This document shows positions 1 through 64,000 of a DNA stretch of 64,000 nt, piece by piece. The position numbers and the translations under genes are program-made. The notes below the pieces were generated by a model. It made no database searches and was not told where the DNA came from. It saw nothing but the letters and a program-made list of their open reading frames with translations. Positions within the stretch are counted from its first letter, which is position 1, and every line of letters starts with the position of its first letter. The stretch covers positions 62,626-126,625 of the forward strand of contig NZ_AXAJ01000005.1 in assembly GCF_000472445.1 (NCBI RefSeq), written 5' to 3'. Source of the stretch: Burkholderia sp. WSM2230. GTDB taxonomy: Bacteria > Pseudomonadota > Gammaproteobacteria > Burkholderiales > Burkholderiaceae.

Positions 1-1276
1 CCGCGCTCGACGGCAGACATGCAGGTCCGACTGGCTCGAACGTCTTATACGTGAGAATGAATTCCTGGTGTCCCAGCATTTCGGACTTCGACGCGGCGCC
101 TTGCGACACTGCCACCGTCTGCTCGAACACTTCGCGGCCTACTTCGTCGAGCGTGCCGCGTCCTTCGAGAATGCGGCCCGCGTCGACATCCATATCGCCT
201 GAGAGATTGCGATACGTGGCGGGATTCGCGCAGATCTTGATGACCGGCGAGATTGCCGAGCCAACCACCGAGCCGCGCCCCGTGGTGAACAGAATCACAT
301 GCGCGCCGCAAGCAATCAGCTCGCCAATTTCCGCATTGTCGCTGATGTTCGGAAAGCCGAAGCGCGGCTCGCCGTCGGGCACGACGTCGAGCAGGTACAG
401 GCCGCCGGTCGGCGGAATGTCGCCCGGCTTGACGATGCCGGTAATCGGCGAGGCGCCGCTTTTTGCATACGCCCCGAGCGATTTTTCTTCCTGTGTGGTA
501 AGGCCGCCGTCCGCGTTGCCAACCGCAAAACTGCCGTGGCCGAGAATCGAGTAATAACGCGCCGCTTTCTCCACACACTCGACGATCGCATCGCCGAGTT
601 CCGGCCGCGCCGCGCGCGTCTTCATGTGAAACTCGCAGCCGACGAGTTCGCCGGTCTCCTCGAAGATGCAGGTCGCGCCGGCGTCGATCAGATGATCGAA
701 CGCGCGGCCCACGGCCGGATTCGCGGTAATGCCGCTGGTGCCGTCCGAGCCGCCGCAAATCGTGCCGATCACCAGTTCGCCAAGCGCCATGGGCACTTTC
801 TGTTGCGCGGCGAGTTGCTCGCGTGCGCCGCGCACCCAGTCCACGCCATACTGAATCGTGCTGCGCGTGCCGCCCTTCTCCTGAATGGTCAGCACTTCGA
901 CGGGACGGCCGCTCGCGCGCACGACATCGACGAGATAGTGCTTATTCATGCTCTCGCATCCCAAAGAGACGAACAGCACCGCGCCCACGTTCGGATGCGT
1001 GGCGAGCCGCTCGAGCATCTTTTCCGCGTATTCGTTCGGATAGCAGCCCGGAAAGCCGATCAGATGAACCGGCGGCTCGTGCGCGGCTCTCGCGTCGCCG
1101 AATGCGTCGAGCGGCTGGCGAAACTGCGCGACGATCTCGCCCGCCACGTGATGCGCGCACTCGACCAGATACGCGACCGCGACCACATTGCGGATGCCCT
1201 TGCGGCCGTCGCTACGAAGGTAGCCTTGCAGCATCGGCGGTTGCGCAAACGCGCTTGCTACGGATGTCTCAGTCAT
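1..1276 (-). CDS. UxaA-family sugar-acid dehydratase, large (C-terminal-type) subunit, partial
   Basis: The frame runs from an ATG at 1276 off the left edge, giving about 425 residues without a stop. It matches the second domain of altronate/galactarate dehydratases (UxaA/GarD family), which remove water from sugar acids to give 2-keto-3-deoxy acids. Recognisable stretches are GFPGCYPNEYAEKML near residue 73, SLGCESMNK, and ICGGSDGTSGITANPAVG around residue 170. The SAF domain that begins full-length UxaA is absent here and is encoded by the next gene upstream, a split arrangement common in Burkholderia. The gap to that gene is 42 bp, so the two probably work as one enzyme and share an operon with the ABC transporter. 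The substrate could be altronate, galactarate or another aldarate; the sequence does not decide. Confidence 0.86.
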   Translation of the reverse strand, partial: MTETSVASAFAQPPMLQGYLRSDGRKGIRNVVAVAYLVECAHHVAGEIVAQFRQPLDAFGDARAAHEPPVHLIGFPGCYPNEYAEKMLERLATHPNVGAVLFVSLGCESMNKHYLVDVVRASGRPVEVLTIQEKGGTRSTIQYGVDWVRGAREQLAAQQKVPMALGELVIGTICGGSDGTSGITANPAVGRAFDHLIDAGATCIFEETGELVGCEFHMKTRAARPELGDAIVECVEKAARYYSILGHGSFAVGNADGGLTTQEEKSLGAYAKSGASPITGIVKPGDIPPTGGLYLLDVVPDGEPRFGFPNISDNAEIGELIACGAHVILFTTGRGSVVGSAISPVIKICANPATYRNLSGDMDVDAGRILEGRGTLDEVGREVFEQTVAVSQGAASKSEMLGHQEFILTYKTFEPVGPACLPSSA

Positions 1277-1318
1277 GATCGTTCCCGCGCGGCGCAAGAC
1301 CGCGTCGTTATGCGCAAA

Positions 1319-1645
1319 TCAGTGATGTACGAATTGATGACCCGCGTCGTGCGTGTAAGTCGGCAGGTAATCGCTTTCCAGGTTGTGCGTATGCAGATGC
1401 TCGCCGCGCCGCACGGCTTCGGTGACGTGGCCAATCACGGCGCCATAACGCAGCACCTTGTCGTCTTTCGCGAGATCGTGGCGCGCCACCTTGTGGCCCA
1501 GTTCGATGGTCCGCGCGAGTGTGATGCGCTCGCCTTCGATCTCGACTTGCGTGCCGGCGTCAAGCCGCGCCGCCGCGATCAGGCAGTTGTCGTCCGGACT
1601 GAGCAGGATCAGTCGCGGATCGGTTTCTTGTGTGCGGCTGGTCAA
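1319..1645 (-). CDS. SAF-domain small subunit of the UxaA-type dehydratase
   Basis: This 108-residue protein is a stand-alone SAF domain of the kind that forms the N-terminus of altronate/galactarate dehydratases. The pattern LLSPDDNCLIAAARLDAGT near the start and the His-rich stretch GHKVARHDL around residue 50 are typical. A second His-rich end (HLHTHNLESDY, GHQFVHH) resembles the linker to the catalytic domain. It lies 42 bp before the large subunit and 37 bp after the permease, all leftward, so it is read as part of the same operon. A stand-alone SAF protein with another role is possible but unlikely in this position. Confidence 0.85.
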   Translation of the reverse strand: MTSRTQETDPRLILLSPDDNCLIAAARLDAGTQVEIEGERITLARTIELGHKVARHDLAKDDKVLRYGAVIGHVTEAVRRGEHLHTHNLESDYLPTYTHDAGHQFVHH

Positions 1646-1682
1646 ATGAGTTCTCCGTGAGGGCCGTTGGATTAACGTTGCT

Positions 1683-2747
1683 CTAGTTCTGACCTTCGCC
1701 GCTCGCGAGCCGAGCCACCATCAGCGAGCCGAGAATGATCGCGCCGTAAATCGCCTGAATCCAGAACGACGGCACCTGGGCGAGCGTCAGCAGGTTTTGC
1801 ACGACGCCGAGCAACAGCACGCCGGAGAGCGCGCCGATCATCGTGCCTTTGCCGCCGTCGAGCGAAATGCCGCCGATCACCGCCGCCGCGAACACCGTGA
1901 AGATCATGCCGTTGCCCTGGTTCGCATTGATCGCGCCGACATAGCCGGTCACGATCAGTCCGCCCACCGAGGCGAGCATGCTGCCGAGAATGAACACGCC
2001 CCACGTGATGCGCTCGACGCGAATGCCGGCAGCGCGCGCCGCCTCAGGATTGCCGCCGATTGCGTACAGCGCGCGGCCAAGGCGGTGATAGCGCAACATG
2101 AACGCGGCAATCGCGAAGGCCGCTGCGGCGAGCCACACGGACAACGGCAAGCCGAGCACGATGGTGGTCGCAAGCGAGAAAAACGACGGCGGCATGTCGA
2201 ACAGCGTACCGCCCTTGGTCGCGCCGACCAGCATGCCGCGCAGCACGATCAGCATGGCGAGCGTGACGATGAACGCGTTCAGCCGCAAGCGCACCACCAG
2301 AAAGCCGTTGATCACGCCAATCGCCGCGCCGACTGCGAGAATCGCCAGCAAGCCGGCCGCCGCCGGCCATTGCGTGCCGAACCCGGCGGACGCCGCCGGC
2401 ATGACGAGCATCGCGCCGACGGCGGGCGCTATACCGACCGTCGATTCCAGCGACAAATCGAACTTGCCCGTCAGCACGATCAGCGATTCCGCAAGCACGA
2501 CGAGCGCGAGCGCCGCCGAAGCGCCAAGCACGCTAATCAGATTCGCTCGCGTGAGAAAGCTCGGGCTGACGAATGCGCCGACCACGATCAGCAGCACGAG
2601 CGCGGGCAACAATGCGAGCTCACGCAGGCGCGCAAGCTCCGCGCGGCCACGCTTGCCGCGCGGCGCGGGCCCGCCGGGCGCGTGGGCCTGGCCCTGAACC
2701 TGTGCCTGCGCTGCGCCGAACGCGGGACTGGACACACTATTCTTCAT
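1683..2747 (-). CDS. ABC transporter permease, ribose/sugar type (RbsC-like)
   Basis: A 354-residue inner-membrane protein of the carbohydrate uptake-2 (RbsC/XylH) permease family. After a soluble, basic N-terminus of about 40 residues it has eight to ten hydrophobic segments. The family loop appears as YAIGGNPEAARAAGIRVERI, preceding a Gly-rich segment (GGLIVTGYVGAINANQGNG). The ATG at 2747 has GGAG eight bases upstream and overlaps the stop of the ATPase gene by 11 bp, indicating translational coupling. It forms the membrane channel for the importer whose ATPase and binding protein lie directly upstream. The substrate is inferred from the neighbouring dehydratase to be a sugar or sugar acid. 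Confidence 0.93.
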   Translation of the reverse strand: MKNSVSSPAFGAAQAQVQGQAHAPGGPAPRGKRGRAELARLRELALLPALVLLIVVGAFVSPSFLTRANLISVLGASAALALVVLAESLIVLTGKFDLSLESTVGIAPAVGAMLVMPAASAGFGTQWPAAAGLLAILAVGAAIGVINGFLVVRLRLNAFIVTLAMLIVLRGMLVGATKGGTLFDMPPSFFSLATTIVLGLPLSVWLAAAAFAIAAFMLRYHRLGRALYAIGGNPEAARAAGIRVERITWGVFILGSMLASVGGLIVTGYVGAINANQGNGMIFTVFAAAVIGGISLDGGKGTMIGALSGVLLLGVVQNLLTLAQVPSFWIQAIYGAIILGSLMVARLASGEGQN

Positions 2748-4278
2748 GAAGACTTACTCCTTCAACGGATGCAATCAGATCCTGGTCCTGCCAGCCCGCG
2801 GGAAACTCCGCAGCAATGCGGCCACGGAACATGACGAGTACACGATCACAGGTACGCAGATCGTCGAGTTCGCCGGACACGACGAGCACGGCCTTGCCTT
2901 CTTCGCCCACGCGATCCACCACTGACAGCAGCGCCTCTTTCGACTTCACATCGACGCCCGCAGTCGGGTCGATCAACACAAGCACTTTGGGGTCGGTGGC
3001 GAGCGCGCGCGCCATCACGACCTTCTGTTGATTGCCGCCCGACAGACCGGAGACGACATGCTCCGGTCCTTGCGCGACGATGCCGAGCGCGTCGATCATC
3101 TTCTGGCCGAATGCGTTTTTCTTTGCGGGCGTCGCGATGCCGAATTTGCCGAAGAGGCGCGCAATCGTCATCGACGCGTTCTCCGCGATGGATTGCGTCA
3201 ACACGAGCCCTTCGTGATGGCGATCTTTCGGCACGCAGCCAACGCCGTTCGCGAGCGCCGCGGGCACATCGCCGGGCGGCAGCTTTGCGCCGTCCACGCT
3301 GATCGTGCCGCGCTTCGCCGCGCGCAGCCCGGCAATCGCTTCGGCCACGCTGGTGCGGCCGCTGCTCGTCGCGCCCGTCAGGCCGACCACTTCGCCGCGC
3401 CGCACGGAGAACGACACGTCTTCGTAATCCGCGCCGCTCAACTGATCGACTTGCAGTGCAATCGCGGAGCTGGCGGGCAAGGGCTGGCGCGCCGCCGCGT
3501 CCGGGACCAGCAGGCCACCGCGTTCGCCGGTCATCGCTTCGATCAGCTGCTCGCGCGGCAACGCGGCAACCGGCGCGCTGACGATATGCCGCGCGTCGCG
3601 CAACACCGTGACCGCCTGACAGATCTCATACACCTCTTGCAGATGGTGCGAGATGAACAGGAACGTCACGCCTTCGCGCTGCAATTCCTCGATACGCCGG
3701 AACAGGCGCTTGATTTCGTCGCCGTCGAGCTGCGCGGTGGGTTCGTCGAGAATGATGAAGCGCGCGCCGTACGACAACGCCCGCGCGATCTCGACAAGCT
3801 GCCGCGCTTCGACGCTCAGGTCGCCGGCCCGCGCGTCTTCACGCACGTCGATCTTCCAGTGGTCGAGCAACGCGCGTGCGTCGCGGCGCATGGCTCGCCA
3901 GTCAATCACGCCGCCGCGCGACGGCTGTCGGTTGATGAACAGATTTTCGGCGACGGAAAGATCGCGAATGATGGTCGAATGCTGGTAGACGCAGGCCACG
4001 CGCTCTCGCCATGCATCGCGATCCGCAAGCGGCGGTGCGGGTTCGCCAGCAAAGCGCACCTCGCCGGTATCGGGCTTGCGCAAACCGGTCAGAATCGACA
4101 CGAGCGTCGATTTGCCCGCGCCGTTGCGTCCGACGAGCGCATGCGACTCGCCAGGCATCACGCGCATGCTCACGTCGTTCAGCGCCGCCGTGGAGCCGTA
4201 GCGTTTGGTGACGGCCAATGCTTCGACCACCGAGGCATTCGGCGCGGATGACGTGAGCTCGCTCATTGCGCCGCTCAT
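2737..4278 (-). CDS. Sugar ABC transporter ATP-binding protein, two NBDs (RbsA/MglA-like)
   Basis: A 513-residue tandem ATPase of the RbsA/MglA type. The first domain has Walker A GRNGAGKSTL near residue 40 and Walker B IILDEPTAQLD. The second has a degenerate Walker A (GATSSGRTSV), the signature LSGGNQQKVVMARAL and Walker B LVLIDPTAGVD. A degenerate second P-loop is normal for this family. I chose the ATG at 4278 because it overlaps the stop of the binding-protein gene in an ATGA pattern; ATGs at 4296 and 4266 are also in frame. It powers import through the downstream permease. Gene order binding protein, ATPase, permease fits a single sugar uptake operon. Confidence 0.92.
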   Translation of the reverse strand: MSGAMSELTSSAPNASVVEALAVTKRYGSTAALNDVSMRVMPGESHALVGRNGAGKSTLVSILTGLRKPDTGEVRFAGEPAPPLADRDAWRERVACVYQHSTIIRDLSVAENLFINRQPSRGGVIDWRAMRRDARALLDHWKIDVREDARAGDLSVEARQLVEIARALSYGARFIILDEPTAQLDGDEIKRLFRRIEELQREGVTFLFISHHLQEVYEICQAVTVLRDARHIVSAPVAALPREQLIEAMTGERGGLLVPDAAARQPLPASSAIALQVDQLSGADYEDVSFSVRRGEVVGLTGATSSGRTSVAEAIAGLRAAKRGTISVDGAKLPPGDVPAALANGVGCVPKDRHHEGLVLTQSIAENASMTIARLFGKFGIATPAKKNAFGQKMIDALGIVAQGPEHVVSGLSGGNQQKVVMARALATDPKVLVLIDPTAGVDVKSKEALLSVVDRVGEEGKAVLVVSGELDDLRTCDRVLVMFRGRIAAEFPAGWQDQDLIASVEGVSLHEE

Positions 4279-5348
4279 TTGACCGTGTTGCCCCACAGCG
4301 CCTTGTCGTCGACATTCGACTTCGTCACGAGCGGCGCGGGCAACTGGTCTTCGAGAATGCCCGGCGCCAGCTGGATGATGGTGCTGCCGTGATCGGTCGG
4401 GCCAGGCTTGAAGGTCTGCCCGGCCAACGCCGCCTTGATGTAGTACAGGCCGTACTTCGCGTACGAATCGGCGGGCTGGGACACGGTCGCGTCGATGTCG
4501 CCGCGGCGGATCGCGTCGAACTCCTGCGGAATGCCGTCATTACTCACGATCACGACGTGCTTCGCGTCGCCGGCGGGAAACAGCATCTGCTTGCGGCGCA
4601 GTGTTTGCAGCGTCGGCGACAGATACACGCCGCCCGCCTGCATGTAAATCGCTTTCACGTCGGGATTCGCGGTCAGCAGGCTGTCGAGCCCCGAGGCCGC
4701 GACGTCGCCCTTCCAGCTCGCCGGGATTTCCAGCAGCTTCAGGCCAGCATAGCCCTTCAGGCACGAGCGGAATGCTTCGGAGCGGTCGCGTCCGTTCACC
4801 GAGCCGAGGTCGCCCATGATCTGCACGACCTTGCCCGACTTAACATGCTCGCCGATGTATTTGCACGCCTTCTCGCCGTATGCGTGATTGTCGGCGCGCA
4901 CGACCATCGCGATCTTGCCTTGCGTCGGCGCGACGTCGACGGCGACGACCGGCACGTTGCGCGCCGTCGCGGCGTCGAGCGCGCGGCTGATCGCCGCAGA
5001 GTCGAGCGGGCCGACCACGATGCCCTTCGCGCCGAGGTTCAGCAGGTTGTTCATGTCGGTGATCTGCTGTACCGGATCGCCGTTCGAATTGACGGGCGCA
5101 AGGATGTCGATGCCCATTTCCTTCGCGTACTTCGGCAGATAGTTGTTGTACGACTGCCAGAACGGCGAGGTCAGCAGCGGCAGGCCAAGGCCGACCTTGC
5201 CGGCATCCGCTGCCTGCGCAGCGCCGCTCGCACCGAGCGCGGCGATGCACGCAGCCGCGGCTGCCGTGAAAAGCGGCTGACGGAAAGAAATGCGGAAGGA
5301 ACGGCGAAACGACTGGCGGGCCGGCTGCGGCTCTTTCGCGAACGACAT
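4275..5348 (-). CDS. Periplasmic sugar-binding protein of the ABC importer
   Basis: A 357-residue periplasmic binding protein of the RbsB type (peripla_BP_4 family). The start at 5348 is chosen because AGGAGA stands seven bases upstream; the frame is open for 38 more codons but without a better start. An Arg-rich n-region is followed by a hydrophobic segment and an AQAADAG cleavage site near residue 45. The fold is visible as two alpha/beta lobes, with motifs AKGIVVGPLDSAAISRAL and VPVVAVDVAP. It is the first gene of the leftward transport/dehydratase operon and is divergent from the IclR regulator. The N-terminal extension before the signal core is longer than usual. Confidence 0.9.
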   Translation of the reverse strand: MSFAKEPQPARQSFRRSFRISFRQPLFTAAAAACIAALGASGAAQAADAGKVGLGLPLLTSPFWQSYNNYLPKYAKEMGIDILAPVNSNGDPVQQITDMNNLLNLGAKGIVVGPLDSAAISRALDAATARNVPVVAVDVAPTQGKIAMVVRADNHAYGEKACKYIGEHVKSGKVVQIMGDLGSVNGRDRSEAFRSCLKGYAGLKLLEIPASWKGDVAASGLDSLLTANPDVKAIYMQAGGVYLSPTLQTLRRKQMLFPAGDAKHVVIVSNDGIPQEFDAIRRGDIDATVSQPADSYAKYGLYYIKAALAGQTFKPGPTDHGSTIIQLAPGILEDQLPAPLVTKSNVDDKALWGNTVK

Positions 5349-5451
5349 GGGCTGTCTCCTGATATGCGTTGTTGAACTGCGTGAACCGGTCGTGGATGCC
5401 GGCACTTCGTCCTGCGCTTTCTTATGGATATTGGCGAACATGGATATGCAC

Positions 5452-5478
5452 TCATTCACCAATGAACGTATTATTCAT
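5452..5478. promoter_or_regulatory. Overlapping inverted repeats between the sugar operon and iclR-type gene
   Basis: Two imperfectly nested inverted repeats lie in the divergent promoter region: TCATT-N4-AATGA at 5452-5465 and ATGAA-N7-TTCAT at 5462-5478. The position between the binding-protein gene and the IclR gene, and the AT-rich character against a GC-rich background, make this a plausible operator for the IclR regulator. No binding is shown by sequence alone. Confidence 0.35.
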
Positions 5479-5619
5479 ATACGGACTTTTCGAAGTCAAG
5501 GAATGTGCGCTGCACCAAGGGTCCGTACTTTCCCTGGACGCATCCGCTCGCACGGAAACCGCTGCCGCACTTACACTCAAGCGCCAGCTACTGAGAACAG
5601 CCCACGGAATTTCCTCACG

Positions 5620-6408
5620 ATGGACGCAGAAGACAAAGACGATGCCGACCGATATCGCGCCCCCGCGCTCGACAAAGGCCTTGACATCCTCGAGTTACTG
5701 GCCGAGCAGAAGGAGGGGCTCACGCGCGCCGAGATCACGAAGCTGCTCGGGCGCAATGCCAGCGAGATGTACCGGATGCTCGAACGCCTGGTCGCGCGCC
5801 AGTACGTGGTGCGCTCGAAGGGCGGCGACCGCTATTCGCTGAGCCTGAAGCTGTATGCGCTGGCGCATCGTCATCCGCCGATGAACCGGCTCATCTCCGA
5901 GGCATTGCCGCTCATGCAACGTTTCGCCGACGCCGCCGAGCAATCGTGTCACCTTGCCGTGTACGACCGCGGCAATCTGCTCGTCATCGCGCAGGTGGAC
6001 GGACCGGGCACGTGGGGCATGTCGGTGCGGCTCGGTTCGCGGGTCGGTCTGATCGACACGGGCTCGGGCCGCGTGATGCTCGCCTTCCAGACCGTCGAAC
6101 AGCGCGCGCAGATGCTCGCCGAGCACACCAAGGTTAAGGGCGAGGTGACCATAGACCGCGACGCGCTGGAAGCAGCGTGCGAGCGGATTCGTGCTGCCGG
6201 CTTCTCGCAGAAGGACAGCCAGCAGACGTTCGGTGTGACCGACGTCACTTTCCCGGTGCTTGGGCCGTCCGGCCAGGCTATCGCGGCGCTTACCTGTCCG
6301 TATCTGAAGCGTATCGACGAATATGTCGCGCCCACGCTCGCGGCCGCGACGGCGCTCCTGCGTGAGACGGTGCAGGCGCTTTCGATGTTTCGCGAGCAGG
6401 CCGTTTGA
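5620..6408 (+). CDS. IclR-family transcriptional regulator
   Basis: A 262-residue regulator. An N-terminal winged helix-turn-helix (residues 15-75, including ALDKGLDILELLAEQ and LTRAEITKLLGRNASEMYRML) is followed by the C-terminal IclR effector domain, with the family stretch VRLGSRVGLIDTGSGRVMLAF. The ATG at 5620 is preferred because the aligned N-terminus of the family begins close to it, although the frame is open further upstream. It is transcribed away from the sugar transport/dehydratase operon and most likely controls that operon in response to the sugar acid or its keto-deoxy product. Whether it acts as repressor or activator cannot be told. Confidence 0.92.
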   Translation: MDAEDKDDADRYRAPALDKGLDILELLAEQKEGLTRAEITKLLGRNASEMYRMLERLVARQYVVRSKGGDRYSLSLKLYALAHRHPPMNRLISEALPLMQRFADAAEQSCHLAVYDRGNLLVIAQVDGPGTWGMSVRLGSRVGLIDTGSGRVMLAFQTVEQRAQMLAEHTKVKGEVTIDRDALEAACERIRAAGFSQKDSQQTFGVTDVTFPVLGPSGQAIAALTCPYLKRIDEYVAPTLAAATALLRETVQALSMFREQAV

Positions 6409-6582
6409 GCGGCATGTGAATTCTGGCTGACGGGTGATTGCAGGGTGATCGCCGATTGATTGCAGAAGTCGCGGCGCCAAAGTTCGGTTTTGAAGCTGGC
6501 CGCTCGCCTACATGGTTTAGAATGGCGGCCCTCTCAAAAACGACGCCGCGTGAAGTCATTCGTGCGCGCTCATCGAAAAGCA

Positions 6583-7128
6583 ATGGCGAAACTTCTGACC
6601 GACTCCGAATTCCAGCGTTTTTCCGAACTTCAGCAGAAGCAATCGAGCTTCACGATCACAGCGGAAGAAGCCGACGAACTGCGCGACATCGTCGCTCATG
6701 CGCAAAAGCGCCGCGACGATCGCGCGGCGGCGATGCAGAGCATCGAGACTTTCATCCAGCAATTCGATATCAGCCCGGACGAGCTGTTTTCACCGGAGCA
6801 GATCGGCGAAGCTGCGCGCACCTATGGCCTGATTCCGGCCGCGAAGAAGGAGCGCGTGCTGCCGCCGTCGTTCACGTTCAACGGCAAGCCGTATCAATGG
6901 ACCGCACGTGCTCTGCCGGACGACATTCGCGTGCCGTTGTTCGATGCGTTCAAGGCGGGGCAGTCGGTGAAGTCGTTTATCGCGACGCCCAAAGATGCGA
7001 ATCGTTGCGCAGCGACTATTGCGCGGCTCGAGCGCGAGACGGGCGCGGTCTATGCGGATGCGTGGCTCGAGGAACTCGCGATCACGCGGGCGCAGGTGGA
7101 TGAGGCAGCGGTGAAGTTGCCCGCCTGA
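6583..7128 (+). CDS. Conserved hypothetical protein, possibly nucleoid-associated
   Basis: A 181-residue soluble protein of unknown function. The N-terminal 60 residues are charged and predicted helical (TDSEFQRFSELQQKQSSFTI, then KRRDDRAAAMQSIETFIQQF). The middle, ISPDELF..EAARTYGLIP, then FTFNGKPYQWTARA, faintly recalls the layout of Burkholderia H-NS-type proteins (helical oligomerisation part, linker, short DNA-contact motif), but the Arg-Gly-Arg motif is missing. No membrane segment or signal is present. It stands alone between the IclR gene and the convergent Pat-like gene. The start at ATG 6583 is the first after a region without coding character; the function assignment is not supported beyond this resemblance. 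Confidence 0.65.
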   Translation: MAKLLTDSEFQRFSELQQKQSSFTITAEEADELRDIVAHAQKRRDDRAAAMQSIETFIQQFDISPDELFSPEQIGEAARTYGLIPAAKKERVLPPSFTFNGKPYQWTARALPDDIRVPLFDAFKAGQSVKSFIATPKDANRCAATIARLERETGAVYADAWLEELAITRAQVDEAAVKLPA

Positions 7129-7146
7129 TCGATCGTATTTCCGGGA

Positions 7147-9618
7147 TTACGGCGCCTCGTCCCCGGCAGCGGCGCACTTCCCGGCTTCGACGTTTTCATC
7201 CAGCGCCATCCGAAAACCCACCACAGCCGGATCTTCCGTCCGCGTAATCGTGAAGCCGCTCGCTTTGGCGAGAGCGATCATGGCGGTGTTTTCGCGCAGC
7301 GCCTCCCCGACGAGCCAGTGCGTGCCGCGCGCCCGCGCATAGCGGATGATGCGATCCGTCAGCAGCCGCCCGAGCCGCCGCCCTTTCTGGTCCGAACGAA
7401 TAGCCACCGCGAATTCCGCCGTTTCGTTGTCCGGATCGGCGACGGCGCGCACCACGCCGAGCGTGCGCGGCACGCCGTCTTCGCTTTGCACGGTCGCGAT
7501 CAGCGCCATTTCGCGGTCATAGTCGATCTGCGTCATGCGCGCGAGCTGCGAGTGATCGAAGCTGCCTACGGCACCGAAAAACCTCAGCCGCAGATCCTCC
7601 GGTGTCATCGCCTCGACGAAATCGTGGTGCGCCGCCTCGTCTTCGGGGCGTATGGGGCGCACGGTTATGCGCAGACCTTGCCAGTCGAGCGTCTCCTCGA
7701 AGCAACGCGGATACGGCACGATTGCGAGCCTGCTGCGCGTCGGCGCGATAGCGAGCGTGGGATCGAGTATCGTCACGTGATCGCGGTACACGCGCAGCGT
7801 AAGCGTCATGCCGACGATCTCGCGCACATCGCAGACAGCCTGCGAGAGCGCCGTCAAAGCGGCCAGCGCCGGCTCCGGCGTGACGAGCCGCGCATACGGC
7901 GAACGCGTGACGATGTCGCGAGCGAGCGTCCGATTGAGCGGCGGCAAACCGTAGATGCGCAGCGGCTCCGCAACGCCATCGGCCGAGGGCGCCGTAAAGC
8001 GGAACACCGGGCCGAAGTTGTCGTCGTCATGCAGCTCGACGGCGATGTCGACCACCGGCTTGCGCAGCGACCCGCTATCGCTTCGCGCGCAATCGCCCGG
8101 TTCGCGCACAGGCTGCCCGGCCGCCGCGTCCGCGCCGGAATGCGGCGCCTCGATCTCGAGCCCGAAGCGCTCCAATACGCCCGCCGCGGCTTGGCCCGTA
8201 AGTTGGCGCTCACCTGCCGCGAGCGCCGCGCGTGCCTGGGTCTGCGCGGCGTCGATCGCGTCAGGCACTTCGGCCGGCAAGCCCTCCGGCGTCTGCATCA
8301 GCAGTTCGCGTCCCATCCGGTAATCGACGAGACGCGCGAACGCGCGGGCGAGCCGCTGCGGCGTCGTGTGAACTGGAATGCCTTGCGCATGCAGTGCGTC
8401 GCGCGTCGCGGCGTCCACGCCGCCAAAGAAACACGCGAGCAGACCGCGATACGCAAACCGCTGATTCGCAATCAGCGCCTGCGCGACCTCGCCGACCGGC
8501 GCGCCGTGCGTCGACGCGTGCACGACGAAAGCCGTGCCGGTGCCGCGATGCCCGGCAAGCAGTTTCAGGGCCGTGCCGAAATGCTCGGGACGCGCGTCGT
8601 CGCCGAGTTGCAGCGGGTTGCCGCCCACCGCATGCGGCAGCGCTTGCCGCAACGCCTGCGATGCTTCCTCCGGCCACGGCGCGAGCGTCTCGCCGGCCGC
8701 GGCGAAGGCGTCGTGCGCGAGGGTGGCGAGGCCGCGGTCGCTCGTGATCAGCGTCGCCGTCGCGCCCGCGGCCACGCGGCCCACGCCGAGCGTTTCGATT
8801 TCATCGAGCAGATCGTCGAGCGCGTCCACGCGCACCATGCCCGCGCGGCGGAAGGCGGCGGTGTAAAGCGCGTCTGCGGGATCGGCGCGGCCCGAGCGCA
8901 GCGCCAGCACCGGTTTGTTGCGCGCCGCCGCACGAGCCGCCGACATGAACTTGCGCGCCGCCCGCACGCTGTCGAGCTCGAGCAGGATCGCGCGCGTGCC
9001 GGGGTCGCTGGCCAGATAGTCGAGCACGTCGCCCGCGTCCACATCGGCCTCGCCGCCTAGTGCCACCGCGTGCGAGAAGCCGAGACCGCGTGCCTGCGCC
9101 CAGCCGAGCACCGCGTTGGTCAGCGCGTTCGACTGCGACACCCACGCGACGCCGCCCGCCTTCACCGTGCACGACGGTGCGCCGAGCTGCGCGCGCAGCG
9201 CCGGCGTGACGACGCCCAGACTGCCGGGCCCGACGATTCGCAATAGATGCGGTCGCGCCGCCGAGAGCGCATGCCGCAACGCTAGCCGGTCGTCGTCCGA
9301 GCGCGCCTCGCCGACGATGATCGCCGCGCGCGTCCCCAAACCTCCGAGCTTGTGAATGATCGAGGGCCAGCTTGCGGGCGGCGTGCAGATCAGTGCGACG
9401 GTGGGCGCTTGCGGCAAATCGCCGGTATCGCCGATCACCGGGCGGCCGCGAAGCGTTTCGTACTTCGGATTGACGGGCCACAGCGGGCCCTCGAAGCCGC
9501 CCTCCAGCAAGCGCGCAAACACCATCGCGCCGGTGCTGCCGGGCCGCTCGGAAGCGCCAATCACGGCGACGGACTTCGGTCGGAACAACGCGTCGAGATT
9601 GCGAACGGTCACAGGCAC
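7147..9618 (-). CDS. Pat-like acyl-CoA synthetase/GNAT acetyltransferase with reduced ATP-grasp region
   Basis: An 823-residue protein in the family of the protein lysine acetyltransferase Pat/YfiQ. The N-terminus is a CoA-binding Rossmann domain (LFRPKSVAVIGASERPGSTG), followed by two succinyl-CoA-ligase-like domains to about residue 470. The C-terminal 170 residues are a GNAT domain with RPIRPEDEAAHHDFVEAM, the acetyl-CoA loop DQKGRRLGRLLTDRII and ENTAMIALAKASGF. Between them the ATP-grasp region is short: its later half is recognisable (NFGPVFRFTA, then PLNRTLARDIV), but the expected early KS-rich nucleotide-binding stretch is replaced by a low-complexity linker. The start is GTG 9618; GTG 9612 fits the GGAG better. 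The likely role is acetylation of metabolic enzymes such as acyl-CoA synthetases. Confidence 0.85.
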   Translation of the reverse strand: MPVTVRNLDALFRPKSVAVIGASERPGSTGAMVFARLLEGGFEGPLWPVNPKYETLRGRPVIGDTGDLPQAPTVALICTPPASWPSIIHKLGGLGTRAAIIVGEARSDDDRLALRHALSAARPHLLRIVGPGSLGVVTPALRAQLGAPSCTVKAGGVAWVSQSNALTNAVLGWAQARGLGFSHAVALGGEADVDAGDVLDYLASDPGTRAILLELDSVRAARKFMSAARAAARNKPVLALRSGRADPADALYTAAFRRAGMVRVDALDDLLDEIETLGVGRVAAGATATLITSDRGLATLAHDAFAAAGETLAPWPEEASQALRQALPHAVGGNPLQLGDDARPEHFGTALKLLAGHRGTGTAFVVHASTHGAPVGEVAQALIANQRFAYRGLLACFFGGVDAATRDALHAQGIPVHTTPQRLARAFARLVDYRMGRELLMQTPEGLPAEVPDAIDAAQTQARAALAAGERQLTGQAAAGVLERFGLEIEAPHSGADAAAGQPVREPGDCARSDSGSLRKPVVDIAVELHDDDNFGPVFRFTAPSADGVAEPLRIYGLPPLNRTLARDIVTRSPYARLVTPEPALAALTALSQAVCDVREIVGMTLTLRVYRDHVTILDPTLAIAPTRSRLAIVPYPRCFEETLDWQGLRITVRPIRPEDEAAHHDFVEAMTPEDLRLRFFGAVGSFDHSQLARMTQIDYDREMALIATVQSEDGVPRTLGVVRAVADPDNETAEFAVAIRSDQKGRRLGRLLTDRIIRYARARGTHWLVGEALRENTAMIALAKASGFTITRTEDPAVVGFRMALDENVEAGKCAAAGDEAP

Positions 9619-9876
9619 TCCGCGAATGAAAGGGCGCGCCGCTCGAATGTCGACGCGCGCGTCTTCGTCAGGATAGGCGAAGCGACGGGAACGCGCGGCG
9701 CTTCTCGAACGTCACGCCGATCAGATCAATCCACGCTCCATTCGCGCAACCGCGCTGTGTGATTTTTTTAGCGTGCGCAGGCAAAATATCGCGCTTCGGT
9801 GCGACAATTGCAGGCGATCTGCGCGCCTCACCATCGGCCGCGCTGCCCCGGATGATCAAGAGACAGAAGGTGATGT

Positions 9877-10746
9877 ATGCGACGCTTGCCATCGCTCATC
9901 GCGTTGCGCTTTTTCGAGGAAACCGCGCGCCACATGAGCTTCAACCGCGCGGCGAGCGCGCTGTGCGTGACGCAAGGCGCGGTCAGCCGGCAGATCAAGC
10001 TGCTCGAGGAATCGCTCGGCGCGAAGCTTTTTGAGCGCGATCACAAAGGCATTCGCCTGACGGCCGCCGGGCTGGAGTTCCTGCCCTGTCTGTCCGACGC
10101 GTTCGACACCATCGAGCGCGGCTTTCGCCAGATCAGCGCGGCAAAGGGCCGGCTCCGTCTCGTAGTGGCCGTGCCGCCCACGTTCGCGACGCAATGGTTC
10201 TCGCCGCGGCTCGGTTCGCTCGCCGACGAAATGCCGGACGTCGAGTTGTCGATCCGCACCGAGCCGACCGCGGACTGTCACTGCAACATCCGCTTCGGCC
10301 GCGAGGCGCTGTCCGACGCGCATTCCGAATTGCTGATGACCGAGCGCCATGCGCTCGTGGGCGCGCCCAGGTTGCTGGTCGAGCCGCTCGACAGGCTGCT
10401 CGAACATATGCCCGCGCTACACGTGCTGCACAACGACGCGCGACTCGACCTATGGCCGAACTGGCTCGCCATGGCCGGACTGCCCGCCCGCTATGCGGAT
10501 AACGGCATTGAGTTTTCCACGCTCGAACAGGCGATTCGCGCGGCGCGCAAGGGCGCGGGACTGGCTATCGTCGACAGGAACATGATCGTCGAGGAACTGG
10601 CGGACGGCAGCCTCGCCCAGTTCTCAGACGTCGAAGTGAGCGGGCCGTTCGGCTACTGGTTGGACGTCGGGTCGCAGCACGCCGGGCTCGAGTACGTGCA
10701 GGCGTTCGCGAGCTGGCTGCGCGAGGAGGTGTTGAAAATGGGCTGA
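9877..10746 (+). CDS. LysR-family transcriptional regulator (GcvA-like)
   Basis: A 289-residue LysR regulator. The DNA-binding helix-turn-helix occupies residues 5-65 (SLIALRFFEETARHMSFNRA, then LCVTQGAVSRQIKLLEESLG), followed by the periplasmic-binding-like effector domain (ISAAKGRLRLVVAVPPTFAT). The N-terminus is of the GcvA/AmpR subtype. AGAAGGTG precedes the ATG at a normal distance. It is divergent from the Pat-like gene with 258 bp between the starts, so that gene is a possible target, but no operator could be recognised. A strong hairpin terminator follows the stop. Confidence 0.92.
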   Translation: MRRLPSLIALRFFEETARHMSFNRAASALCVTQGAVSRQIKLLEESLGAKLFERDHKGIRLTAAGLEFLPCLSDAFDTIERGFRQISAAKGRLRLVVAVPPTFATQWFSPRLGSLADEMPDVELSIRTEPTADCHCNIRFGREALSDAHSELLMTERHALVGAPRLLVEPLDRLLEHMPALHVLHNDARLDLWPNWLAMAGLPARYADNGIEFSTLEQAIRAARKGAGLAIVDRNMIVEELADGSLAQFSDVEVSGPFGYWLDVGSQHAGLEYVQAFASWLREEVLKMG

Positions 10747-10761
10747 CGCCGCGCGGCGAAT

Positions 10762-10779
10762 CAGCACCGGCAATGGTGC
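10762..10779. terminator. Short hairpin after the LysR gene
   Basis: AGCACC-GGCAAT-GGTGCT forms a perfect six-base-pair stem 16 bp beyond the LysR stop. There is no T-run, so it may be an accessory hairpin to the stronger terminator just downstream. Confidence 0.4.
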
Positions 10780-10796
10780 TCATGAGCCCGCAATTG

Positions 10797-10834
10797 AAAA
10801 GCCGCGTGTGCATGTCTGCACTACGCGGCTTTTT
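10797..10834. terminator. Bidirectional Rho-independent terminator between lysR and prfC
   Basis: AAAAGCCGCGT pairs with ACGCGGCTTTT, and an inner GTGCA/TGCAC pair extends the stem. A T-run follows on the plus strand and four Ts on the minus strand. It lies between the convergent LysR and release factor 3 genes and can serve both. Confidence 0.9.
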
Positions 10835-10891
10835 CTTGTTGAAGACGCCGCCGGCAAGCACGAACGCATGCGGACTGCGGCCTTGCGCCGG

Positions 10892-12493
10892 TTACATCGC
10901 CTTCTTGAACGGCGCGCCCGAATGCTCGCGCAACTCGTTGAACACGATCTTCGGCCACGCCTTTTGCGCGACCTCGATCTCCGACACATGCGAAGCGAGA
11001 TACGTCGGCGCGTCGGATGCGTCGAGTGCAATTCGCGCGGCGTATGAATCCGTGAAGCGGCGCAATTCGGCGGGGTCGTCGCACGTCACCCAGCGGGACA
11101 TGCGGTAGCGCGCGGGCGCCATGCGCACGTCGACCTTGTACTCGGTCGACAGACGGTGTGACACCACTTCGAACTGCAGTTGGCCGACCGCGCCGAGAAT
11201 CATCAAACCGCCCACTTCGGGACGGAACACCTGAATCGCGCCTTCTTCGCCAAGCTGCTTCAATGCTTCGCCCAATTGCTTCGCACGCATGGGATCGACA
11301 ACTTCGACAGTCTGGAAAATTTCCGGCGCGAAAAACGGCAGGCCGACAAATTGCAGCGCTTCGCCTTCGGTCAGCGTATCGCCGAGACTCAGCGTGCCGT
11401 GATTCGGAATACCGATGATGTCGCCCGGATACGCCTCGCTCACCGTCTCGCGCCGCTGCGACAGAAACGTCACGACGTTATTTGCGCGGAAGGTCTTGTT
11501 GGAACGCGTCACCTTCACAGCCATGCCGCGCTCGAAACGCCCCGAGCAAACGCGGATGAACGCCACGCGGTCGCGGTGCGCCAGATCCATGTTGGCCTGC
11601 ACCTTGAATACGACGCCCGTGAACTTCGGCTCATCGGGCATCACCGGACGCTGCACGGTCATGCGCATAGACGGCGGCGGCGCCAGATCGACCAGCGCGT
11701 CGAGAATTTCCTTCACGCCGAAGTTGTTGATCGCCGAGCCGAACAGCACCGGCGACTGCTCGCCGGCGAGAAACTGCTCGCGGTCGAAATCCGGCGTCGC
11801 GCCGGTGATCAGGTCGATTTCTTCCTTTGCCTTCGTCCAGCTATGGCCGAAACGGCGCTCGCCTTCTTCGTCGCTCAACGCTTGCAAAGTTTCCACTGCG
11901 CCGCCCGCCGTGTCCTGCCCGGCGCGGAACACGCGGACCTGGTCGCGCTGGATGTCGTAGACACCCTGGAATTCCTTGCCCATGCCGATCGGCCACGTGA
12001 ACGGCACGGCTGCGACGCCCAGGTGCTGCTCGATCTCGTCCAGCAGTTCGAGCGGCTCGCGCACTTCGCGGTCGAGCTTGTTGATAAACGTGACGATAGG
12101 CGTCTTGCGGCTGCGGCAGACTTCGAGCAGCTTGAGCGTCTGTGCCTCGACACCGTTCGCGCCGTCGATCACCATCACGGCGGCATCCACCGCCGTGAGC
12201 ACGCGGTACGTGTCTTCCGAGAAGTCTTCGTGGCCCGGCGTGTCGAGCAGATTAATCACGGCGTCGCCGTACTCGAACTGCATCACCGAGCTCGCGACTG
12301 AAATGCCGCGCTGCTTTTCGATTTCCATCCAGTCGGACGTTGCGTAGCGATTGCTTTTGCGGCCCTTCACGGTGCCGGCGATCTGAATCGCGCCCGAGAA
12401 CAGCAGCAGCTTTTCGGTCAGCGTGGTTTTGCCCGCGTCCGGGTGGGAAATGACCGCGAATGTGCGGCGGCGTTTGAGTTCGGAGACTGACAT
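10892..12493 (-). CDS. prfC: Peptide chain release factor 3
   Basis: A 533-residue translational GTPase, the usual length for RF3. The G domain shows G1 SHPDAGKTTLTEKLLL near residue 17, G3 DTPGHEDFSEDTYR near residue 80 and G4 NKLDRE near residue 138. It is followed by the EF-Tu-like domain II (ADMDLAHRDRVAFIRVCSG-type stretch near residue 310) and the RF3 C-terminal domain (FRPEVGGLMILGAVGQLQFE). RF3 recycles RF1/RF2 from the ribosome after peptide release. It is monocistronic here: a terminator closes it and no gene lies within 380 bp upstream. Initiation at ATG 12493 matches the family N-terminus but no good ribosome site is seen. Confidence 0.97.
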   Translation of the reverse strand: MSVSELKRRRTFAVISHPDAGKTTLTEKLLLFSGAIQIAGTVKGRKSNRYATSDWMEIEKQRGISVASSVMQFEYGDAVINLLDTPGHEDFSEDTYRVLTAVDAAVMVIDGANGVEAQTLKLLEVCRSRKTPIVTFINKLDREVREPLELLDEIEQHLGVAAVPFTWPIGMGKEFQGVYDIQRDQVRVFRAGQDTAGGAVETLQALSDEEGERRFGHSWTKAKEEIDLITGATPDFDREQFLAGEQSPVLFGSAINNFGVKEILDALVDLAPPPSMRMTVQRPVMPDEPKFTGVVFKVQANMDLAHRDRVAFIRVCSGRFERGMAVKVTRSNKTFRANNVVTFLSQRRETVSEAYPGDIIGIPNHGTLSLGDTLTEGEALQFVGLPFFAPEIFQTVEVVDPMRAKQLGEALKQLGEEGAIQVFRPEVGGLMILGAVGQLQFEVVSHRLSTEYKVDVRMAPARYRMSRWVTCDDPAELRRFTDSYAARIALDASDAPTYLASHVSEIEVAQKAWPKIVFNELREHSGAPFKKAM

Positions 12494-12880
12494 CGGGTCT
12501 GGCGGTCACAGATAGGGGTTCGGCGGTCTCCGGAAGCGGATGGCCTCCGGGCTGCCGCGCGTGGCGCGGCGGCGTCGAGCTGCGCGACTCGGGTCGGGAA
12601 CCCGCATCACAATGGCAACCGGGCCGCGTCGGAAAACAGGTCGGGAACGAGCGTTCGACAATACGGATAATCGCCAGCGCAGAACAGCGCAGGGAACGAA
12701 TGATACACGCCGGGACGGCGGACGTGGGAAAGCCGCCCGCGAGGAGCGGCCAGCTTTGGGGACCCGACAGGAGCTATAGAAGCGTTAGTCGCGCTGCGCG
12801 GGCGCGGCTCAGGCGCACGCCGCCGCGGAGCGCAGCCGACCCGGGCCGGGCCGCAAGGAGCCGGGCAAGCCGCCTGCCTT
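12494..12880. other. Intergenic region upstream of prfC
   Basis: No gene is supported here. Open frames are Arg-rich shadows of GC-rich DNA. The sequence GGTCGGGAAC occurs twice, near 12592 and 12650, in the same orientation. The prfC promoter must lie here but no convincing -35/-10 pair was found. Confidence 0.5.
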
Positions 12881-14263
12881 TTATCCCCCGCTCGCCTCGT
12901 TCAACGTCAAATGCTTGGTTTCCGGCGCCCAGGCAATCGAAACAATCATGCCGACGAGCAGCACAGCCGCAAGCACGATCATCGTGAGGTGAAATCCGAA
13001 GCCGGCAATGCCGAGTGGCAGCAGAAACGTGCCCACCGCCGAGCCGAGACGGCTGCACGCAATGGCAAGACCGACGCCGCAGGCGCGGACTTCGGTGGGA
13101 AAGCACTCCGGCGGGAACACCCCGACGAGGTTCGAGAATGCCGACATCGTCAGCGTGAAAATGCCGAACGCGACGATCATGGCGAGCGTCGCCGATTCCG
13201 GCAGCACGCTCAGCGCAATCAGCGACAGGCAGGTCACCGCGAAGGAGCCGATCAGGAAGACACGCCGCGACAGCTTGATCGTGAGCCAGATGCCGATCAG
13301 CGCACCCAGTACGAGAAAGCCGTTGAGCAGCAGATCCGCGCCCGAGTCGTTGTTCAGGTGAATCGCCTTCAGAATGGTCGGCAGAAACGTGTAGATCGCA
13401 AAGTATGGAATCACGAGGCACACGAAAAACGCGCAGTTGAAAAGGGTCCGGCGAACCAGGTCTTTTTCGAAGAGACGCATGAACCCGCTGGCAGTTTGCG
13501 CGTATTCGTCGCGGGCGCCGTCGAGTGTCACGTTTTCGCCGAAATGCTTGAGCACGACGGACTTCGCTTCCGCAGCCCGGCCTTTGCGGAGCAGCCAGCG
13601 CGGCGACTCAGGGGTGCCGATGCGCGCGACCAGTACGATCACCGCAGGAATGCCCGCCGAGGCAAGCAGCCAACGCCATGCATCGGGCGAGGCGTCGGCG
13701 TAATGCATGCCGAGCACGTTCGCGACCACGTACCCGATGGTCCAGATGACGCTGAACGATCCAAGCAATGTTCCGCGATGCTTGCGCGGCGAAAACTCCG
13801 CGAGTATTGCGTGTCCCACCGCAAAGTCGCCACCCATGCCGAAGCCGATCAACACGCGCAGCAGGCACAGTTCGAAAGGCGAGTGGACGTAGAACTGCGC
13901 AAACGCAGCCACGGTGATGACGAGAAAGCTCATCAGGAAAATTTTCTGCCGCCCGAGCCGGTCCGACAGCCAGCCAAACACGAGGCTACCGAAAAAAATG
14001 CCCATCAGCGCGGAACTGCCGATCATGCCCATCCAGAACGCGTCGAGCGGCATCTGACGATTCATGGCGGCCAGCGCATAGCCGATGGTACCGAGCGCGA
14101 AACCTTCGGTGAAATGCGCGCCGAACGTGAGGCCGGCAATCTTGACGTGGAACGCGTTCAACGGCACGTCGTCGATGGAAACGGGACGTCTTGCGGGCGA
14201 TGCCGCCGTGGGGAAAGCGGGGGCAAGGTCGAGTGGATTTGCCTGGATATCCTGATTATTCAT
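12881..14263 (-). CDS. MFS transporter, metabolite/H+ symporter type
   Basis: A 460-residue major facilitator protein with twelve predicted membrane segments. The loop 2-3 motif is GWLSDRLGRQKIF near residue 100 and the symmetrical motif after TM4 is RVLIGFGMGGDFAVG with EFSPRKHRG following. Another family stretch is GTPESPRWLLRKGR between TM6 and TM7. These place it in the sugar/aromatic-acid symporter groups (SP/AAHS-like). AGGAGA precedes the start. It is the last gene of the leftward operon with the Fae homologue, aldo/keto reductase and semialdehyde dehydrogenase, so it probably imports the compound they metabolise. The substrate cannot be named. Confidence 0.9.
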   Translation of the reverse strand: MNNQDIQANPLDLAPAFPTAASPARRPVSIDDVPLNAFHVKIAGLTFGAHFTEGFALGTIGYALAAMNRQMPLDAFWMGMIGSSALMGIFFGSLVFGWLSDRLGRQKIFLMSFLVITVAAFAQFYVHSPFELCLLRVLIGFGMGGDFAVGHAILAEFSPRKHRGTLLGSFSVIWTIGYVVANVLGMHYADASPDAWRWLLASAGIPAVIVLVARIGTPESPRWLLRKGRAAEAKSVVLKHFGENVTLDGARDEYAQTASGFMRLFEKDLVRRTLFNCAFFVCLVIPYFAIYTFLPTILKAIHLNNDSGADLLLNGFLVLGALIGIWLTIKLSRRVFLIGSFAVTCLSLIALSVLPESATLAMIVAFGIFTLTMSAFSNLVGVFPPECFPTEVRACGVGLAIACSRLGSAVGTFLLPLGIAGFGFHLTMIVLAAVLLVGMIVSIAWAPETKHLTLNEASGG

Positions 14264-14342
14264 CTTGTCTCCTGTGTTTGTTTTGAACTGGCGGATGCCA
14301 CGAAGTGACTTCCACCAGCGCGGTCACGATCAACGGCAACGA

Positions 14343-15782
14343 TCAACGCCCCAAACCGCCCATCATCATGTACTTGAGCTCGGTGTACTCATCGAGCCCG
14401 TACTTCGACCCTTCGCGGCCAAGTCCGGACTGTTTGACGCCGCCAAACGGCGCGACTTCGGTGGAGAGAAGCCCTTCGTTAATGCCGACCATGCCGCTTT
14501 CCAGCGCTTCACCGACGCGCCACGCGCGCGCCAGATCCCGCGTGTAGAAATACGCCGAGAGCCCGAACGGCGTCGCGTTCGCAGCCGCCACCACTTCTTC
14601 TTCGGTCCTGAAACGAAAACACGCGGCGACCGGCCCGAAGGTTTCCTCCTGCGCGATCAGCATCGAACTGGATGCATCGACGAGAACCGTCGGCTCATAA
14701 AAGGTGCCGCCAAGCACGTGCGGCTTAGCGCCGGTCAACACCCTGGCGCCCTTTTGCAACGCGTCGGCGACGTGCGCTTGCACCTTGGTCAACGCCGCCT
14801 GATTGATCAGCGGACCTTGTTCGACGTCGCCGAGCAGCGCGTTGCCCACGCGCATATTGCGCGCCGCCTGGGCGAGTGCCTGCGTGAACGCGTCATAGAC
14901 GCCGTCCTGCACGTAGAAACGATTGACGCAAACGCATGTCTGTCCGGTGTTGCGAAATTTGGAAGCCATCGCACCCTGCACGGCGGCGTCGAGGTCGGCG
15001 TCGTCGAACACAATGAACGGCGCGTTGCCGCCCAACTCCAGCGAGAGCTTCTTCAACGTATCCGCCGACTGCTTCGCGAGCAGTTTGCCGACGCGCGTGG
15101 AGCCCGTGAACGACAGCTTGCGTACCACCTCGGATTCGCTCAGCGCGCCGCCTATCGCGACTGCATCGCCGGAAACGATGTTGAAGACGCCCGGCGGAAT
15201 GCCCGCTTTCCCGGCCAGCACGGCCAGCGCGAAGGCCGATAACGGCGTTTCTTCCGACGGCTTGAGCACCATCGTGCAACCTGCAGCGAGCGCGGGCCCG
15301 GCCTTGCGCGTGATCATCGCGAGCGGGAAGTTCCACGGCGTGATTGCCGCGACGACGCCGACGGGTTCGCGCGTCACGATGATCTTCGCGTTCGGATTCG
15401 GGCTCGGAATCACGTCGCCATACGCGCGCTTCGCTTCCTCGGCGAACCATTCGAAGAAACTCGCCGCGTAGCCCACTTCGCCGCGCGCTTCCGCGAGCGG
15501 CTTGCCTTGTTCGCGCGTCAGCAATTCGGCGAGTGCATCGCGATGCTCGAGCATCAACTCGCCCCAGCGCCTGACGCGCGCGCCGCGCTCTTTCGCGGTC
15601 AACGATCGCCAGGCGGGGAAGGCCCGCTCCGCAGCGGCAATGGCTCGCGCTGTCTCGGCTGCGCCGCCCTTCGCGACTTCCGCGATGACTTCGCCTGTCG
15701 CGGGATTCAGAACTGGATAGGTCTGCGCGCTCTGAAACCACTCGCCGCCGATGTAATGCCCGGTCCGCAAAAACGGGTTCAT
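14343..15782 (-). CDS. NAD(P)-dependent succinate-semialdehyde-type dehydrogenase (GabD-like)
   Basis: A 479-residue aldehyde dehydrogenase. Catalytic features are the Glu in SLELGGNAPFIVFDDAD near residue 255 and the nucleophilic Cys in NTGQTCVCVNRFYV near residue 290; the C-x-C pair is characteristic of succinate-semialdehyde dehydrogenases. The cofactor-binding motif is FTGSTRVGKLLAKQS and the proton-channel motif ITPWNFPLAM. The ATG at 15782 overlaps the stop of the aldo/keto reductase gene by four bases (ATGA), showing translational coupling. It oxidises a semialdehyde to the acid; in this operon the true substrate may be another short aldehyde made from the imported compound. GabD is the closest recognised family. 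Confidence 0.9.
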   Translation of the reverse strand: MNPFLRTGHYIGGEWFQSAQTYPVLNPATGEVIAEVAKGGAAETARAIAAAERAFPAWRSLTAKERGARVRRWGELMLEHRDALAELLTREQGKPLAEARGEVGYAASFFEWFAEEAKRAYGDVIPSPNPNAKIIVTREPVGVVAAITPWNFPLAMITRKAGPALAAGCTMVLKPSEETPLSAFALAVLAGKAGIPPGVFNIVSGDAVAIGGALSESEVVRKLSFTGSTRVGKLLAKQSADTLKKLSLELGGNAPFIVFDDADLDAAVQGAMASKFRNTGQTCVCVNRFYVQDGVYDAFTQALAQAARNMRVGNALLGDVEQGPLINQAALTKVQAHVADALQKGARVLTGAKPHVLGGTFYEPTVLVDASSSMLIAQEETFGPVAACFRFRTEEEVVAAANATPFGLSAYFYTRDLARAWRVGEALESGMVGINEGLLSTEVAPFGGVKQSGLGREGSKYGLDEYTELKYMMMGGLGR

Positions 15783-16816
15783 GCGGCTTCCTCCAGCTTC
15801 TCGGCGAACGCGCCTTGGGCGAGCCGCGGCTCGCGAGCAATGCGCTTGCCTGCGGTGTAATCGTTGATCAGATCGCACGGCGTGTAATTGCGTTCGAGCT
15901 CGAACAGCTCGTCGTCGGAGAGCGTCGTGCCAAGCGCCGCAATGGCGCTGTCGAACTGGGCCGGCGTGTCCGCACCGACGAGCATGCTTGCGACGCCGTC
16001 ATGCGCGAGCACCCACGCCTGCGCGATCTGCGCAGCGCTGACGCCCCGCCGTGCGGCCACGCGCGCTACCGACGCCGCGATTTCGCGCGACACGTTATCG
16101 CCGTACATCTGCGCAGTGAAGAAATCGGTCTGATTGCGCGTCGAATTGGCATCGCTCGTCAACAGTCCGCGCGCGAGCGGACTGAACACGGAGACGCCGA
16201 CGCCTTGATCCTGGCAATACGGAATCATCTCGCGCTCTTCCTCGCGATACGCGAGATTCAACTGCAACTGCATGTTGATCGGCTTATGCCAGCCGTTGCG
16301 CTCGCAGACCTGCATGATCTTCGCGAACTGCCATGTGTACATGGTCGAGACGCCGATATAGCGGGCCTTACCCGCGCGCACGATGTCGTTGAGCGCGCCC
16401 ATGGTTTCCTCGACCGGCGTGTTCACGTCGAAGAAATGCAGCATGTAGATGTCGACATAATCCATGCCGAGCCGCCTTAGCGACCCGTCGATGCCGTCCA
16501 TGACATGCTTGCGCGAATGGCCGCCTGCGTTCTGATACGCGCCCATGTCGTAGCCGACCTTCGTCGTCACGACGATTTCCTCGCGGCGCGCGAGGCGCTT
16601 CAGGATGCGGCCCACCACTTCTTCGCCGACGCCCGTCGAATAGAAATCGGCGAGGTCGATGAAATTGACGCCGGCCGCGAGCGCGTGGCGAACAATCGGC
16701 TCGCTACGCGCTTCGTCGAAAATCCAGGGCTTCCATTGCGGCGTGCCCATATTCATGGTGCCGAGGCACAAGCGCGAAACCTTCAGGCCGGATTGGCCGA
16801 GGCGAACATAGTCCAT
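15779..16816 (-). CDS. Aldo/keto reductase
   Basis: A 345-residue TIM-barrel oxidoreductase. The catalytic tetrad can be seen: Asp and Tyr in FIDLADFYSTGVGEEVVG near residue 55, Lys in VVTTKVGYD near residue 85 and His in IYMLHFFD near residue 125. The NADPH-binding end has SPLARGLLT. The start ATG 16816 follows a GGAGACAG ribosome site; an open frame extends upstream over the fae-like gene but is not coding. It couples by a 4-bp overlap to the dehydrogenase downstream, and begins 50 bp after the fae-like gene. It resembles the subgroup of L-glyceraldehyde-3-phosphate/aryl-alcohol reductases; the physiological substrate is unknown. Confidence 0.92.
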   Translation of the reverse strand: MDYVRLGQSGLKVSRLCLGTMNMGTPQWKPWIFDEARSEPIVRHALAAGVNFIDLADFYSTGVGEEVVGRILKRLARREEIVVTTKVGYDMGAYQNAGGHSRKHVMDGIDGSLRRLGMDYVDIYMLHFFDVNTPVEETMGALNDIVRAGKARYIGVSTMYTWQFAKIMQVCERNGWHKPINMQLQLNLAYREEEREMIPYCQDQGVGVSVFSPLARGLLTSDANSTRNQTDFFTAQMYGDNVSREIAASVARVAARRGVSAAQIAQAWVLAHDGVASMLVGADTPAQFDSAIAALGTTLSDDELFELERNYTPCDLINDYTAGKRIAREPRLAQGAFAEKLEEAA

Positions 16817-16866
16817 CAAACTGTCTCCATGCAGATGCGATGCGGCGCGTGCAGCCGACGCGGCAA

Positions 16867-17391
16867 TCAGCGTTGTTTCGGTGTGTAGAAGGGATTCGAG
16901 ACGTCGCGTGCGGCCGCGAACACTTCGTCGCGCTGCGGCAGGCCTTTCATCGCCGCGAGAATTGCGTTTCTGCACGCGCGGTAGTTGTTTTCGTAGACCG
17001 CGTCCAGGTCGTCGGTGGCCGGGTTGACCCAGTTCGCCGACACGACCACCCAATCGTTCTCCGCTTCCGGCGGCAACGTGCCGTTCTCCAACGACTCGGC
17101 CACCGCCTTCGCGATGCCCGCTTGCGAGGCGCCCCACGTCGCGTTGCCGTGGAACTCGCTGCCGATCTGCGCCTTGTTCACATAAAGCGTCAGCGGTTTG
17201 GTCGGCACACCCGGGCGTGCAATGACGACGAACGGCGCGTGACCGGCCGAGGGCGTCGCGAGCGCCGTCGCGAAGGCCTGCCCCGCCGGACCGTTGCGCG
17301 GGCCGACCAGCACGTTGATATGAGCGAGGTTCACGCCCGGGCCTTCGAATCCTTCGCCGATAAAAAGTTGTTTGTCTGCCGATACGCTCAT
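16867..17391 (-). CDS. fae: Formaldehyde-activating enzyme homologue
   Basis: A 174-residue protein matching Fae, which condenses formaldehyde with tetrahydromethanopterin. Typical stretches are FIGEGFEGPGVNLAHINVLV at residues 10-29, with the catalytic His, then GPRNGPAGQAFATAL, PFVVIARPGVPTKPLTL and NWVNPATDDLDAVYENNYRA. Length equals that of the family. GGAAGG stands before the ATG. The other C1 genes of the tetrahydromethanopterin route are not in this window; instead it heads an operon with an aldo/keto reductase, a semialdehyde dehydrogenase and an MFS transporter. It may therefore be one of the divergent Fae-like proteins acting on another aldehyde. Confidence 0.88.
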   Translation of the reverse strand: MSVSADKQLFIGEGFEGPGVNLAHINVLVGPRNGPAGQAFATALATPSAGHAPFVVIARPGVPTKPLTLYVNKAQIGSEFHGNATWGASQAGIAKAVAESLENGTLPPEAENDWVVVSANWVNPATDDLDAVYENNYRACRNAILAAMKGLPQRDEVFAAARDVSNPFYTPKQR

Positions 17392-17552
17392 GGTCCTTCC
17401 GTCGAGTTGAATGCGATGACGGATTGTGGCGTTCAGCGCCTGCCACCATGTATCGATGAGTTTTGATCCAGGGTATGAGGCGAACTCAACTCCGGGTTTC
17501 TCCCGACGAGCGCCGCGAGAGCGGAGCAGTCCGTTGCGGATCGCGACGCGTG

Positions 17553-17573
17553 CAAAGGTGAGCGTTTTCGGGA
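17553..17573 (-). repeat. Dispersed motif copy (CCCGAAAACGCTCACCTTT class)
   Basis: On the minus strand this reads TCCCGAAAACGCTCACCTTT plus a G. It is one of nine clear copies in the window, all intergenic; see the array at 55688-56339. Confidence 0.8.
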
Positions 17574-17897
17574 CTTGCCGCAGCGAGGTGAGCAGGACAG
17601 CGAAAGGTGAGCCTGAGCGAAGTGCTTAGCGCACCTGCGGGGCCGCGTCGGTCCGATGCGGGCGCATATCTTCAAGCGAAGAACTTGGGTGCGTGGACCC
17701 TCATGCGATTCTTCGCACAGCCTGGGAATGCCCGCCAGCAAAGGCCGGCGCGGGTTGGCGGCGCATGGGTGAGGCGCCAGGCCTTCACTATTCTCACCAC
17801 GCGTTCGGTGCGCGCGGCGTCGAAACCAGGTTCACCGAAGCAAACGCGCAACGTCTGAGCCGCGGGTTCTGACCAATCACCACCACAGCGGACCAAC

Positions 17898-17920
17898 TCG
17901 AAAGGTGAGCGTTTTCGGGA
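17898..17920 (-). repeat. Dispersed motif copy (CCCGAAAACGCTCACCTTT class)
   Basis: The minus strand reads TCCCGAAAACGCTCACCTTT followed by CGA. It has the same orientation as the copy at 17553 and lies 325 bp from it. It is about 100 bp downstream of the H-NS gene stop. Confidence 0.8.
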
Positions 17921-18023
17921 CATGCTGAGCGGTGCGAAAAGAACCGCTCGCAGCATCACTTCAAAGATGCGCATCGCGCGTCACGGAACGCGCTCGCACG
18001 AAAAGGCGCGCCGCCGCCGCACC

Positions 18024-18314
18024 CTAGACTTCAATCAGATAACGATCGCGATTCTTGCCGGCGAGCCATGCCGGCGAGCGGCCACGGCCGCTCCACGTCT
18101 GGCCGGTCTTCGGATTGCGATACTTGGCGACCGTGGCGCCTTTGCGCGCCGCCGGGAGAGTTTTCGCAAAGCCCAGTTCCTCGGCAGTCAGATCGTATTC
18201 GGCGATCTTCTGCTTGATGTCGGCAATCGCCTGCGCGATCTCCTTTTCGCGGGCCGCCGCCACCTCCTTGTGAAGCTTTTCCAGCTGAGCGGTCAACTGC
18301 TTGTATGAGGCCAT
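18024..18314 (-). CDS. H-NS histone-like nucleoid-structuring protein
   Basis: A 96-residue H-NS family protein. Residues 1-45 form a charged helical oligomerisation region (LTAQLEKLHKEVAAAREKEI). The C-terminal DNA-binding domain contains KYRNPKTGQTWSGRGRSPAW near residues 64-83, with the conserved T-W-S-G-R-G-R core that inserts into the minor groove. Length and motif match the short Burkholderia/Bordetella type (BpH3/Bv3F-like). GGAG lies eight bases before the ATG. It is monocistronic, with dispersed-motif copies in the region downstream. Such proteins silence AT-rich or foreign DNA; genomes of this group carry many paralogues. Confidence 0.93.
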   Translation of the reverse strand: MASYKQLTAQLEKLHKEVAAAREKEIAQAIADIKQKIAEYDLTAEELGFAKTLPAARKGATVAKYRNPKTGQTWSGRGRSPAWLAGKNRDRYLIEV

Positions 18315-18443
18315 GACAGATGCTCCGAATGATTGTGGCGAACCGAACTGCGGACGCTATCAGACAAATAAAACGCCGGATAGAGAGCCCGTCAAGTTGC
18401 GGCGCCGGAAACACCGGCAGCCAGGCGGACGGGACGCGCGCAT

Positions 18444-19643
18444 TCAATCGTCGATTGCATCGTACACGCGACGCTCGAACTCGACTGCCATGGGAAACGG
18501 CTCAATTGAACGGCGCTGGATCAGCATGAGTCCGATCAGATCTTCCACCGGATCCGCGAACCAGCTTGTGCCGAAAGCGCCGGGCCAGCCGAACGAGCCA
18601 ACCGAACGATAACCTTGCGGCAACTGCTGCGCCGGATCGTCGACGACGGACAGGCCGAGGCCGAACCCCTGTCCCGCCCACATTACATGACCGAATGCCG
18701 GCAGACGGCGCTGGTCCCGCGTCAGGAAGTTGGAGCGCATCAGATCGACCGAGCGATGCGACAGCAGGCGCGTGTCGCCGACGCGTCCGCGCCGCAACAG
18801 TAACTGCGCGAATTGCAGATAGTCCTGTGCGGTGGAAACAAGCCCGCCGCCGCCGCTCTGAAAACGCGCCGGGTTTGCCCACCGGCTCGACGACGCGTGA
18901 TCCTCCACAACGCGCCGCCGCGTGCCGGCATCCACGCCATACGCAGTGGCAAGCCGGGCGAGCTGCGGCTCGGGCACCCAGAAAGCGGTGTCGCGCATGC
19001 CGAGCGGCTCGAAAATCCGCGTGCGGAAAAACTCGCCCAGCGGCATGCCGGTCACTCTGGTAATCAGGGCGCCGAGCACGTCGGTGGCAATGCCGTAATG
19101 CCAGCGCGAGCCGGGCTGAAACATCAACGGCAATTCGGCGATGCGCGCGAGCCAGACGTCCACGTCGCCGTGTGCGTCCAGGCCGTTGAACGCGGCCGCG
19201 TACGCCTGCGCCAGCGGCCCAGTGGCGGTGAAGTGATAAGCAAAGCCCGCGCGATGCGTCAGCAGGTCCAGTACGGTCAGCGGCGTTCGCACCGGATCGG
19301 TTTCGTCGAGCGGGCCGCCCGGGTCGCGCAACACGCGTGGCCCGGCGAGTTCCGGCAGCCATTGCGCGATCGGCGTGTCGAGCGCAAGCCGGTCTTCTTC
19401 GACCAGCATGAGGATGGCCGCGCTCGTCACCGGTTTCGTCATCGACGCAATGCGAAACAGCGTGTCACGCTCCATCGGCAATCGTGCCGCTTCGTCGCGC
19501 AAGCCGAGCGCCTCGAAGTAACCGGTTGCGCCGCGCCGCCAGACGAGCGCCACCACGCCGGCTACATCGCCCCGCTCGACATAGCCCTGCAAAGTCCTCG
19601 TCAGGGCCGCGAGCCGAGCCGAAGAAAATCCCGCTGCTTGCAT
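18444..19643 (-). CDS. Serine hydrolase of the class C beta-lactamase/esterase family
   Basis: A 399-residue protein of the beta-lactamase-related serine hydrolase family (family VIII esterases such as EstB). The nucleophile motif S-x-x-K is seen as RIASMTKPVTSAAIL near residue 67. The tyrosine motif corresponds to SRWHYGIATDVLGALI near residue 180, and further family stretches are LLTHRAGFAYHFT and GSFGWPGAFGTSW near residue 355. No signal peptide is visible, so a cytoplasmic esterase is more likely than a secreted beta-lactamase. It hydrolyses an ester or amide of unknown identity. It is separated from the H-NS gene by 129 bp and from the small downstream-facing neighbour by 65 bp. Confidence 0.9.
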   Translation of the reverse strand: MQAAGFSSARLAALTRTLQGYVERGDVAGVVALVWRRGATGYFEALGLRDEAARLPMERDTLFRIASMTKPVTSAAILMLVEEDRLALDTPIAQWLPELAGPRVLRDPGGPLDETDPVRTPLTVLDLLTHRAGFAYHFTATGPLAQAYAAAFNGLDAHGDVDVWLARIAELPLMFQPGSRWHYGIATDVLGALITRVTGMPLGEFFRTRIFEPLGMRDTAFWVPEPQLARLATAYGVDAGTRRRVVEDHASSSRWANPARFQSGGGGLVSTAQDYLQFAQLLLRRGRVGDTRLLSHRSVDLMRSNFLTRDQRRLPAFGHVMWAGQGFGLGLSVVDDPAQQLPQGYRSVGSFGWPGAFGTSWFADPVEDLIGLMLIQRRSIEPFPMAVEFERRVYDAIDD

Positions 19644-19708
19644 GTCGATGGTGTGTCCCGGCGTGGCGTGGTCGTTGGAAGGCGATAAAGCAGCGGCCCG
19701 CGCGCGCG

Positions 19709-19912
19709 TCAGTCTTTTTGCCGCTCTTCCAGCGCTGCGAGCGCGGCATTCAGACGCTTGATGCGATTGACCTGCGTCGGCATGCGAACCGCGCCGGAAA
19801 CAGAGTCGATGCGATTACGCCAATACGACAGCGGTATTCGGTCTTCAGCGGAAATGTGCGAAATGACGTGTTCGAGATGTTGGATGTCTTTTTCGAGTTG
19901 GTGATGATTCAT
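19709..19912 (-). CDS. Small hypothetical protein
   Basis: A 67-residue protein, MNHHQLEKDIQHLEHVISHI at its start, then PLSYWRNRIDSVSG and a basic helix ending in EERQKD. The composition is coding-like, amphipathic and without a signal or membrane segment; the ends look suited to helical packing. An A-rich AAAAGA precedes the ATG. It lies 65 bp before the serine hydrolase gene on the same strand and could share its transcript. I do not recognise the family. Confidence 0.6.
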   Translation of the reverse strand: MNHHQLEKDIQHLEHVISHISAEDRIPLSYWRNRIDSVSGAVRMPTQVNRIKRLNAALAALEERQKD

Positions 19913-20457
19913 TCTTTTCCCCGGAATACTCGTTGACTTAATTCGAAACGCAATCTAGGAGCACAAACTGTGCCGTTTAAACGGCACAGTTTTTCGGATC
20001 GGCAAGTTCTTCTCGACTTTTACCGGTGGTCTCCTTTGTCCGGCAAAAGCTGCTTATCGCATGCGCTAGCGAACCTGTGAAAATAGAATACTGCCGCGGA
20101 ATTTCACGTTCCGTTGCCTGGCGCACCGACTTCACTCCAGTGCGAAAAAATACCGTGACTTTTTATTGATGTCGATCCGTTCGGAGTAAATCGCGGGCGT
20201 CACTTTTAATATGCAACGCGCATTGCCGGCGCTTTTCGTGTCAGCCCGCATTAGACGCACATCTTTATGACGCTCGTGCACTTGTGGAAATGCGGCATCC
20301 GTGCCACTCACGGGGCGCAACGAGGCTCAACGGGGCGCACGGATCGGGCCGCAATTCTGTATGGATGCCGCTACCGGAACCGGAAGCGGCCGCTTCGGAC
20401 TTCGAAGGAGACGGTGGCTGTACGGTCGCGTGCGCATGGCACAGCCCATTGGCTTAG
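19913..20457. other. Intergenic region with a 28-bp perfect palindrome
   Basis: No gene is supported in these 545 bp. GC content drops locally (for example TTTTTATTGATGTCG near 20158), consistent with promoters. The main feature is the palindrome at 19965-19992. A minus-strand frame of 62 codons at 20132-20320 has only a TTG start and no ribosome site and was not called. Confidence 0.5.
19965..19992. promoter_or_regulatory. 28-bp perfect palindrome
   Basis: AAACTGTGCCGTTT is followed at once by its exact reverse complement, with no spacer. Three more Ts (or one mismatch) follow on the plus strand. It lies 52 bp upstream of the small gene starting at 19912. It could be an operator for a dimeric regulator or, as a hairpin with a five-T tail on the plus strand, a terminator of an unannotated plus-strand transcript. 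Confidence 0.6.
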
Positions 20458-20718
20458 TTACCTGGTTCGGCAGGCGTAGATCAGGCTAAGCGTGCCGTTG
20501 TTCGTGGAACGGCGGACGGTGTCGAACGCGCCGCCGCAGCTTGCGGCGGCCTGCTGCGTGCAGGAGTCGGAACCTGCAGGGCATTCCACCAGCGTAGTCG
20601 GACGGCCGTCCGACAGAAAAAGCGGCGCGCTGCTGCTGCAGCCGGCGAGCGTTACGCCCGCCGCGACTGCCAGCATCGCGTAGGCACGGCGCGCAAGGAA
20701 AGAGAAGCTCCAGTTCAT
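20458..20718 (-). CDS. Small putative lipoprotein
   Basis: An 86-residue protein. A basic n-region and hydrophobic segment lead to the lipobox LAGC at residues 24-27, predicting cleavage and lipid attachment at Cys27. The mature part is about 60 residues, with Ser-rich tether SSSAPLF and four further cysteines (VECPAGSDSC, AASCGG, YACRTR) that could form two disulfides in the periplasm. It is a lone gene next to the sigma-54 activator. The family is not recognised. Confidence 0.8.
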   Translation of the reverse strand: MNWSFSFLARRAYAMLAVAAGVTLAGCSSSAPLFLSDGRPTTLVECPAGSDSCTQQAAASCGGAFDTVRRSTNNGTLSLIYACRTR

Positions 20719-20806
20719 GTGAAACCCCGATCACGTCTTGTTTTTCGATCACGCGATTGTGCCACGCGACTATTACACTGCGCGACCCACGGCAGAACGG
20801 CTTCGC

Positions 20807-22285
20807 TCAAACCTGGATGCCGTGCGCCGCGATCTTCTTGTAGAGCGTCGCGCGCCCCATGCCGATCTGCGCGGCCGTCTCGATCACGCGGCCGCCGTTC
20901 ACGCGCAGCGCATCGCTCAGAAAGCGTTTTTCGAACGCCGCCATCGCATCGCTCCATGACGACGGCTGCGGCGCCGGATCGCCGGTTACGGCAGCCGCCA
21001 GCGGCTTTCCGGCCGGCGCGGGAAGCTGCGCGCCGAGTCCGCCGCTTGCATGCCCCGAACCGATGAAGGGCGCGAGCGCGCGCGCGTCGATCCGCTCGCT
21101 GTCCGATAGCATGACGGCGCGCTCCAGCGTATTGCGCAGTTCCCGCACATTGCCAGGCCATGCATACGCGCACAGGAGGCGCAATGCGTCGTCCTGCAAT
21201 TCGTAGTGGCTGCCGCTGCGTGTCTGGGTCGACAGATCCTCGAGCATTGCGTACGCGAGCGCCTCGATGTCGGAAGCGCGCTCGCGCAGAGGCGGCGCGT
21301 GAATGGTCAGCACGTTCAGGCGATAAAACAGATCCGCGCGAAAGCGTCCCGCCGCGACGAGCGCGGGCAAATCCGCCGAGGTCGCGGCGATGATCCGCAC
21401 ATCCGCGCGCACGATGCGGTTCGAGCCGAGCGGCTCGAACTCCTTGTCCTGCAACACGCGCAGCAGCTTGCCCTGCAATGGCAACGGCATATCGCCGATC
21501 TCATCGAGAAAAAGCGTGCCGCCGTTGGCCAGCTCGAACTTGCCGACCCGCCCCTTGCGGTCCGCGCCCGTGTACGCGCCAGGCGCGGCGCCGAAAAACT
21601 CGACTTCCAGCAAGGTGTCCGGGATCGCCGCGACGTTCACGGTGACGAGGGGCTGGTTCGCGCGTGCCGAGCCGCCGTGAATCGCATGCGCGAGCAGTTC
21701 CTTGCCGGTGCCGGTTTCGCCGAGCAGAAGCACAGGCGATTCCAGTTGAGCCGCGCGGCGCGCCTGGCGCTTCACTTCCAGACTGGCCGCGCTGGTGCCG
21801 ACAAAACTGCCGAACGTGTATTTGGCACGGCGAGCCTGGGCAAGCGACTGCCGCGTCGCGATCAACTCTTCCTGCACGCGCGAGTAGTGCGAAAAAAGCG
21901 GTGTAAGTGCCTTGAGCTCGTCGAACAGCGCGAAACCGACGGCGCCGACCGTCTCGCCGGCGTCGTCCTTCAGCGGCAGACGCGTGACGACAAGCGGCTC
22001 GCGATCCGTTTCAAGAATGTCGAGCAGAATTGGCCTGCCGGTTTTCACGACCTCGCGCATCAGGCTGTTTGGAATCACCGCTTCGCAATCGCGGCCGATT
22101 GCCTGCTCGGGGTCGGCAAAGCCGAAGCGCGCCGCATAACGCTTGTTGATCCACACGACGCGCGCTTCGGCGTCGACTATGAACGTGCCTTCGCTGAAGT
22201 TTTCGAAGGTGCGGAAAAGCGAATCCATTGCGCGGCGCAGGACGTCGCTGTAGGTGGCGGGAAGGCCCGCCCAGTCGTTCATCAT
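20807..22285 (-). CDS. Sigma-54-dependent transcriptional activator with PAS domain
   Basis: A 492-residue enhancer-binding protein. A PAS domain (residues 15-130, [18 protein letters not shown]) precedes the AAA+ domain with Walker [15 protein letters not shown] near residue 180, the sigma-54 contact loop [10 protein letters not shown] near residue 250 and Walker [12 protein letters not shown]. The C-terminal Fis-type helix-turn-helix is [20 protein letters not shown]. The intact GAYTGA loop shows it should act with RpoN. It is divergent from the GntP-like permease gene, its likely target, with inverted repeats in the shared 327-bp region. The PAS domain probably senses a small ligand, since no receiver domain is present. 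Confidence 0.94.
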
Positions 22286-22322
22286 CTTGTCGCTGTCTCC
22301 ACCTGTCGTTCTAGTTGCCGCC

Positions 22323-22360
22323 TGTCTCTTATCGTAGACAAGCTTATCTCAATGCAGAGA
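22323..22360. promoter_or_regulatory. Pair of inverted repeats, candidate upstream activator sites
   Basis: TGTCT-N8-AGACA (22323-22340) and TCTC-N6-GAGA (22347-22360) are centred about 22 bp apart, two helical turns. They lie about 180-200 bp upstream of the candidate -24/-12 element, a usual distance for enhancer sites of Fis-type sigma-54 activators. Confidence 0.4.
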
Positions 22361-22524
22361 TCACACACAAGCTCGTATGACAAGGGTTTTACCCTGACCG
22401 GAACAAACATCGCACGATTCGCGTCCCCGTTTGGAGACGTTTCGGTACAATCAGCGGCACCCCGTCTTCCGGTTTTATCCGCTTTGGCCCGCCGCGCCCC
22501 GCGCGTTAGCCGTTGCGGGCCGCA

Positions 22525-22540
22525 TGGCATGGAACCTGCG
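22525..22540 (+). promoter_or_regulatory. Candidate sigma-54 (-24/-12) promoter
   Basis: TGGCATGGAACCTGCG has GG and GC separated by ten bases, the invariant spacing of RpoN promoters, and a TGGCA -24 element. The -12 part (CTGC) is weaker than TTGC. It lies about 70 bp before the permease start. Chance occurrence in GC-rich DNA is possible. Confidence 0.4.
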
Positions 22541-22612
22541 TCCGCGGGGCGCCATGCCGTCGCTAGCTGGAGACGGCGCACACGTAGAACAAACCAAGCT
22601 TCTGGAGACTCA

Positions 22613-24013
22613 ATGTCCTTTGTCATCGTCCTTGCCGCGCTGGCGTTTCTGATGTTCGCCGCGTATCGCGGCTACAGCGTTATTCTCTTCGCGCCAATCG
22701 CCGCGCTCGCCGCCGTCCTTCTGGTCGATCCGGCCGCCGTCGCGCCGGTGTTCACCGGCATCTTCATGGAGAAGATGGTCGGCTTCGTCAAACTGTATTT
22801 CCCGGTGTTTCTGCTGGGCGCCGTGTTCGGTAAGGTCATCGAACTGTCCGGCTTCTCGGAGTCCATCGTGGCCGCCGCGATTCGCTACATTGGCCGCTCG
22901 CGCGCCAATGCGGTGATCGTCGCGGTGTGCGCGCTGCTCACCTACGGCGGCGTCTCGCTGTTTGTGGTGGTGTTCGCGGTCTATCCGTTCGCCGCCGAGC
23001 TGTATCGGCAGAGCAATATTCCCAAGCGGCTGATGCCGGGCGCCATCGCACTCGGCGCGTTCTCGTTCACGATGGATTCGCTGCCGGGCACGCCGCAGAT
23101 CCAGAACATCATCCCGACCACGTTCTTCAAGACGACGTCATGGGCGGCGCCCGCGCTCGGCGTGATCGGTTCGCTGTTTATCATCGTAGTGGGTCTGAGC
23201 TATCTCGAATGGCGCCGCCGCGCCGCGATGGCAGCCGGCGAAGGCTATGGCACCGAACTCGTCAACGAGCCGGAGCGCGTCGAGTCGAAGCAACTGCCGC
23301 ATCCGTTGCTGGCCATCGCGCCGCTCGTGCTGGTGGGCGTCGCGAACTTCGCGCTGACCCGCTGGATTCCGACCGCCTACGGCACTTCGTACACCGTCGC
23401 GCCGGACATCCTGCCCGGCGTGCACACGCCGCTCACCACGACGATCAAAACCGTCGTTGCCATTTGGGCTGTTGAAGGCGCGCTGTTGCTCGGCATCATC
23501 CTGGTCCTGCTGACGGCCTTCCGCCGCGTGCGCGAGCGCTTTGCAATCGGCACCAAGGCCGCGGTGGCGGGCGCGCTGCTGGCGTCGCTCAATACGGCGT
23601 CGGAATACGGTTTTGGCGGCGTTATCGCCGCGTTGCCCGGCTTCCTCGTGGTCAGCGACGCGCTGAAAAGCATTCCGAATCCGCTCGTCAACGCAGCGGT
23701 GTCGGTCAGTTCGCTGGCGGGCATTACGGGTTCGGCATCGGGCGGCATGAGCATCGCGCTCGCGGCCATGTCGGACGTGTTCATCAAGGGCGCCGAGGCC
23801 GCGCATATTCCGATGGAAGTACTGCACCGCGTGGTCGCAATGGCTAGTGGAGGCATGGACACGCTGCCGCACAACGGCGCGGTGATCACGTTGCTGGCCG
23901 TGACCGGGCTCACGCACCGTCAGTCGTATCGCGACATCTTCGCGGTCACTGTCATCAAGACGCTGGCGGTGTTCTTCGTGATCGCCGTCTATTACACGAC
24001 CGGGCTGGTCTAA
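22613..24013 (+). CDS. GntP-family-like permease (gluconate/organic acid)
   Basis: A 466-residue inner-membrane protein with about twelve hydrophobic segments. The arrangement resembles the GntP/CitMHS group of the IT superfamily: FLLGAVFGKVIELSGFSESI near residue 65, VCALLTYGGVSLFVVVFAVYP near residue 105 and GSASGGMSIALAAMSDVF near residue 375, with the late GGMDTLPHNGAVITLL loop. GGAGAC precedes ATG 22613. It probably imports gluconate or a related hydroxy acid by proton symport. The sigma-54 activator upstream is the likely regulator. A hairpin ends the gene before the RidA gene. Confidence 0.88.
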   Translation: MSFVIVLAALAFLMFAAYRGYSVILFAPIAALAAVLLVDPAAVAPVFTGIFMEKMVGFVKLYFPVFLLGAVFGKVIELSGFSESIVAAAIRYIGRSRANAVIVAVCALLTYGGVSLFVVVFAVYPFAAELYRQSNIPKRLMPGAIALGAFSFTMDSLPGTPQIQNIIPTTFFKTTSWAAPALGVIGSLFIIVVGLSYLEWRRRAAMAAGEGYGTELVNEPERVESKQLPHPLLAIAPLVLVGVANFALTRWIPTAYGTSYTVAPDILPGVHTPLTTTIKTVVAIWAVEGALLLGIILVLLTAFRRVRERFAIGTKAAVAGALLASLNTASEYGFGGVIAALPGFLVVSDALKSIPNPLVNAAVSVSSLAGITGSASGGMSIALAAMSDVFIKGAEAAHIPMEVLHRVVAMASGGMDTLPHNGAVITLLAVTGLTHRQSYRDIFAVTVIKTLAVFFVIAVYYTTGLV

Positions 24014-24035
24014 GCGCGGGTTTGGGGGTTTGACG

Positions 24036-24057
24036 ATGCCGGCCGCCCCGCCGGCAT
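24036..24057 (+). terminator. Hairpin after the GntP-like permease gene
   Basis: ATGCCGGC-CGCCCC-GCCGGCAT is a perfect eight-base-pair stem with a six-base loop, 22 bp after the stop; TGCGACTTTT follows. It is a likely intrinsic terminator or attenuator between the permease and the RidA gene. Confidence 0.6.
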
Positions 24058-24117
24058 TGCGACTTTTGATCGGTTATCGTGTCAACCCGACACTCGCAGC
24101 CGTGAGGTGCCAGCTCC

Positions 24118-24519
24118 ATGAGCCCAACCCCCGCTTTCTGGATGATCCCCGGCGCTCCCACGCCGGTCGGTCCATTTTCCCACGCCACTGAAGCCGACGG
24201 CTGGGTGTTCCTCACCGGCCAGATGCCGACCTCACCTACTGACGACGCCGCGCCGCTTCCCGAAGGCGTGGTCGCGCAGACGAGGCGCGTGATGGACAAC
24301 CTCGTGCTCGTGCTGAATGGCCTCGATCTCGGACTGCAACACGTGGTCGCCGCCCGCATTTTCCTGACCGAGTTCAAGCGCGACTACGCGGCAATGAACG
24401 ACATCTACCGCGTTTACTTTCCCGCCGACGCTCTGCCAGCGCGAACCTGCATCGGCGTAACCGCATTGGCGCGCGACGCGCTGGTGGAAATCGACTTCAT
24501 CGCACGACGCCCTGGCTGA
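24118..24519 (+). CDS. RidA-family enamine/imine deaminase
   Basis: A 133-residue protein of the RidA/YjgF/UK114 family, which hydrolyses reactive enamines and imines formed by PLP enzymes. The catalytic Arg lies in PARTCIGV (Arg109) and the supporting Glu in VEIDFIAR (Glu124), the arrangement of active RidA proteins. FLTGQMPTSP and VVAARIFLTEF are family stretches. GAGGTG precedes the ATG. It follows the permease gene by 104 bp with a hairpin between. As a divergent member with an N-terminal WMIPGAPTPVG variation, it may be dedicated to one catabolic intermediate. Confidence 0.92.
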   Translation: MSPTPAFWMIPGAPTPVGPFSHATEADGWVFLTGQMPTSPTDDAAPLPEGVVAQTRRVMDNLVLVLNGLDLGLQHVVAARIFLTEFKRDYAAMNDIYRVYFPADALPARTCIGVTALARDALVEIDFIARRPG

Positions 24520-24539
24520 GCGCAGGCGTCGGCGCTCAG
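24516..24539. terminator. Hairpin between convergent ridA-like and sensor kinase genes
   Basis: CTGAGCGC and GCGCTCAG form a perfect eight-base-pair stem with an eight-base loop, including the RidA stop codon. It lies three bases from the stop of the convergent kinase gene. There is no T-run. Confidence 0.45.
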
Positions 24540-24541
24540 GC

Positions 24542-27500
24542 TCAATGCGCCGACTCTTCGTCCATGCCGTAGTGGTCGCACAAGGCGTCGTGCAGCGAAA
24601 TGGCGCGCTCGTCCATTTCGGTGGTCCAGTGTTCGCTGTCGTTGCATAGCCGCTGCAATTGCCTGCATTCTTCGACGAACCTCGGCTCCTGCACGATGAC
24701 AAACGCGCCGGTCGCGCTATGCGCCCAGCCGGCCAGCGCCTGCCGGTCTTCTTCGTCGACGATGGCCAGAAGCCGCGGCAGATCGTTTCGCAAATGCTCC
24801 TTGAGCATGGCTGTGTAGCGGGCTTTGTCGTCCGCGGGGAGCGGGGTGGGTTTTGCGGCGGCGGCGGTGGCGGGCGTGGCGGGCGTGGCGGCCAGAGCGC
24901 CTGTGGGCGTGGGCATCGGCTCGGGCGCAGCGGTGTGCATGGCTCCGGGCGCAGCGGCGTGCATGGCTCCAGCCGCTGCGGCGGTGGCCTGCGCCGCCCG
25001 ATCTTCCACCGCAGGCGCTACGGCAAGCATCGCAGCCTCCAGTTCGCTCAACGAAGCGGGCTTCGACACATGACCGCTAAAGCCACGCTCGAGCCAGCTC
25101 TGCGCCTCGTGATTTTCGGCGACCGCGCTGAACGCAAGCACCGGCACGTGCGCGTCGACCTTACGAAGCGCGGCGAACAGTGCGTGGCCGTCCATGGCGG
25201 GCATGTGGATATCGGTGAGCACGACATCAAACCGCGTCGTTCGAAAGAGGCCGAGCGCCTGCTCACCGTCCGCCGCGATGGTCGGCAGGCAACCCAGCGT
25301 GGCAAGCTGTTCGGCGATCAGGCTTTGTATCAGCGGATTGTCTTCAGCGACGAGAACCGCGAGCCCTTGCAACTCCGGATGCGCCGCTAGCGCAGGCATC
25401 GCGACGGGCGCGCCGTTCGGTGCCGCAGACGACGCGGCGGCAACGCCCACGCCCTGGGCGGCCAGCTCGATGGCCGTGTGAACGGCCGTCCCGCTGAATT
25501 CGGTCACCTCAAGCACACCGTCGCCGCGCGCTTGCGGCCGATGCGGCCCGTCCCGCGTGATCCACACGGCGCTCACCGGCTGCAACGCGCGCAAGCCAGC
25601 AATCGTATCCAGATCGTATGTGCCGGACACAATCAGCGCCTTTGGACGGTTGCTCCGCAACCACGCCTGTGCGTCCGCCAGCGTGGACACGACGTGTGCG
25701 GTCCAGCCGAAATGTTCGAGCCAGCGGGCGAGCAGATCGACGACCTGTCGATCGTGAAACAGCGCGAGGAGAGGTCCGCGTTCCGCACGCCGCGGCGGCG
25801 TCGGCTTGTCGTCGGGCGGCGCGGCGAGCGGAATGGATACATTGAACACGCTGCCCACGCCCACCACGCTGTCCGCCGAAATCGCGCCGCCCATCAAGTC
25901 GCACAGGCGCGCGCAGATCACGAGCCCGAGGCCGGTGCTTTCCGCGCCGCGCGACGCGCCCGCCTCGCCTTGCACGAACGGCTTGAACAATCGCGCGACC
26001 AGTTCGTCGCTCATGCCGGGCCCCGAATCGGAAACGCGGCAATGCAGAACCGGCTGACCCTGCGCATTGCCGGCGACTTCCGCCTGCAGCGTGATCTTGC
26101 CGCTCGACGTGAACTTGAACGCATTGCTCAACAGATTGTTGATCACCTGCGCGATGCGCATTCTGTCGCCGATGACGGTCCGGTCGAGCGTCGGCGAAAG
26201 CAGCGAATAGAAGCGCACCGGGCGCTCGCCCGCCATGGACGCATACGAAAGCGCGATGTTCTCGAACGCGTCGAGCAGAGCAAACGGCGCGCGCACGAGG
26301 AGCATTTCGCCCGCGTCGATTTTGGAGAAATCGAGAATGTCGTTGACGACGCGGCGCAACGCATCGCCGGCCACGTTCAGACTGGCGAGCCGCTGCGTAT
26401 GCGCTTCGAGCCCGGGCGTTCGCGCGAACAGTTCAAGATTGCCGAGCAGCGCATTCAAAGGCGTGCGGATTTCGTGGCTCATCGCCGCAAAGAAATTCGT
26501 GCGAGCGCGCATCATCGCTTCCGAGGTCTGCTGCGCTTGCCGCAACTGCTGTTCGAGCGTGTGCTGCGCGGTCACGTCGAGAATCGCACAGAACAGCACG
26601 TCCTCGCCGGCATAGCGAGCGGGCGCGTAGGTGAACTGCAGATATTGGGCAGGCGCAGCGCCTGCTTCAGCCGACGCGGAAGCGTCTTGTGGATGCCCCA
26701 ACGCGGCAGGCGTCGGCTCCACTGACTGCACTGGCTGCGGCGGCTGCATTGGCGCAGCCGGCGCGACAAAAGCGGCAACCCGCGCGAACGCCGCAGCCGA
26801 GGCCTGCTGCGGCGCTTCGGCGAGAAACTCGGCGGCAATATGCGGCGGCAGGCGGCTCGTGCCCGGCTCGACACGCAGCAGTTCGATGGCGAGCTCGTTC
26901 GCGGTCAATATGGAATAGTCGCTTCGCCGGACGATGCAAAGCCCGATCGGCGTGGCGCTCACAAGAATGTGATTGAGCGTCTCGCTTTCCAACGCGCGCG
27001 AAGTCTCGGCGAACGCATTGCGCAGAAGCCGCAGTCCGAAGAGGCGCGCGGTCAGCGCAATCGCCAGCAGCACGACCAGTGCGAGACCGCCGATCACGCC
27101 GAGTTGCCAGCCGAGCGCCACCGCCAGCGCGCCCCACGGCACATAGCCGACAAGCGAGCCGAAGCCGGGCATCAACGGCTCGTGGAAAATCACCCCTTCG
27201 GGGCCGAAGTGGAACACGCGCGGCGGGGTTGCGGCCACCGTTCGTTGCAGCATGGCGCTGGTTTGCGCGTCGAGCGCAGCCGAAGACACGAGGATGCGGC
27301 GGTCAGGCGCCATTAGCAGCGTAGTGCCCGCACCGCCCGGCGGCGCGATGCGCGCGGCGAGCACTTCGAGCGGAATGCTCGCGCTGATCAGCGCAATGGG
27401 CGTGTTTGCTTCGTAGTACACGCTCACCGCGGAGATCACCTGCGTGTTGTGCAGCGGCTCGCGATACGGCCCGACCCACACGCGCTCACCTTTGCCCGGC

Positions 27501-28180
27501 AGGCGCTTGCCCGTTTGCGCCTGCAGTTCGCGCTCGATCGCCTCGCGCAGCGTGGCGATGACGTCCACCTGCGGCGTGGAAGTCGAGGATGTCGCCTTGG
27601 CCGATGCATCGGTTGCGGAACCCGCGAGCGAAGGCAGAAGCACGGCGTAATCGTCATCGAGACCAATCAGCGTCGCGCGCTGCGCGAGTTCGAACGCCTG
27701 CTGCGTCACCAGCGTGGATTGCGCCGCTTCATAAAGCCGCCCGAGTTTGTCGCCGGATTGCGTACCCCATGCGGCGCGCGCGGCCGGTCCGACCAGCATG
27801 TCGAAGTCCGCGTCGATCCGGTCCACCTTGCCGCGCGCCACGCCGGTCTGCGTGATGGAGCGCTCGACCGCTTCGGGCGCGCGCCGCACTTCGGTCGCGC
27901 TGTAGTAATAGTCGAGGGTGAATTCCGCGCGCCGCAGGAACGACTCTTCGCGATGCAGGAGCAGCGCCAGGTCGGTGGCATTCTGCGCAGCGTACGTGCG
28001 GCGGTATTCGAGCTGCTTGAGCGCTGCGACCACCGCCAGCACCAGCGCAAAAACCACCACCATCAGCATCAGGAAGCCGATTGTCGCGAGATAAACCCGC
28101 TGCTGGCGCTTCGCATTTTTTGCGAGCGAGGCAAACGCTTGAGCGAGTGACTCTTGAGTGCGATCAAGGATTTTCTGCAT
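24542..28180 (-). CDS. Hybrid sensor histidine kinase (RcsC/EvgS-like architecture)
   Basis: A 1212-residue membrane kinase. A first membrane segment near residues 30-55, a periplasmic sensor to about residue 345 and a second segment near 355-380 precede a PAS-like part. The HisKA site is [15 protein letters not shown] with His near 568, then the ATPase with N box [16 protein letters not shown] and [15 protein letters not shown] G box. A degenerate receiver (800-900) lacks a clear phospho-Asp; the second (925-1045) has [13 protein letters not shown] with Asp near 989. The C-terminus has an Hpt-like helix, [15 protein letters not shown], His near 1153, in which the usual Lys is missing. The start ATG 28180 is chosen before the first membrane segment. 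No partner response regulator lies adjacent. Confidence 0.9.
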
Positions 28181-28472
28181 CGGCTCAAGTATGTTGCGGT
28201 TCCCGCAGGCAGACCGCTGCGATTTCCGGCGAACCACGTCTGCTGGCCTATATCGGCGCAGTGTAGTCGTTTTGAAGGTATCGCGCGACGCATCCGGCAC
28301 TTTTAAAGCGGCCACTCACCCAACTCACCCGAACCCTGTATTAACGGCGCAAAGCCGCATAAACCTGAGTGGATTAGTGGGAAACCCTCAAGATCTTAGG
28401 GCTATTGCCGTTATTCCTTGCAACGATGTAAGACCGCGCGCATTGCGCGGCGAGAGCACAGCAAGGAAAGCC

Positions 28473-30182
28473 ATGCGCAATAACCAGCCTGTCACCGGGC
28501 ACGAGTACGAATTCCCCTCGTCACAAATGCTTGTTTCGGCGACCGACCTGACCGGCCGCATCGAGTACTGCAACCCGGCCTTTGTCGCCGTGTCGGGCTA
28601 TGCCCACGACGAGCTCATCGGCCAGCCGCACAATCTGATCCGCCATCCGGACATGCCGCGCGAAGCCTTCGCGGATATGTGGGCGACGATTCGCGATGGG
28701 CGTCCATGGACTGCACTCGTCAAGAATCGCCGCAAGAACGGCGACTATTACTGGGTTCATGCGAACGTCACGCCGGTGGTCAAGCAAGGCGTCGTGGTCG
28801 GCTATCTGAGCGTACGCGTGAAGCCCGCGCGCGAAGCGGTGCGCGCCGCCGAAGCCTTGTACGCACGCATGCGCGCGGGCGAAGCGCGCGGCGTCGAACT
28901 CCTGCGCGGGGTCGTCGTGCGCACGGGGTTGCGTGGGCGTCTGCAGGCGCTGACGCGTCTGCCCGTCGCGACGCGCGCCGCCACCGGCTATGCGCTCACC
29001 CCGCTCGCGCTCGCCGCAGCCGGCCTCGCCGCATGGCAAGGCGCGCCGCCCGCGCCGTTCTGGATTGCATTCGCCGCGGCGAGCGCCGTCAGTTTCATCT
29101 CATGGCGCTTGCTGACAAAGCACATCGCCGCGCCGGTGCGCGACATGCGCGGCTTCGCCACGCGCCTCGCCGCCGGCGATCTCACCGTCGATCTGGAAGT
29201 CGCGCGTCACGACGATCTGGGCGACGTACTGCAAGCACTCAATCAGTTGAAGGCCAACCTCGCTGCGATCGTCTACGACGTGCGTGAGCAGATCAACGGC
29301 ATGCTCGACAACGCGCGGGAAATTTCGAGCGGCAACGCAGATCTGGCGCGTCGCACGGAATTGCAGGCGGCTTCGCTCGAGGAGACCGCCGCGACGATGG
29401 AGGAGTTGACCACCACCGTGCAGGCGAACGCAGACGCCAGCGTGCGGGCGCTGGACCTCGCGAAAGACGCACAGGCCGCCGCTGCCGAGGGCGGCAGGAT
29501 CGCCGGCCACGTCGAGCAGACCATGGCCGGCATCACGGCGGCCTCGCGGCGCATCGCTGACATTACCGGCGTGATCGACGGCATCGCTTTTCAGACCAAC
29601 ATTCTTGCGCTGAACGCCGCCGTCGAAGCGGCGCGCGCCGGCGAAGCAGGCCGCTCGTTCGCGGTGGTCGCGGGCGAAGTGCGGATGCTCGCGCAACGTT
29701 GCGCGGCGTCGTCGAAGGAGATCAAGTCGGTGGTCGAGGCAAGCGCCGCCGAAGTCGCGGCGGGCACCGAACTGGTCACGCGCACCACGTCGCAAATGCG
29801 TGCCATCGACGAAGCGGTCGAACGCGTGTCGTCGATCATCGTCGAAGTGGCGAACGCGAGCAGCGAACAGGCCGAGGGGATTCGCCAGGTGAACCAGGCG
29901 GTTTCGCATCTGGATGGCGCGACCCAGCAGAATGCCGCGCTCGTAGAGCAGGCGGCGGCCACGGCGCAGCGTCTTGCCGCGCAAGCCGATGTGCTGAGCG
30001 AGGCCGTGCGTCTGTTCACCGTGGCGGACGCGGCGTCGGCCTCGCGCGCCGTGGCGCCGGCGCGTCGCCGCGCTTCCGCCGATGCCGGACATGAGGCGAA
30101 GTCGGCAATCGCAGTCCGGCAGCCTGCGCGTGACGCTCACGATGCTCCGGTTGCCCGGCAAGACGAGGACGCATTGGTCTGA
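28473..30182 (+). CDS. Methyl-accepting chemotaxis protein with PAS domain (Aer-like)
   Basis: A 569-residue chemoreceptor. The N-terminal PAS domain (residues 20-125; [40 protein letters not shown]) resembles the FAD-binding PAS of aerotaxis receptor Aer. Two hydrophobic segments near residues 170-215 anchor it without a periplasmic loop, followed by HAMP and the signalling domain with the canonical tip [28 protein letters not shown] precedes the ATG. It likely senses redox state or oxygen and feeds the flagellar CheA/CheW. It is divergent from the hybrid kinase gene, with 292 bp between starts and no clear operator. Confidence 0.95.
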
Positions 30183-30291
30183 TAGATCGGCATTACTCCC
30201 ACCTCGACAGCAATGTATTGACGCCTCAGGATGCAAGCGTCAGTGCCTAATGATGCAAGGGCAGACTGACCCGAGTAACAACGGCGTTTAG

Positions 30292-30323
30292 CGGCCCGTC
30301 CAGGCAGACGGGCCGTTTTTTTT
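30292..30323 (+). terminator. Rho-independent terminator of the chemoreceptor gene
   Basis: CGGCCCGTC-CAGGCA-GACGGGCCG forms a nine-base-pair GC stem followed by eight Ts. It lies 110 bp after the chemoreceptor stop. Confidence 0.93.
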
Positions 30324-30413
30324 CGCGGGCACTATGCTGTCCCGAGTGCGTCGGTTTATGCGCGCAAACTCGTGCTCGCCGATTCATACGCCGCAGCATC
30401 CACGGAGGCCGAC

Positions 30414-31016
30414 ATGATTTCTTTCGACTCGCGAGGCGCCGCGCCGCGCGATGCCTTGTGTGCGCATTTCACCGCGATGGCGCGCAACAATGCGTGGTCG
30501 AACCTGCGCCTTTATCGCGCTTGTCTGGGTCTGACCGACGAAGGGTTCGCCGCGCGCAGGGTGAGCTTCTTTCCATCGTTGCAACTCACGTTGAATCACA
30601 TCTTGCTGGTGGATCGCTACTACTTCGACGCACTCGTCGGCGGCGGCCAGGGCCTTGCGATTTTCGACGACGAAGTGCCGTATCCGCGTGCGGCGCAACT
30701 GTGGGAAGCTCAGGCGCACAGCGATCACGAGCTGCTCACCTTCTGCGAGTCCCTCACATGCAACGACCTGCAGCGCGAAGTGCGGATCGACCGAGGTCCT
30801 GCGGTCGGCGTGCAACACGAGAGCGTCGGCAAGGTGCTGCCGCATCTGTTCGTACATCAGATTCACCATCGCGGGCAAGCGCATGCGATGTTGAGCGGCA
30901 CAGCAATCGCGCCGCCGCAACTGGACGAATTTTTCCTCGACGGCGACGCGCCCTTGCGCGCCCCGGAGATGCGGGAACTGGAACGCATGCGCGAAGCGCG
31001 CAACAGCCCGCAATAG
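30414..31016 (+). CDS. DinB-family protein
   Basis: A 200-residue four-helix-bundle protein of the DinB/YfiT group. The putative metal ligands fit the family: His in TLNHILLVDRYYF near residue 62 and the pair in LFVHQIHHRGQAHAML near residue 150, with NNAWSNLRLY at the N-terminus. Members are metal-binding thiol-dependent transferases or stress proteins of unknown substrate. CGGAGG precedes ATG 30414; 14 more codons are open upstream. It stands alone, between the chemoreceptor terminator and a small unknown gene. Confidence 0.88.
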   Translation: MISFDSRGAAPRDALCAHFTAMARNNAWSNLRLYRACLGLTDEGFAARRVSFFPSLQLTLNHILLVDRYYFDALVGGGQGLAIFDDEVPYPRAAQLWEAQAHSDHELLTFCESLTCNDLQREVRIDRGPAVGVQHESVGKVLPHLFVHQIHHRGQAHAMLSGTAIAPPQLDEFFLDGDAPLRAPEMRELERMREARNSPQ

Positions 31017-31358
31017 CAGGGCGCCGCGAGAAACACCATGCAGGGCGCCGCGATGCGCGCCGCATGTTCTGTGCGTGTGCTCGATGCATCCGGGCGCATT
31101 TGCCGATCACGTACGCACGCTTGCCCACTGCGCCTAACCCGACCGCGCGTCACGCGCGTGACAGTTCCCGATAACGGCTGCACCGCGACGGGGCAGGAAA
31201 AATGCAGCCGTCGTCGCGAGGAGTCGCGTTAAACTCATTGCGGTGACGGACCTCGTCGCGGCGTCGGACAATCGCTCAAGCGTCAGCATTGCGCGACAGA
31301 CGGCGCGGCATGCTGCCCGTACAATGATTCGATCAACAACGGAACAAGGACAACTTCG
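31017..31358. other. Intergenic region with short repeats
   Basis: No gene is supported. A 14-bp direct repeat GCAGGGCGCCGCGA occurs at 31016-31029 and 31040-31053. A perfect 14-bp palindrome GTCACGCGCGTGAC lies at 31149-31162, and CGGCTGCA/TGCAGCCG (31175-31210) can form an eight-base-pair stem with a 20-base loop. Confidence 0.5.
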
Positions 31359-31610
31359 ATGCGCACTACCGGGTCCTCCGGGTCAATGGCCCTGCTCACC
31401 GAATACGACGACGCAACCGGGCGCGAACTGCGCACGCTGCGCCTCGAGTCGACAGACGACGGCAAAGGCATCCTGCTGATCGAAGTCGATGAGCGCAAGC
31501 CAGGCATACATCGGGAAGTGCGCTACGAGATCACGCCGGCCGAGCTGATTGCGGCGATTCGCGCGCACGGCGCGGAGTTGCCGGGCGAGCAGCACAATCA
31601 TCGTCAGTAA
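31359..31610 (+). CDS. Small conserved-looking hypothetical protein
   Basis: An 83-residue acidic protein (LLTEYDDATGRELRTLRLES, ILLIEVDERKPGIHREVRYE). The pattern suggests a small beta-strand domain with alternating polar and hydrophobic residues, ending in an amphipathic helix (TPAELIAAIRAHG). AAGGA stands eight bases before the ATG, and codon usage is coding-like. It has no signal or membrane segment. I do not recognise the family and its neighbours give no hint. Confidence 0.7.
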   Translation: MRTTGSSGSMALLTEYDDATGRELRTLRLESTDDGKGILLIEVDERKPGIHREVRYEITPAELIAAIRAHGAELPGEQHNHRQ

Positions 31611-31954
31611 GGGCAACAGGCGTAGGCTGCGCCGTGCCGCGAGCGCGGCCGGTGCGGCGAGCGGGGCGCGGCGTGAACCGCTCACTCCCATGTGCGCCGC
31701 TTCCGTTGTCTTCACTCGCCGCCTCTATTGCGGGTTCGTGAGCCTCAATCGTTTTTCATTCAGTTCGGGCCGCGCTGCATAGCTGTTCGCGACCAGCGGG
31801 CTTCAGCCGTCGAACGTCCGGCGCTCGCCTCGCGACCCCGAATAACCGCTGTGTTTCAAGGGCTTTGCATGCCTTGAAAATGGTCCATAATCGCTCCATT
31901 CTCCTTTGCTTTCCTACTGCGCGCCGTGCCTGAAAAGGCCGCGGATGTAAGTCG
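31611..31954. other. Intergenic region upstream of the DedA-rhodanese gene
   Basis: No gene is supported. The visible structure is an inverted repeat, TTTCAAGG-N10-CCTTGAAA at 31854-31879, which lies 75 bp before the downstream start codon and could be an operator. Confidence 0.5.
31854..31879. promoter_or_regulatory. Inverted repeat TTTCAAGG-N10-CCTTGAAA
   Basis: A perfect eight-base inverted repeat with a ten-base spacer containing GCATGC, upstream of the DedA-rhodanese gene. Arm length and spacing are those of a dimeric regulator site; a hairpin in the leader is the alternative. Confidence 0.45.
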
Positions 31955-32947
31955 ATGCTACATGATCTCGTCGAGCAATACGGCCCGGCGCTCATTTTTG
32001 CCAACGTGCTCGCCGCCTCCATCGGCCTGCCCGTGCCGGCCATGCCGTCGCTTGTGTTGTTCGGCGCGATGGCTGCGATGCATCCGGGCTCCGTCGGCAC
32101 GCAATTGCTGCCGGTGCTGGTGCTCTCCATATTCGCCACGCTGATCGGCGACAGCGCGTGGTATCTGGCCGGCCGCGTGTACGGCGGCAATACACTGAAA
32201 ACGATCTGCCGGCTGTCGCTGTCGCGTGACACGTGCGTCAAGAAAACCGAGCGTTTCTTCGGGCGTTGGGGCGTGCGCGTGCTGGCCGTCGCCAAGTTCG
32301 TCCCCGGCTTGTCGATCGTGTCGATTCCGATGGCGGGCGCCATGGGCACGCGCTATCGCACGTTTCTCACTTACGACGGCATTGGCGCCGCGTTGTGGTC
32401 GGGCACCGGGCTCATCGTCGGCGCGTTGTTCGCGCACCAGATCGACATGGTGTTCGCAGCCGCCGGGCGGCTGGGGCGCACGGCCGGCGCTGTCGCGGTC
32501 GCACTGTTGCTGTTGTATGCGGCGTACCGCTGGATTCGCCGTCGTCAGTTGATCAACAAGCTCGCGTCCGCGCGCATGGAAGTGGACGAACTCGCCGCGC
32601 TGGTCTCGGCGGGCAAGACGCCGGTGCTGTTCGACATTCGCTCGAACGAGAAACGCAAGCTCGATCCGTTCGTGATTCCGGGCTCGCAATTCGCCGACGA
32701 GCGGCAACTGGAGCAGATCGTCGCCACTTATCCGCGCAATCAGAAAATGGTGATCTACTGTTCGTGTCCCAACGAAATCTCGGCCGCATGGATGGCCAAG
32801 CAGTTGAACGAAGCAGGCTTTGACGACGTGCTGCCCTTGCGCGGCGGCATGGAAGCCTGGCGCGACTCCGGCTGGCCCGTCGAGGCCCTGCCCGGCATGC
32901 CGCCGCCCGAGGCCGCCGTCGAGCATATCGCGCCCAAAGCGGTTTGA
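31955..32947 (+). CDS. DedA membrane protein fused to a C-terminal rhodanese domain
   Basis: A 330-residue fusion. Residues 1-200 form a DedA/SNARE-associated-type membrane domain with about five hydrophobic segments; the family stretch is FFGRWGVRVLAVAKFVPGLS followed by PMAGAMGTRYRTFL. Residues 215-310 form a rhodanese domain: VLFDIRSNEKRKLDPFVIPG, then the active-site loop YCSCPNEISAAWMAKQL with Cys, and LRGGMEAWRDSGWPVE at the end. DedA proteins take part in membrane lipid flipping and homeostasis; the rhodanese part could move sulfur or sense thiols at the inner face. The start is ATG 31955, with a weak ribosome site. The FAD protein downstream begins 85 bp later. Confidence 0.92.
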   Translation: MLHDLVEQYGPALIFANVLAASIGLPVPAMPSLVLFGAMAAMHPGSVGTQLLPVLVLSIFATLIGDSAWYLAGRVYGGNTLKTICRLSLSRDTCVKKTERFFGRWGVRVLAVAKFVPGLSIVSIPMAGAMGTRYRTFLTYDGIGAALWSGTGLIVGALFAHQIDMVFAAAGRLGRTAGAVAVALLLLYAAYRWIRRRQLINKLASARMEVDELAALVSAGKTPVLFDIRSNEKRKLDPFVIPGSQFADERQLEQIVATYPRNQKMVIYCSCPNEISAAWMAKQLNEAGFDDVLPLRGGMEAWRDSGWPVEALPGMPPPEAAVEHIAPKAV

Positions 32948-33032
32948 CGCCGCGGCGCCTCTGTTCGCGCTGCCGGACGTGCGCGGTCGCGCCTTCGTTC
33001 AGTCAATCAATGAACACCGAAGGAGCGGTTCG

Positions 33033-34748
33033 ATGCTTTCCACTGCAGAACCCGAAGTACAGCCTGAGGCCGTAGTCGCCGACGCGCCTTTTTCCAATCT
33101 GTCCACTCGCATGCACCAGATGTTCCCCGCGCTCACCGCGGCGGAAATCGAGCGCGTGCGCAGATTCGGCGAAGTGGGCAAATGGCAGTCCGGCGAGTTG
33201 CTGTTCGAGACGGGCCACACCGGTCCCGGCATGTTCGTGCTGCTCGAAGGGCGTGTGAAAATCTATCAGCGCGACGGTATCGGCCGCGAAGTCGTGATCG
33301 GCGAACACGGACCGGGGCATTTCCTTGCCGAGGTCGGTCAACTGTCGGGGCGCCATGCGCTCGTCAGCGGCATGGCGCTCAGCCATGTCGAAGCGCTTCT
33401 GATTCCCCCTGAAAAGCTGCGCGCGCTGCTTGTAGCAGAAGCCGAACTCGGCGAGCGCATCATGCGCGCGCTGATTCTGCGGCGCGTCTCGCTGATTGAA
33501 AAGGGCGCGGGCGGGCCGATCCTGATCGGCAGCAGTACCGACGCGCGGCTCGTCATGCTGCAAGGCTTTCTGTCGCGCAACGGCCATCCGCACTCCACCA
33601 TCGACGAATGCGACGAGGACGCGCTGCGTCTCGTCGAGCAATTCGGCGCGCAGGACGGAGACATGCCGCTCGTAATCTGCCCGGACGGCTCGGTGCTGCG
33701 TCATCCGAGCATCCCGGAACTGGCCACCGCGCTGGGTCTGCTGCCGGATCTCAACGACTCGATTGTGTACGACGTCGCGATAGTCGGCGCGGGACCGGCC
33801 GGGCTTGCCACTGCCGTGTACGCGGCGTCGGAAGGCCTTTCGGTGATCGTGCTGGACAGCCGCGCGCCCGGCGGCCAGGCAGGCGCGAGCTCGCGAATCG
33901 AAAACTATCTCGGCTTTCCGACCGGCATCTCCGGTCAGGCACTGGCGGGGCGCGCGTTCGTGCAGGCGCAGAAGTTCGGCGCGCATGTCGCGATTCCGGT
34001 TAACGTGAAGGCGCTGCATTGCGGCGATGCGCCCTACCGCCTCGAACTGAAATGCGGCGGCCATGTCAGCGCTCGCACCATCGTGATCGCGAGCGGCGCG
34101 GTGTACCGGCGCCCCGCGCTCGAAGGGCTCGATCGTTTCGACGGACGCGGCGTGTACTACTGGGCGTCGCCTGTCGAGGCAAAGCTGTGCAAGCGACAGG
34201 AAGTCGTGCTGGTGGGCGGCGGCAATTCGGCCGGCCAGGCCATCGTCTATCTGGCGACGCACGCGGCGAAGGTCCACGTGCTGATCCGGCGCAGCGGCTT
34301 CGAGGCCACCATGTCGCGCTATCTGATCGACCGCATCCGCTCGCTGCCGAATGTCGTCGTGCATCCGAATTCGGAAGTCGGCCAGCTTGTCGCGGACGAA
34401 AGCGGGCTCGCGGCGGTCGCTCTGAAAAAGCCGTTACCCGACGGCACCGACCATATCGACACGCGGCACCTGTTCCTTTTCACCGGCGCGGACCCGAACA
34501 CCGACTGGCTGCGCACCTGCGGCGTCGAGCTCGACGAAAAGGGCTTCGTGCTGACTGGCAGCCGGGCGGAGGGCGCTTCGGCTTGCGATCTCGCGACCAC
34601 GGTGAAAGGCGTGTACGCGATCGGCGACGCGCGCGCGGGCTCGACCAAACGCGTGGCGGCGGCGGTCGGCGAAGGCGCGGCCGTGGTTGCGCAGATCCAT
34701 CAGTTGCTGGCACTTTCCGCCGAAGAAGCGGTCGCCTCCGTGGCTTGA
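33033..34748 (+). CDS. Cyclic-nucleotide-binding domain fused to thioredoxin-reductase-like FAD oxidoreductase
   Basis: A 571-residue fusion. Residues 25-150 match the CRP-type cyclic nucleotide-binding domain (GMFVLLEGRVKIYQRDGIGR, HFLAEVGQLSGRHALVSGMA). A linker with a thioredoxin-like pattern (residues 165-230) precedes the oxidoreductase: FAD motif VAIVGAGPAGLATAVYAASE near residue 250, GGQAGASSRIENYLGFPTGI and NADPH motif VLVGGGNSAGQAIVYLA near residue 395. Where thioredoxin reductase has C-A-T-C, this protein has WASPVEAKLCK, so the redox disulfide is missing. AGGAG precedes ATG 33033. The protein may be a nucleotide-gated FAD reductase; its electron acceptor is unknown. Confidence 0.9.
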   Translation: MLSTAEPEVQPEAVVADAPFSNLSTRMHQMFPALTAAEIERVRRFGEVGKWQSGELLFETGHTGPGMFVLLEGRVKIYQRDGIGREVVIGEHGPGHFLAEVGQLSGRHALVSGMALSHVEALLIPPEKLRALLVAEAELGERIMRALILRRVSLIEKGAGGPILIGSSTDARLVMLQGFLSRNGHPHSTIDECDEDALRLVEQFGAQDGDMPLVICPDGSVLRHPSIPELATALGLLPDLNDSIVYDVAIVGAGPAGLATAVYAASEGLSVIVLDSRAPGGQAGASSRIENYLGFPTGISGQALAGRAFVQAQKFGAHVAIPVNVKALHCGDAPYRLELKCGGHVSARTIVIASGAVYRRPALEGLDRFDGRGVYYWASPVEAKLCKRQEVVLVGGGNSAGQAIVYLATHAAKVHVLIRRSGFEATMSRYLIDRIRSLPNVVVHPNSEVGQLVADESGLAAVALKKPLPDGTDHIDTRHLFLFTGADPNTDWLRTCGVELDEKGFVLTGSRAEGASACDLATTVKGVYAIGDARAGSTKRVAAAVGEGAAVVAQIHQLLALSAEEAVASVA

Positions 34749-34756
34749 GTTTGCGT

Positions 34757-34803
34757 GGGCTTGGGCTTGGGCTTGGGCTTGGGTCTGAGCTTGGGCTTGG
34801 GCC
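34757..34803 (+). repeat. Hexanucleotide tandem repeat (GGGCTT)n
   Basis: About seven to eight units of GGGCTT, one of them altered to GTCTGA, begin eight bases after the stop of the FAD oxidoreductase gene. The repeat is non-coding. Confidence 0.85.
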
Positions 34804-35034
34804 GCCGCTGCTGCTGGTGCTAATGCTGGCGCCGGCGCGGCGGCGGCGGTCCGCCGCAAACGCTGCCGATCCGTGCGCCCTGGAGCGCGGCATCCAGGGT
34901 AATGCGCTGTTACACACACCTGCAACTCGTTGCACCTGCTTTTCTTTCTGTCTCGTAATATGAACGTCAGCAATTCGACAGCGAATGCTGACCATCGAAA
35001 CAGCCATCGTCTGGCTGGGACACAGGAGAGAAGC

Positions 35035-35310
35035 ATGAACACACGCGCGAACGTCATCGTCGCCTTGGGACTTGTCGCCGCCTGCGCATCGACTGCTGCC
35101 TTCGCTCGCGTCGACGTCGGCGTGTTCGTCAACACGCCGGGCCCGATCTACGCCGCGCCGCCGGTCATGTACGCGCCGCCGCCCGTCGTCTATGCGCCTC
35201 AGCCGGTCTACGGTTACGGCTATCGCGACGACTACTACCGGGAGCGCCGCTGGCATCACGACCATGGGCGTCATCGCGGCTGGGACAAGCATCACGGACG
35301 CGGCTGGTAA
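35035..35310 (+). CDS. Small secreted protein with proline/tyrosine and histidine-rich regions
   Basis: A 91-residue exported protein. Residues 1-24 are a signal peptide (NVIVALGLVAACASTAAFAR, cleavage after AFA). The mature part has a Pro-Tyr-Ala-rich stretch (YAAPPVMYAPPPVVYAPQPV, near residues 40-59) and a Gly-Tyr/Arg/His-rich end (WHHDHGRHRGWDKHHGRGW). Proteins of this composition are common in Burkholderiaceae and are thought to be cell-envelope or metal-binding, but no function is proven. AGGAGAG precedes ATG 35035. Codons upstream of the ATG are open but lack a signal. Confidence 0.85.
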   Translation: MNTRANVIVALGLVAACASTAAFARVDVGVFVNTPGPIYAAPPVMYAPPPVVYAPQPVYGYGYRDDYYRERRWHHDHGRHRGWDKHHGRGW

Positions 35311-35644
35311 GTCGTTGCAAGCGGAAGAGGCGGCTGCTTGCCTGCGGTTTGTGGATCGCGTCCCTTCGGCCGGGCTCGCCGTGGTGCCGTGGTGCCGTGG
35401 TGCCGTGGTGCCGTGGTGCCGTGGTGCCGTGGTGCCGTGGTGCCGTTGGGCCGTTGGGCCGTTGCTCCGCTGTTGCGGCTGCGTTGCTGCGTTGCTCCAC
35501 TGCTCCACTGCTCCGTTGCTCCGCCCCACCGCCCCACCGCCTCACCGCCTCACCGCCTCACCGCATTCACGCTACAGTAGCGTCTGCTGATCCAGCCAGG
35601 TTGCCTGCCCGCATCATCGCAGTCACTTACTCAACGACGCCCGC
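35311..35644. other. Intergenic region containing an octamer tandem array
   Basis: No gene is supported in these 334 bp. More than half is the octamer array at 35381-35564. Frames translated through it are pure repeats and were rejected. Confidence 0.7.
35381..35564. repeat. Eight-base tandem repeat array (GTGGTGCC)8 with diverged continuation
   Basis: Eight exact copies of GTGGTGCC fill 35381-35444. The eight-base period then continues with drift: GTTGGGCC twice, GTTGCTCC, an irregular stretch, TGCTCCAC twice, CCCACCGC twice and CTCACCGC three times, ending near 35564. Because the unit is not a multiple of three it cannot encode a repeat protein. Confidence 0.92.
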
Positions 35645-36904
35645 GTGAAGACCCTTCCGCTTTCCGCCGCCCGCACACTTCATCTGGCCGCACAAGGACT
35701 GCTGTCGCCGCCGCGCCGCAAGGCCACCAAAGCCGACGTGATCGGCGCGATCCGGCGCATGGCGCAATTGCAGATCGACACGATTCACGTGGTCGCGCGC
35801 AGCCCCTATCTCGTGCTGTTCAGCCGGCTCGGCGCCTATCCGCAGCAATGGCTGGACGAGCATCTCGCCGAAGGCAAACTCTTCGAGTACTGGTCGCATG
35901 AAGCCTGTTTCGTGCCGATCGAAGACTACGGTCTGCTGCGCCATCGCATGCTGGACCCGAGCGGCATGGGCTGGAAATACGCGGCCGACTGGCACGACAA
36001 GCATCGCCGGGAGATCGACAGGCTGCTCGGGCACATTCGCGCGACCGGCTCAGTTCGCTCGGCGGATTTCGCGCGCGAGTCGGGCACGGGCAACGGCTGG
36101 TGGGACTGGAAGCCGGAGAAGCGTCACCTCGAAGTACTGTTCGCAATCGGGCAACTGATGGTGGCCGAGCGGCGCAATTTCCAGCGCGTCTACGATGTCA
36201 CCGAACGCGTGTTGCCGCACTGGAACGACGCTCGCGACCTGCCGCCGCCGCATGTGGTCGCCGACGAACTGCTGCGCCGCACCTGCCGCGCGCTGGGTGT
36301 CGTGCGGGCCGACTGGGTGGCGGACTACTATCGGCTGCCGCGCCGCCCGTATCGCGATGAACTACTTGCGCTGGCCGACCAGGGCGAACTGATTGCGGTG
36401 CAGGTTCCTGGCTGGAAGCAGGACACGTTCGTGCATCGCGAGCTAGCGCCACTGCTCGACGACGCCGCGAGCGGCAAACTCGCGTCGACGGTGACGACCG
36501 TGCTGTCACCGTTCGACCCCGTCGTGTGGGATCGCAAGCGCGCAGCCGCGCTGTTCGACTTCGACTATGCAATCGAGTGCTATACGCCGGCAGCGAAGCG
36601 CAAATACGGCTACTTCGTGCTGCCGCTGTTGAGTCGCGGGCGTCTGGTCGGCCGCGTCGATGCCAAGGCGCACCGCGCGCAGGGCATCTTCGAGTTGAAA
36701 TCCGTGCATATGGAAGCGGGCGTGCGCCCTAGCGCACGGCTCGGTGGCGATTTGCGGCGGGCGTTGCAACGGTGCGCGGATTGGCACGGCACGCCGCAAT
36801 TGCAGATCACGTCGGCGGCGCCGGAATGGCTGGAGGCGCTCCGCACGAGCGCGGACGTTGACGCGAGTGCGAACGCGAACGCCAACGCAGACGTGGAAGC
36901 CTAG
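35645..36904 (+). CDS. YcaQ/AlkZ-family winged-helix DNA glycosylase
   Basis: A 419-residue protein of the HTH_42 (YcaQ/AlkZ) family, DNA glycosylases that unhook interstrand crosslinks or excise alkylated bases. The catalytic Q-x-D motif of the YcaQ type is seen in AQLQIDTIHVVARSPY near residue 42. Further family stretches are LFEYWSHEACFVPIEDYGLL near residue 80 and VLSPFDPVVWDRKRAAALFD near residue 290. The start is GTG 35645, since the conserved KTLPLSAARTLHLAA begins there; no ATG fits. The C-terminal tail is a low-complexity SANANANADVEA, and a hexamer repeat starts right after the stop. Confidence 0.9.
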   Translation: MKTLPLSAARTLHLAAQGLLSPPRRKATKADVIGAIRRMAQLQIDTIHVVARSPYLVLFSRLGAYPQQWLDEHLAEGKLFEYWSHEACFVPIEDYGLLRHRMLDPSGMGWKYAADWHDKHRREIDRLLGHIRATGSVRSADFARESGTGNGWWDWKPEKRHLEVLFAIGQLMVAERRNFQRVYDVTERVLPHWNDARDLPPPHVVADELLRRTCRALGVVRADWVADYYRLPRRPYRDELLALADQGELIAVQVPGWKQDTFVHRELAPLLDDAASGKLASTVTTVLSPFDPVVWDRKRAAALFDFDYAIECYTPAAKRKYGYFVLPLLSRGRLVGRVDAKAHRAQGIFELKSVHMEAGVRPSARLGGDLRRALQRCADWHGTPQLQITSAAPEWLEALRTSADVDASANANANADVEA

Positions 36905-36954
36905 CCATGGCCACGGCGGGGGCGGCCACGGTCACCGCCACGGTCACAGCCAAA

Positions 36955-37068
36955 GCCACCGCCACCGCCACGGCCACGGCCACGGCCACGGCCACAGCCA
37001 CGGCCACGGCCACAGCCACAGCCACAGCCACAGCCACAGCCACAGCCACAGCCACAGCCACAGCCACG
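36955..37068. repeat. Hexanucleotide tandem repeat (GCCACR)19
   Basis: Nineteen consecutive GCCACN units (N is A or G, with two C) fill 36955-37068, and degenerate units reach back to the YcaQ stop at 36904. The array separates the convergent YcaQ and LysE genes and ends eight bases before the LysE stop. In frame it reads as His-Gly/His-Ser or Thr-Ala repeats, but no gene is supported. Confidence 0.92.
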
Positions 37069-37075
37069 TATTCAA

Positions 37076-37675
37076 TCAATGCAACGCCGACCATGCAAGC
37101 GACAGCGAAAACACCCCGAGCACAACCGACGCGCCCCGCTGAATCTTCGCCGGATCGAGCCAGCCGAGCCTGCCGCTGCCGAGCGCTGCGCCGAACGCGA
37201 TCCACGCAAGCGCAATCGGCACGAGCAGGCAGGCGAATAGCAGCATAGCCACGAGATACGCCGGCCAATGTGCGAAAGCGTCAGCCGGAAAGATCGTGCC
37301 GGCGAACAGCAGCGCTTTGGGATTGAGCAGCGTCGCGATGAACAGTCTGCGTATGCCGTTCGCTTTCTGCGTGGAGTCGGGCAGCGCGACAGCTGCGCGC
37401 CACATATCGACGGCAAGCCACGCAATGTACAAGCCCGCCGCCACCCGCAGCAACGCAGGCAGCCACGGCAGCGCATGCGCGGCCTGCGCGAGAAAACGTC
37501 CCCACACGGAAATGGCGACGAGATAGCCGGCGAGCTCCGCGGCGACGAGCGGCAGCGAGCGCCGCACGCCCTGGCGCAGCCCGGCAGACGCAAGCAATGT
37601 ATTGGTAGGACCCGGCGTGATCAGCACGACGACAATGCCGACGGCGAACAGCGCGATAGCGGACGCAGAGAACAT
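37076..37675 (-). CDS. LysE/RhtB-family amino acid exporter
   Basis: A 199-residue inner-membrane protein with five to six hydrophobic segments. The family N-terminus VVLITPGPTNTLLASAGLRQ (residues 16-35) and NPKALLFAGTIFP near residue 115 identify a LysE/RhtB exporter, which pumps amino acids or homoserine lactone-like metabolites out of the cell. Length is normal. There is no ribosome site; the sequence before the ATG is the 3' arm of a hairpin (37678-37711), suggesting leaderless or structure-controlled translation. It lies next to a small unknown gene read in the same direction. Confidence 0.92.
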   Translation of the reverse strand: MFSASAIALFAVGIVVVLITPGPTNTLLASAGLRQGVRRSLPLVAAELAGYLVAISVWGRFLAQAAHALPWLPALLRVAAGLYIAWLAVDMWRAAVALPDSTQKANGIRRLFIATLLNPKALLFAGTIFPADAFAHWPAYLVAMLLFACLLVPIALAWIAFGAALGSGRLGWLDPAKIQRGASVVLGVFSLSLAWSALH

Positions 37676-37677
37676 GG

Positions 37678-37711
37678 AAAAGGCGCAAGGTGGAAAACGG
37701 TGCGCCTTTTT
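37678..37711 (-). terminator. Hairpin directly upstream of the LysE-type start codon
   Basis: AAAAGGCGCA and TGCGCCTTTT pair over ten bases with a 13-base loop. On the minus strand the T-run ends two bases before the ATG at 37675. It may terminate transcripts of the upstream gene (37802-38059) or act as an attenuator; it can work in both directions. Confidence 0.7.
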
Positions 37712-37801
37712 ATCACAGAAGACGACTCGCCCCGCGCAGGAAACCAGCCGCGATGACCAATCGCAATCGTCAATGCTTAAGCGGACAGCCGCGCGCGCCG
37801 C

Positions 37802-38059
37802 TCAGTGATCCAGCTTCGCGCGCATTTCGCGAGCGGCTTCGAGCAGCCCTTCGTAGCCCGAACGCGCATGCTCGGGCAAGTCGGGATCGCCGACCAAGGT
37901 GCCTAGCGTTTCTATCAGGCTGTACAGAATGCCCTTCGCGGCACCCGACGCAATGCTGCCGGATGACACCTGCTGATCCACGTGACTCAGCGCCGCGTCG
38001 AGGTTTTCCAGATCGGGCCGGTCGCCCGTGGGCGGCTTTGGCGTTACGTCTTGCGTCAT
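37802..38059 (-). CDS. Small hypothetical protein
   Basis: An 85-residue soluble protein (TGDRPDLENLDAALSHVDQQ, then SGSIASGAAKGILYSLIETL and a helix LPEHARSGYEGLLEAAREMR). It looks fully helical and acidic, without a signal. GGAGAT is ten bases before ATG 38059. It follows no operon partner; the LysE gene is 126 bp downstream behind a hairpin. The family is not recognised. Confidence 0.75.
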   Translation of the reverse strand: MTQDVTPKPPTGDRPDLENLDAALSHVDQQVSSGSIASGAAKGILYSLIETLGTLVGDPDLPEHARSGYEGLLEAAREMRAKLDH

Positions 38060-38285
38060 GATGATGCATCTCCCCGTTAAAGCGTCGATAAACGAGCCAT
38101 CCTTTCACGTTTGTTATATACCGATCAGGCGTTGCCGTCCATTCGTGATCCGCGCGAGTCGCGCCGGCGCAATCGCCGCCCCAGCCATGCGCGACGGCGA
38201 CACTGCCGGCATTCGCGACATCCGCGACAGCGACATTTGCGACGCTCCCGGAAAAGCTCACCCATTGCGCTCCTGAGCGCGCGCT

Positions 38286-39197
38286 TTACGCCTTCATGTT
38301 CGTGCAATGGCTACGCCGCCCGAAGATCCGCCGGGTCATGTCGAAGGCGACGAGATTGCCGGCCACCACCAGCAGCAAGCCGATCACCGCCAACGCGGAC
38401 CATTGGTAGCCTTCGAAAACCGTCGACACCGCGAGCGCCACGATGGGAAAGAGCACCGTCGAATAAGCCGCGCGCTCGGGGCCGATGCGCCCGACGAGCA
38501 TCAGATACGCGGTAAAGCCGATTACCGAGCCGAACACCGCGAGATACGCGAGCGCGCCGAGGTAACGCGCGGAAGGCTCGATCGCAAACGGGAACCCGGC
38601 CAACGCGCTGCCCACCGTCAGCACGCTCGCGCCGATGAGCATCGCCCAGCTATTCGTTGCGAACGGATGCAAGCCCATGGATTGCATGCGGCTCGACAGC
38701 AGATTGCCCGCTGAAAAACACAGCGTGCCGAGAAACGCGATGCCAAGCCCGAGCCATGCCGCGTGATCGCCGAGATGCCCGCTCATCTGCTGAACGAAAA
38801 GACAAACAATGCCGACGAGCCCGAGCATCGCACCGGCAATCGCTGAAGGCTGCAGTGGGCGGCCCATGAATAGCCGTCCGTTGATCGAATTCAGAAGCGG
38901 CGCCGTGGAGAACACCACGGCGACGAGCCCGCTCGGCACCACCTGCTCAGCATAGTAGAAGCACAGAAAGTTGACGCAGAAGAGCGCAAGCCCTTGCGCG
39001 ACCAGAAAGCGCCAGGCGGCGCGCGGCGGCCACATCGGCCGGCGCATGATGCGCAACAGCGCGAACAGCACCAATGCAGCGATCCAGAAGCGCCACGCGA
39101 TCGACACCGGCGGCGGCACCGCGCCCAGCTGCCATTTGATCGCGATCCACGTGGTGCCCCAGATCAGCACGGTAATGGCATAGAGGAACAGATTCAT
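38286..39197 (-). CDS. EamA-family (drug/metabolite) transporter
   Basis: A 303-residue inner-membrane protein with ten hydrophobic segments, arranged as two EamA repeats. Typical stretches are ITVLIWGTTWIAIKWQLGAV at the start, VFSTAPLLNSINGRLFMG near residue 100 and FGSVIGFTAYLMLVGRIGPE near residue 230 with the second-repeat SVLFPIVALAVSTVFEG-like part. I chose ATG 39197; the frame is open further upstream over the AraC promoter region. It exports an amino acid or small metabolite. It is divergent from an AraC regulator, 177 bp away, which may control it. Confidence 0.9.
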   Translation of the reverse strand: MNLFLYAITVLIWGTTWIAIKWQLGAVPPPVSIAWRFWIAALVLFALLRIMRRPMWPPRAAWRFLVAQGLALFCVNFLCFYYAEQVVPSGLVAVVFSTAPLLNSINGRLFMGRPLQPSAIAGAMLGLVGIVCLFVQQMSGHLGDHAAWLGLGIAFLGTLCFSAGNLLSSRMQSMGLHPFATNSWAMLIGASVLTVGSALAGFPFAIEPSARYLGALAYLAVFGSVIGFTAYLMLVGRIGPERAAYSTVLFPIVALAVSTVFEGYQWSALAVIGLLLVVAGNLVAFDMTRRIFGRRSHCTNMKA

Positions 39198-39374
39198 GGT
39201 CAAGCCTGCATACAGCGAGTACGGGAGTTGCACTATGGCGCAGCGCGGCTCGCGAGACTTGTCCAGGATTGCGCATTTTTTCGGCGCGCATCGCCGCCGC
39301 GCGTGTCGTGACGCGTGGCGAGCCGTATACTCGCGCTTATCTCCCGCAAGAATGACACCCGCGAAGCCAGTTAC

Positions 39375-40292
39375 GTGAACACGAGCGCGCCCATCCCCGT
39401 GACCGACACCACTGAAACGCCGTTCGGCATTCAGTCGGTGTGTCACACGCTGAGCAGCTCAAACGCGAATCTCGACCGCTTCGCATGGCTCGGCGACGGC
39501 CTGGCAATTGCCGTCTGGACGCGCGACACCGAGGTCGCGGAAACCGTCTACGAGCGGCCTGGCCACCACACGCTGTCGTGCTATCTGGACGGCGGCTATC
39601 GCACGGAGCGTCAGAAAGTGCCGGGGCGTTACGGCGCGCCGTCACGGCTGTGCGCATTGCCGGGCGATCACGAATCGCGCTGGTGGGTGCGCGGGCACAT
39701 GCATTTCATGCACCTGTATTTTCTGCCCGAACACTTCACGCAGCGCGCCGTGCAGGAACTCGACCGCGAACCGCGCGAGCTGACGCTCGCCGATCGCACG
39801 TATTTCGAAGACGCGCATATCGCCGGATTGTGTCAGTCGCTTGCGAACGAGCATTGGGACGATGCCGACGGGCTGCTGCGCACCAACGAAACCGCGCATG
39901 AAGTGCTGAGTCTGCTGCTGCGTGCGCAAGGCGTGCGACGCGGCGTCGCGCTAAAGGGCGGGTTGTCGGTGGCGACGCGGCGGCGCCTGCGCGATTACAT
40001 CGAGGACCATCTCGCCGAGCCGCTCACACTCGGCGAACTGGCGAACGTGGCCGCGTTGTCGGAGTTTCATCTCGCGCGGATGTTCCGCACGTCGTTCGGA
40101 TTGCCGCCCGCTGCCTGGATCGCGCAGCAGCGCCTCGAACGCGCGCGCACGCTGTTGCGCACCACCGCGCTGCCGCTCGCGCAGGTCGCCGGGCTATGCG
40201 GCTATGCGAACGCCAGTCATTTCAGCCACCGGTTTCGCGAAGGCGTGGGCGTGTCGCCGGGCGCGTATCGGCAGGCAGTGGCGGTACGCTAG
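39375..40292 (+). CDS. AraC-family transcriptional regulator
   Basis: A 305-residue regulator. The N-terminal 190 residues form an AraC-type effector domain (ERPGHHTLSCYLDGGYRTER, HMHFMHLYFLPEHFTQRA). The C-terminal 100 residues hold two helix-turn-helix motifs: LTLGELANVAALSEFHLARM and LAQVAGLCGYANASHFSHRF, the latter with the conserved G-x-x-x-S-x-F pattern. The start is GTG 39375; an in-frame GTG at 39315 is possible. It is divergent from the EamA transporter gene, a likely target. The effector is unknown. Confidence 0.88.
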   Translation: MNTSAPIPVTDTTETPFGIQSVCHTLSSSNANLDRFAWLGDGLAIAVWTRDTEVAETVYERPGHHTLSCYLDGGYRTERQKVPGRYGAPSRLCALPGDHESRWWVRGHMHFMHLYFLPEHFTQRAVQELDREPRELTLADRTYFEDAHIAGLCQSLANEHWDDADGLLRTNETAHEVLSLLLRAQGVRRGVALKGGLSVATRRRLRDYIEDHLAEPLTLGELANVAALSEFHLARMFRTSFGLPPAAWIAQQRLERARTLLRTTALPLAQVAGLCGYANASHFSHRFREGVGVSPGAYRQAVAVR

Positions 40293-40351
40293 GCGAAGTT
40301 TGTCGCATGACGCGCATGCGTGGTCGACATGCCCGGCGAGATGCGACCAGT

Positions 40352-40403
40352 ATGCGCGAGCCAAATGTGTGAGCCGAATGCGCGAGCAATGAATGCGCGA
40401 GCC
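40352..40403. repeat. Short tandem repeat, four units of about 13 bp
   Basis: Units starting ATGCGCGAG or ATGTGTGAG occur at 40352, 40365, 40378 and 40393, in the convergent gap between the AraC and dehydrogenase genes. Spacing is 13, 13 and 15 bases. Confidence 0.6.
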
Positions 40404-40418
40404 GAGCGTGCGCGCACC

Positions 40419-43400
40419 TCATTGCAGCGCCATCGCCAGCACGCGCGCCACGTGAATTGCCTCGACGCCCGCGCCATCATGAATCTGATGTCGGCAGCTC
40501 GTGCCGTCGGCGACCATGATCGCGCCGGGCTCCATCTTGCGCACCGCCGGCAATAGCGACAACTCGGCCATCGCCTGCGAGGTCGCATAGTGCTCCGCTT
40601 CGTAGCCGAAGCTGCCGGCCATTCCGCAGCACGACGATTCCACCGTCGAGACCGTCAGCTCCGGAATCCATTTCAGAACGGTTTGCACGGGCGTAAAGGC
40701 GTCGAATGCCTTCTGATGACAATGGCCATGCACGAGCACCTGCTGAGTGGCCAAGGGCTTCAGCGGAAGCTGCAAGCGTCCGGCCCGCTGCTCGCGCACG
40801 AGGAATTCTTCGAAGAGAAACGCCTGTTTCGCGAGCTGCTCGGCTTCGTCGCCGAAACCGTAGTGCAGAAACTCGTCGCGCAACGACAGCAGGCACGAAG
40901 GCTCGAGGCCGACAATCGGCACGCCGCGCTCCACGAACGGTTTGAAAAGATCGAGCATGCGCCGCGCTTCGTGCTTTGCTTCATCGACGAGACCGGCTGC
41001 GAGAAACGTGCGGCCGCAACATACCGGCCGCTCGCCTTGCCGCGTGTTGAAGTGCACCGTATAGCCGGCTGCTTCGAGCACCTGTTGCGCAGCACGCGCG
41101 TTGTCGGGCTCCATGTTGTTGTTGAATGTGTCGACGAACAGCAGCACTTCCTTCAGCGCCGCGCCGCGCGTGTTCACGCTCGGCCTCACGTCCGACAGAA
41201 ACGGCCTGGTGAAGCGCGGCAAGCTCCGTTCGCTGGCGAAGCCGACCGAGCGCTTGAACCACGTGGACAGCACCGGCACCTTGTCGGCGAGCGCGATCAA
41301 ACCCGGCACGCGGCTCGCCGTTGCGGCATAACGCGGCATGAAGGCGACGAGCTTGTCGCGCAGCGTCAACCCATGGTGCTTCACACGTGCGGCTCGCGCC
41401 TCGATCTTGAACTTCGCCATATCCACGCCCGTTGGGCAATCGCGCTTGCAGCCCTTGCACGACACGCAGAGATCGAGCGTCTCCTTGACGTCGTCGCTGG
41501 CGAGGCCGGCTTCGCCGAGCTGCCCGGAGATCGCCAGACGCAACGTGTTGGCGCGGCCACGCGTGACATGCTGCTCGTCTTTGGTCACGCGATAGCTCGG
41601 GCACATGGTGCCCGCGTCGAACTTGCGGCAGTGCCCGTTGTTGTTGCACATCTCCACGGCCTTCGCGAGGCCGCCGGACAGATCGTTGCCGCTGCCCGGC
41701 GCGCTCTCGCGGCCGGTCAGCGGATCGCGCTCCACGTTCCACGCCGACCAGTCGAGCGCAGTTTCAATGCGCTGTTCACGGTAGCCAGGCGCGAAACGGA
41801 AGTAGCGCGCGTCGTCCATTTTCGGCGGACGCACGATCTTGTCGGGATTGAAGCGATTGTCAGGATCGAACAGCGCCTTGATCTCGCTGAACGCCTGGTT
41901 CAGTTTCGGACCGTATTGCCACGCGACCCATTCGCCACGGCACAAGCCGTCGCCGTGTTCGCCGGAATACGCGCCTTTGTATTCGCGCACCAGCGCCGCG
42001 GCTTCCTCGGCAATCGCGCGCATTTTTGTCGCGCCGTCGCGGCGCATGTCGAGAATCGGCCGCACATGCAGCGTGCCGACGCTTGCGTGCGCGTACCACG
42101 TGCCTTCCGTGCCGTGCCGATGGAACACGTCGGTGAGCTTGCTCGTGTACTCGGCCAGATGTTCGAGCGGCACCGCGCAGTCTTCGATAAAGGACACCGG
42201 CTTGCCGTCGCCCTTCATGCTCATCATGATGTTGAGCCCGGCCTTGCGCACTTCCCACAGCGCCTTTTGCGCATTCATGTCCGTCATCTCGACGACGGAG
42301 CCCGGCAAGCCCAGATCGGCCATCAACTCGGTAAGCTGCCTGAGCGACTGCAGCTGCGCGTCGCGCGACTCGCCGGCGAACTCCACCAGCAGCACGGCTT
42401 GCGGCTCGCCCACCAGCGCCTTCGCGACCACCGGACGAAACGCAGGGTTGCTCATCGCCAGATCGATCATCGTGCGATCCACCAGTTCGACTGCAACCGG
42501 TTTCAGCCTGACGATGTGCTGCGTGAGATCCATCGCCTGCCAGAAGGTCGGAAAATTGACCACGCCCAGCGTCTTATGCGCGGGCAGCGGCGCGAGCTTC
42601 AGCGTCAACTGACGGCTGAACGCGAGCGTGCCTTCAGAGCCCACCAGCAGATGTGCGAGATTCGCGACGCCGTCGTCGGTATAAGCGCGCGGGTTCTGGC
42701 AATCGAACAGGTCGATGTTGTAGCCGGCGACGCGGCGCAACACTTTCGGCACACGCGCCGCGATCTCGTCGCGCTCACGTTGGGCGATCTGCCGCACGCC
42801 TTCCACTATCTGCTGCAAGCGCATGCCTTGCGGCGCGTCGCGCAACGAGGCGAAATGCGCTTCGCTGCCGTCGGCGAGAATCGCGTCGATGGCCTCGACG
42901 TTGTGCACCATGTTGCCGTATTCGATGGAGCGCGAGCCGCACGAATTGTTGCCCGCCATGCCGCCGATCGTGCACTGCGCGGCCGTCGACACATCAACGG
43001 GAAACCACAAGCCGTGCGGCTTGAGCCACGCGTTCAGGTGATCCAGCACCACGCCCGGCTCGACGGTGACGGTGCGCGCTTCCCTATCAAAATCGACGAT
43101 GTTGTTCAGCCACTTGCTCGTGTCGATTACGAGTGCTTCGCCGACGGTCTGTCCGCACTGGCTCGTGCCGGCGCCGCGCGCGAGCAGCGGCACTTTTTCG
43201 CTGCGCGCAATCTCGAGCGCCATGCGCAAATCGTCCTGATCGCGCGGCACGACAACGCCCACCGGCATGATCTGGTAGATGGAGGCATCCGTTGCGTAAC
43301 GGCCGCGGCTCGCCGCGTCGAACAGCACGTCGCCGCGCAATGCTTTGCGCAGATGTTGCGCGAGCGGCGTCGTCAGCCGCGCCGCCGACGGGACCAGATG

Positions 43401-43439
43401 AATCGGCTTGACCAGCAAAGCGGAAGTGGGATTCGTCAT
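40419..43439 (-). CDS. FAD/4Fe-4S D-2-hydroxyacid dehydrogenase (YdiJ/D-2-hydroxyglutarate type)
   Basis: A 1006-residue membrane-associated flavoprotein. The N-terminal half is an FAD-binding type 4 oxidase: LLARGAGTSQCGQTVGEALV near residue 80 and GGMAGNNSCGSRSIEYGNMV near residue 155, followed by FAD_oxidase_C. The C-terminal half carries iron-sulfur ligands (CNNNGHCRK and CVSCKGCKRDCPTGVDM) and two CCG cysteine pairs (VCCGRTFLAAG, SSCCGMAGSFGYE) as in glycolate/lactate oxidases. Such proteins oxidise D-2-hydroxy acids and pass electrons to quinone or electron-transfer flavoprotein. ATG 43439 is the most likely start, though without a ribosome site. It is the last gene of the aminotransferase operon. 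Confidence 0.92.
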   Translation of the reverse strand: MTNPTSALLVKPIHLVPSAARLTTPLAQHLRKALRGDVLFDAASRGRYATDASIYQIMPVGVVVPRDQDDLRMALEIARSEKVPLLARGAGTSQCGQTVGEALVIDTSKWLNNIVDFDREARTVTVEPGVVLDHLNAWLKPHGLWFPVDVSTAAQCTIGGMAGNNSCGSRSIEYGNMVHNVEAIDAILADGSEAHFASLRDAPQGMRLQQIVEGVRQIAQRERDEIAARVPKVLRRVAGYNIDLFDCQNPRAYTDDGVANLAHLLVGSEGTLAFSRQLTLKLAPLPAHKTLGVVNFPTFWQAMDLTQHIVRLKPVAVELVDRTMIDLAMSNPAFRPVVAKALVGEPQAVLLVEFAGESRDAQLQSLRQLTELMADLGLPGSVVEMTDMNAQKALWEVRKAGLNIMMSMKGDGKPVSFIEDCAVPLEHLAEYTSKLTDVFHRHGTEGTWYAHASVGTLHVRPILDMRRDGATKMRAIAEEAAALVREYKGAYSGEHGDGLCRGEWVAWQYGPKLNQAFSEIKALFDPDNRFNPDKIVRPPKMDDARYFRFAPGYREQRIETALDWSAWNVERDPLTGRESAPGSGNDLSGGLAKAVEMCNNNGHCRKFDAGTMCPSYRVTKDEQHVTRGRANTLRLAISGQLGEAGLASDDVKETLDLCVSCKGCKRDCPTGVDMAKFKIEARAARVKHHGLTLRDKLVAFMPRYAATASRVPGLIALADKVPVLSTWFKRSVGFASERSLPRFTRPFLSDVRPSVNTRGAALKEVLLFVDTFNNNMEPDNARAAQQVLEAAGYTVHFNTRQGERPVCCGRTFLAAGLVDEAKHEARRMLDLFKPFVERGVPIVGLEPSCLLSLRDEFLHYGFGDEAEQLAKQAFLFEEFLVREQRAGRLQLPLKPLATQQVLVHGHCHQKAFDAFTPVQTVLKWIPELTVSTVESSCCGMAGSFGYEAEHYATSQAMAELSLLPAVRKMEPGAIMVADGTSCRHQIHDGAGVEAIHVARVLAMALQ

Positions 43440-43538
43440 AACGTCGATGGTTGTTGCACTGCGTGTACTGCACACTGCATGCACTACATAGGGAACGCGG
43501 TCGGAAGCGGTGAGCGCACAGCGAACGCTCAGTGCGCA

Positions 43539-44324
43539 TCAGTAAAGCGTGACGCTCACGGGCGGCAGTCCTTCAATACAACCATTCGCCATGCCCGCGC
43601 TTCGTGGGAAGAACATGCCGGTGTATGAACCCGTGGTGACGATCATGTCCGGCGTGACCGTGATACCGCGCGAGGTCGCGTGATTGACGAGCCACGTGAG
43701 CAACCGGCGCGGATCGCCGGCCGGGTTCGCGGGCGTCAACTCCACGACATCGCGTCCGTTGAAGTCAAACCGCAGCAGAGGCGCGGCAAACGGATAATCG
43801 TCGCGATACGGCATGAATTCGCCGACAATCAACGCGCCGTGGTTCTGCAAGTCCGCGAGCTGCGCGAGTCTGTCGACGTCGGGCCACTCGGCGAAACGGC
43901 TGGCGACGATCTCAATCGCGGCGCCGAACGAGCCAATTGCCGCGAGCACGTCTGCTTCGCTATATGGTGTTGTCGAAGGCTCAAAGCGGCGGCCGAAGCG
44001 AAATGCGATCTCCAGTTCAAGGCCCAACGGCGTAAAGGCCGCGCACGGCAGCACGACGCCGTCGGCATGCAAATCGACATCGGGCAATGGTGCGCCCTGG
44101 ATTGGACCGCCTGGCGACTTCGCCCCGATCTTCCAGCCGCCGACTCGTGCGCCGGCAATGCCGAGTATCTCGAGCTGGATTGCGTAGGCCTCGTCGGCGC
44201 TGGCGGGCGCGCGGTTGGGCTGGAGCTTGCCGAGCGTCGCGTGATCGCGGCGCGCATCGGCAAGCAGGCGGCTAAGTGGCGAAGTGCTCAGCTTCATGGC
44301 GTCAGCGCGAAGGGACTTGAGCAT
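43539..44324 (-). CDS. 2-keto-4-pentenoate hydratase/fumarylacetoacetate hydrolase-family enzyme
   Basis: A 261-residue protein of the hydratase/decarboxylase branch (MhpD-like) of the fumarylacetoacetate hydrolase superfamily. It has VGGWKIGAKSPGGPIQGAPL near residue 62, the metal-ligand pattern GLELEIAFRFG near residue 100 and VTTGSYTGMFFPRSAGM near residue 235. These enzymes hydrate 2-keto-4-enoic acids or open acylpyruvates. Starts at 44324 or 44297 are both possible; neither has a clear ribosome site. It is three bases after the MFS gene and 99 bp before the dehydrogenase gene, so co-transcription is likely. Confidence 0.86.
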   Translation of the reverse strand: MLKSLRADAMKLSTSPLSRLLADARRDHATLGKLQPNRAPASADEAYAIQLEILGIAGARVGGWKIGAKSPGGPIQGAPLPDVDLHADGVVLPCAAFTPLGLELEIAFRFGRRFEPSTTPYSEADVLAAIGSFGAAIEIVASRFAEWPDVDRLAQLADLQNHGALIVGEFMPYRDDYPFAAPLLRFDFNGRDVVELTPANPAGDPRRLLTWLVNHATSRGITVTPDMIVTTGSYTGMFFPRSAGMANGCIEGLPPVSVTLY

Positions 44325-44327
44325 CGC

Positions 44328-45614
44328 TTACACGCCCATGCTGGTCGAGACCTGACCCTTGTCCGCCCCGCCGCCTGCAAACTTGCTCTCCGGTTGCATG
44401 CGGAACGCCAGCACGACGCCAAGCGCCATCAACAGCATGCTGCCGACGAACGGCAATTCCCAGTTGCCGAAATAGTCGATCAGGAAACCGCCCGCCACCG
44501 GCGAGATGATGGCCGCGAGCGCAGAGCCCGTATTCATGATGCCGCTCGCCGTGCCCGACGCTTCGGGAGCGATATCCATCGGGATGGCCCACATCGGTCC
44601 GATCGTCATTTCCGCAAAGAAGAAGCCTGACGCGAGACACGTCATCGACAGATACAGGTTGTGCGTGAACATCAGCGGAATCAGCGACAGCAGGCAGAAC
44701 ATCATGCACAGCGAGACCATCCAGCTGCGTGCGCGCTTGAGGCTGCCGGTGCGCGTGTAGATGTAATCGGTGACGATGCCGCCAAGCGTGTCGCCCACCA
44801 CACCGGCGAGAAACACCACTGAAGCGAAGATCGCCGACTTCTTCAACTCCAGGTGATAGCTGTGCAGGAAGTACTGAGGAATCCAGCTGAGAAACAGCCA
44901 CAGTGTCCAGCCGTAGCAGAAGTAAACGATCGTGACGGGCATCATGCGGCGAAACAGCTTGCCCCACGGCACGCCCGCCGACCTGGCTTTGGGAGCGGGC
45001 AGGATTTCGAGCTCCTGCTTCGTGATACGCGGGTGATCCTTCGGATGCTCGGTGAAGGTGAACGCCCACACGATCACCCACAAAAGACTGAACGCACCGC
45101 AGATATAGAACGACTCGCGCCATCCCCAGTTGGCCATGACAAGTACGACAATGCCGGGCGCCACCGCATTGCCGACGCGCGACGCCGCATGCGTGATGCC
45201 CTGCGCGAAGCCGCGTTTTTCTTTCGCGACCCAGCGCGCCATTGCTGACGTCGCCGCGGGAAAAGTTGCGCCTTCACCGAAACCGAGCAGCACGCGTGCC
45301 GCCAGCAGCGAGATAAGGCCGCCCGCAAAACCGGTCAGCAACGTGGCAATACCCCAGACCGCGCCGCATGCGAGCAATGTGCGGCGCGCGCCGAAACGGT
45401 CGCTGACCCAGCCGCCGATAATCTGAAAGAGCAGATACGGATACGCGAAGGCCGAGAACACCAGACCGACTTCCGTATGCGAAAGATGAAATTCCTTGCC
45501 GAAGCCCGCCGCCGCCGTACTGACATTGACGCGGTCCAGGTAGGTGATGAAGTACATGATGCAGAGCATCACTAGAACAATACTGGTCGCACTGGTCACA
45601 CGAAACCGCTTCAT
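44328..45614 (-). CDS. MFS transporter of the anion:cation symporter (ACS) type
   Basis: A 428-residue protein with twelve membrane segments. ACS-family features are YFITYLDRVNVSTAAAGFGK in TM1, GGWVSDRFGARRTL after TM2 and FPAATSAMARWVAKEKRGFA after TM4. These proteins import organic anions such as tartrate, glucarate or phthalate. GAGAGAGACG precedes the ATG. The 5' leader has ATTTGCATGTATC at 45626-45638, a partial match to the GntR operator of this cluster. It stands between the aminotransferase and hydratase genes and probably brings in the operon's substrate. Confidence 0.92.
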   Translation of the reverse strand: MKRFRVTSATSIVLVMLCIMYFITYLDRVNVSTAAAGFGKEFHLSHTEVGLVFSAFAYPYLLFQIIGGWVSDRFGARRTLLACGAVWGIATLLTGFAGGLISLLAARVLLGFGEGATFPAATSAMARWVAKEKRGFAQGITHAASRVGNAVAPGIVVLVMANWGWRESFYICGAFSLLWVIVWAFTFTEHPKDHPRITKQELEILPAPKARSAGVPWGKLFRRMMPVTIVYFCYGWTLWLFLSWIPQYFLHSYHLELKKSAIFASVVFLAGVVGDTLGGIVTDYIYTRTGSLKRARSWMVSLCMMFCLLSLIPLMFTHNLYLSMTCLASGFFFAEMTIGPMWAIPMDIAPEASGTASGIMNTGSALAAIISPVAGGFLIDYFGNWELPFVGSMLLMALGVVLAFRMQPESKFAGGGADKGQVSTSMGV

Positions 45615-45813
45615 CGTCTCTCTCCATTTGCATGTATCGACGGCGCTCCTGAGATGGCGCGCTTTGTCGTCGCGAGGCGGCACGCGCCGCCTCGCCATCG
45701 CATTGTTCAGGGCCGCGTTCTGTGCACGGCTTCATGATGGAACTGACTTCGTTGATGCCTGTTTGCGTTGTTCGTTTTTCTATTGATGCGTTGGCGTCAG
45801 CTTGCCGCTCAGG

Positions 45814-47034
45814 TCAGGCTGCCGCCTTCAAACCCGCCGCCTGCGTCGGCTCGCTCAACCAGTTCATAGCGGCAGGCAAGCCGCTTTCCTTGAGCGGCAC
45901 GCCGGCGAGGCGCAGCCCCATTTCGCAACCGGCGAGCGTGGCGAGCAGCATCAGGTCGTTGCAGTCGCCCAGGTGGCCGATGCGGAACATGCGCCCTTTC
46001 ATCTTGCCGAGGCCCGTGCCGAGCGACATGTCGAAACGTTCGTAGATGAGCTTGCGCACGGCGTCGGCGTCGATGCCTTCGGGCACCATCACGCCGGTCA
46101 GCACCGGGCTGTACACAGCCGGATCGGCGCACTGAATCTCGAGTCCCCAGGCACGCACGGCGCGACGCGTCGCCTCGGCCAGACGCTCGTGACGCGCAAA
46201 GACGTTGTCGAGCCCCTCGCCGAGAATCATGTCGATTGCCTCGTGAAGGCCGTAGAGCAGATTCGTGTTCGGCGTGTACGGCCAGTAACCGGTCTTGTTC
46301 ATCTCGACTATTTCGCTCCAGTCCCAGAAGCTGCGCGGCAGTTTTGCATGCCTGCTGGCGGCCAGGGCTTTCGGCGAGATGGCGTTGAAGCTCATGCCCG
46401 GCGGCAGCATCAAGCCCTTCTGCGAGCCTGAAACGGTGACGTCGACGCCCCACTCGTCGTGACGATAATCCGCGCAGGCGAGACCCGAAATCGTGTCGAC
46501 GAGCAGCAGCGCGGGATGGCCAGCGGCGTCGATTGCGCGGCGCACGGCGGCAATGTCCGAGGTGACGCCCGTGGACGTCTCGTTGTGCACGACGCAGACC
46601 GCCCTGATTGAATGCTGTGTGTCGGCGCGCAGACGCTCCTCGATCATTTGCGGCTGAACGCCGCGCCGCCAGCCTTCGATACCCGGCAAGCCGAGGAACT
46701 CGGGCTTCAAGCCGAGACTTTCCGCCATCTTTTTCCAGAGCGTCGCGAAATGCCCGGTTTCGTACATCAGCACGTGATCGCCGGGGCTCAACGTGTTCGA
46801 GAGCGCCGCTTCCCAAGCGCCCGTGCCGGACGCCGGATAAATCACCACAGGATGCTGCGTCTTGAAGATCTTCTTGATCCCGTCGAGCACCTTCAGGCCC
46901 AGTTCGCCGAACTCTGGCCCACGATGGTCAATGGTCGGATAGCTCATCGCGCGGAGGATGCGATCGGGCACAGGGCTCGGCCCAGGAATCTGCAGAAAGT
47001 GACGGCCGGCGGGATGAAAATCTAACTTCAGCAT
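45814..47034 (-). CDS. Class V aminotransferase (serine/alanine-glyoxylate type)
   Basis: A 406-residue PLP enzyme of the class V aminotransferase family. The N-terminal FLQIPGPSPVPDRILRAMSY is characteristic of alanine/serine-glyoxylate aminotransferases and PucG relatives. VIYPASGTGAWEAALSNTLS holds the cofactor-phosphate site, VCVVHNETSTGVTSDIAAVR the substrate-binding part and SGSQKGLMLPPG the PLP lysine. GGAGGAG precedes the ATG. It is the first gene of the leftward operon and is divergent from the GntR regulator, with an operator 19 bp before the start codon. It likely uses glyoxylate or pyruvate as acceptor; the amino donor is not known. Confidence 0.92.
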   Translation of the reverse strand: MLKLDFHPAGRHFLQIPGPSPVPDRILRAMSYPTIDHRGPEFGELGLKVLDGIKKIFKTQHPVVIYPASGTGAWEAALSNTLSPGDHVLMYETGHFATLWKKMAESLGLKPEFLGLPGIEGWRRGVQPQMIEERLRADTQHSIRAVCVVHNETSTGVTSDIAAVRRAIDAAGHPALLLVDTISGLACADYRHDEWGVDVTVSGSQKGLMLPPGMSFNAISPKALAASRHAKLPRSFWDWSEIVEMNKTGYWPYTPNTNLLYGLHEAIDMILGEGLDNVFARHERLAEATRRAVRAWGLEIQCADPAVYSPVLTGVMVPEGIDADAVRKLIYERFDMSLGTGLGKMKGRMFRIGHLGDCNDLMLLATLAGCEMGLRLAGVPLKESGLPAAMNWLSEPTQAAGLKAAA

Positions 47035-47052
47035 TACGCTCCTCCGATTGAA

Positions 47053-47066
47053 TTTTGCATGCAAAA
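47053..47066. promoter_or_regulatory. Palindromic GntR operator, site 1
   Basis: TTTTGCATGCAAAA is a perfect 14-bp palindrome 18 bp upstream of the aminotransferase start codon. The same pattern recurs at 47190-47203 over the GntR start, so both probably bind that regulator. Confidence 0.75.
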
Positions 47067-47189
47067 AACTATATCAGACGACCAGCGCCGGGCGAAAGGC
47101 AAAAATTGTGTTGCGGGACCAGTGTTTACCCGCGCCCTTACGCTGCGGACGGCGATCCGATAAAATACTAGCAATGGAGCGTCGAGGGT

Positions 47190-47203
47190 TTTTGTATGCA
47201 AAA
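47190..47203. promoter_or_regulatory. GntR operator, site 2, overlapping the regulator's own start codon
   Basis: TTTTGTATGCAAAA differs by one base from site 1 and contains the ATG (47196) of the GntR gene. Binding here would block transcription or translation of the regulator itself. Confidence 0.75.
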
Positions 47204-47924
47204 TTCGGAATTTGAGGGTAACCTCCCAGCGTCGCCGGCGCTGCCCAAGGTGGAGCGGCAACGCTTGCATGACACGGTGGTCGAGCACATTCGCCGGTTT
47301 ATCGTCGAGGGTGTGCTGGAGCCAGGCAAGAAGTTGAATGAGCGCGAGTTGTGCGAAACGCTCGGCATTTCGCGCACGCCGTTGCGCGAGGCACTGAAGG
47401 TGTTGGCCGCTGAAGGGCTCATCGAAATTTCGCCGAATCGTGGCGCGTCGGTGTCGAAGATGTCAGAAGCGGAGTTGCGCGAGACCTTCGAACTGATGAG
47501 CGGTCTGGAGGCTTTCTCGGGCGAGCTCGCGGCCGAGCGAATGACCGCGGCCGAACTCGCCGAAATCAAGGCGTTGCACTACGCCATGCTCGCGTGCCGC
47601 GCGCAAAACGATCTGCCGGGCTACTACAGCCGCAACCAGGCGATTCACGACAAGATCAATGAGGCCGCGCGCAATTCGGCGCTGCGACAGACGTATGTGT
47701 CGGTGAACCGGCGCTTGCAGGCGCTGCGCTTCCGGTCCAATTTCCAGATCCCGAAGTGGGACCGCGCGATTCATGATCACGACGAGATGCTGAAGGCGCT
47801 GGAAGCGCGCGACGGCAAGAAGCTCAGCGCGATTTTGCGGCAGCATCTGCTTGATAAGCGCGATGCGGTGTTGCAGGTTCAGGCGCGCGACGAGGCTGCT
47901 GCGGGGTCGGGGTTGAAGGCTTGA
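47196..47924 (+). CDS. GntR-family (FadR/FCD subfamily) transcriptional regulator
   Basis: A 242-residue regulator. The winged helix-turn-helix (residues 25-90) has FIVEGVLEPGKKLNERELCE and LGISRTPLREALKVLAAEGL. The C-terminal FCD domain shows helix-rich sequence with likely metal-binding residues (ETFELMSGLEAFSGELAAE, then NQAIHDKINEAARN and HDHDEMLKAL). It is transcribed divergently from the aminotransferase operon with two copies of TTTTGYATGCAAAA between the starts, so it likely represses the operon and itself until an organic acid binds. There is no ribosome site before the ATG; an AT-rich operator is there instead. Confidence 0.93.
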   Translation: MQNSEFEGNLPASPALPKVERQRLHDTVVEHIRRFIVEGVLEPGKKLNERELCETLGISRTPLREALKVLAAEGLIEISPNRGASVSKMSEAELRETFELMSGLEAFSGELAAERMTAAELAEIKALHYAMLACRAQNDLPGYYSRNQAIHDKINEAARNSALRQTYVSVNRRLQALRFRSNFQIPKWDRAIHDHDEMLKALEARDGKKLSAILRQHLLDKRDAVLQVQARDEAAAGSGLKA

Positions 47925-48302
47925 GGTTGTGCGTGTGGTGGCTGTGTTTGTTGCCTTCTGTGCTGGGGCGGGTTTGGGAGTCGACGCTCAAGCGCGTGGA
48001 GTTGTCCACGGGAAATGTTGGCAAGGCTGTGGACAACGTTCGGATAGCCGGTACAAGTGATTGACGCGCCGGCCGAATTGGCCCGCGGTCGATGTATGGG
48101 CACGGCAGAGGCTCCCTCAACACGCAACCCGAGCCTACAGCGCCCCGCGCAACAGCAGCCAACTTATCCCCACATTTTGTTCAGAACCCTGTGGACAACC
48201 CTTCCACAACCGCGCCAAGCCGTTGATCCAACTCGCTTTTCACTCGCTGCGCAGGCGCGCACCGATGTGTGAGGTTGCCCACATATCAACGCGCCGCCAG
48301 CT
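47925..48302. other. Intergenic region with a cluster of DnaA-box-like sequences
   Basis: No gene is supported. Three nine-base matches to TTGTCCACA (one with a G at the end) occur at 48002-48010, 48028-48036 and 48190-48198, plus TTATCCCCACA at 48164-48174. The first two form an inverted pair 17 bp apart. Confidence 0.6.
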
Positions 48303-49640
48303 TCAACCCAACCGCGCCGCGTCCTTTCTCCTCAGCGACTCCGGCAACCCCCACAAGACAATCAATGCGCAAATCACGCTCATGGTGCCGATCACATACA
48401 GAGCCGGCGTAGTGCTTCCTGTGAGATCCCGCACTCGTCCGACCATGATCGGACTCACGATTCCGCCGAGCTGACCGAGCGTGTTGATCAACGCGATGCC
48501 GCCCGCCGCTCCGGCGCCCGTCACCAGCTTCGGCGGCAATGCCCAGAACGCCGGGATCGACGCCACCACGCCCGCGCCCATCACCGCCAATGCGACGATC
48601 AGGAACCCCGTCTGTTTGTCGAAGAAGCCCGCTGCAAAGAAACCGATTGCCGACATGACCAGCAAACCAAACACGAACTTGCGCCGCTCGCCGCTGGCAT
48701 CGGACAAGCGCCCCACAACCACCATGCAGATCGCGCCGCACACATAAGGCACCGCCGTCAGTAGCCCGATCAGCGTCGGATTGTGCGTACCCGCCACGCG
48801 AATCAGATGCGGCGCCCAGAAATTCAATCCATATGACGCGATCTGAATCAGAAAATAAACGAGTCCAAGCGTGAGAAAGCCCGGCGTCCTGATCGCCCCA
48901 AGGAGTGAATGCCCGGTCTGCGGATGACGGCTCTGCTGCGCAATCTGCTCAGCGAGGAATGACTTCTCCGCAGGCGAAAGCCAGTTCGCATCGTCGATGC
49001 GGTCCTTCAGCAGCTTCAGCACGAGATAACCGAGCAGTATGCACGGCAGGCCGCCGAGCAGAAACAGCCAGTGCCATCCGGGCATGCCGAGCACGCCGTT
49101 CATATGGCCGATGACGAGCCCCGCCAGCGGTGCGCCGACCAGCCCCGAGAACGCCGACGCGAGAAACAGCATCGACGTGATGCGCCCGCGATAGCTCGGC
49201 GGGAACCACAGCGTGAGGTAATACAGCACGCCCGGAGCGAAGCCTGCTTCCATCGCGCCGATCAGGAAACGCAGCCCGTAAAACTGCCATTCGTTGTTGA
49301 CGAACACCATCGCCGCGGTCGCAACGCCCCACGAAATCATGATGCGCGCGATCCAGCGCCGTGCCCCCACTTTGTAGAGGAACATATTGCTTGGCACTTC
49401 GAACAATACATAACCGATCACGAACAGACTCGCGCCGAGGCCATACGCGGTGTCGGACAAGCCGAGATCGCTTTGCAACTGGAACTTCGCGAAGCTGATA
49501 TTGATGCGGTCGAAAAATGCAAACAGATAGCAGATCATGATGAGCGGCATCAACCGCCATGCCACTTTGCGGATGATGGCCGCTGCGCCGTCCGCGCTCT
49601 GTTCACGCTCGCCGGTTGCAATTGCGCCGAGGTCACTCAT
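48303..49640 (-). CDS. MFS transporter of the ACS type
   Basis: A 445-residue major facilitator with twelve membrane segments. ACS-family traits are ICYLFAFFDRINISFAKFQL in TM1, FVIGYVLFEVPSNMFLYKVG in TM2 and GAMEAGFAPGVLYYLTLWFP followed by YRGRITSMLF. GGAGACG precedes ATG 49640. It is the last gene after the CoA-transferase and HMG-CoA-lyase genes, 61 bp from the lyase stop, and so probably imports the branched dicarboxylic acid they degrade. Confidence 0.92.
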   Translation of the reverse strand: MSDLGAIATGEREQSADGAAAIIRKVAWRLMPLIMICYLFAFFDRINISFAKFQLQSDLGLSDTAYGLGASLFVIGYVLFEVPSNMFLYKVGARRWIARIMISWGVATAAMVFVNNEWQFYGLRFLIGAMEAGFAPGVLYYLTLWFPPSYRGRITSMLFLASAFSGLVGAPLAGLVIGHMNGVLGMPGWHWLFLLGGLPCILLGYLVLKLLKDRIDDANWLSPAEKSFLAEQIAQQSRHPQTGHSLLGAIRTPGFLTLGLVYFLIQIASYGLNFWAPHLIRVAGTHNPTLIGLLTAVPYVCGAICMVVVGRLSDASGERRKFVFGLLVMSAIGFFAAGFFDKQTGFLIVALAVMGAGVVASIPAFWALPPKLVTGAGAAGGIALINTLGQLGGIVSPIMVGRVRDLTGSTTPALYVIGTMSVICALIVLWGLPESLRRKDAARLG

Positions 49641-49701
49641 GTTTCGTCTCCAATGCCGGATTCGGGCCATGCCGTCCGGTCGTTTAGTGGATCAAGGAAA
49701 G

Positions 49702-50661
49702 TCAGATGTGCAGCACGTAGTCGGGCACGGGATGCAGGTCGCAATTGCGTCCCGCCTTCGCGACTTGACCAGGCACGTCGTGGCCGAGCAACTCGGGCAA
49801 CGCGCGCGACAGTGCCAGCAGCTTCACCAGTTCGATTCCCGTGGGAATGTCCATTTCGTCGCACAGATTCACAAGGTCCTCTGTGCAGATGTTGCCGGAC
49901 GCGCCCGGCGCAAACGGACAACCGCCGAGGCCGCCCAGCGCCGCATCGAAGCGGCGCGCGCCGGCTTCGTAAGCGGCCAGCACATTGGCAAGCCCGAGCC
50001 CGCGCGTGTTGTGAAAGTGCAGCGTGAGCGCCGAAGGCGGCACGCGTTGCAGCACTCGTTTGACGAGCCGTGTCACCTGGCGAGGATTAGCCATGCCGGT
50101 TGTATCTGCGAGCGTAATGCCTTCGATGCCCATCTCACGATACGTATCGACAATTCCGATCACGCGATCCTCGTCGATCACGCCTTCGAACGGACAGCCG
50201 AACGCAGTCGCGACCGATGCATTCAACAGCACGCCCGTCCCCTTCACGTGACGCACGATGTCGCCAAACGCCGCGAGCGACGACTCGCAACTCATCCGCA
50301 TATTCGCGCGGTTGTGCGTCTGACTCGCCGACATCACGAGATTCAGTTCATCCGCCTTCGCGGCGAGCGCACGTTCGGCGCCCTTCAGGTTCGGCACCAG
50401 CGCCACGTAAATAACGCCCTCACGCCGCTCGATCTGCTGGAACACGGCCTCGCCGTCACGCAAGGCAGGAATGGCTTTCGGCGACACGAACGAGCCGGCC
50501 TCGATGCGTGTGAAGCCCGCCGTCGAAAGGCCGTTGATCAATTCGACCTTGTCCGCCGTCTCTACCCAGGTTGGTTCGATCTGCAAGCCGTCGCGCGGGG
50601 CGACTTCCTGCACGATCAGTTTGTCGGCGGCTTGCATTGCGTTTGCCATTCCAGATGTCAT
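49702..50661 (-). CDS. Hydroxymethylglutaryl-CoA lyase family enzyme
   Basis: A 319-residue TIM-barrel lyase of the HMGL/DRE-TIM family. The metal- and substrate-binding start VQEVAPRDGLQIEP near residue 17 and the catalytic Cys motif ALGGLGGCPFAPGASGNICT near residue 265 are as in HMG-CoA lyases, which cleave 3-hydroxy-3-methylglutaryl-CoA to acetoacetate and acetyl-CoA. GGAG precedes the ATG, which overlaps the CoA-transferase stop by four bases (ATGA). With the CoA-transferase it can use the free acid; a citramalyl-like substrate is the main alternative. Confidence 0.93.
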   Translation of the reverse strand: MTSGMANAMQAADKLIVQEVAPRDGLQIEPTWVETADKVELINGLSTAGFTRIEAGSFVSPKAIPALRDGEAVFQQIERREGVIYVALVPNLKGAERALAAKADELNLVMSASQTHNRANMRMSCESSLAAFGDIVRHVKGTGVLLNASVATAFGCPFEGVIDEDRVIGIVDTYREMGIEGITLADTTGMANPRQVTRLVKRVLQRVPPSALTLHFHNTRGLGLANVLAAYEAGARRFDAALGGLGGCPFAPGASGNICTEDLVNLCDEMDIPTGIELVKLLALSRALPELLGHDVPGQVAKAGRNCDLHPVPDYVLHI

Positions 50662-51851
50662 TGCACGGCTCCTTCGCGGCGCAGCCGCTCGATCTCTTCG
50701 CGCGCGAAGCCAAGCTCGCCTAGCACGCTGCCGGTGTGTTCGCCAAGCGCGGGGCCTTGCCAGCGCACTTCGCCTGGCGTGTCCGACAGCTTCGGCACGA
50801 TGCCTGGCATCTTCACCGAAGCGCCGCCGGGTAGTTGCGCCTGCAACAACATGTCGCGCGCCTGGTAGTGCGGATCGGCGACGATGTCCGCGACGGAATA
50901 GATGCGCCCCGCCGGCACTTCGGCACGTTCGAGCGCGGCCAGCACGTCGTCGGTTGAATGATGCGAAGTCCATGCGGCGATGGCTTCGTCGAGCATCGCG
51001 CACTGTCTGGCGCGGCCGTCGTTGTGCGCGAGTGCGGGATCGTCGGCGAGATCGGGGCGGTCTATCACTTGCATCAGGCGCCGGAAAATCGGATCGCTGT
51101 TGCCGGCAATCACCACATAGCCGTCGTCTTCAGTGGGATAAGTATTGGAGGGTGCAATGCCCGGCAACGCGCCGCCGCTGCGCTCGCGCACGTGGCCAAG
51201 CAGATCGTATTCCGGCACGAGGCTTTCCATCAGATTGAAGACGCTCTCGACAAGCGACACGTCCACCACCTGACCGTCGCCCTGCCCCGTCTTCACGCGC
51301 AGCAACGACATCAACGCGCCGATCACGCCGTGCAGCGACGCAAGCGAATCGCCGAGGCTCACGCCGACGCGCGCCGGCGCGCCGTCCACTTCGCCGGTCG
51401 TATAGCGGATGCCGCCCATGGCTTCGCCGATGGCGCCGAACCCCGGACGGTCGCGATACGGGCCCGACTGGCCATAGCCGGAAATGCGCACCATCGTCAG
51501 TTTGGGGTTGATTGCGTGCAGCACGTCCCAGCCGATGCCGAGCTTTTCGAGCGCACCGGGCCGCAGGTTTTCGATCACGACATCGGCCTCGGCGGCCAGC
51601 CGCTTGACGATCTCGACACCGTCCGGCGACTTGAGGTTCACGCAAACCGACTTCTTGTTGCGCGACTGCAGATACCACCAGAGCGACGTGCCCTCGTGCA
51701 GCTTGCGCCATTTGCGCAGCGGGTCGCCGGTTTCCGGCGCCTCGATCTTGACGACGTCCGCGCCGAACTCGGCCATCAGACGCGCGGCAAACGGCGCGGC
51801 GATGAGCGTTCCGATCTCGACGACGCGGATACCCTGAAGCGGTCCACCCAT
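50658..51851 (-). CDS. CaiB/BaiF family (class III) CoA-transferase
   Basis: A 397-residue family III CoA-transferase. The N-terminus LQGIRVVEIGTLIAAPFAAR and the stretch VIENLRPGALEKLGIGWDVL near residue 100 are characteristic, with FGAIGEAMGGIRYTTGE and PSNTYPTEDDGYVVIAGNSD further on. It transfers CoA from succinyl-CoA or another donor to a carboxylic acid. GGAGACAG precedes ATG 51851. It is coupled by a 4-bp overlap to the lyase gene, so its product is most likely the lyase's substrate, 3-hydroxy-3-methylglutaryl-CoA or a relative. Confidence 0.94.
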   Translation of the reverse strand: MGGPLQGIRVVEIGTLIAAPFAARLMAEFGADVVKIEAPETGDPLRKWRKLHEGTSLWWYLQSRNKKSVCVNLKSPDGVEIVKRLAAEADVVIENLRPGALEKLGIGWDVLHAINPKLTMVRISGYGQSGPYRDRPGFGAIGEAMGGIRYTTGEVDGAPARVGVSLGDSLASLHGVIGALMSLLRVKTGQGDGQVVDVSLVESVFNLMESLVPEYDLLGHVRERSGGALPGIAPSNTYPTEDDGYVVIAGNSDPIFRRLMQVIDRPDLADDPALAHNDGRARQCAMLDEAIAAWTSHHSTDDVLAALERAEVPAGRIYSVADIVADPHYQARDMLLQAQLPGGASVKMPGIVPKLSDTPGEVRWQGPALGEHTGSVLGELGFAREEIERLRREGAVQ

Positions 51852-51933
51852 GTGCTGTCTCCAAAGCAGTTTTCTGTTGGAAGACAGCTTGCAGCCACGG
51901 CGCGGCGGCGTCCAACCGCAATTCGCCAACAAC

Positions 51934-51945
51934 CGTTCGCGAACG
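51934..51945. promoter_or_regulatory. Palindrome upstream of the CoA-transferase gene
   Basis: CGTTCGCGAACG, a perfect 12-bp palindrome, lies 82 bp upstream of the CoA-transferase start and in the 118-bp gap after the LysR gene. It may be the LysR binding site; related GAACG and ATTCGC pieces flank it. Confidence 0.45.
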
Positions 51946-51969
51946 ACGAACGCTCACGCGCAGCGCGGA

Positions 51970-52908
51970 TCAGGCCGCGGGGCTCGGCGTGATTTCCGAC
52001 GCTTCTATGGAGCGCAAATGATCGAACAGCAGACGGCTCACGGGCGATAACGCGTCCACGTCGCGCACGACCAGCACGAGGCTGCGCTGCGACCAGTCGT
52101 CTTCGAGCGGCGCGCCGACGAGCCCGAGCGGACGCCCCATGAGCTCATAGACCTTTTGTGGCAACACGCCCACGCCCATGCCCGCCTGCACCATCCGGCA
52201 CACCGCGTCGAAACCCGGCACGTGGATGCGCAGCCGCAACGGCTTACCCGCCTGGCGCGCCGCAATATGCGTTCGGGCATTGATCGAGCTTGCCGCGTGC
52301 AGGCCGACGTGGTCGCCGTCGAGCGTCTCGGCAAACGCCACACTGCTGCGCGCAGCGAGCGGATGATCGTCGCGCATCACGAGCACCAGCGAATCATGCC
52401 GATAGTGCTCGACGTGCAAGTCGCGCGTGTCGGCGTCGGCGGAACAGATGCCCAGATCGGCGAGGCTATCGTCCACGGCTTCGACCACGCCGCCGCTCGG
52501 CCGCTCTTCGAGGTCGAGCTTCACGCGCTCATGCAGCAGCTGGAACGCACGCAAATCCTCGGGCAAGAACTCGACGATGGCGGACAGGTTCGCCATCATC
52601 CGCACATAGCCGCGTACGCCGCTCGCGTGGCCGGCCAGTTCAATGCCGATGTTTTCAATGTCGCGCAGCACGCGCCGCGCGTGATGCAGCAGCGTTTCGC
52701 CGGCCGGCGTGAGCGTCATGCCGCGCGCGTTGCGTTGAAAGAGCGTGGCGCCCACCGCCTGTTCGAGTTCGAGCAGACGCTTGCTCGCCGCCGACACGGC
52801 AATGGCCTCGCGCTCCGCGGCACGCGTGAGCGTGCCTTCCTCGTAGACGGCGAGAAACAGTTGAAGCGTGGTCAGGTCGAGCTTTCGCAGAAGGTTTTTG
52901 ATCACCAT
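51970..52908 (-). CDS. LysR-family transcriptional regulator
   Basis: A 312-residue LysR regulator. The helix-turn-helix is in residues 12-70 (LTTLQLFLAVYEEGTLTRAA, then VSAASKRLLELEQAVGATLF), followed by the effector domain (VRGYVRMMANLSAIVEFLPE). It is read in the same direction as the CoA-transferase, lyase and MFS genes and begins that group, so unlike most LysR genes it is not divergent from its probable targets. The 118-bp gap between it and the CoA-transferase holds a palindrome. The inducer may be the acid or its CoA ester. Confidence 0.92.
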   Translation of the reverse strand: MVIKNLLRKLDLTTLQLFLAVYEEGTLTRAAEREAIAVSAASKRLLELEQAVGATLFQRNARGMTLTPAGETLLHHARRVLRDIENIGIELAGHASGVRGYVRMMANLSAIVEFLPEDLRAFQLLHERVKLDLEERPSGGVVEAVDDSLADLGICSADADTRDLHVEHYRHDSLVLVMRDDHPLAARSSVAFAETLDGDHVGLHAASSINARTHIAARQAGKPLRLRIHVPGFDAVCRMVQAGMGVGVLPQKVYELMGRPLGLVGAPLEDDWSQRSLVLVVRDVDALSPVSRLLFDHLRSIEASEITPSPAA

Positions 52909-52980
52909 GGCGCGGCGCCGGAAGTTCGGTCAGTCGCTAATCATCCCATATGCCGCCGCGCACGCGCCGTTACGCGCGCA

Positions 52981-53619
52981 TCATTCCTTCCACGAAGAGC
53001 CGAGAATCATCGTGCAAAAATTCTGCCGATGGTAATGCGGATCCTTCAGTTCGAGCACGTCGGCCTTCACGTTGCCGAACGTCGTGTGCGGCTTGTGGAT
53101 GATGCCCTGCGTGAAGGCGTCGATAATGCCTTCCTTGAAGTGCGCGCCGCGCGGATGCGCATGCGTGACCGCGTGACGCTGCTCTTCGGTGAACTCGTCG
53201 TAGGCAATGCCTAGCACGTCCATTTCCACGCCCGCCGTTACCAGCGCGACGACCGGCTTCATATGCTGCGGAATGCCCGGCGTGGTGTGCAATGCAATCG
53301 AGGTCCACACCTGTTCGATGTCGTGCTCGCCGATGCCGTGACGCTGCAGGAAATCACGCGCTGCGTTCGCGCCGTCCACCTCGAAGCGCTCATGGTCGGT
53401 GCTATACGGCGCAACGAGCCCCATGTCATGAAACATTGCGCCGATATACAGCAGCTCCGCATCGTACTTCAGCTGCTTGCGTTGGCCGGCCAGAGCGCCG
53501 AACAGGAATACGCGCCGTGAATGGTGATACAGCAGATCGGTTTCGGTATCGCGCACGAGTTCGGTGGCTTCGCGCGCCATCATGCTGTCGGGAATGTGAA
53601 TGCCTGCAATCGTGGTCAT
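52981..53619 (-). CDS. HD-domain hydrolase, cyanamide-hydratase-like
   Basis: A 212-residue HD-superfamily protein. Metal ligands can be placed at His33 in LLYHHSRRVFLFGALAG, His64-Asp65 in YIGAMFHDMGLVAP, and downstream His residues in SIALHTTPGIPQHM, with Asp in the TAGVEMDVLG stretch. The N-terminus HIPDSMMAREATELVRDTE and the HSRRV core are closest to cyanamide hydratase-like and related small HD proteins, rather than to nucleotide phosphohydrolases. It is cytosolic. It is divergent from the GlxA-type regulator, which may control it. The substrate is not established. Confidence 0.88.
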   Translation of the reverse strand: MTTIAGIHIPDSMMAREATELVRDTETDLLYHHSRRVFLFGALAGQRKQLKYDAELLYIGAMFHDMGLVAPYSTDHERFEVDGANAARDFLQRHGIGEHDIEQVWTSIALHTTPGIPQHMKPVVALVTAGVEMDVLGIAYDEFTEEQRHAVTHAHPRGAHFKEGIIDAFTQGIIHKPHTTFGNVKADVLELKDPHYHRQNFCTMILGSSWKE

Positions 53620-53864
53620 TTGCCTGATTCCTTGAATGCGTGGATGAACGGAACGCGCTCGCGGTGCAGTGCGACAGCGCGTTTGCTATGCTGGACCACC
53701 GCGTTTTTCGTATGGCTTTTACCGTCGATGCGGCGCGTCCGATGAAGCCCAGTATTGGCCAACGCGCTTTGCGGGACAATCGCGCAAAGCCGTCGAACAC
53801 TGCCAATCGCACCGCGTTGACTGCCGTGCCTTGCGCGCTTGCCTTTGAAGAAAGGAATCATTCG

Positions 53865-54827
53865 ATGCCCACCGTCGCGATCGCGATCTTTCCTGGCGTG
53901 CAGGCCCTCGACGTCGCCGGCCCCGTCGACGTTTTCTCCGAAGCGAACCGCTTCATCGCGCCGGACGCGCGTTACGAGGTCACGCTGCTGAGTGCGGAGC
54001 AAGCGCCGCTGCGCGCGTCCAACGGCATGACGCTGATCGCCGACGCCGCCTTCGAGCGCGCTCGCGACCCCTTCGACCTGGCATTGATCGCAGGCGGCCC
54101 GGCCCTGCCGGAAGGCGAACCGCCCGACGCGCCCTTGCTCGACTGGCTGACGAACGTCGCGACGCAATGCGGCCGTTACGGCTCCATTTGCACGGGCGCC
54201 TTCGCGCTCGGTCACGCGGGTCTGCTCGATGAACGCAACGTCACCACGCATTGGCAGCACGCGGCCCAACTCGCCGCGCAGTTTCCAAAGGCGCGCGTCG
54301 ACTATGACCGCATCTATCTGCGCGACGGTCAACTCGTCACTTCAGCGGGCGTGACAGCGGGCATCGACCTCTCGCTCGCGCTCGTCGCCGAAGATCACGG
54401 TGCGCATATCGCTCTTGCGGTGGCGAAACGGCTGGTGGTGTTTGCGCAACGCCAGGGCGGGCAGTCGCAGTTCAGTCCATACCTCACGGCGCCGGCCGAC
54501 GAAACATCGCCGGTTGCGAAAGTTCAGGCGCATGTGATGGAGCATGTCCACGAGAGCTTTACCGTGAAGCAACTCGCGGATGTCGCCGGCATGAGCGCAC
54601 GCAACTTCGCGCGCGTGTTCGTGCAGGAAACCGGCGTGACGCCGCATGAATTCGTCGAGCGCGCGCGTGTGGATGCGGCGCGCAAGCTGCTTGAGAGCGG
54701 GGGCGCCGCGCTCAAAGCAATTGCCTACGATTGCGGTTTCGGCACGGCGGACCGCATGCGAATCGTCTTTGTGAAGAGAATCGGCGTCACGCCGATGCAG
54801 TACAGGGAACGCTTTCGCGCGAGTTGA
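53865..54827 (+). CDS. GlxA-type AraC regulator with DJ-1/PfpI domain
   Basis: A 320-residue regulator. Residues 1-170 form a class I glutamine-amidotransferase-like (DJ-1/PfpI) domain starting TVAIAIFPGVQALDVAGPVD, with the nucleophile-elbow Cys in SICTGAFALGHAGLLD near residue 107. Residues 215-320 are an AraC DNA-binding domain (FTVKQLADVAGMSARNFARV, then IAYDCGFGTADRMRIVFVKR). AAAGGA precedes ATG 53865; the frame is open further upstream without a start of similar quality. Relatives control catabolism of nitrogen compounds such as carnitine, arginine or glycine betaine. The divergent HD hydrolase gene is 245 bp away. Confidence 0.93.
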   Translation: MPTVAIAIFPGVQALDVAGPVDVFSEANRFIAPDARYEVTLLSAEQAPLRASNGMTLIADAAFERARDPFDLALIAGGPALPEGEPPDAPLLDWLTNVATQCGRYGSICTGAFALGHAGLLDERNVTTHWQHAAQLAAQFPKARVDYDRIYLRDGQLVTSAGVTAGIDLSLALVAEDHGAHIALAVAKRLVVFAQRQGGQSQFSPYLTAPADETSPVAKVQAHVMEHVHESFTVKQLADVAGMSARNFARVFVQETGVTPHEFVERARVDAARKLLESGGAALKAIAYDCGFGTADRMRIVFVKRIGVTPMQYRERFRAS

Positions 54828-54904
54828 AAGTGCCCCCGCCGCTGCGGGCCTGAACCATGCGTGAGAAGATAAAGCCCTGCATCAGCCAACGCTCAAGGAA
54901 TGAC

Positions 54905-55663
54905 ATGACCCCCTCTTCTCCGATTCGCGCCATCGTCACCGGCCATACGCGCGGCCTGGGCGCGGCGCTCGCAGAGCAACTGCTTGCACGCAATGTCGCG
55001 GTGCTTGGTCTGTCGCGCTCGCGCCATGCGTCGCTTAAACAGCGCTTTCCCGCACTGCTCGAAGAAATCCAGCTCGAACTGGCCGAGACGGCGCGCGTTG
55101 CGCAATGGCTGGAAACGGATGCGTTGCACGCATTCGTCAGCGGCGCGCGCACTGTCCTTCTGATCAACAACGCGGGCATGGTGCAGCCGATTGGCCCGAT
55201 CGAAGGGCAAGACGCGACGGCCATTGCGACCGCCGTAAGCCTGAACGTCGCCGCGCCGCTCATGCTCGCAAGCGCGCTCGCCGCAGCGAGCCCGGACGTG
55301 ACTGACCGGCGCGTCATGCATATCTCGAGCGGCGCGGCGCGCAATGCGTACGCTGGCTGGAGCATCTATTGCGCGACCAAGGCCGCGCTGGATCATCATG
55401 CGCGCGCCGTCGCGATGGATGCCACCCGCGCGCTGCGAATTTGCAGCCTCGCGCCCGGTGTGATCGACACGAACATGCAGGCGGAGATTCGCGGCACCGG
55501 CGTCGAGCAATTTCCAATGCGCGAGAAATTCGAAGACCTCAAGCGCAACGGCCAGCTTTCCACGCCTGAGCAATCTGCCGCTCAATTGCTCGACTATGCA
55601 TTCAGCGATGCATTCGGCGAAACGCCGGTGGCCGATATCCGCGAGATCGCGAAGCCGGCGTAA
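54905..55663 (+). CDS. Short-chain dehydrogenase/reductase
   Basis: A 252-residue SDR. The cofactor motif is TGHTRGLGAALAEQL near residue 13, a T-G-x3-G-x-G variant, with the catalytic site later at SSGAARNAYAGWSIYCATKA, giving Ser, Tyr and Lys near residues 140, 156 and 160. The LINNAGMVQPIGPI stretch is normal for the family. The C-terminus (PEQSAAQLLDYAFSDAFGET) resembles the sepiapterin-reductase/YciK-like subgroup. AAGGA precedes the ATG. It follows the GlxA regulator by 77 bp and could be co-transcribed. The region after its stop carries the six-copy motif array. Confidence 0.92.
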   Translation: MTPSSPIRAIVTGHTRGLGAALAEQLLARNVAVLGLSRSRHASLKQRFPALLEEIQLELAETARVAQWLETDALHAFVSGARTVLLINNAGMVQPIGPIEGQDATAIATAVSLNVAAPLMLASALAAASPDVTDRRVMHISSGAARNAYAGWSIYCATKAALDHHARAVAMDATRALRICSLAPGVIDTNMQAEIRGTGVEQFPMREKFEDLKRNGQLSTPEQSAAQLLDYAFSDAFGETPVADIREIAKPA

Positions 55664-55687
55664 GGCGTCTCAGTGTTGCTGTTGAGG

Positions 55688-55710
55688 CTCCCGAAAACTC
55701 TCACCTTTGA
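55688..55710 (+). repeat. Dispersed motif, array copy 1
   Basis: Reads CTCCCGAAAACTCTCACC then TTTGA, the consensus form. It starts 24 bp after the SDR stop. Confidence 0.9.
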
Positions 55711-55852
55711 GTGCACGCGGCGATGATTTGCCTGCTTTTGCAGCGGGCATCCGGCAAATCGCGCTCTGTTTGCAGCGGTTTTGCCGGGGATTTGTCCCCG
55801 GTTCGCCTCATTGCGACGCGGGTGCCCAAGCCTTGGCGCGAGCAACCGGGAC

Positions 55853-55875
55853 CTCCCGAAAATTCTCACCTTCGA
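55853..55875 (+). repeat. Dispersed motif, array copy 2
   Basis: Reads CTCCCGAAAATTCTCACC then TTCGA; two differences from the consensus. 142 bp after copy 1. Confidence 0.88.
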
Positions 55876-55918
55876 GCACGCAGGGATCGGGGTTCGGCGC
55901 AAGCAAGCGGTTTCACAC

Positions 55919-55941
55919 CTCCCGAAAACCCTCACCTTTAC
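55919..55941 (+). repeat. Dispersed motif, array copy 3
   Basis: Reads CTCCCGAAAACCCTCACC then TTTAC. 43 bp after copy 2, the shortest spacer. Confidence 0.88.
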
Positions 55942-56001
55942 CGCCTGCAGACCGGTCGCAAAGCTATGCTGGGCGCGGAGCCGTAGTCGCACAACAGGCG
56001 A

Positions 56002-56024
56002 TTCCCGAAAACTCTCACCTTTGA
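56002..56024 (+). repeat. Dispersed motif, array copy 4
   Basis: Reads TTCCCGAAAACTCTCACC then TTTGA. 60 bp after copy 3. Confidence 0.9.
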
Positions 56025-56171
56025 AAGCGTGCGAATAATCTGCATACCCAGGTAAGCGATTGACGCATCGTCGATGCAAGACGACTGGTGCGCACCCAGC
56101 CTTCCACGTTGATATGAACGGTGAGCCGCACAGCCTGGAGTGGCTCACAGATAGCCACAGCAGCCGGAAGG

Positions 56172-56194
56172 CTCCCGCATTTCCTCACCTTTGA
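56172..56194 (+). repeat. Dispersed motif, array copy 5 (most diverged)
   Basis: Reads CTCCCGCATTTCCTCACC then TTTGA. The middle differs but both ends are kept, which suggests that the CTCCCG and CTCACCTTTGA parts matter most. 147 bp after copy 4. Confidence 0.8.
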
Positions 56195-56316
56195 CGGCGC
56201 ACCACGCGCGACGGCTACCGCATTTACCCCCGCGCCGGGCGGACTTTTAACGGATTTCGCGCATTCCAGCGAAGAGAAACCGGCCAATCCGGCGCTCACA
56301 TCGTCGCACGGAATCG

Positions 56317-56339
56317 CTCCCGAAAACGCTCACCTTTAA
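56317..56339 (+). repeat. Dispersed motif, array copy 6
   Basis: Reads CTCCCGAAAACGCTCACC then TTTAA. It lies 122 bp after copy 5 and 16 bp from the stop codon of the CheY-type gene on the other strand. Confidence 0.88.
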
Positions 56340-56355
56340 CGAGCGTATCCGCGCC

Positions 56356-56721
56356 TCAGCTCGCGAGCTTGCGGAATGTCTCGAGCACCGCGTCGCCCTT
56401 GAACGGCTTCACGATCCAGCCCTTGACACCCGCCGCCTTGCCGCGCTCTTTCATCGCCGGGCTGCTTTCCGTCGTGAGCATGATGACGTTGACGGTCTTG
56501 TTCGCGAGTTCGCCGCGAATCTTTTCGACCATCGTCAGGCCGTCCATGTTGGGCATGTTGACGTCGCTGATCACGAGCTTGATGCCGGGACTCGCCTTCA
56601 GTTTTGCGAGGCCGTCCTTGCCGTCCACGGCCGTGTCCACGTCGAGACCGTTCTTCTTCAGGAAGCCGGCCACTTCGTCGCGCACCGTACTCGAGTCATC
56701 CACTACCAGAATTTTCGACAT
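56356..56721 (-). CDS. CheY-like single-domain response regulator
   Basis: A 121-residue receiver with no output domain. The acidic pocket is Asp8-Asp9 (ILVVDDSSTVR), the phospho-Asp is Asp53 (LVISDVNMPNMDG), the switch Thr is in MLTTESSP and the Lys in WIVKPF. AAGGAAA precedes the ATG. It is the last gene of the leftward group with the CheX-like, receptor-like and kinase genes, so the kinase is the probable phosphodonor and the CheX-like protein a possible phosphatase. Its target, flagellar motor or otherwise, is not known. Confidence 0.95.
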   Translation of the reverse strand: MSKILVVDDSSTVRDEVAGFLKKNGLDVDTAVDGKDGLAKLKASPGIKLVISDVNMPNMDGLTMVEKIRGELANKTVNVIMLTTESSPAMKERGKAAGVKGWIVKPFKGDAVLETFRKLAS

Positions 56722-56752
56722 ATCGTTTCCTTCACCACAAACCATCAGACGA

Positions 56753-57295
56753 TCAAAAGAGCTCCAGCTCACCGCTGGTTTCCTCAATGGCGCTCGTGTC
56801 GGCGACAAAGTCGACCGGCGCATACGCGCAAACACAGAGAGTCGCGCCAAGACGGGCGGTGCCGCCAGCCGTCACCGAATACGACGACAGCAGCGCAGGC
56901 TTCAATTCACGCAGATGCGGCAAGCAACGCGCGCTCAGCACGTAAGGCGTCGACATGCCGAGGTCCGGGAAATAGCGCAGCAGTTCCTGGTTCATCGCCC
57001 CGCAACACAGGTTGCAGATTTCGAGGAACGCTTCCTGAAAGGGCCGCTCGTCGGCTTCGTCTTTCAGGTAGTAGCGCCGCGTGCTGTCGTCTTCGTCGAA
57101 ATGGAGGATCAGCAGGAGCCTGAACGCGATCGACGAAATAGTCAGCACGACAACCTGGCTGCCCTGCGCCGCGCTCGCGTCCGCTTGCGCCACGGCGACG
57201 ATCTCGCACGAGTCGTCTGGATTCACCGGCAAGCGCGCCTGCGCGGCCTTGCGAAAAATGCGCTCGAAGCTGTCTTTTGCATGCGCCGTGATCAC
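56753..57295 (-). CDS. CheX/CheC-like phosphatase-type protein
   Basis: A 180-residue soluble protein. The residues EAFLEICNLCCGAMNQEL (88-105) and TP at 116-117 fit the CheC/CheX/FliY signature E-x2-N-x21-P: Glu92, Asn95 and Pro117 have exactly that spacing; position 88, usually Asp or Ser, is Glu. In the family the Glu and Asn remove phosphate from CheY. The start is GTG 57295, whose GTGA overlaps the stop of the receptor-like gene by four bases. It sits 31 bp before the CheY-like gene, its expected partner. The N-terminal 80 residues are not typical, so this is a divergent member. Confidence 0.8.
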   Translation of the reverse strand: MITAHAKDSFERIFRKAAQARLPVNPDDSCEIVAVAQADASAAQGSQVVVLTISSIAFRLLLILHFDEDDSTRRYYLKDEADERPFQEAFLEICNLCCGAMNQELLRYFPDLGMSTPYVLSARCLPHLRELKPALLSSYSVTAGGTARLGATLCVCAYAPVDFVADTSAIEETSGELELF

Positions 57296-58032
57296 GCGGG
57301 TACCTCGTCCAGCTTCGCGTGAAATTGGTTAGCCATCGACTCCACGCTGGCAAGCGACGCCGCGATCATCTTGCCGCCCGCCTGAATATCCTGAAACGTC
57401 GAGGTCGTGGTCAGATCGTTGCGATGCAGGCTGTCGCGATAGCTCTTCGACAACTCCTCGGAACGCGCGGCGAGCGAGCGAACCTCGCTCGCCACCACGG
57501 CAAAGCCGCGGCCCGCGGGGCCGGCGCGCGCCGCTTCTATCGACGCGTTGAGCGACACGATCACCACATGCCGCACAATCGACGACAGTTCCTGGTTCTT
57601 CGCATGCATGTCGTGATTCTGCGTCATCAGCGAAATCATTTGCTCGTGCCAACGCTCGAATGCCGCGCCGAGACTTTTCAGACGCGCTGCTTCGCTCGCG
57701 AGTTGCCGCGCCTGTTGCGCCCACTGCGCTTTGTCCTCAGTGACGGCTCTGAGCGCCGCGCGCAATTCGTCCACACTTGCGGATTGCTCGGCCAGTTCCG
57801 CGCGCAACTGCGCGGTTTGCGTCAGCAGCGCATCTTCAGCCTGCTTGCGTTCTTCAGCCGATACGTCGAGACTCGCCTGCTCGACCCTGAGCGAATCGAT
57901 GCGCGCCTGCGCCTGCGCATGCAGCCGCGCCGTGAGCCTTGCGCTGCGGAGCCGATGCGCGGCAAACCCGAGCAACGCCGTCGCGGCGCTGCCGGCCAGC
58001 GCCGCCAATAGATACTGTTGGATCACAACCAT
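57292..58032 (-). CDS. Short methyl-accepting-chemotaxis-like protein with one membrane segment
   Basis: A 246-residue protein from ATG 58032; a TTG at 58077 would add 15 residues. Residues 4-25 are hydrophobic and likely anchor it in the membrane. A long coiled coil follows (about residues 30-150), then VVIVSLNASIEAARAGPAGR and GFAVVASEVRSLAARSEELS near 160-195, which match the chemoreceptor tip. The usual [12 protein letters not shown] part is altered to VVIVSLNAS, and the domain is about half normal length with no HAMP or sensor domain. It starts about 50 bp after the kinase stop and overlaps the CheX-like start by four bases. Confidence 0.82.
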   Translation of the reverse strand: MVVIQQYLLAALAGSAATALLGFAAHRLRSARLTARLHAQAQARIDSLRVEQASLDVSAEERKQAEDALLTQTAQLRAELAEQSASVDELRAALRAVTEDKAQWAQQARQLASEAARLKSLGAAFERWHEQMISLMTQNHDMHAKNQELSSIVRHVVIVSLNASIEAARAGPAGRGFAVVASEVRSLAARSEELSKSYRDSLHRNDLTTTSTFQDIQAGGKMIAASLASVESMANQFHAKLDEVPA

Positions 58033-58081
58033 TCCTTGAAGAGCGCCGCGAAGTGCCGGCGCAAAGTCACTGCTCAACGCG

Positions 58082-60472
58082 TCATTGCGTTATTGCGTCT
58101 GCGCGGAGTTCGCCGTCTTCGTCGCGAGCTTCAGTGCCGAGCGTATCGACGGCCATGCTGTCCGGCAGACACACGATGGTCTGGAACTGACGGAACGCGG
58201 CGCCTTTATGATCGTCGGTGAAACGCAGTTCGATGCCGCCGTTCTCGCGCTTCAGGAAGTCGCGCACGGCATCCATGCCGACGCCGCGGCCCGACACGGC
58301 CGTCACCGTTTCCGCCGTCGAAAAGCCCGGCCGGAAAATAAATTCGGCAATGGCTTCATCGCTCAAGGCGTCGTCCGGGCCGATCCAGCCACGCTCAATC
58401 GCAATGCCGCGGATCCGCTCGAGCGCGAGGCCGCGGCCGTCGTCGCTGAGCGTGATCTGCAACGCGCCGCTGTCCACGCCGACCTCGATCGAAATCGTGC
58501 CTGCCGGCGCCTTGCCTTGCGCGCCGCGCGCCTCGGCGGATTCAATGCCGTGGTCCATCGAGTTGCGCAGCAAATGCATGAAGACGTCGTTAAGCAGGCT
58601 GCCGGCATGGCCGCGCAGACGGTAGCCGTTGTCGTCGATCTGCACGGTCGGTGCCGGCTTGCCCAGTTCGCCCGCGAGCGAGGGCAGCGAGCCGAGCACG
58701 CCTGCGAGCGCGTCACGAATGCTTTCGCTGCCGAGCGCGCGCATGTTCCGGCGCAAGATGCCGTGCATGGTTTGCAACTCGTGCAGCGCGCTGACATCGG
58801 TGCTGTCGAGCAGATTCAGCGTGCGCTGGATCTGCTCCTTCTCGACCATCACATAGCGGCCTGCGTTGCCGGCGTCGTTGCCCCGAGGCTGGCCCTTGCG
58901 GCCAAGACTGTGTTCGTTGATGCTCGCGTACGCTTCGATGGCCTCGCGCACGCGCGCTAACTCCTGCATCAGATGCTCCTGATCCCACGAGCGATCCGCA
59001 TCCGCGCTGCGCAGTTCGTGATAGCTCTGCTCCGTTTCATGAACGACATCGGTCAGATGCTGCAGGTTATACGTGCGCGCATTGCCCTTGATGGTGTGCA
59101 TGTTGCGGAACAGTTCAGCGATTGCCGCATGATCCGCTTCCGAATGCTTGCGAATGATGCGCTCGTTCTCGCTGATAAAGCCCGCCGAGCTTTCTATGAA
59201 GTGGTGGAACTTCTCTTCGCTGACGGCAAGAATTTCGCCGATCATATCGAGGCGGCGGCGCTGTTCGCTGGCTTCGGCGGCGAGCTTGCGCAGCTCCGTC
59301 ACGTCGCGCACACACAGCATCAGGCGGACGATGACGTCGTTCTCGTCGGTAATCGCGGACCAGCTCAGGTCGAGAATTTTCATGCGGCCATCGGGCATGC
59401 GCTTTGAAATTTCGCCGACCAGCAAATGCTGATTGAACGCGAAGTTGATGCAGTCTTCGCCAAGGCATGCATGCGCGGCGGCGTCGACTTGCGACAGCGC
59501 GTCTGCGCCAAGATCTGTGTCCGCGAACACCAGATCCATGAGTGCGCGCCCGGCAATGTCCTTCGTCTCGAAGATGTCTTCCAGATACGCCGAGTACTCC
59601 GCGTGAATCACGGCGCCGTCGATCACCGTCAGAATGCCCTGCTGCATGTTCTGCAACATCGCCTGAATGTCGGCGGTTTTCTGTTTCAGTTGCGCCGAGC
59701 TTTCCTGAATCTTTTCGATCATGCCGTTGAAGGCGACAATGGAATGGCCGATCTCGTCAAGCCGCCCAACCGGCACGCGGCGCGTGAAGTCCTGGCTCGC
59801 GGCAATTTCGCTCATCATTGCCTGCATGCGGCTGAGCGGCCGCGTGATCTGGCGATACAGCAATGCGCCGATCGAAGTCAGCAGGAGAATCGCGATGCCG
59901 GTCACGGCAGCAATTGCCGTCGTCGTGGTCGCGAGCGTCGCATTGAGCGCGGTGATCGCTTCGTCCTTCTCGCGGTTTTTCTCGACGCGCAACGTTTCGA
60001 CAATCCCTTCCAGCTCGTCGCGATACTGCGCGACGTTCGCGAACAGATACGCCTGCGCGAGTTCGTTCTTGCCGTCGGCTTTCATTTTCGCCGTCTCGGC
60101 AATCGCGGAGAAATAGTTGTCGACACTATCGCGAGCCTGCGAAACAAGGCCTTTCTGCGCGTGACTGGCGGCGTCTTTGGCCTGCAACGCGAGCGCCTGT
60201 TCCAGCGCGATTCTTTTCTTCTTCAGTTCGTCCTGCGCCTGCGCGACCACGTTGCCGTCGGGCGCGTAGACGAGCGTCATGGTGGCGAGCTGAACGTCCT
60301 TGACCTGGGAGACGAGATCGGCGGATGCGAGCGCGCTCGGCACTACGCCCTCGGTGACCTTGCGCACTTCGGCTGCGCTGCCGCGCGTTTGATAGACGGC
60401 GTAGCCGCCCATCGCCGACAAGGCGACGAACATCAAAACAACCAATAGCGTGATGCGATGACGGATAGTCAT
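58082..60472 (-). CDS. Membrane-bound CheA-like histidine kinase (HAMP, Hpt, HATPase)
   Basis: A 796-residue kinase. Membrane segments near residues 8-28 and 185-207 enclose a helical periplasmic sensor; a HAMP domain follows (RPLSRMQAMMSEIAASQDFT). After a PAS-like part to about 390 comes an Hpt domain with the phospho-His in FRNMHTIKGNARTYNLQH (His near 459). Residues 540-600 resemble the CheA dimerisation helices, and the ATPase has N box HLLRNSMDHGIESAEARG near 633, SDDGRGLALERIR and SGRGVGMDAVRDFLKRENGG. It ends soon after the ATPase, so the CheW-like P5 domain of CheA is absent. It heads the four-gene leftward group and should phosphorylate the CheY-like protein. Confidence 0.9.
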   Translation of the reverse strand: MTIRHRITLLVVLMFVALSAMGGYAVYQTRGSAAEVRKVTEGVVPSALASADLVSQVKDVQLATMTLVYAPDGNVVAQAQDELKKKRIALEQALALQAKDAASHAQKGLVSQARDSVDNYFSAIAETAKMKADGKNELAQAYLFANVAQYRDELEGIVETLRVEKNREKDEAITALNATLATTTTAIAAVTGIAILLLTSIGALLYRQITRPLSRMQAMMSEIAASQDFTRRVPVGRLDEIGHSIVAFNGMIEKIQESSAQLKQKTADIQAMLQNMQQGILTVIDGAVIHAEYSAYLEDIFETKDIAGRALMDLVFADTDLGADALSQVDAAAHACLGEDCINFAFNQHLLVGEISKRMPDGRMKILDLSWSAITDENDVIVRLMLCVRDVTELRKLAAEASEQRRRLDMIGEILAVSEEKFHHFIESSAGFISENERIIRKHSEADHAAIAELFRNMHTIKGNARTYNLQHLTDVVHETEQSYHELRSADADRSWDQEHLMQELARVREAIEAYASINEHSLGRKGQPRGNDAGNAGRYVMVEKEQIQRTLNLLDSTDVSALHELQTMHGILRRNMRALGSESIRDALAGVLGSLPSLAGELGKPAPTVQIDDNGYRLRGHAGSLLNDVFMHLLRNSMDHGIESAEARGAQGKAPAGTISIEVGVDSGALQITLSDDGRGLALERIRGIAIERGWIGPDDALSDEAIAEFIFRPGFSTAETVTAVSGRGVGMDAVRDFLKRENGGIELRFTDDHKGAAFRQFQTIVCLPDSMAVDTLGTEARDEDGELRADAITQ

Positions 60473-60761
60473 GTGAACCCCGGGTTCTGGCCTTCGCGTC
60501 CGCCCTCGTTGGAGCGGCGCGCTTTTTCGTGCGATATGAATCGCGCTTGAAATCGAGCTTGCAGCACCGCTGAGTATTGCTGACGCGTGTTACCAAGCGA
60601 TGACGACAAAACTTTCTCTCTGCGTTCAAAAGCGCGAATTTATTTCTTAAGTTTTCGGCAGCCATGCCGTTAATTCACGGCCGCTAATTTTTACGTTGTC
60701 ACCATTCCAACAAACTCCGCGTCCAGACTGAAACTTTCATCTGACACAGTGGAGCGAGACA

Positions 60762-62534
60762 ATGAACGTCAGCGTGCGCAGCTATCTTTCTCCAACCCTC
60801 GTATTACTCGCGTTCGATTGGCCCGAAGGCGGAACACGCGACGATTTTCTCGGCTTCGCGATAAAGCGCACCCCGGGTTTTCTTTCCGCCGACGGACGGC
60901 AACGCGAGGCGAGCAGCTGGCTGCCGAACCGGCTCACCTTTAAAGGCGCAGTGCCGGATACGCAGAAAGACGCGCCGACCAATGACGCGCCGATTCAGAA
61001 ATTCATGTGGTGGGACGCGCGTATCGACGAAGCTGATCGCGAGAAGTCGTTCACGTATCTTGTCTATCCGGTGGTCGGTAAGCCGGACGCGCTGCATCTG
61101 CTCGACGCGCAGAAAGGCGAATGCAAGTTGACGTTGCCGTCGCATATCGAAGCGGACATCGGCACATGGTTCAATCGCGCGGTGGTCAGCTCGCAGGCAT
61201 TCGCGCGCAAGGTCGCGGCGCTGCATCTTGCGCCGAACGAGGCGCCGTCTGCGGAACAGGCGTTGCGCCTGCGCACCTGGCTCGCGAACGATTTGCAGGA
61301 TGTGTTCGCATTGACGCTCAAAGACGCGCGGCGCGCGGCGTCGGCCGTGTATCACCTGACCGATCCGCTATGGGCGATTCCGGCATTCGAAGGGTTTGGC
61401 AAGAAGCAGGGCAAGGCCTCGCTCGCGATCGTGTACGACTCGCACGAAGTGTCGCAAAAGGGCAAGCCGCCGGCGCCGTCGCCGAATCAACCGGCGGTCA
61501 ACCAGCTTGCCGCCGTCGCCACATTCGCGCCGCGCGACAAGACGCACATCATGCACGACAAGTTCATCGTCACCGACGACGGCAACGGCGAACCGGCACC
61601 CACGCGCGTGCTGACCGGCTCGGCGAACTTCACGACCGAAGGCATCACGGAACAGGCGAACGTGCTGCACCTGTTCGACTCGCCGGAGCTCGCCTCGCTA
61701 TACAGCGACCGCGCGAAGGCGCTGGCGGACAACCCAAGCATTGCGGAGACGGCGAAGCTCGCGCCGGGTTGGTCGGAGGCAATCAAGGTAGGCAGCGCGA
61801 AGGTGCGCGTGTGCTTCTCACCGGAACAGAAGAGCTCGCGTACACAGATCGATACCATCGTCGATGCGATCAAGAACGCCAAGCACTCGGTGGTGTTCTG
61901 CCTGTTCATGCCGACCGACGAACCGTTGCGCGACGCATGCTTTGCGGCGGCCGACAGAGATTTGATGATGTTCGGCCTCGTCAACCACATCAGCCCAAAA
62001 TCGGCGGAGGCGGCGCAACAGGCGCAGGAGAACGGACAGATCGTCACGACGACCGCGCTCGCCAACATGGATCTGTATCACCGGGGCAGCGACAAGCGCG
62101 ACGTTATCGACGCGGAATACTTCTCGCCGGCAACAGTGCCGGCAGGCTTCGAGCCGGAACTGCGCCTCTTTCCTGGCGAAAGCGCGCCGGCCTATGCGCC
62201 TGTGATCATTCACCACAAGTTCCTCGTGATCGACGCTGAGGGCGCGAATCCGATCGTCTACACCGGCTCGGCGAATATGAGCAACAACTCGGAGCATTTC
62301 AACGACGAGAACCTGCTGGAGATCCGCGACCGCCGCATCGCGAGCACGTATCTCGCGGAATTCCTGCGGCTCTATGAGCACTATCGTGCACGTGCCCTGG
62401 CGATACGCGAGCGACAGGGCAGCGCACATCAGCCACTCATGCTTGCACCGGACGGCACGTGGTCGAAGAAGTACTTTGTCGCGAATAGCCCCGAGGCAAA
62501 AGCGCGTGTGGCGCTCGCGCACGGTGGCGATTGA
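60762..62534 (+). CDS. Phospholipase-D-superfamily protein with two HKD motifs
   Basis: A 590-residue soluble protein. Two PLD motifs are visible: IMHDKFIVTDDGNGEPAPTR with LTGSANFTTEG near residues 265-300, and IHHKFLVIDAEGANPIVYTG with SANMSNNSEH near residues 485-510. Both keep His, Lys and Asp, so a bilobed active site as in phospholipases D and some nucleases is expected. The N-terminal 150 residues are not recognised (PTLVLLAFDWPEGGTRDDFL). No signal peptide is seen. GGAG precedes the ATG. It is monocistronic. Phosphodiesterase on lipid or nucleic acid are both possible. Confidence 0.88.
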   Translation: MNVSVRSYLSPTLVLLAFDWPEGGTRDDFLGFAIKRTPGFLSADGRQREASSWLPNRLTFKGAVPDTQKDAPTNDAPIQKFMWWDARIDEADREKSFTYLVYPVVGKPDALHLLDAQKGECKLTLPSHIEADIGTWFNRAVVSSQAFARKVAALHLAPNEAPSAEQALRLRTWLANDLQDVFALTLKDARRAASAVYHLTDPLWAIPAFEGFGKKQGKASLAIVYDSHEVSQKGKPPAPSPNQPAVNQLAAVATFAPRDKTHIMHDKFIVTDDGNGEPAPTRVLTGSANFTTEGITEQANVLHLFDSPELASLYSDRAKALADNPSIAETAKLAPGWSEAIKVGSAKVRVCFSPEQKSSRTQIDTIVDAIKNAKHSVVFCLFMPTDEPLRDACFAAADRDLMMFGLVNHISPKSAEAAQQAQENGQIVTTTALANMDLYHRGSDKRDVIDAEYFSPATVPAGFEPELRLFPGESAPAYAPVIIHHKFLVIDAEGANPIVYTGSANMSNNSEHFNDENLLEIRDRRIASTYLAEFLRLYEHYRARALAIRERQGSAHQPLMLAPDGTWSKKYFVANSPEAKARVALAHGGD

Positions 62535-62635
62535 ATGGGCGGAAAAAGGGAGCGAGGCATCGCGCCGCGCTCCCGGATTGGCTCACCTAAAGCTTCAAAG
62601 TGCGCGGACAGGTACGCATATTCTCACCTCGCCGG

Positions 62636-62658
62636 CTCCCGAAAAGTCTCACCTCAGC
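62636..62658 (+). repeat. Dispersed motif, single copy
   Basis: Reads CTCCCGAAAAGTCTCACC then TCAGC. It lies in the 128-bp convergent gap between the PLD and outer-membrane-factor genes. Partial relatives TTCTCACCTCG (62621) and GGCTCACCTAA (62580) precede it. Confidence 0.85.
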
Positions 62659-62662
62659 GCGT

Positions 62663-64000
62663 TTAGCCCTCCCATCCGCCGCCCAACACCTTGTACAACG
62701 TGACGAGATTCGACTGCCGCGAAAGGATGTCGGTTGCGAGCTGCTGTTGCGCTGTGTAGAGCGTGCGTTGTGCGTCGAGGAAAGTGAGGAAGCTGTCCGT
62801 CCCCGCCTTGTAGCGTGCCTCGGCAAGCGTGTAGTAGTTCTGCGCCGATGCCACGTATTCCCGATCCGCCTGCACCTGGTCCACATACGTGGCGCGGGCC
62901 GTCAGCGCATTGGACACTTCCTTGAAGGCCGTCTGGATGGCGCTTTCGTAGTCGGCCACCTCGATCTGCTTCTCGATCTTCGCCACGTCGAGCGATGCCT
63001 TGTTGCTGCCGTAATCGAAGATCGGCACTGAAACGCTCGGCGCGAACGCCCATGCGCCGGTGCCTGCCTTGAACAGATTCGACAGCGCCGAACTCGACGC
63101 GCCCGCGGTGGCCGTCAATTCGATCTTCGGGAAAAATGCCGCGCGCGCCGCGCCAATGTTCGCGTTGGCCGCCTTCAACGCATGCTCGGCCTGCACGATA
63201 TCCGGACGACGGGTGAGCAGCAGCGACGGCGCGCCCGCACCGATGTCCGCGAACATCGATTCGTCGTCGAAGGCGCGCGCGGGCGGCAAGTCGTCGGGAA
63301 TCGGCGCGCCGAGCACGGCCGCCAGGTTGTTGCGGTCCTGCGCGACGGCGCGCCGGTACGAAGCGAGACTTGCCTTCGCACTCGCGAGCGAGTTCTGCGC
63401 CTGTTGCACGTCAAGGAGCGATGCATTGCCGAGTTCTTGCACGCGCCTCGTCACGTCGTAAGTGGACTGGTCGGACTTCACCGTGTCTTCCGTCAATTGC
63501 AGCAGACGCTCGTCGGCGAGCAAGGTCAGATAGTCGGTCGCCACAGTCGCGATCAGGCTGATTTGCGTGCTATGCCGCGATGCATCCGTTGCCAGATAGT
63601 TTTCGAGCGCCTGGCGCTTCAGGCTACGCAGGCGTCCAAAGAAGTCGATTTCCCACGACGTCGTGCCGACGCTCACATCACTCGAACTCGCAATCGCGCC
63701 TTGCGTCCGCTCGCGCGTCATGCTGCCGGTCGCGGCGATGGTCGGCGCGAGCGCGGCGCGCGTGATCCGGTATTGCGCCTCGTATTCCGCGACGTTCAGC
63801 GCCGCGACGCGCAAGTCGCGATTGTTGGCAAGCGCGATCTCGATCAGGCGCTGCAGACGCTCGTCGCGAAAGAAGCTTCGCCAGGCGGTGTCAGCAGCAA
63901 GCGCGGACGTGTCCGCTGTCGTTGCGCTTGTTGCGCTTGTTGCGCCCGTGTCCGGGGCGGCCCGCGCCGCGGTCGTGCTCTCATATGCGTCGCCTTTCGG
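62663..64000 (-). CDS. RND efflux outer-membrane factor (NodT/OprM family), partial
   Basis: About 446 residues of the C-terminal part of an outer-membrane channel; the frame continues off the right edge, so the lipoprotein signal is not in the window. Two TolC-like repeats are visible: LRVAALNVAEYEAQYRITRA near the first helical hairpin and VQEAEHALKAANANIGAARA-like in the second, with LLLTRRPDIVQAE between them, characteristic of the NodT subfamily. The end YKVLGGGWEG is typical. It forms the outer-membrane duct of a tripartite drug or metal pump; the RND and adaptor genes would be upstream on the minus strand, beyond 64000. A triplet-rich ATSATSATT linker lies near the edge. Confidence 0.92.
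   Translation of the reverse strand, partial: PKGDAYESTTAARAAPDTGATSATSATTADTSALAADTAWRSFFRDERLQRLIEIALANNRDLRVAALNVAEYEAQYRITRAALAPTIAATGSMTRERTQGAIASSSDVSVGTTSWEIDFFGRLRSLKRQALENYLATDASRHSTQISLIATVATDYLTLLADERLLQLTEDTVKSDQSTYDVTRRVQELGNASLLDVQQAQNSLASAKASLASYRRAVAQDRNNLAAVLGAPIPDDLPPARAFDDESMFADIGAGAPSLLLTRRPDIVQAEHALKAANANIGAARAAFFPKIELTATAGASSSALSNLFKAGTGAWAFAPSVSVPIFDYGSNKASLDVAKIEKQIEVADYESAIQTAFKEVSNALTARATYVDQVQADREYVASAQNYYTLAEARYKAGTDSFLTFLDAQRTLYTAQQQLATDILSRQSNLVTLYKVLGGGWEG

Follow-up and report, generated by a model that had tools for sequence, protein, structure and literature searches.

The motif repeated through the 64-kb window (the whole 64,000-nucleotide stretch analysed here) was shown, by sequence comparison, to be the iteron of the secondary chromosome, chromosome 2 (c2). 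It is a predicted binding site for RepA, the initiator of that chromosome, and we infer that RepA binds it. That the copies are c2 iterons and also have some RepA-dependent role in replication control we regard as likely. The motif is known, and the addition made here is the conservation and polarity of its remote sites; a literature search that covered subscription journals and preprints thinly found no description of remote c2 iterons as conserved, polar or confined to one arm.

A search of the window with the 19-mer core CCCGAAAACTCTCACCTTT returned eight matches at ≤3 mismatches, against a mean of 0.01 in shuffled sequence, and none of 100 shuffles reached eight. The matches start at 55690, 55855, 55921, 56004, 56319 and 62638 on the plus strand and at 17554 and 17901 on the minus strand. 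Together with a variant copy at 56174, they bear out the nine copies reported by a first-pass annotation made from the letters alone; all nine were located, the starts given there being 1–3 bases too low, and two weaker copies, at 38247 and 62572, had been missed. We scored the copies with a position matrix trained on origin copies, using a threshold of 4.1 bits (approximately 0.1 false match per 2.6-kb reversed-control region). The nine copies scored 13.5–29.8 bits, and a 4.9-bit match at 7573 was taken as noise. The copies and the genes that adjoin them are as follows.

17554..17572, minus strand: far-pair iteron B, a core match 347 bp from A and ~160 bp before the next same-strand ORF
17901..17919, minus strand: far-pair iteron A, a core match behind the H-NS-like gene
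18024..18314, minus strand: H-NS-like gene (Histone_HNS domain), adjoining the far pair
38247..38263, plus strand: weak iteron-like copy (C5:100,872), 19.5 bits, 2 mismatches
54857..55663, plus strand: short-chain dehydrogenase (SDR) gene, adjoining the six-copy array
55690..55708, plus strand: distal iteron 1, 29.0 bits, 26 bp past the SDR stop codon, with a counterpart behind SDR homologues in several relatives
55855..55873, plus strand: distal iteron 2, 28.1 bits
55921..55939, plus strand: distal iteron 3, 29.8 bits, 66 bp after copy 2 and 83 bp before copy 4
56004..56022, plus strand: distal iteron 4, 29.0 bits
56174..56192, plus strand: distal iteron 5, with a variant middle, sequence CCCGCATTTCCTCACCTTT, 13.5 bits
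56319..56337, plus strand: distal iteron 6, 28.6 bits
56356..56727, minus strand: CheY-like response regulator gene, convergent with the SDR gene
62572..62588, plus strand: weak iteron-like copy 66 bp before the 62638 copy, 11.7 bits
62638..62656, plus strand: single distal iteron, 28.9 bits

The six-copy array lies between the convergent ends of the SDR gene (55663, plus strand) and the CheY-like gene (56356, minus strand), as had been proposed; the far pair, for its part, lies behind the H-NS-like gene (18024–18314, minus strand) and not at convergent ends. The array and the far pair thus fall outside identified genes, and their non-coding setting rests on these neighbours, which is not so for the copies at 62638, 38247 and 62572. 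Start-to-start distances within the array are unequal (165, 66, 83, 170 and 145 bp), the motif is non-palindromic and folding revealed no common hairpin, in agreement with the earlier view that the array is neither a CRISPR nor a REP/BIME element, both of which we rejected on irregular spacing and the missing common hairpin. Copy 5 had been read as a copy that keeps its two ends and has lost its middle, a sign of selection on the ends. Its score is indeed the lowest of the nine, but the identical variant is present in the genome's own origin cluster (C5:172,638), so copy 5 need not be decayed. The variant middle of copy 5 (window 56174) recurs in the origin region (C5:172638; C5:170549), and AATT, TATT and AATC middles are recurrent in many origin regions; from such recurring variants, there may be a second iteron class.

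In the published account of B. cenocepacia J2315, the iteron consensus of the chromosome-2 origin is given as ctCCCGAAAAacCTCACCTtt (Du et al. 2016, PMC4948915). The window motif, with its consensus CCCGAAAA..CTCACCT, is likewise a non-palindromic repeat of 19–21 bp, and a cluster of the same repeat lies beside the repA gene of the secondary replicon. Since the motif both matches the published consensus and forms a cluster beside repA, its copies are c2 iterons, with the window holding remote members. The densest cluster (C5:172,180-173,494), which is on the minus strand throughout, is directly upstream of repA (C5:173,598-174,980, plus strand), and its sequence, its setting and the published consensus show that it is the origin's own control region. 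The 460-residue product of repA carries Rep3_N and Rep3_C domains (Rep_3 family), and its best PDB sequence match, to the Pi initiator 2nra, is weak (E 0.006). ParB, ParA and a KfrA-like protein are encoded around repA, so that the likeness to the B. cenocepacia c2 iterons, as far as these are described in that paper, extends from the consensus to the setting beside repA and parAB on a secondary chromosome. The minimum of the cumulative GC skew of C5, at 160,575, is ~13 kb from the origin cluster. Measured along this single contig, the six-copy array is ~54 kb from the chromosome-2 origin, and the strong window copies are ~49–93 kb from repA.

Within the genome, the motif is nearly confined to this replicon. 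Contig C5 holds 16 of the 17 matches to the 19-mer at ≤3 mismatches, the seventeenth being a 3-mismatch match on C2, and the reversed control gave 0; counts in the genome are far above chance. The 17-mer CCCGAAAANNCTCACCT matched C5 12, 20, 24 and 39 times at ≤0, 1, 2 and 3 mismatches, respectively, versus 0, 0, 3 and 11 for the reversed control, and at ≤1 mismatch all 20 own-genome copies of this 17-base core are on C5, itself 5.7% of the assembly. The first-pass annotation had treated the repeat as uncharacterised, and had set membership of a known repeat family and chance-level counts against its own reading. The former turned out to apply in part, as the consensus was already published as the B. 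cenocepacia c2 iteron and the main cluster lies beside repA, outside the window; the latter did not apply. The suggestion that the copies could bind a protein is plausible.

The other suggestion, that the array encodes a repeated small RNA or another transcribed element, fared poorly. The copies are direct repeats in intergenic DNA, and copy 6 with its flank folds more stably than most shuffles (z -2.0). However, the sequence equals that of the origin iterons, and the other five of the six stretches folded showed no clear gain in stability over shuffles (z -0.85 to 1.41). There was no Rfam match at the gathering score and no promoter-like site at 55.6-56.4 kb, where two terminator-like sites were found versus 1.2 expected. 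We therefore consider a transcribed element extremely improbable. The same holds for centromere-like (parS) sites bound by the ParB of the secondary chromosome, for which the scatter of copies near the origin and the adjacent parAB genes could be cited. The parS sites reported for Burkholderiales secondary replicons are 16-bp palindromes, mostly perfect, with a central CG (PMC5450999), whereas the window motif lacks palindromic symmetry and agrees with the RepA iteron consensus; we rejected this candidate with near certainty.

The motif and RepA also occur together across the family. A genome collection held 221 loci with a RepA relative, and the best 80 were kept, from Paraburkholderia, Caballeronia, Trinickia and records labelled Burkholderia. 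Among these best 80 of 221, 79 have at least one copy ≤3 kb upstream of repA (one locus spans only 1.7 kb); the median is 13 copies at ≤2 mismatches, and 999 of 1,010 copies are on the strand opposite repA. Across 249 family genomes, a close RepA (E <= 1e-100) was accompanied by the exact motif in 108 of 110 cases; of the 139 genomes without one, 6 have the motif, four of them as a single copy. All 58 genomes of the window's genus (own included) have both the motif (≤1 mismatch) and a Rep_3 protein. The same arrangement is found on the Mycetohabitans rhizoxinica B49 megaplasmid, where 13 copies (≤2 mismatches) precede an annotated replication initiation gene. Blastn against a plasmid collection gave weak matches only, pointing to replicon ends in Mycetohabitans and Caballeronia. 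One locus counts against the reading that we favour. The second RepA copy of P. phenoliruptrix LMG 22037 (locus L096), ~91% identical to that of the window genome, has no copy at ≤2 mismatches in the 3 kb upstream and one 3-mismatch match in the whole locus; this may reflect a second replicon or an effect of the assembly.

Copies in the origin arrays are often spaced 22, 44, 67, 88 or 112 bp apart, values close to multiples of 22 bp that suggest a helical register; spacings of 58, 62, 97 and 100 bp are also frequent. Weak copies lie between strong ones in C5:172180-173494 and in 79 origin regions. Perfect cores made up 305 of 712 copies at ≤1 mismatch at the origin, 39 of 72 at mid-distance (20 chosen loci) and 24 of 26 in the far pair (13 loci chosen for holding the pair).

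We then compared the placement of remote copies in 19 genomes, namely the window's own, P. xenovorans LB400 and 17 relatives with ≤5 contigs (all such among 57 sampled). The origin clusters (0–2.5 kb) of these genomes hold 168 copies. With the origin cluster excluded, 164 copies within 100 kb were on the iteron side of repA versus 5 on the repA side, an excess seen in 19/19 genomes, and 139 of the 164 are inverse to the origin cluster, so that most near copies read towards the origin; as the genomes share ancestry, these counts describe a pattern and not independent events. The remaining 25 of 164 break the orientation rule, and G020 is another exception, with the far pair in inverse orientation. 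By distance from repA, iteron-side copies occurred at 2.5–4 kb in 11, at 10–14 kb in 15, at 20–56 kb in 13 and at 50–190 kb in 14 of 18 genomes. A further 47 copies lie elsewhere on the same contigs in the 19 genomes. The 17 relatives together hold 370 copies at ≤1 mismatch, of which 27 are on contigs other than that of repA; the reversed control gave 9 in these genomes.

The remote sites are kept in relatives rather than placed at random, most clearly at the far pair. We searched the genus (58 genomes) with the H-NS-like protein and read the 700 bp behind the 30 best matches, from 30 genomes including the window's own. Of these 30 best-match loci, 26 carry one or more copies in the orientation of the gene and 25 carry two; the remaining four loci (G024, G010, G009 and G011) had no copy behind the gene. 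The pair shares its strand with the H-NS-like gene in all 25 two-copy loci. Neutral relics, that is, functionless copies dispersed when the origin region was duplicated or rearranged long ago, would be in keeping with copy numbers that differ among species and with orthologous places that lack copies. They would not be expected to hold their spacing, which is 346–364 bp in 23 of the 25 two-copy loci (327 and 74 bp in the other two), nor to stand out from their surroundings as the pair does: across 14 pair-holding loci (own plus 13 relatives), the two iterons account for every non-coding run of ≥8 columns that is conserved in 90% of rows. We consider neutral relics very unlikely. In an alignment of 23 of the 30 loci, pairwise identity was 96.6% in iteron columns, a figure inflated by construction since the loci were selected for two perfect cores, 51.6% in other intergenic columns and 83.7% in the gene end, with 82.9% in the best other 18-column stretch. 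The case for conservation is carried by the count of 26 of 30 and by the diverged flanks, and this comparative evidence strongly supports maintenance of the far pair by selection. Insertion-sequence ends are argued against on position, since the copies keep orthologous places across species.

The six-copy array is conserved in part. We compared 20 remote loci, chosen for holding copies, with the window's genes. Among 11 loci with an SDR homologue (10 of the 20 plus L134), six have a copy ≤60 bp from the SDR end. LB400 likewise has such a copy near the homologue's end, and its array is flanked by orthologues of both the SDR and the CheY-like gene; G011 and G051 have one too, at a great distance from the origin. 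The 66/83-bp module formed by copies 2–4 recurs as 65/83 in G014, G022, G036, G050, LB400 and G288-G290 and as 65/81 in G030, and was not seen in the other fully listed genomes, which were compared by eye. The other array copies have been gained and lost between loci, so that copy number and positions turn over.

In G011 and G051, the SDR-linked copies are 740–786 kb from the origin. Their position behind the SDR homologue ruled out that the pair ~750 kb from the origin in these genomes is a separate element, and such a placement fits poorly with an early-duplicated titration site. Copies that stay with the same genes when the genes move may instead serve the adjoining genes, regulating or insulating them in a RepA-dependent way, with no part in replication control. 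The invariable strand of the far pair relative to the H-NS-like gene and the nearness of its copy B to the next ORF point the same way, as does a conserved intergenic copy far from the origin. This copy came from an examination of 18 chosen far or off-contig copies and three others, out of a larger set. It lies upstream of a hydrolase-like ORF at six homologous loci (L173, L175 and L214-L217, in G022, G036, G290, G288, G289 and G050), at 0.82–0.87 of the way to the replicon's opposite point in the three genomes where this is computable, and is out of keeping with a role near the origin; conservation extends in part to its flanks. In the same examination, three recurrent groups (11 loci) fell inside open frames of >400 codons and look like coding coincidences. 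Among the copies examined, which take in some of the 27 off-contig ones, we found no conserved non-coding copy that would make a crtS-like chromosome-1 site with this motif's sequence. A purely local role is at odds with the six-copy array, which is placed between two convergent gene ends and turns over in number and position, and with the crowding of copies on one origin side, which is unexpected of gene regulators. We therefore rate a local role as unlikely, though less so than neutral relics.

Returning to replication control, we lean slightly towards the view that the remote copies lower initiation at the chromosome-2 origin. Remote iterons on one arm would bind RepA in the cell and, being duplicated soon after initiation, would lower free RepA by titration; alternatively, they would pair with the origin cluster (handcuffing). 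Either event would delay the next round of initiation. With their good consensus match, and a closeness to the origin that gives early duplication, the remote copies would be expected to soak up RepA or to handcuff. Plasmids offer a model, P1 incA being a control locus of extra iterons; plasmid control iterons adjoin the origin, whereas the window's copies are tens of kilobases away. The likeness to such loci, F incC among them, would be that extra iterons restrain a Rep initiator by both titration and pairing. In E. coli, datA and DARS follow a similar proposed logic, in which initiator-binding sites outside the origin tune initiation, although by the accounts available to us those sites act on DnaA, unlike the plasmid-type RepA considered here.

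The closest parallel is V. cholerae chrII. There, RctB is reported to bind remote sites that lie ~40 kb from the origin within a 74-kb span, and these sites lower the copy number of an origin plasmid (PMC3937223). As in that system, the window holds motifs for an initiator dedicated to one chromosome, placed tens of kilobases from the origin of the replicon that carries them. As that paper describes them, the V. cholerae sites differ in being 12-mers with GATC and 39-mers served by another initiator, whereas the present case is built from sequence, and in that the copies here are polar and nearly all on one side. The V. cholerae strain without the strongest remote chrII site was reported to have no growth phenotype (PMC3937223), which by analogy would count against the titration reading. 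Du et al. mention further copies through the B. cenocepacia genome, along with a second cluster of c2 iterons at 140 kb from the origin (S1 Table legend, PMC4948915); the remote copies get this one legend clause, and the rep-par section of that paper passes over the remote cluster. The conservation across genera, the one-sidedness, the orientation and the attachment to particular genes described here go beyond that section and legend. How second chromosomes derived from plasmids are held to one round of copying per cell cycle is understood in depth chiefly for Vibrio, to judge from the literature consulted. Conserved, polar remote initiator sites in a second large group would point to a comparable solution built on a different initiator. 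The motif also marks the c2 replicon in draft assemblies.

A further idea, which we advance tentatively and think more doubtful than negative control itself, is that the remote copies act as RepA stations strung along one arm, conserved and oriented opposite to the origin cluster, and that the series senses the progress of replication. Passage of the fork would double the capacity for RepA binding stepwise, the origin would be closed by titration or by pairing in loops, and initiation on chromosome 2 would be tied to fork progress on one side only. The published account of B. cenocepacia notes a slight left-right asymmetry of c2 replication (PMC4948915), to which a one-armed series might be related.

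Several placements merit separate mention. A remote group at C5:162689-162883 (L028) is ~11 kb from repA, and orthologues of the same gene adjoin copies in G001, G020, G041 and G043. In G024, contig C1 (6,677,280 bases of a 6.7-Mb genome) holds the c2 repA and iterons at 781 kb and dnaA at 4,336,798. With c2 repA and dnaA on one contig, this appears to be a fused chromosome and chromid, and it keeps 14 remote copies on the iteron side; a chromosome-chromid fusion has been published for Cupriavidus necator (PMC8729776). In four genomes of the sister genus g12 (G275, G237, G088 and G126; L135-L138), a remote cluster is ~145–160 kb away on the repA side. These clusters resemble the 140-kb cluster of B. 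cenocepacia and lie among homologues of genes near the window's far pair.
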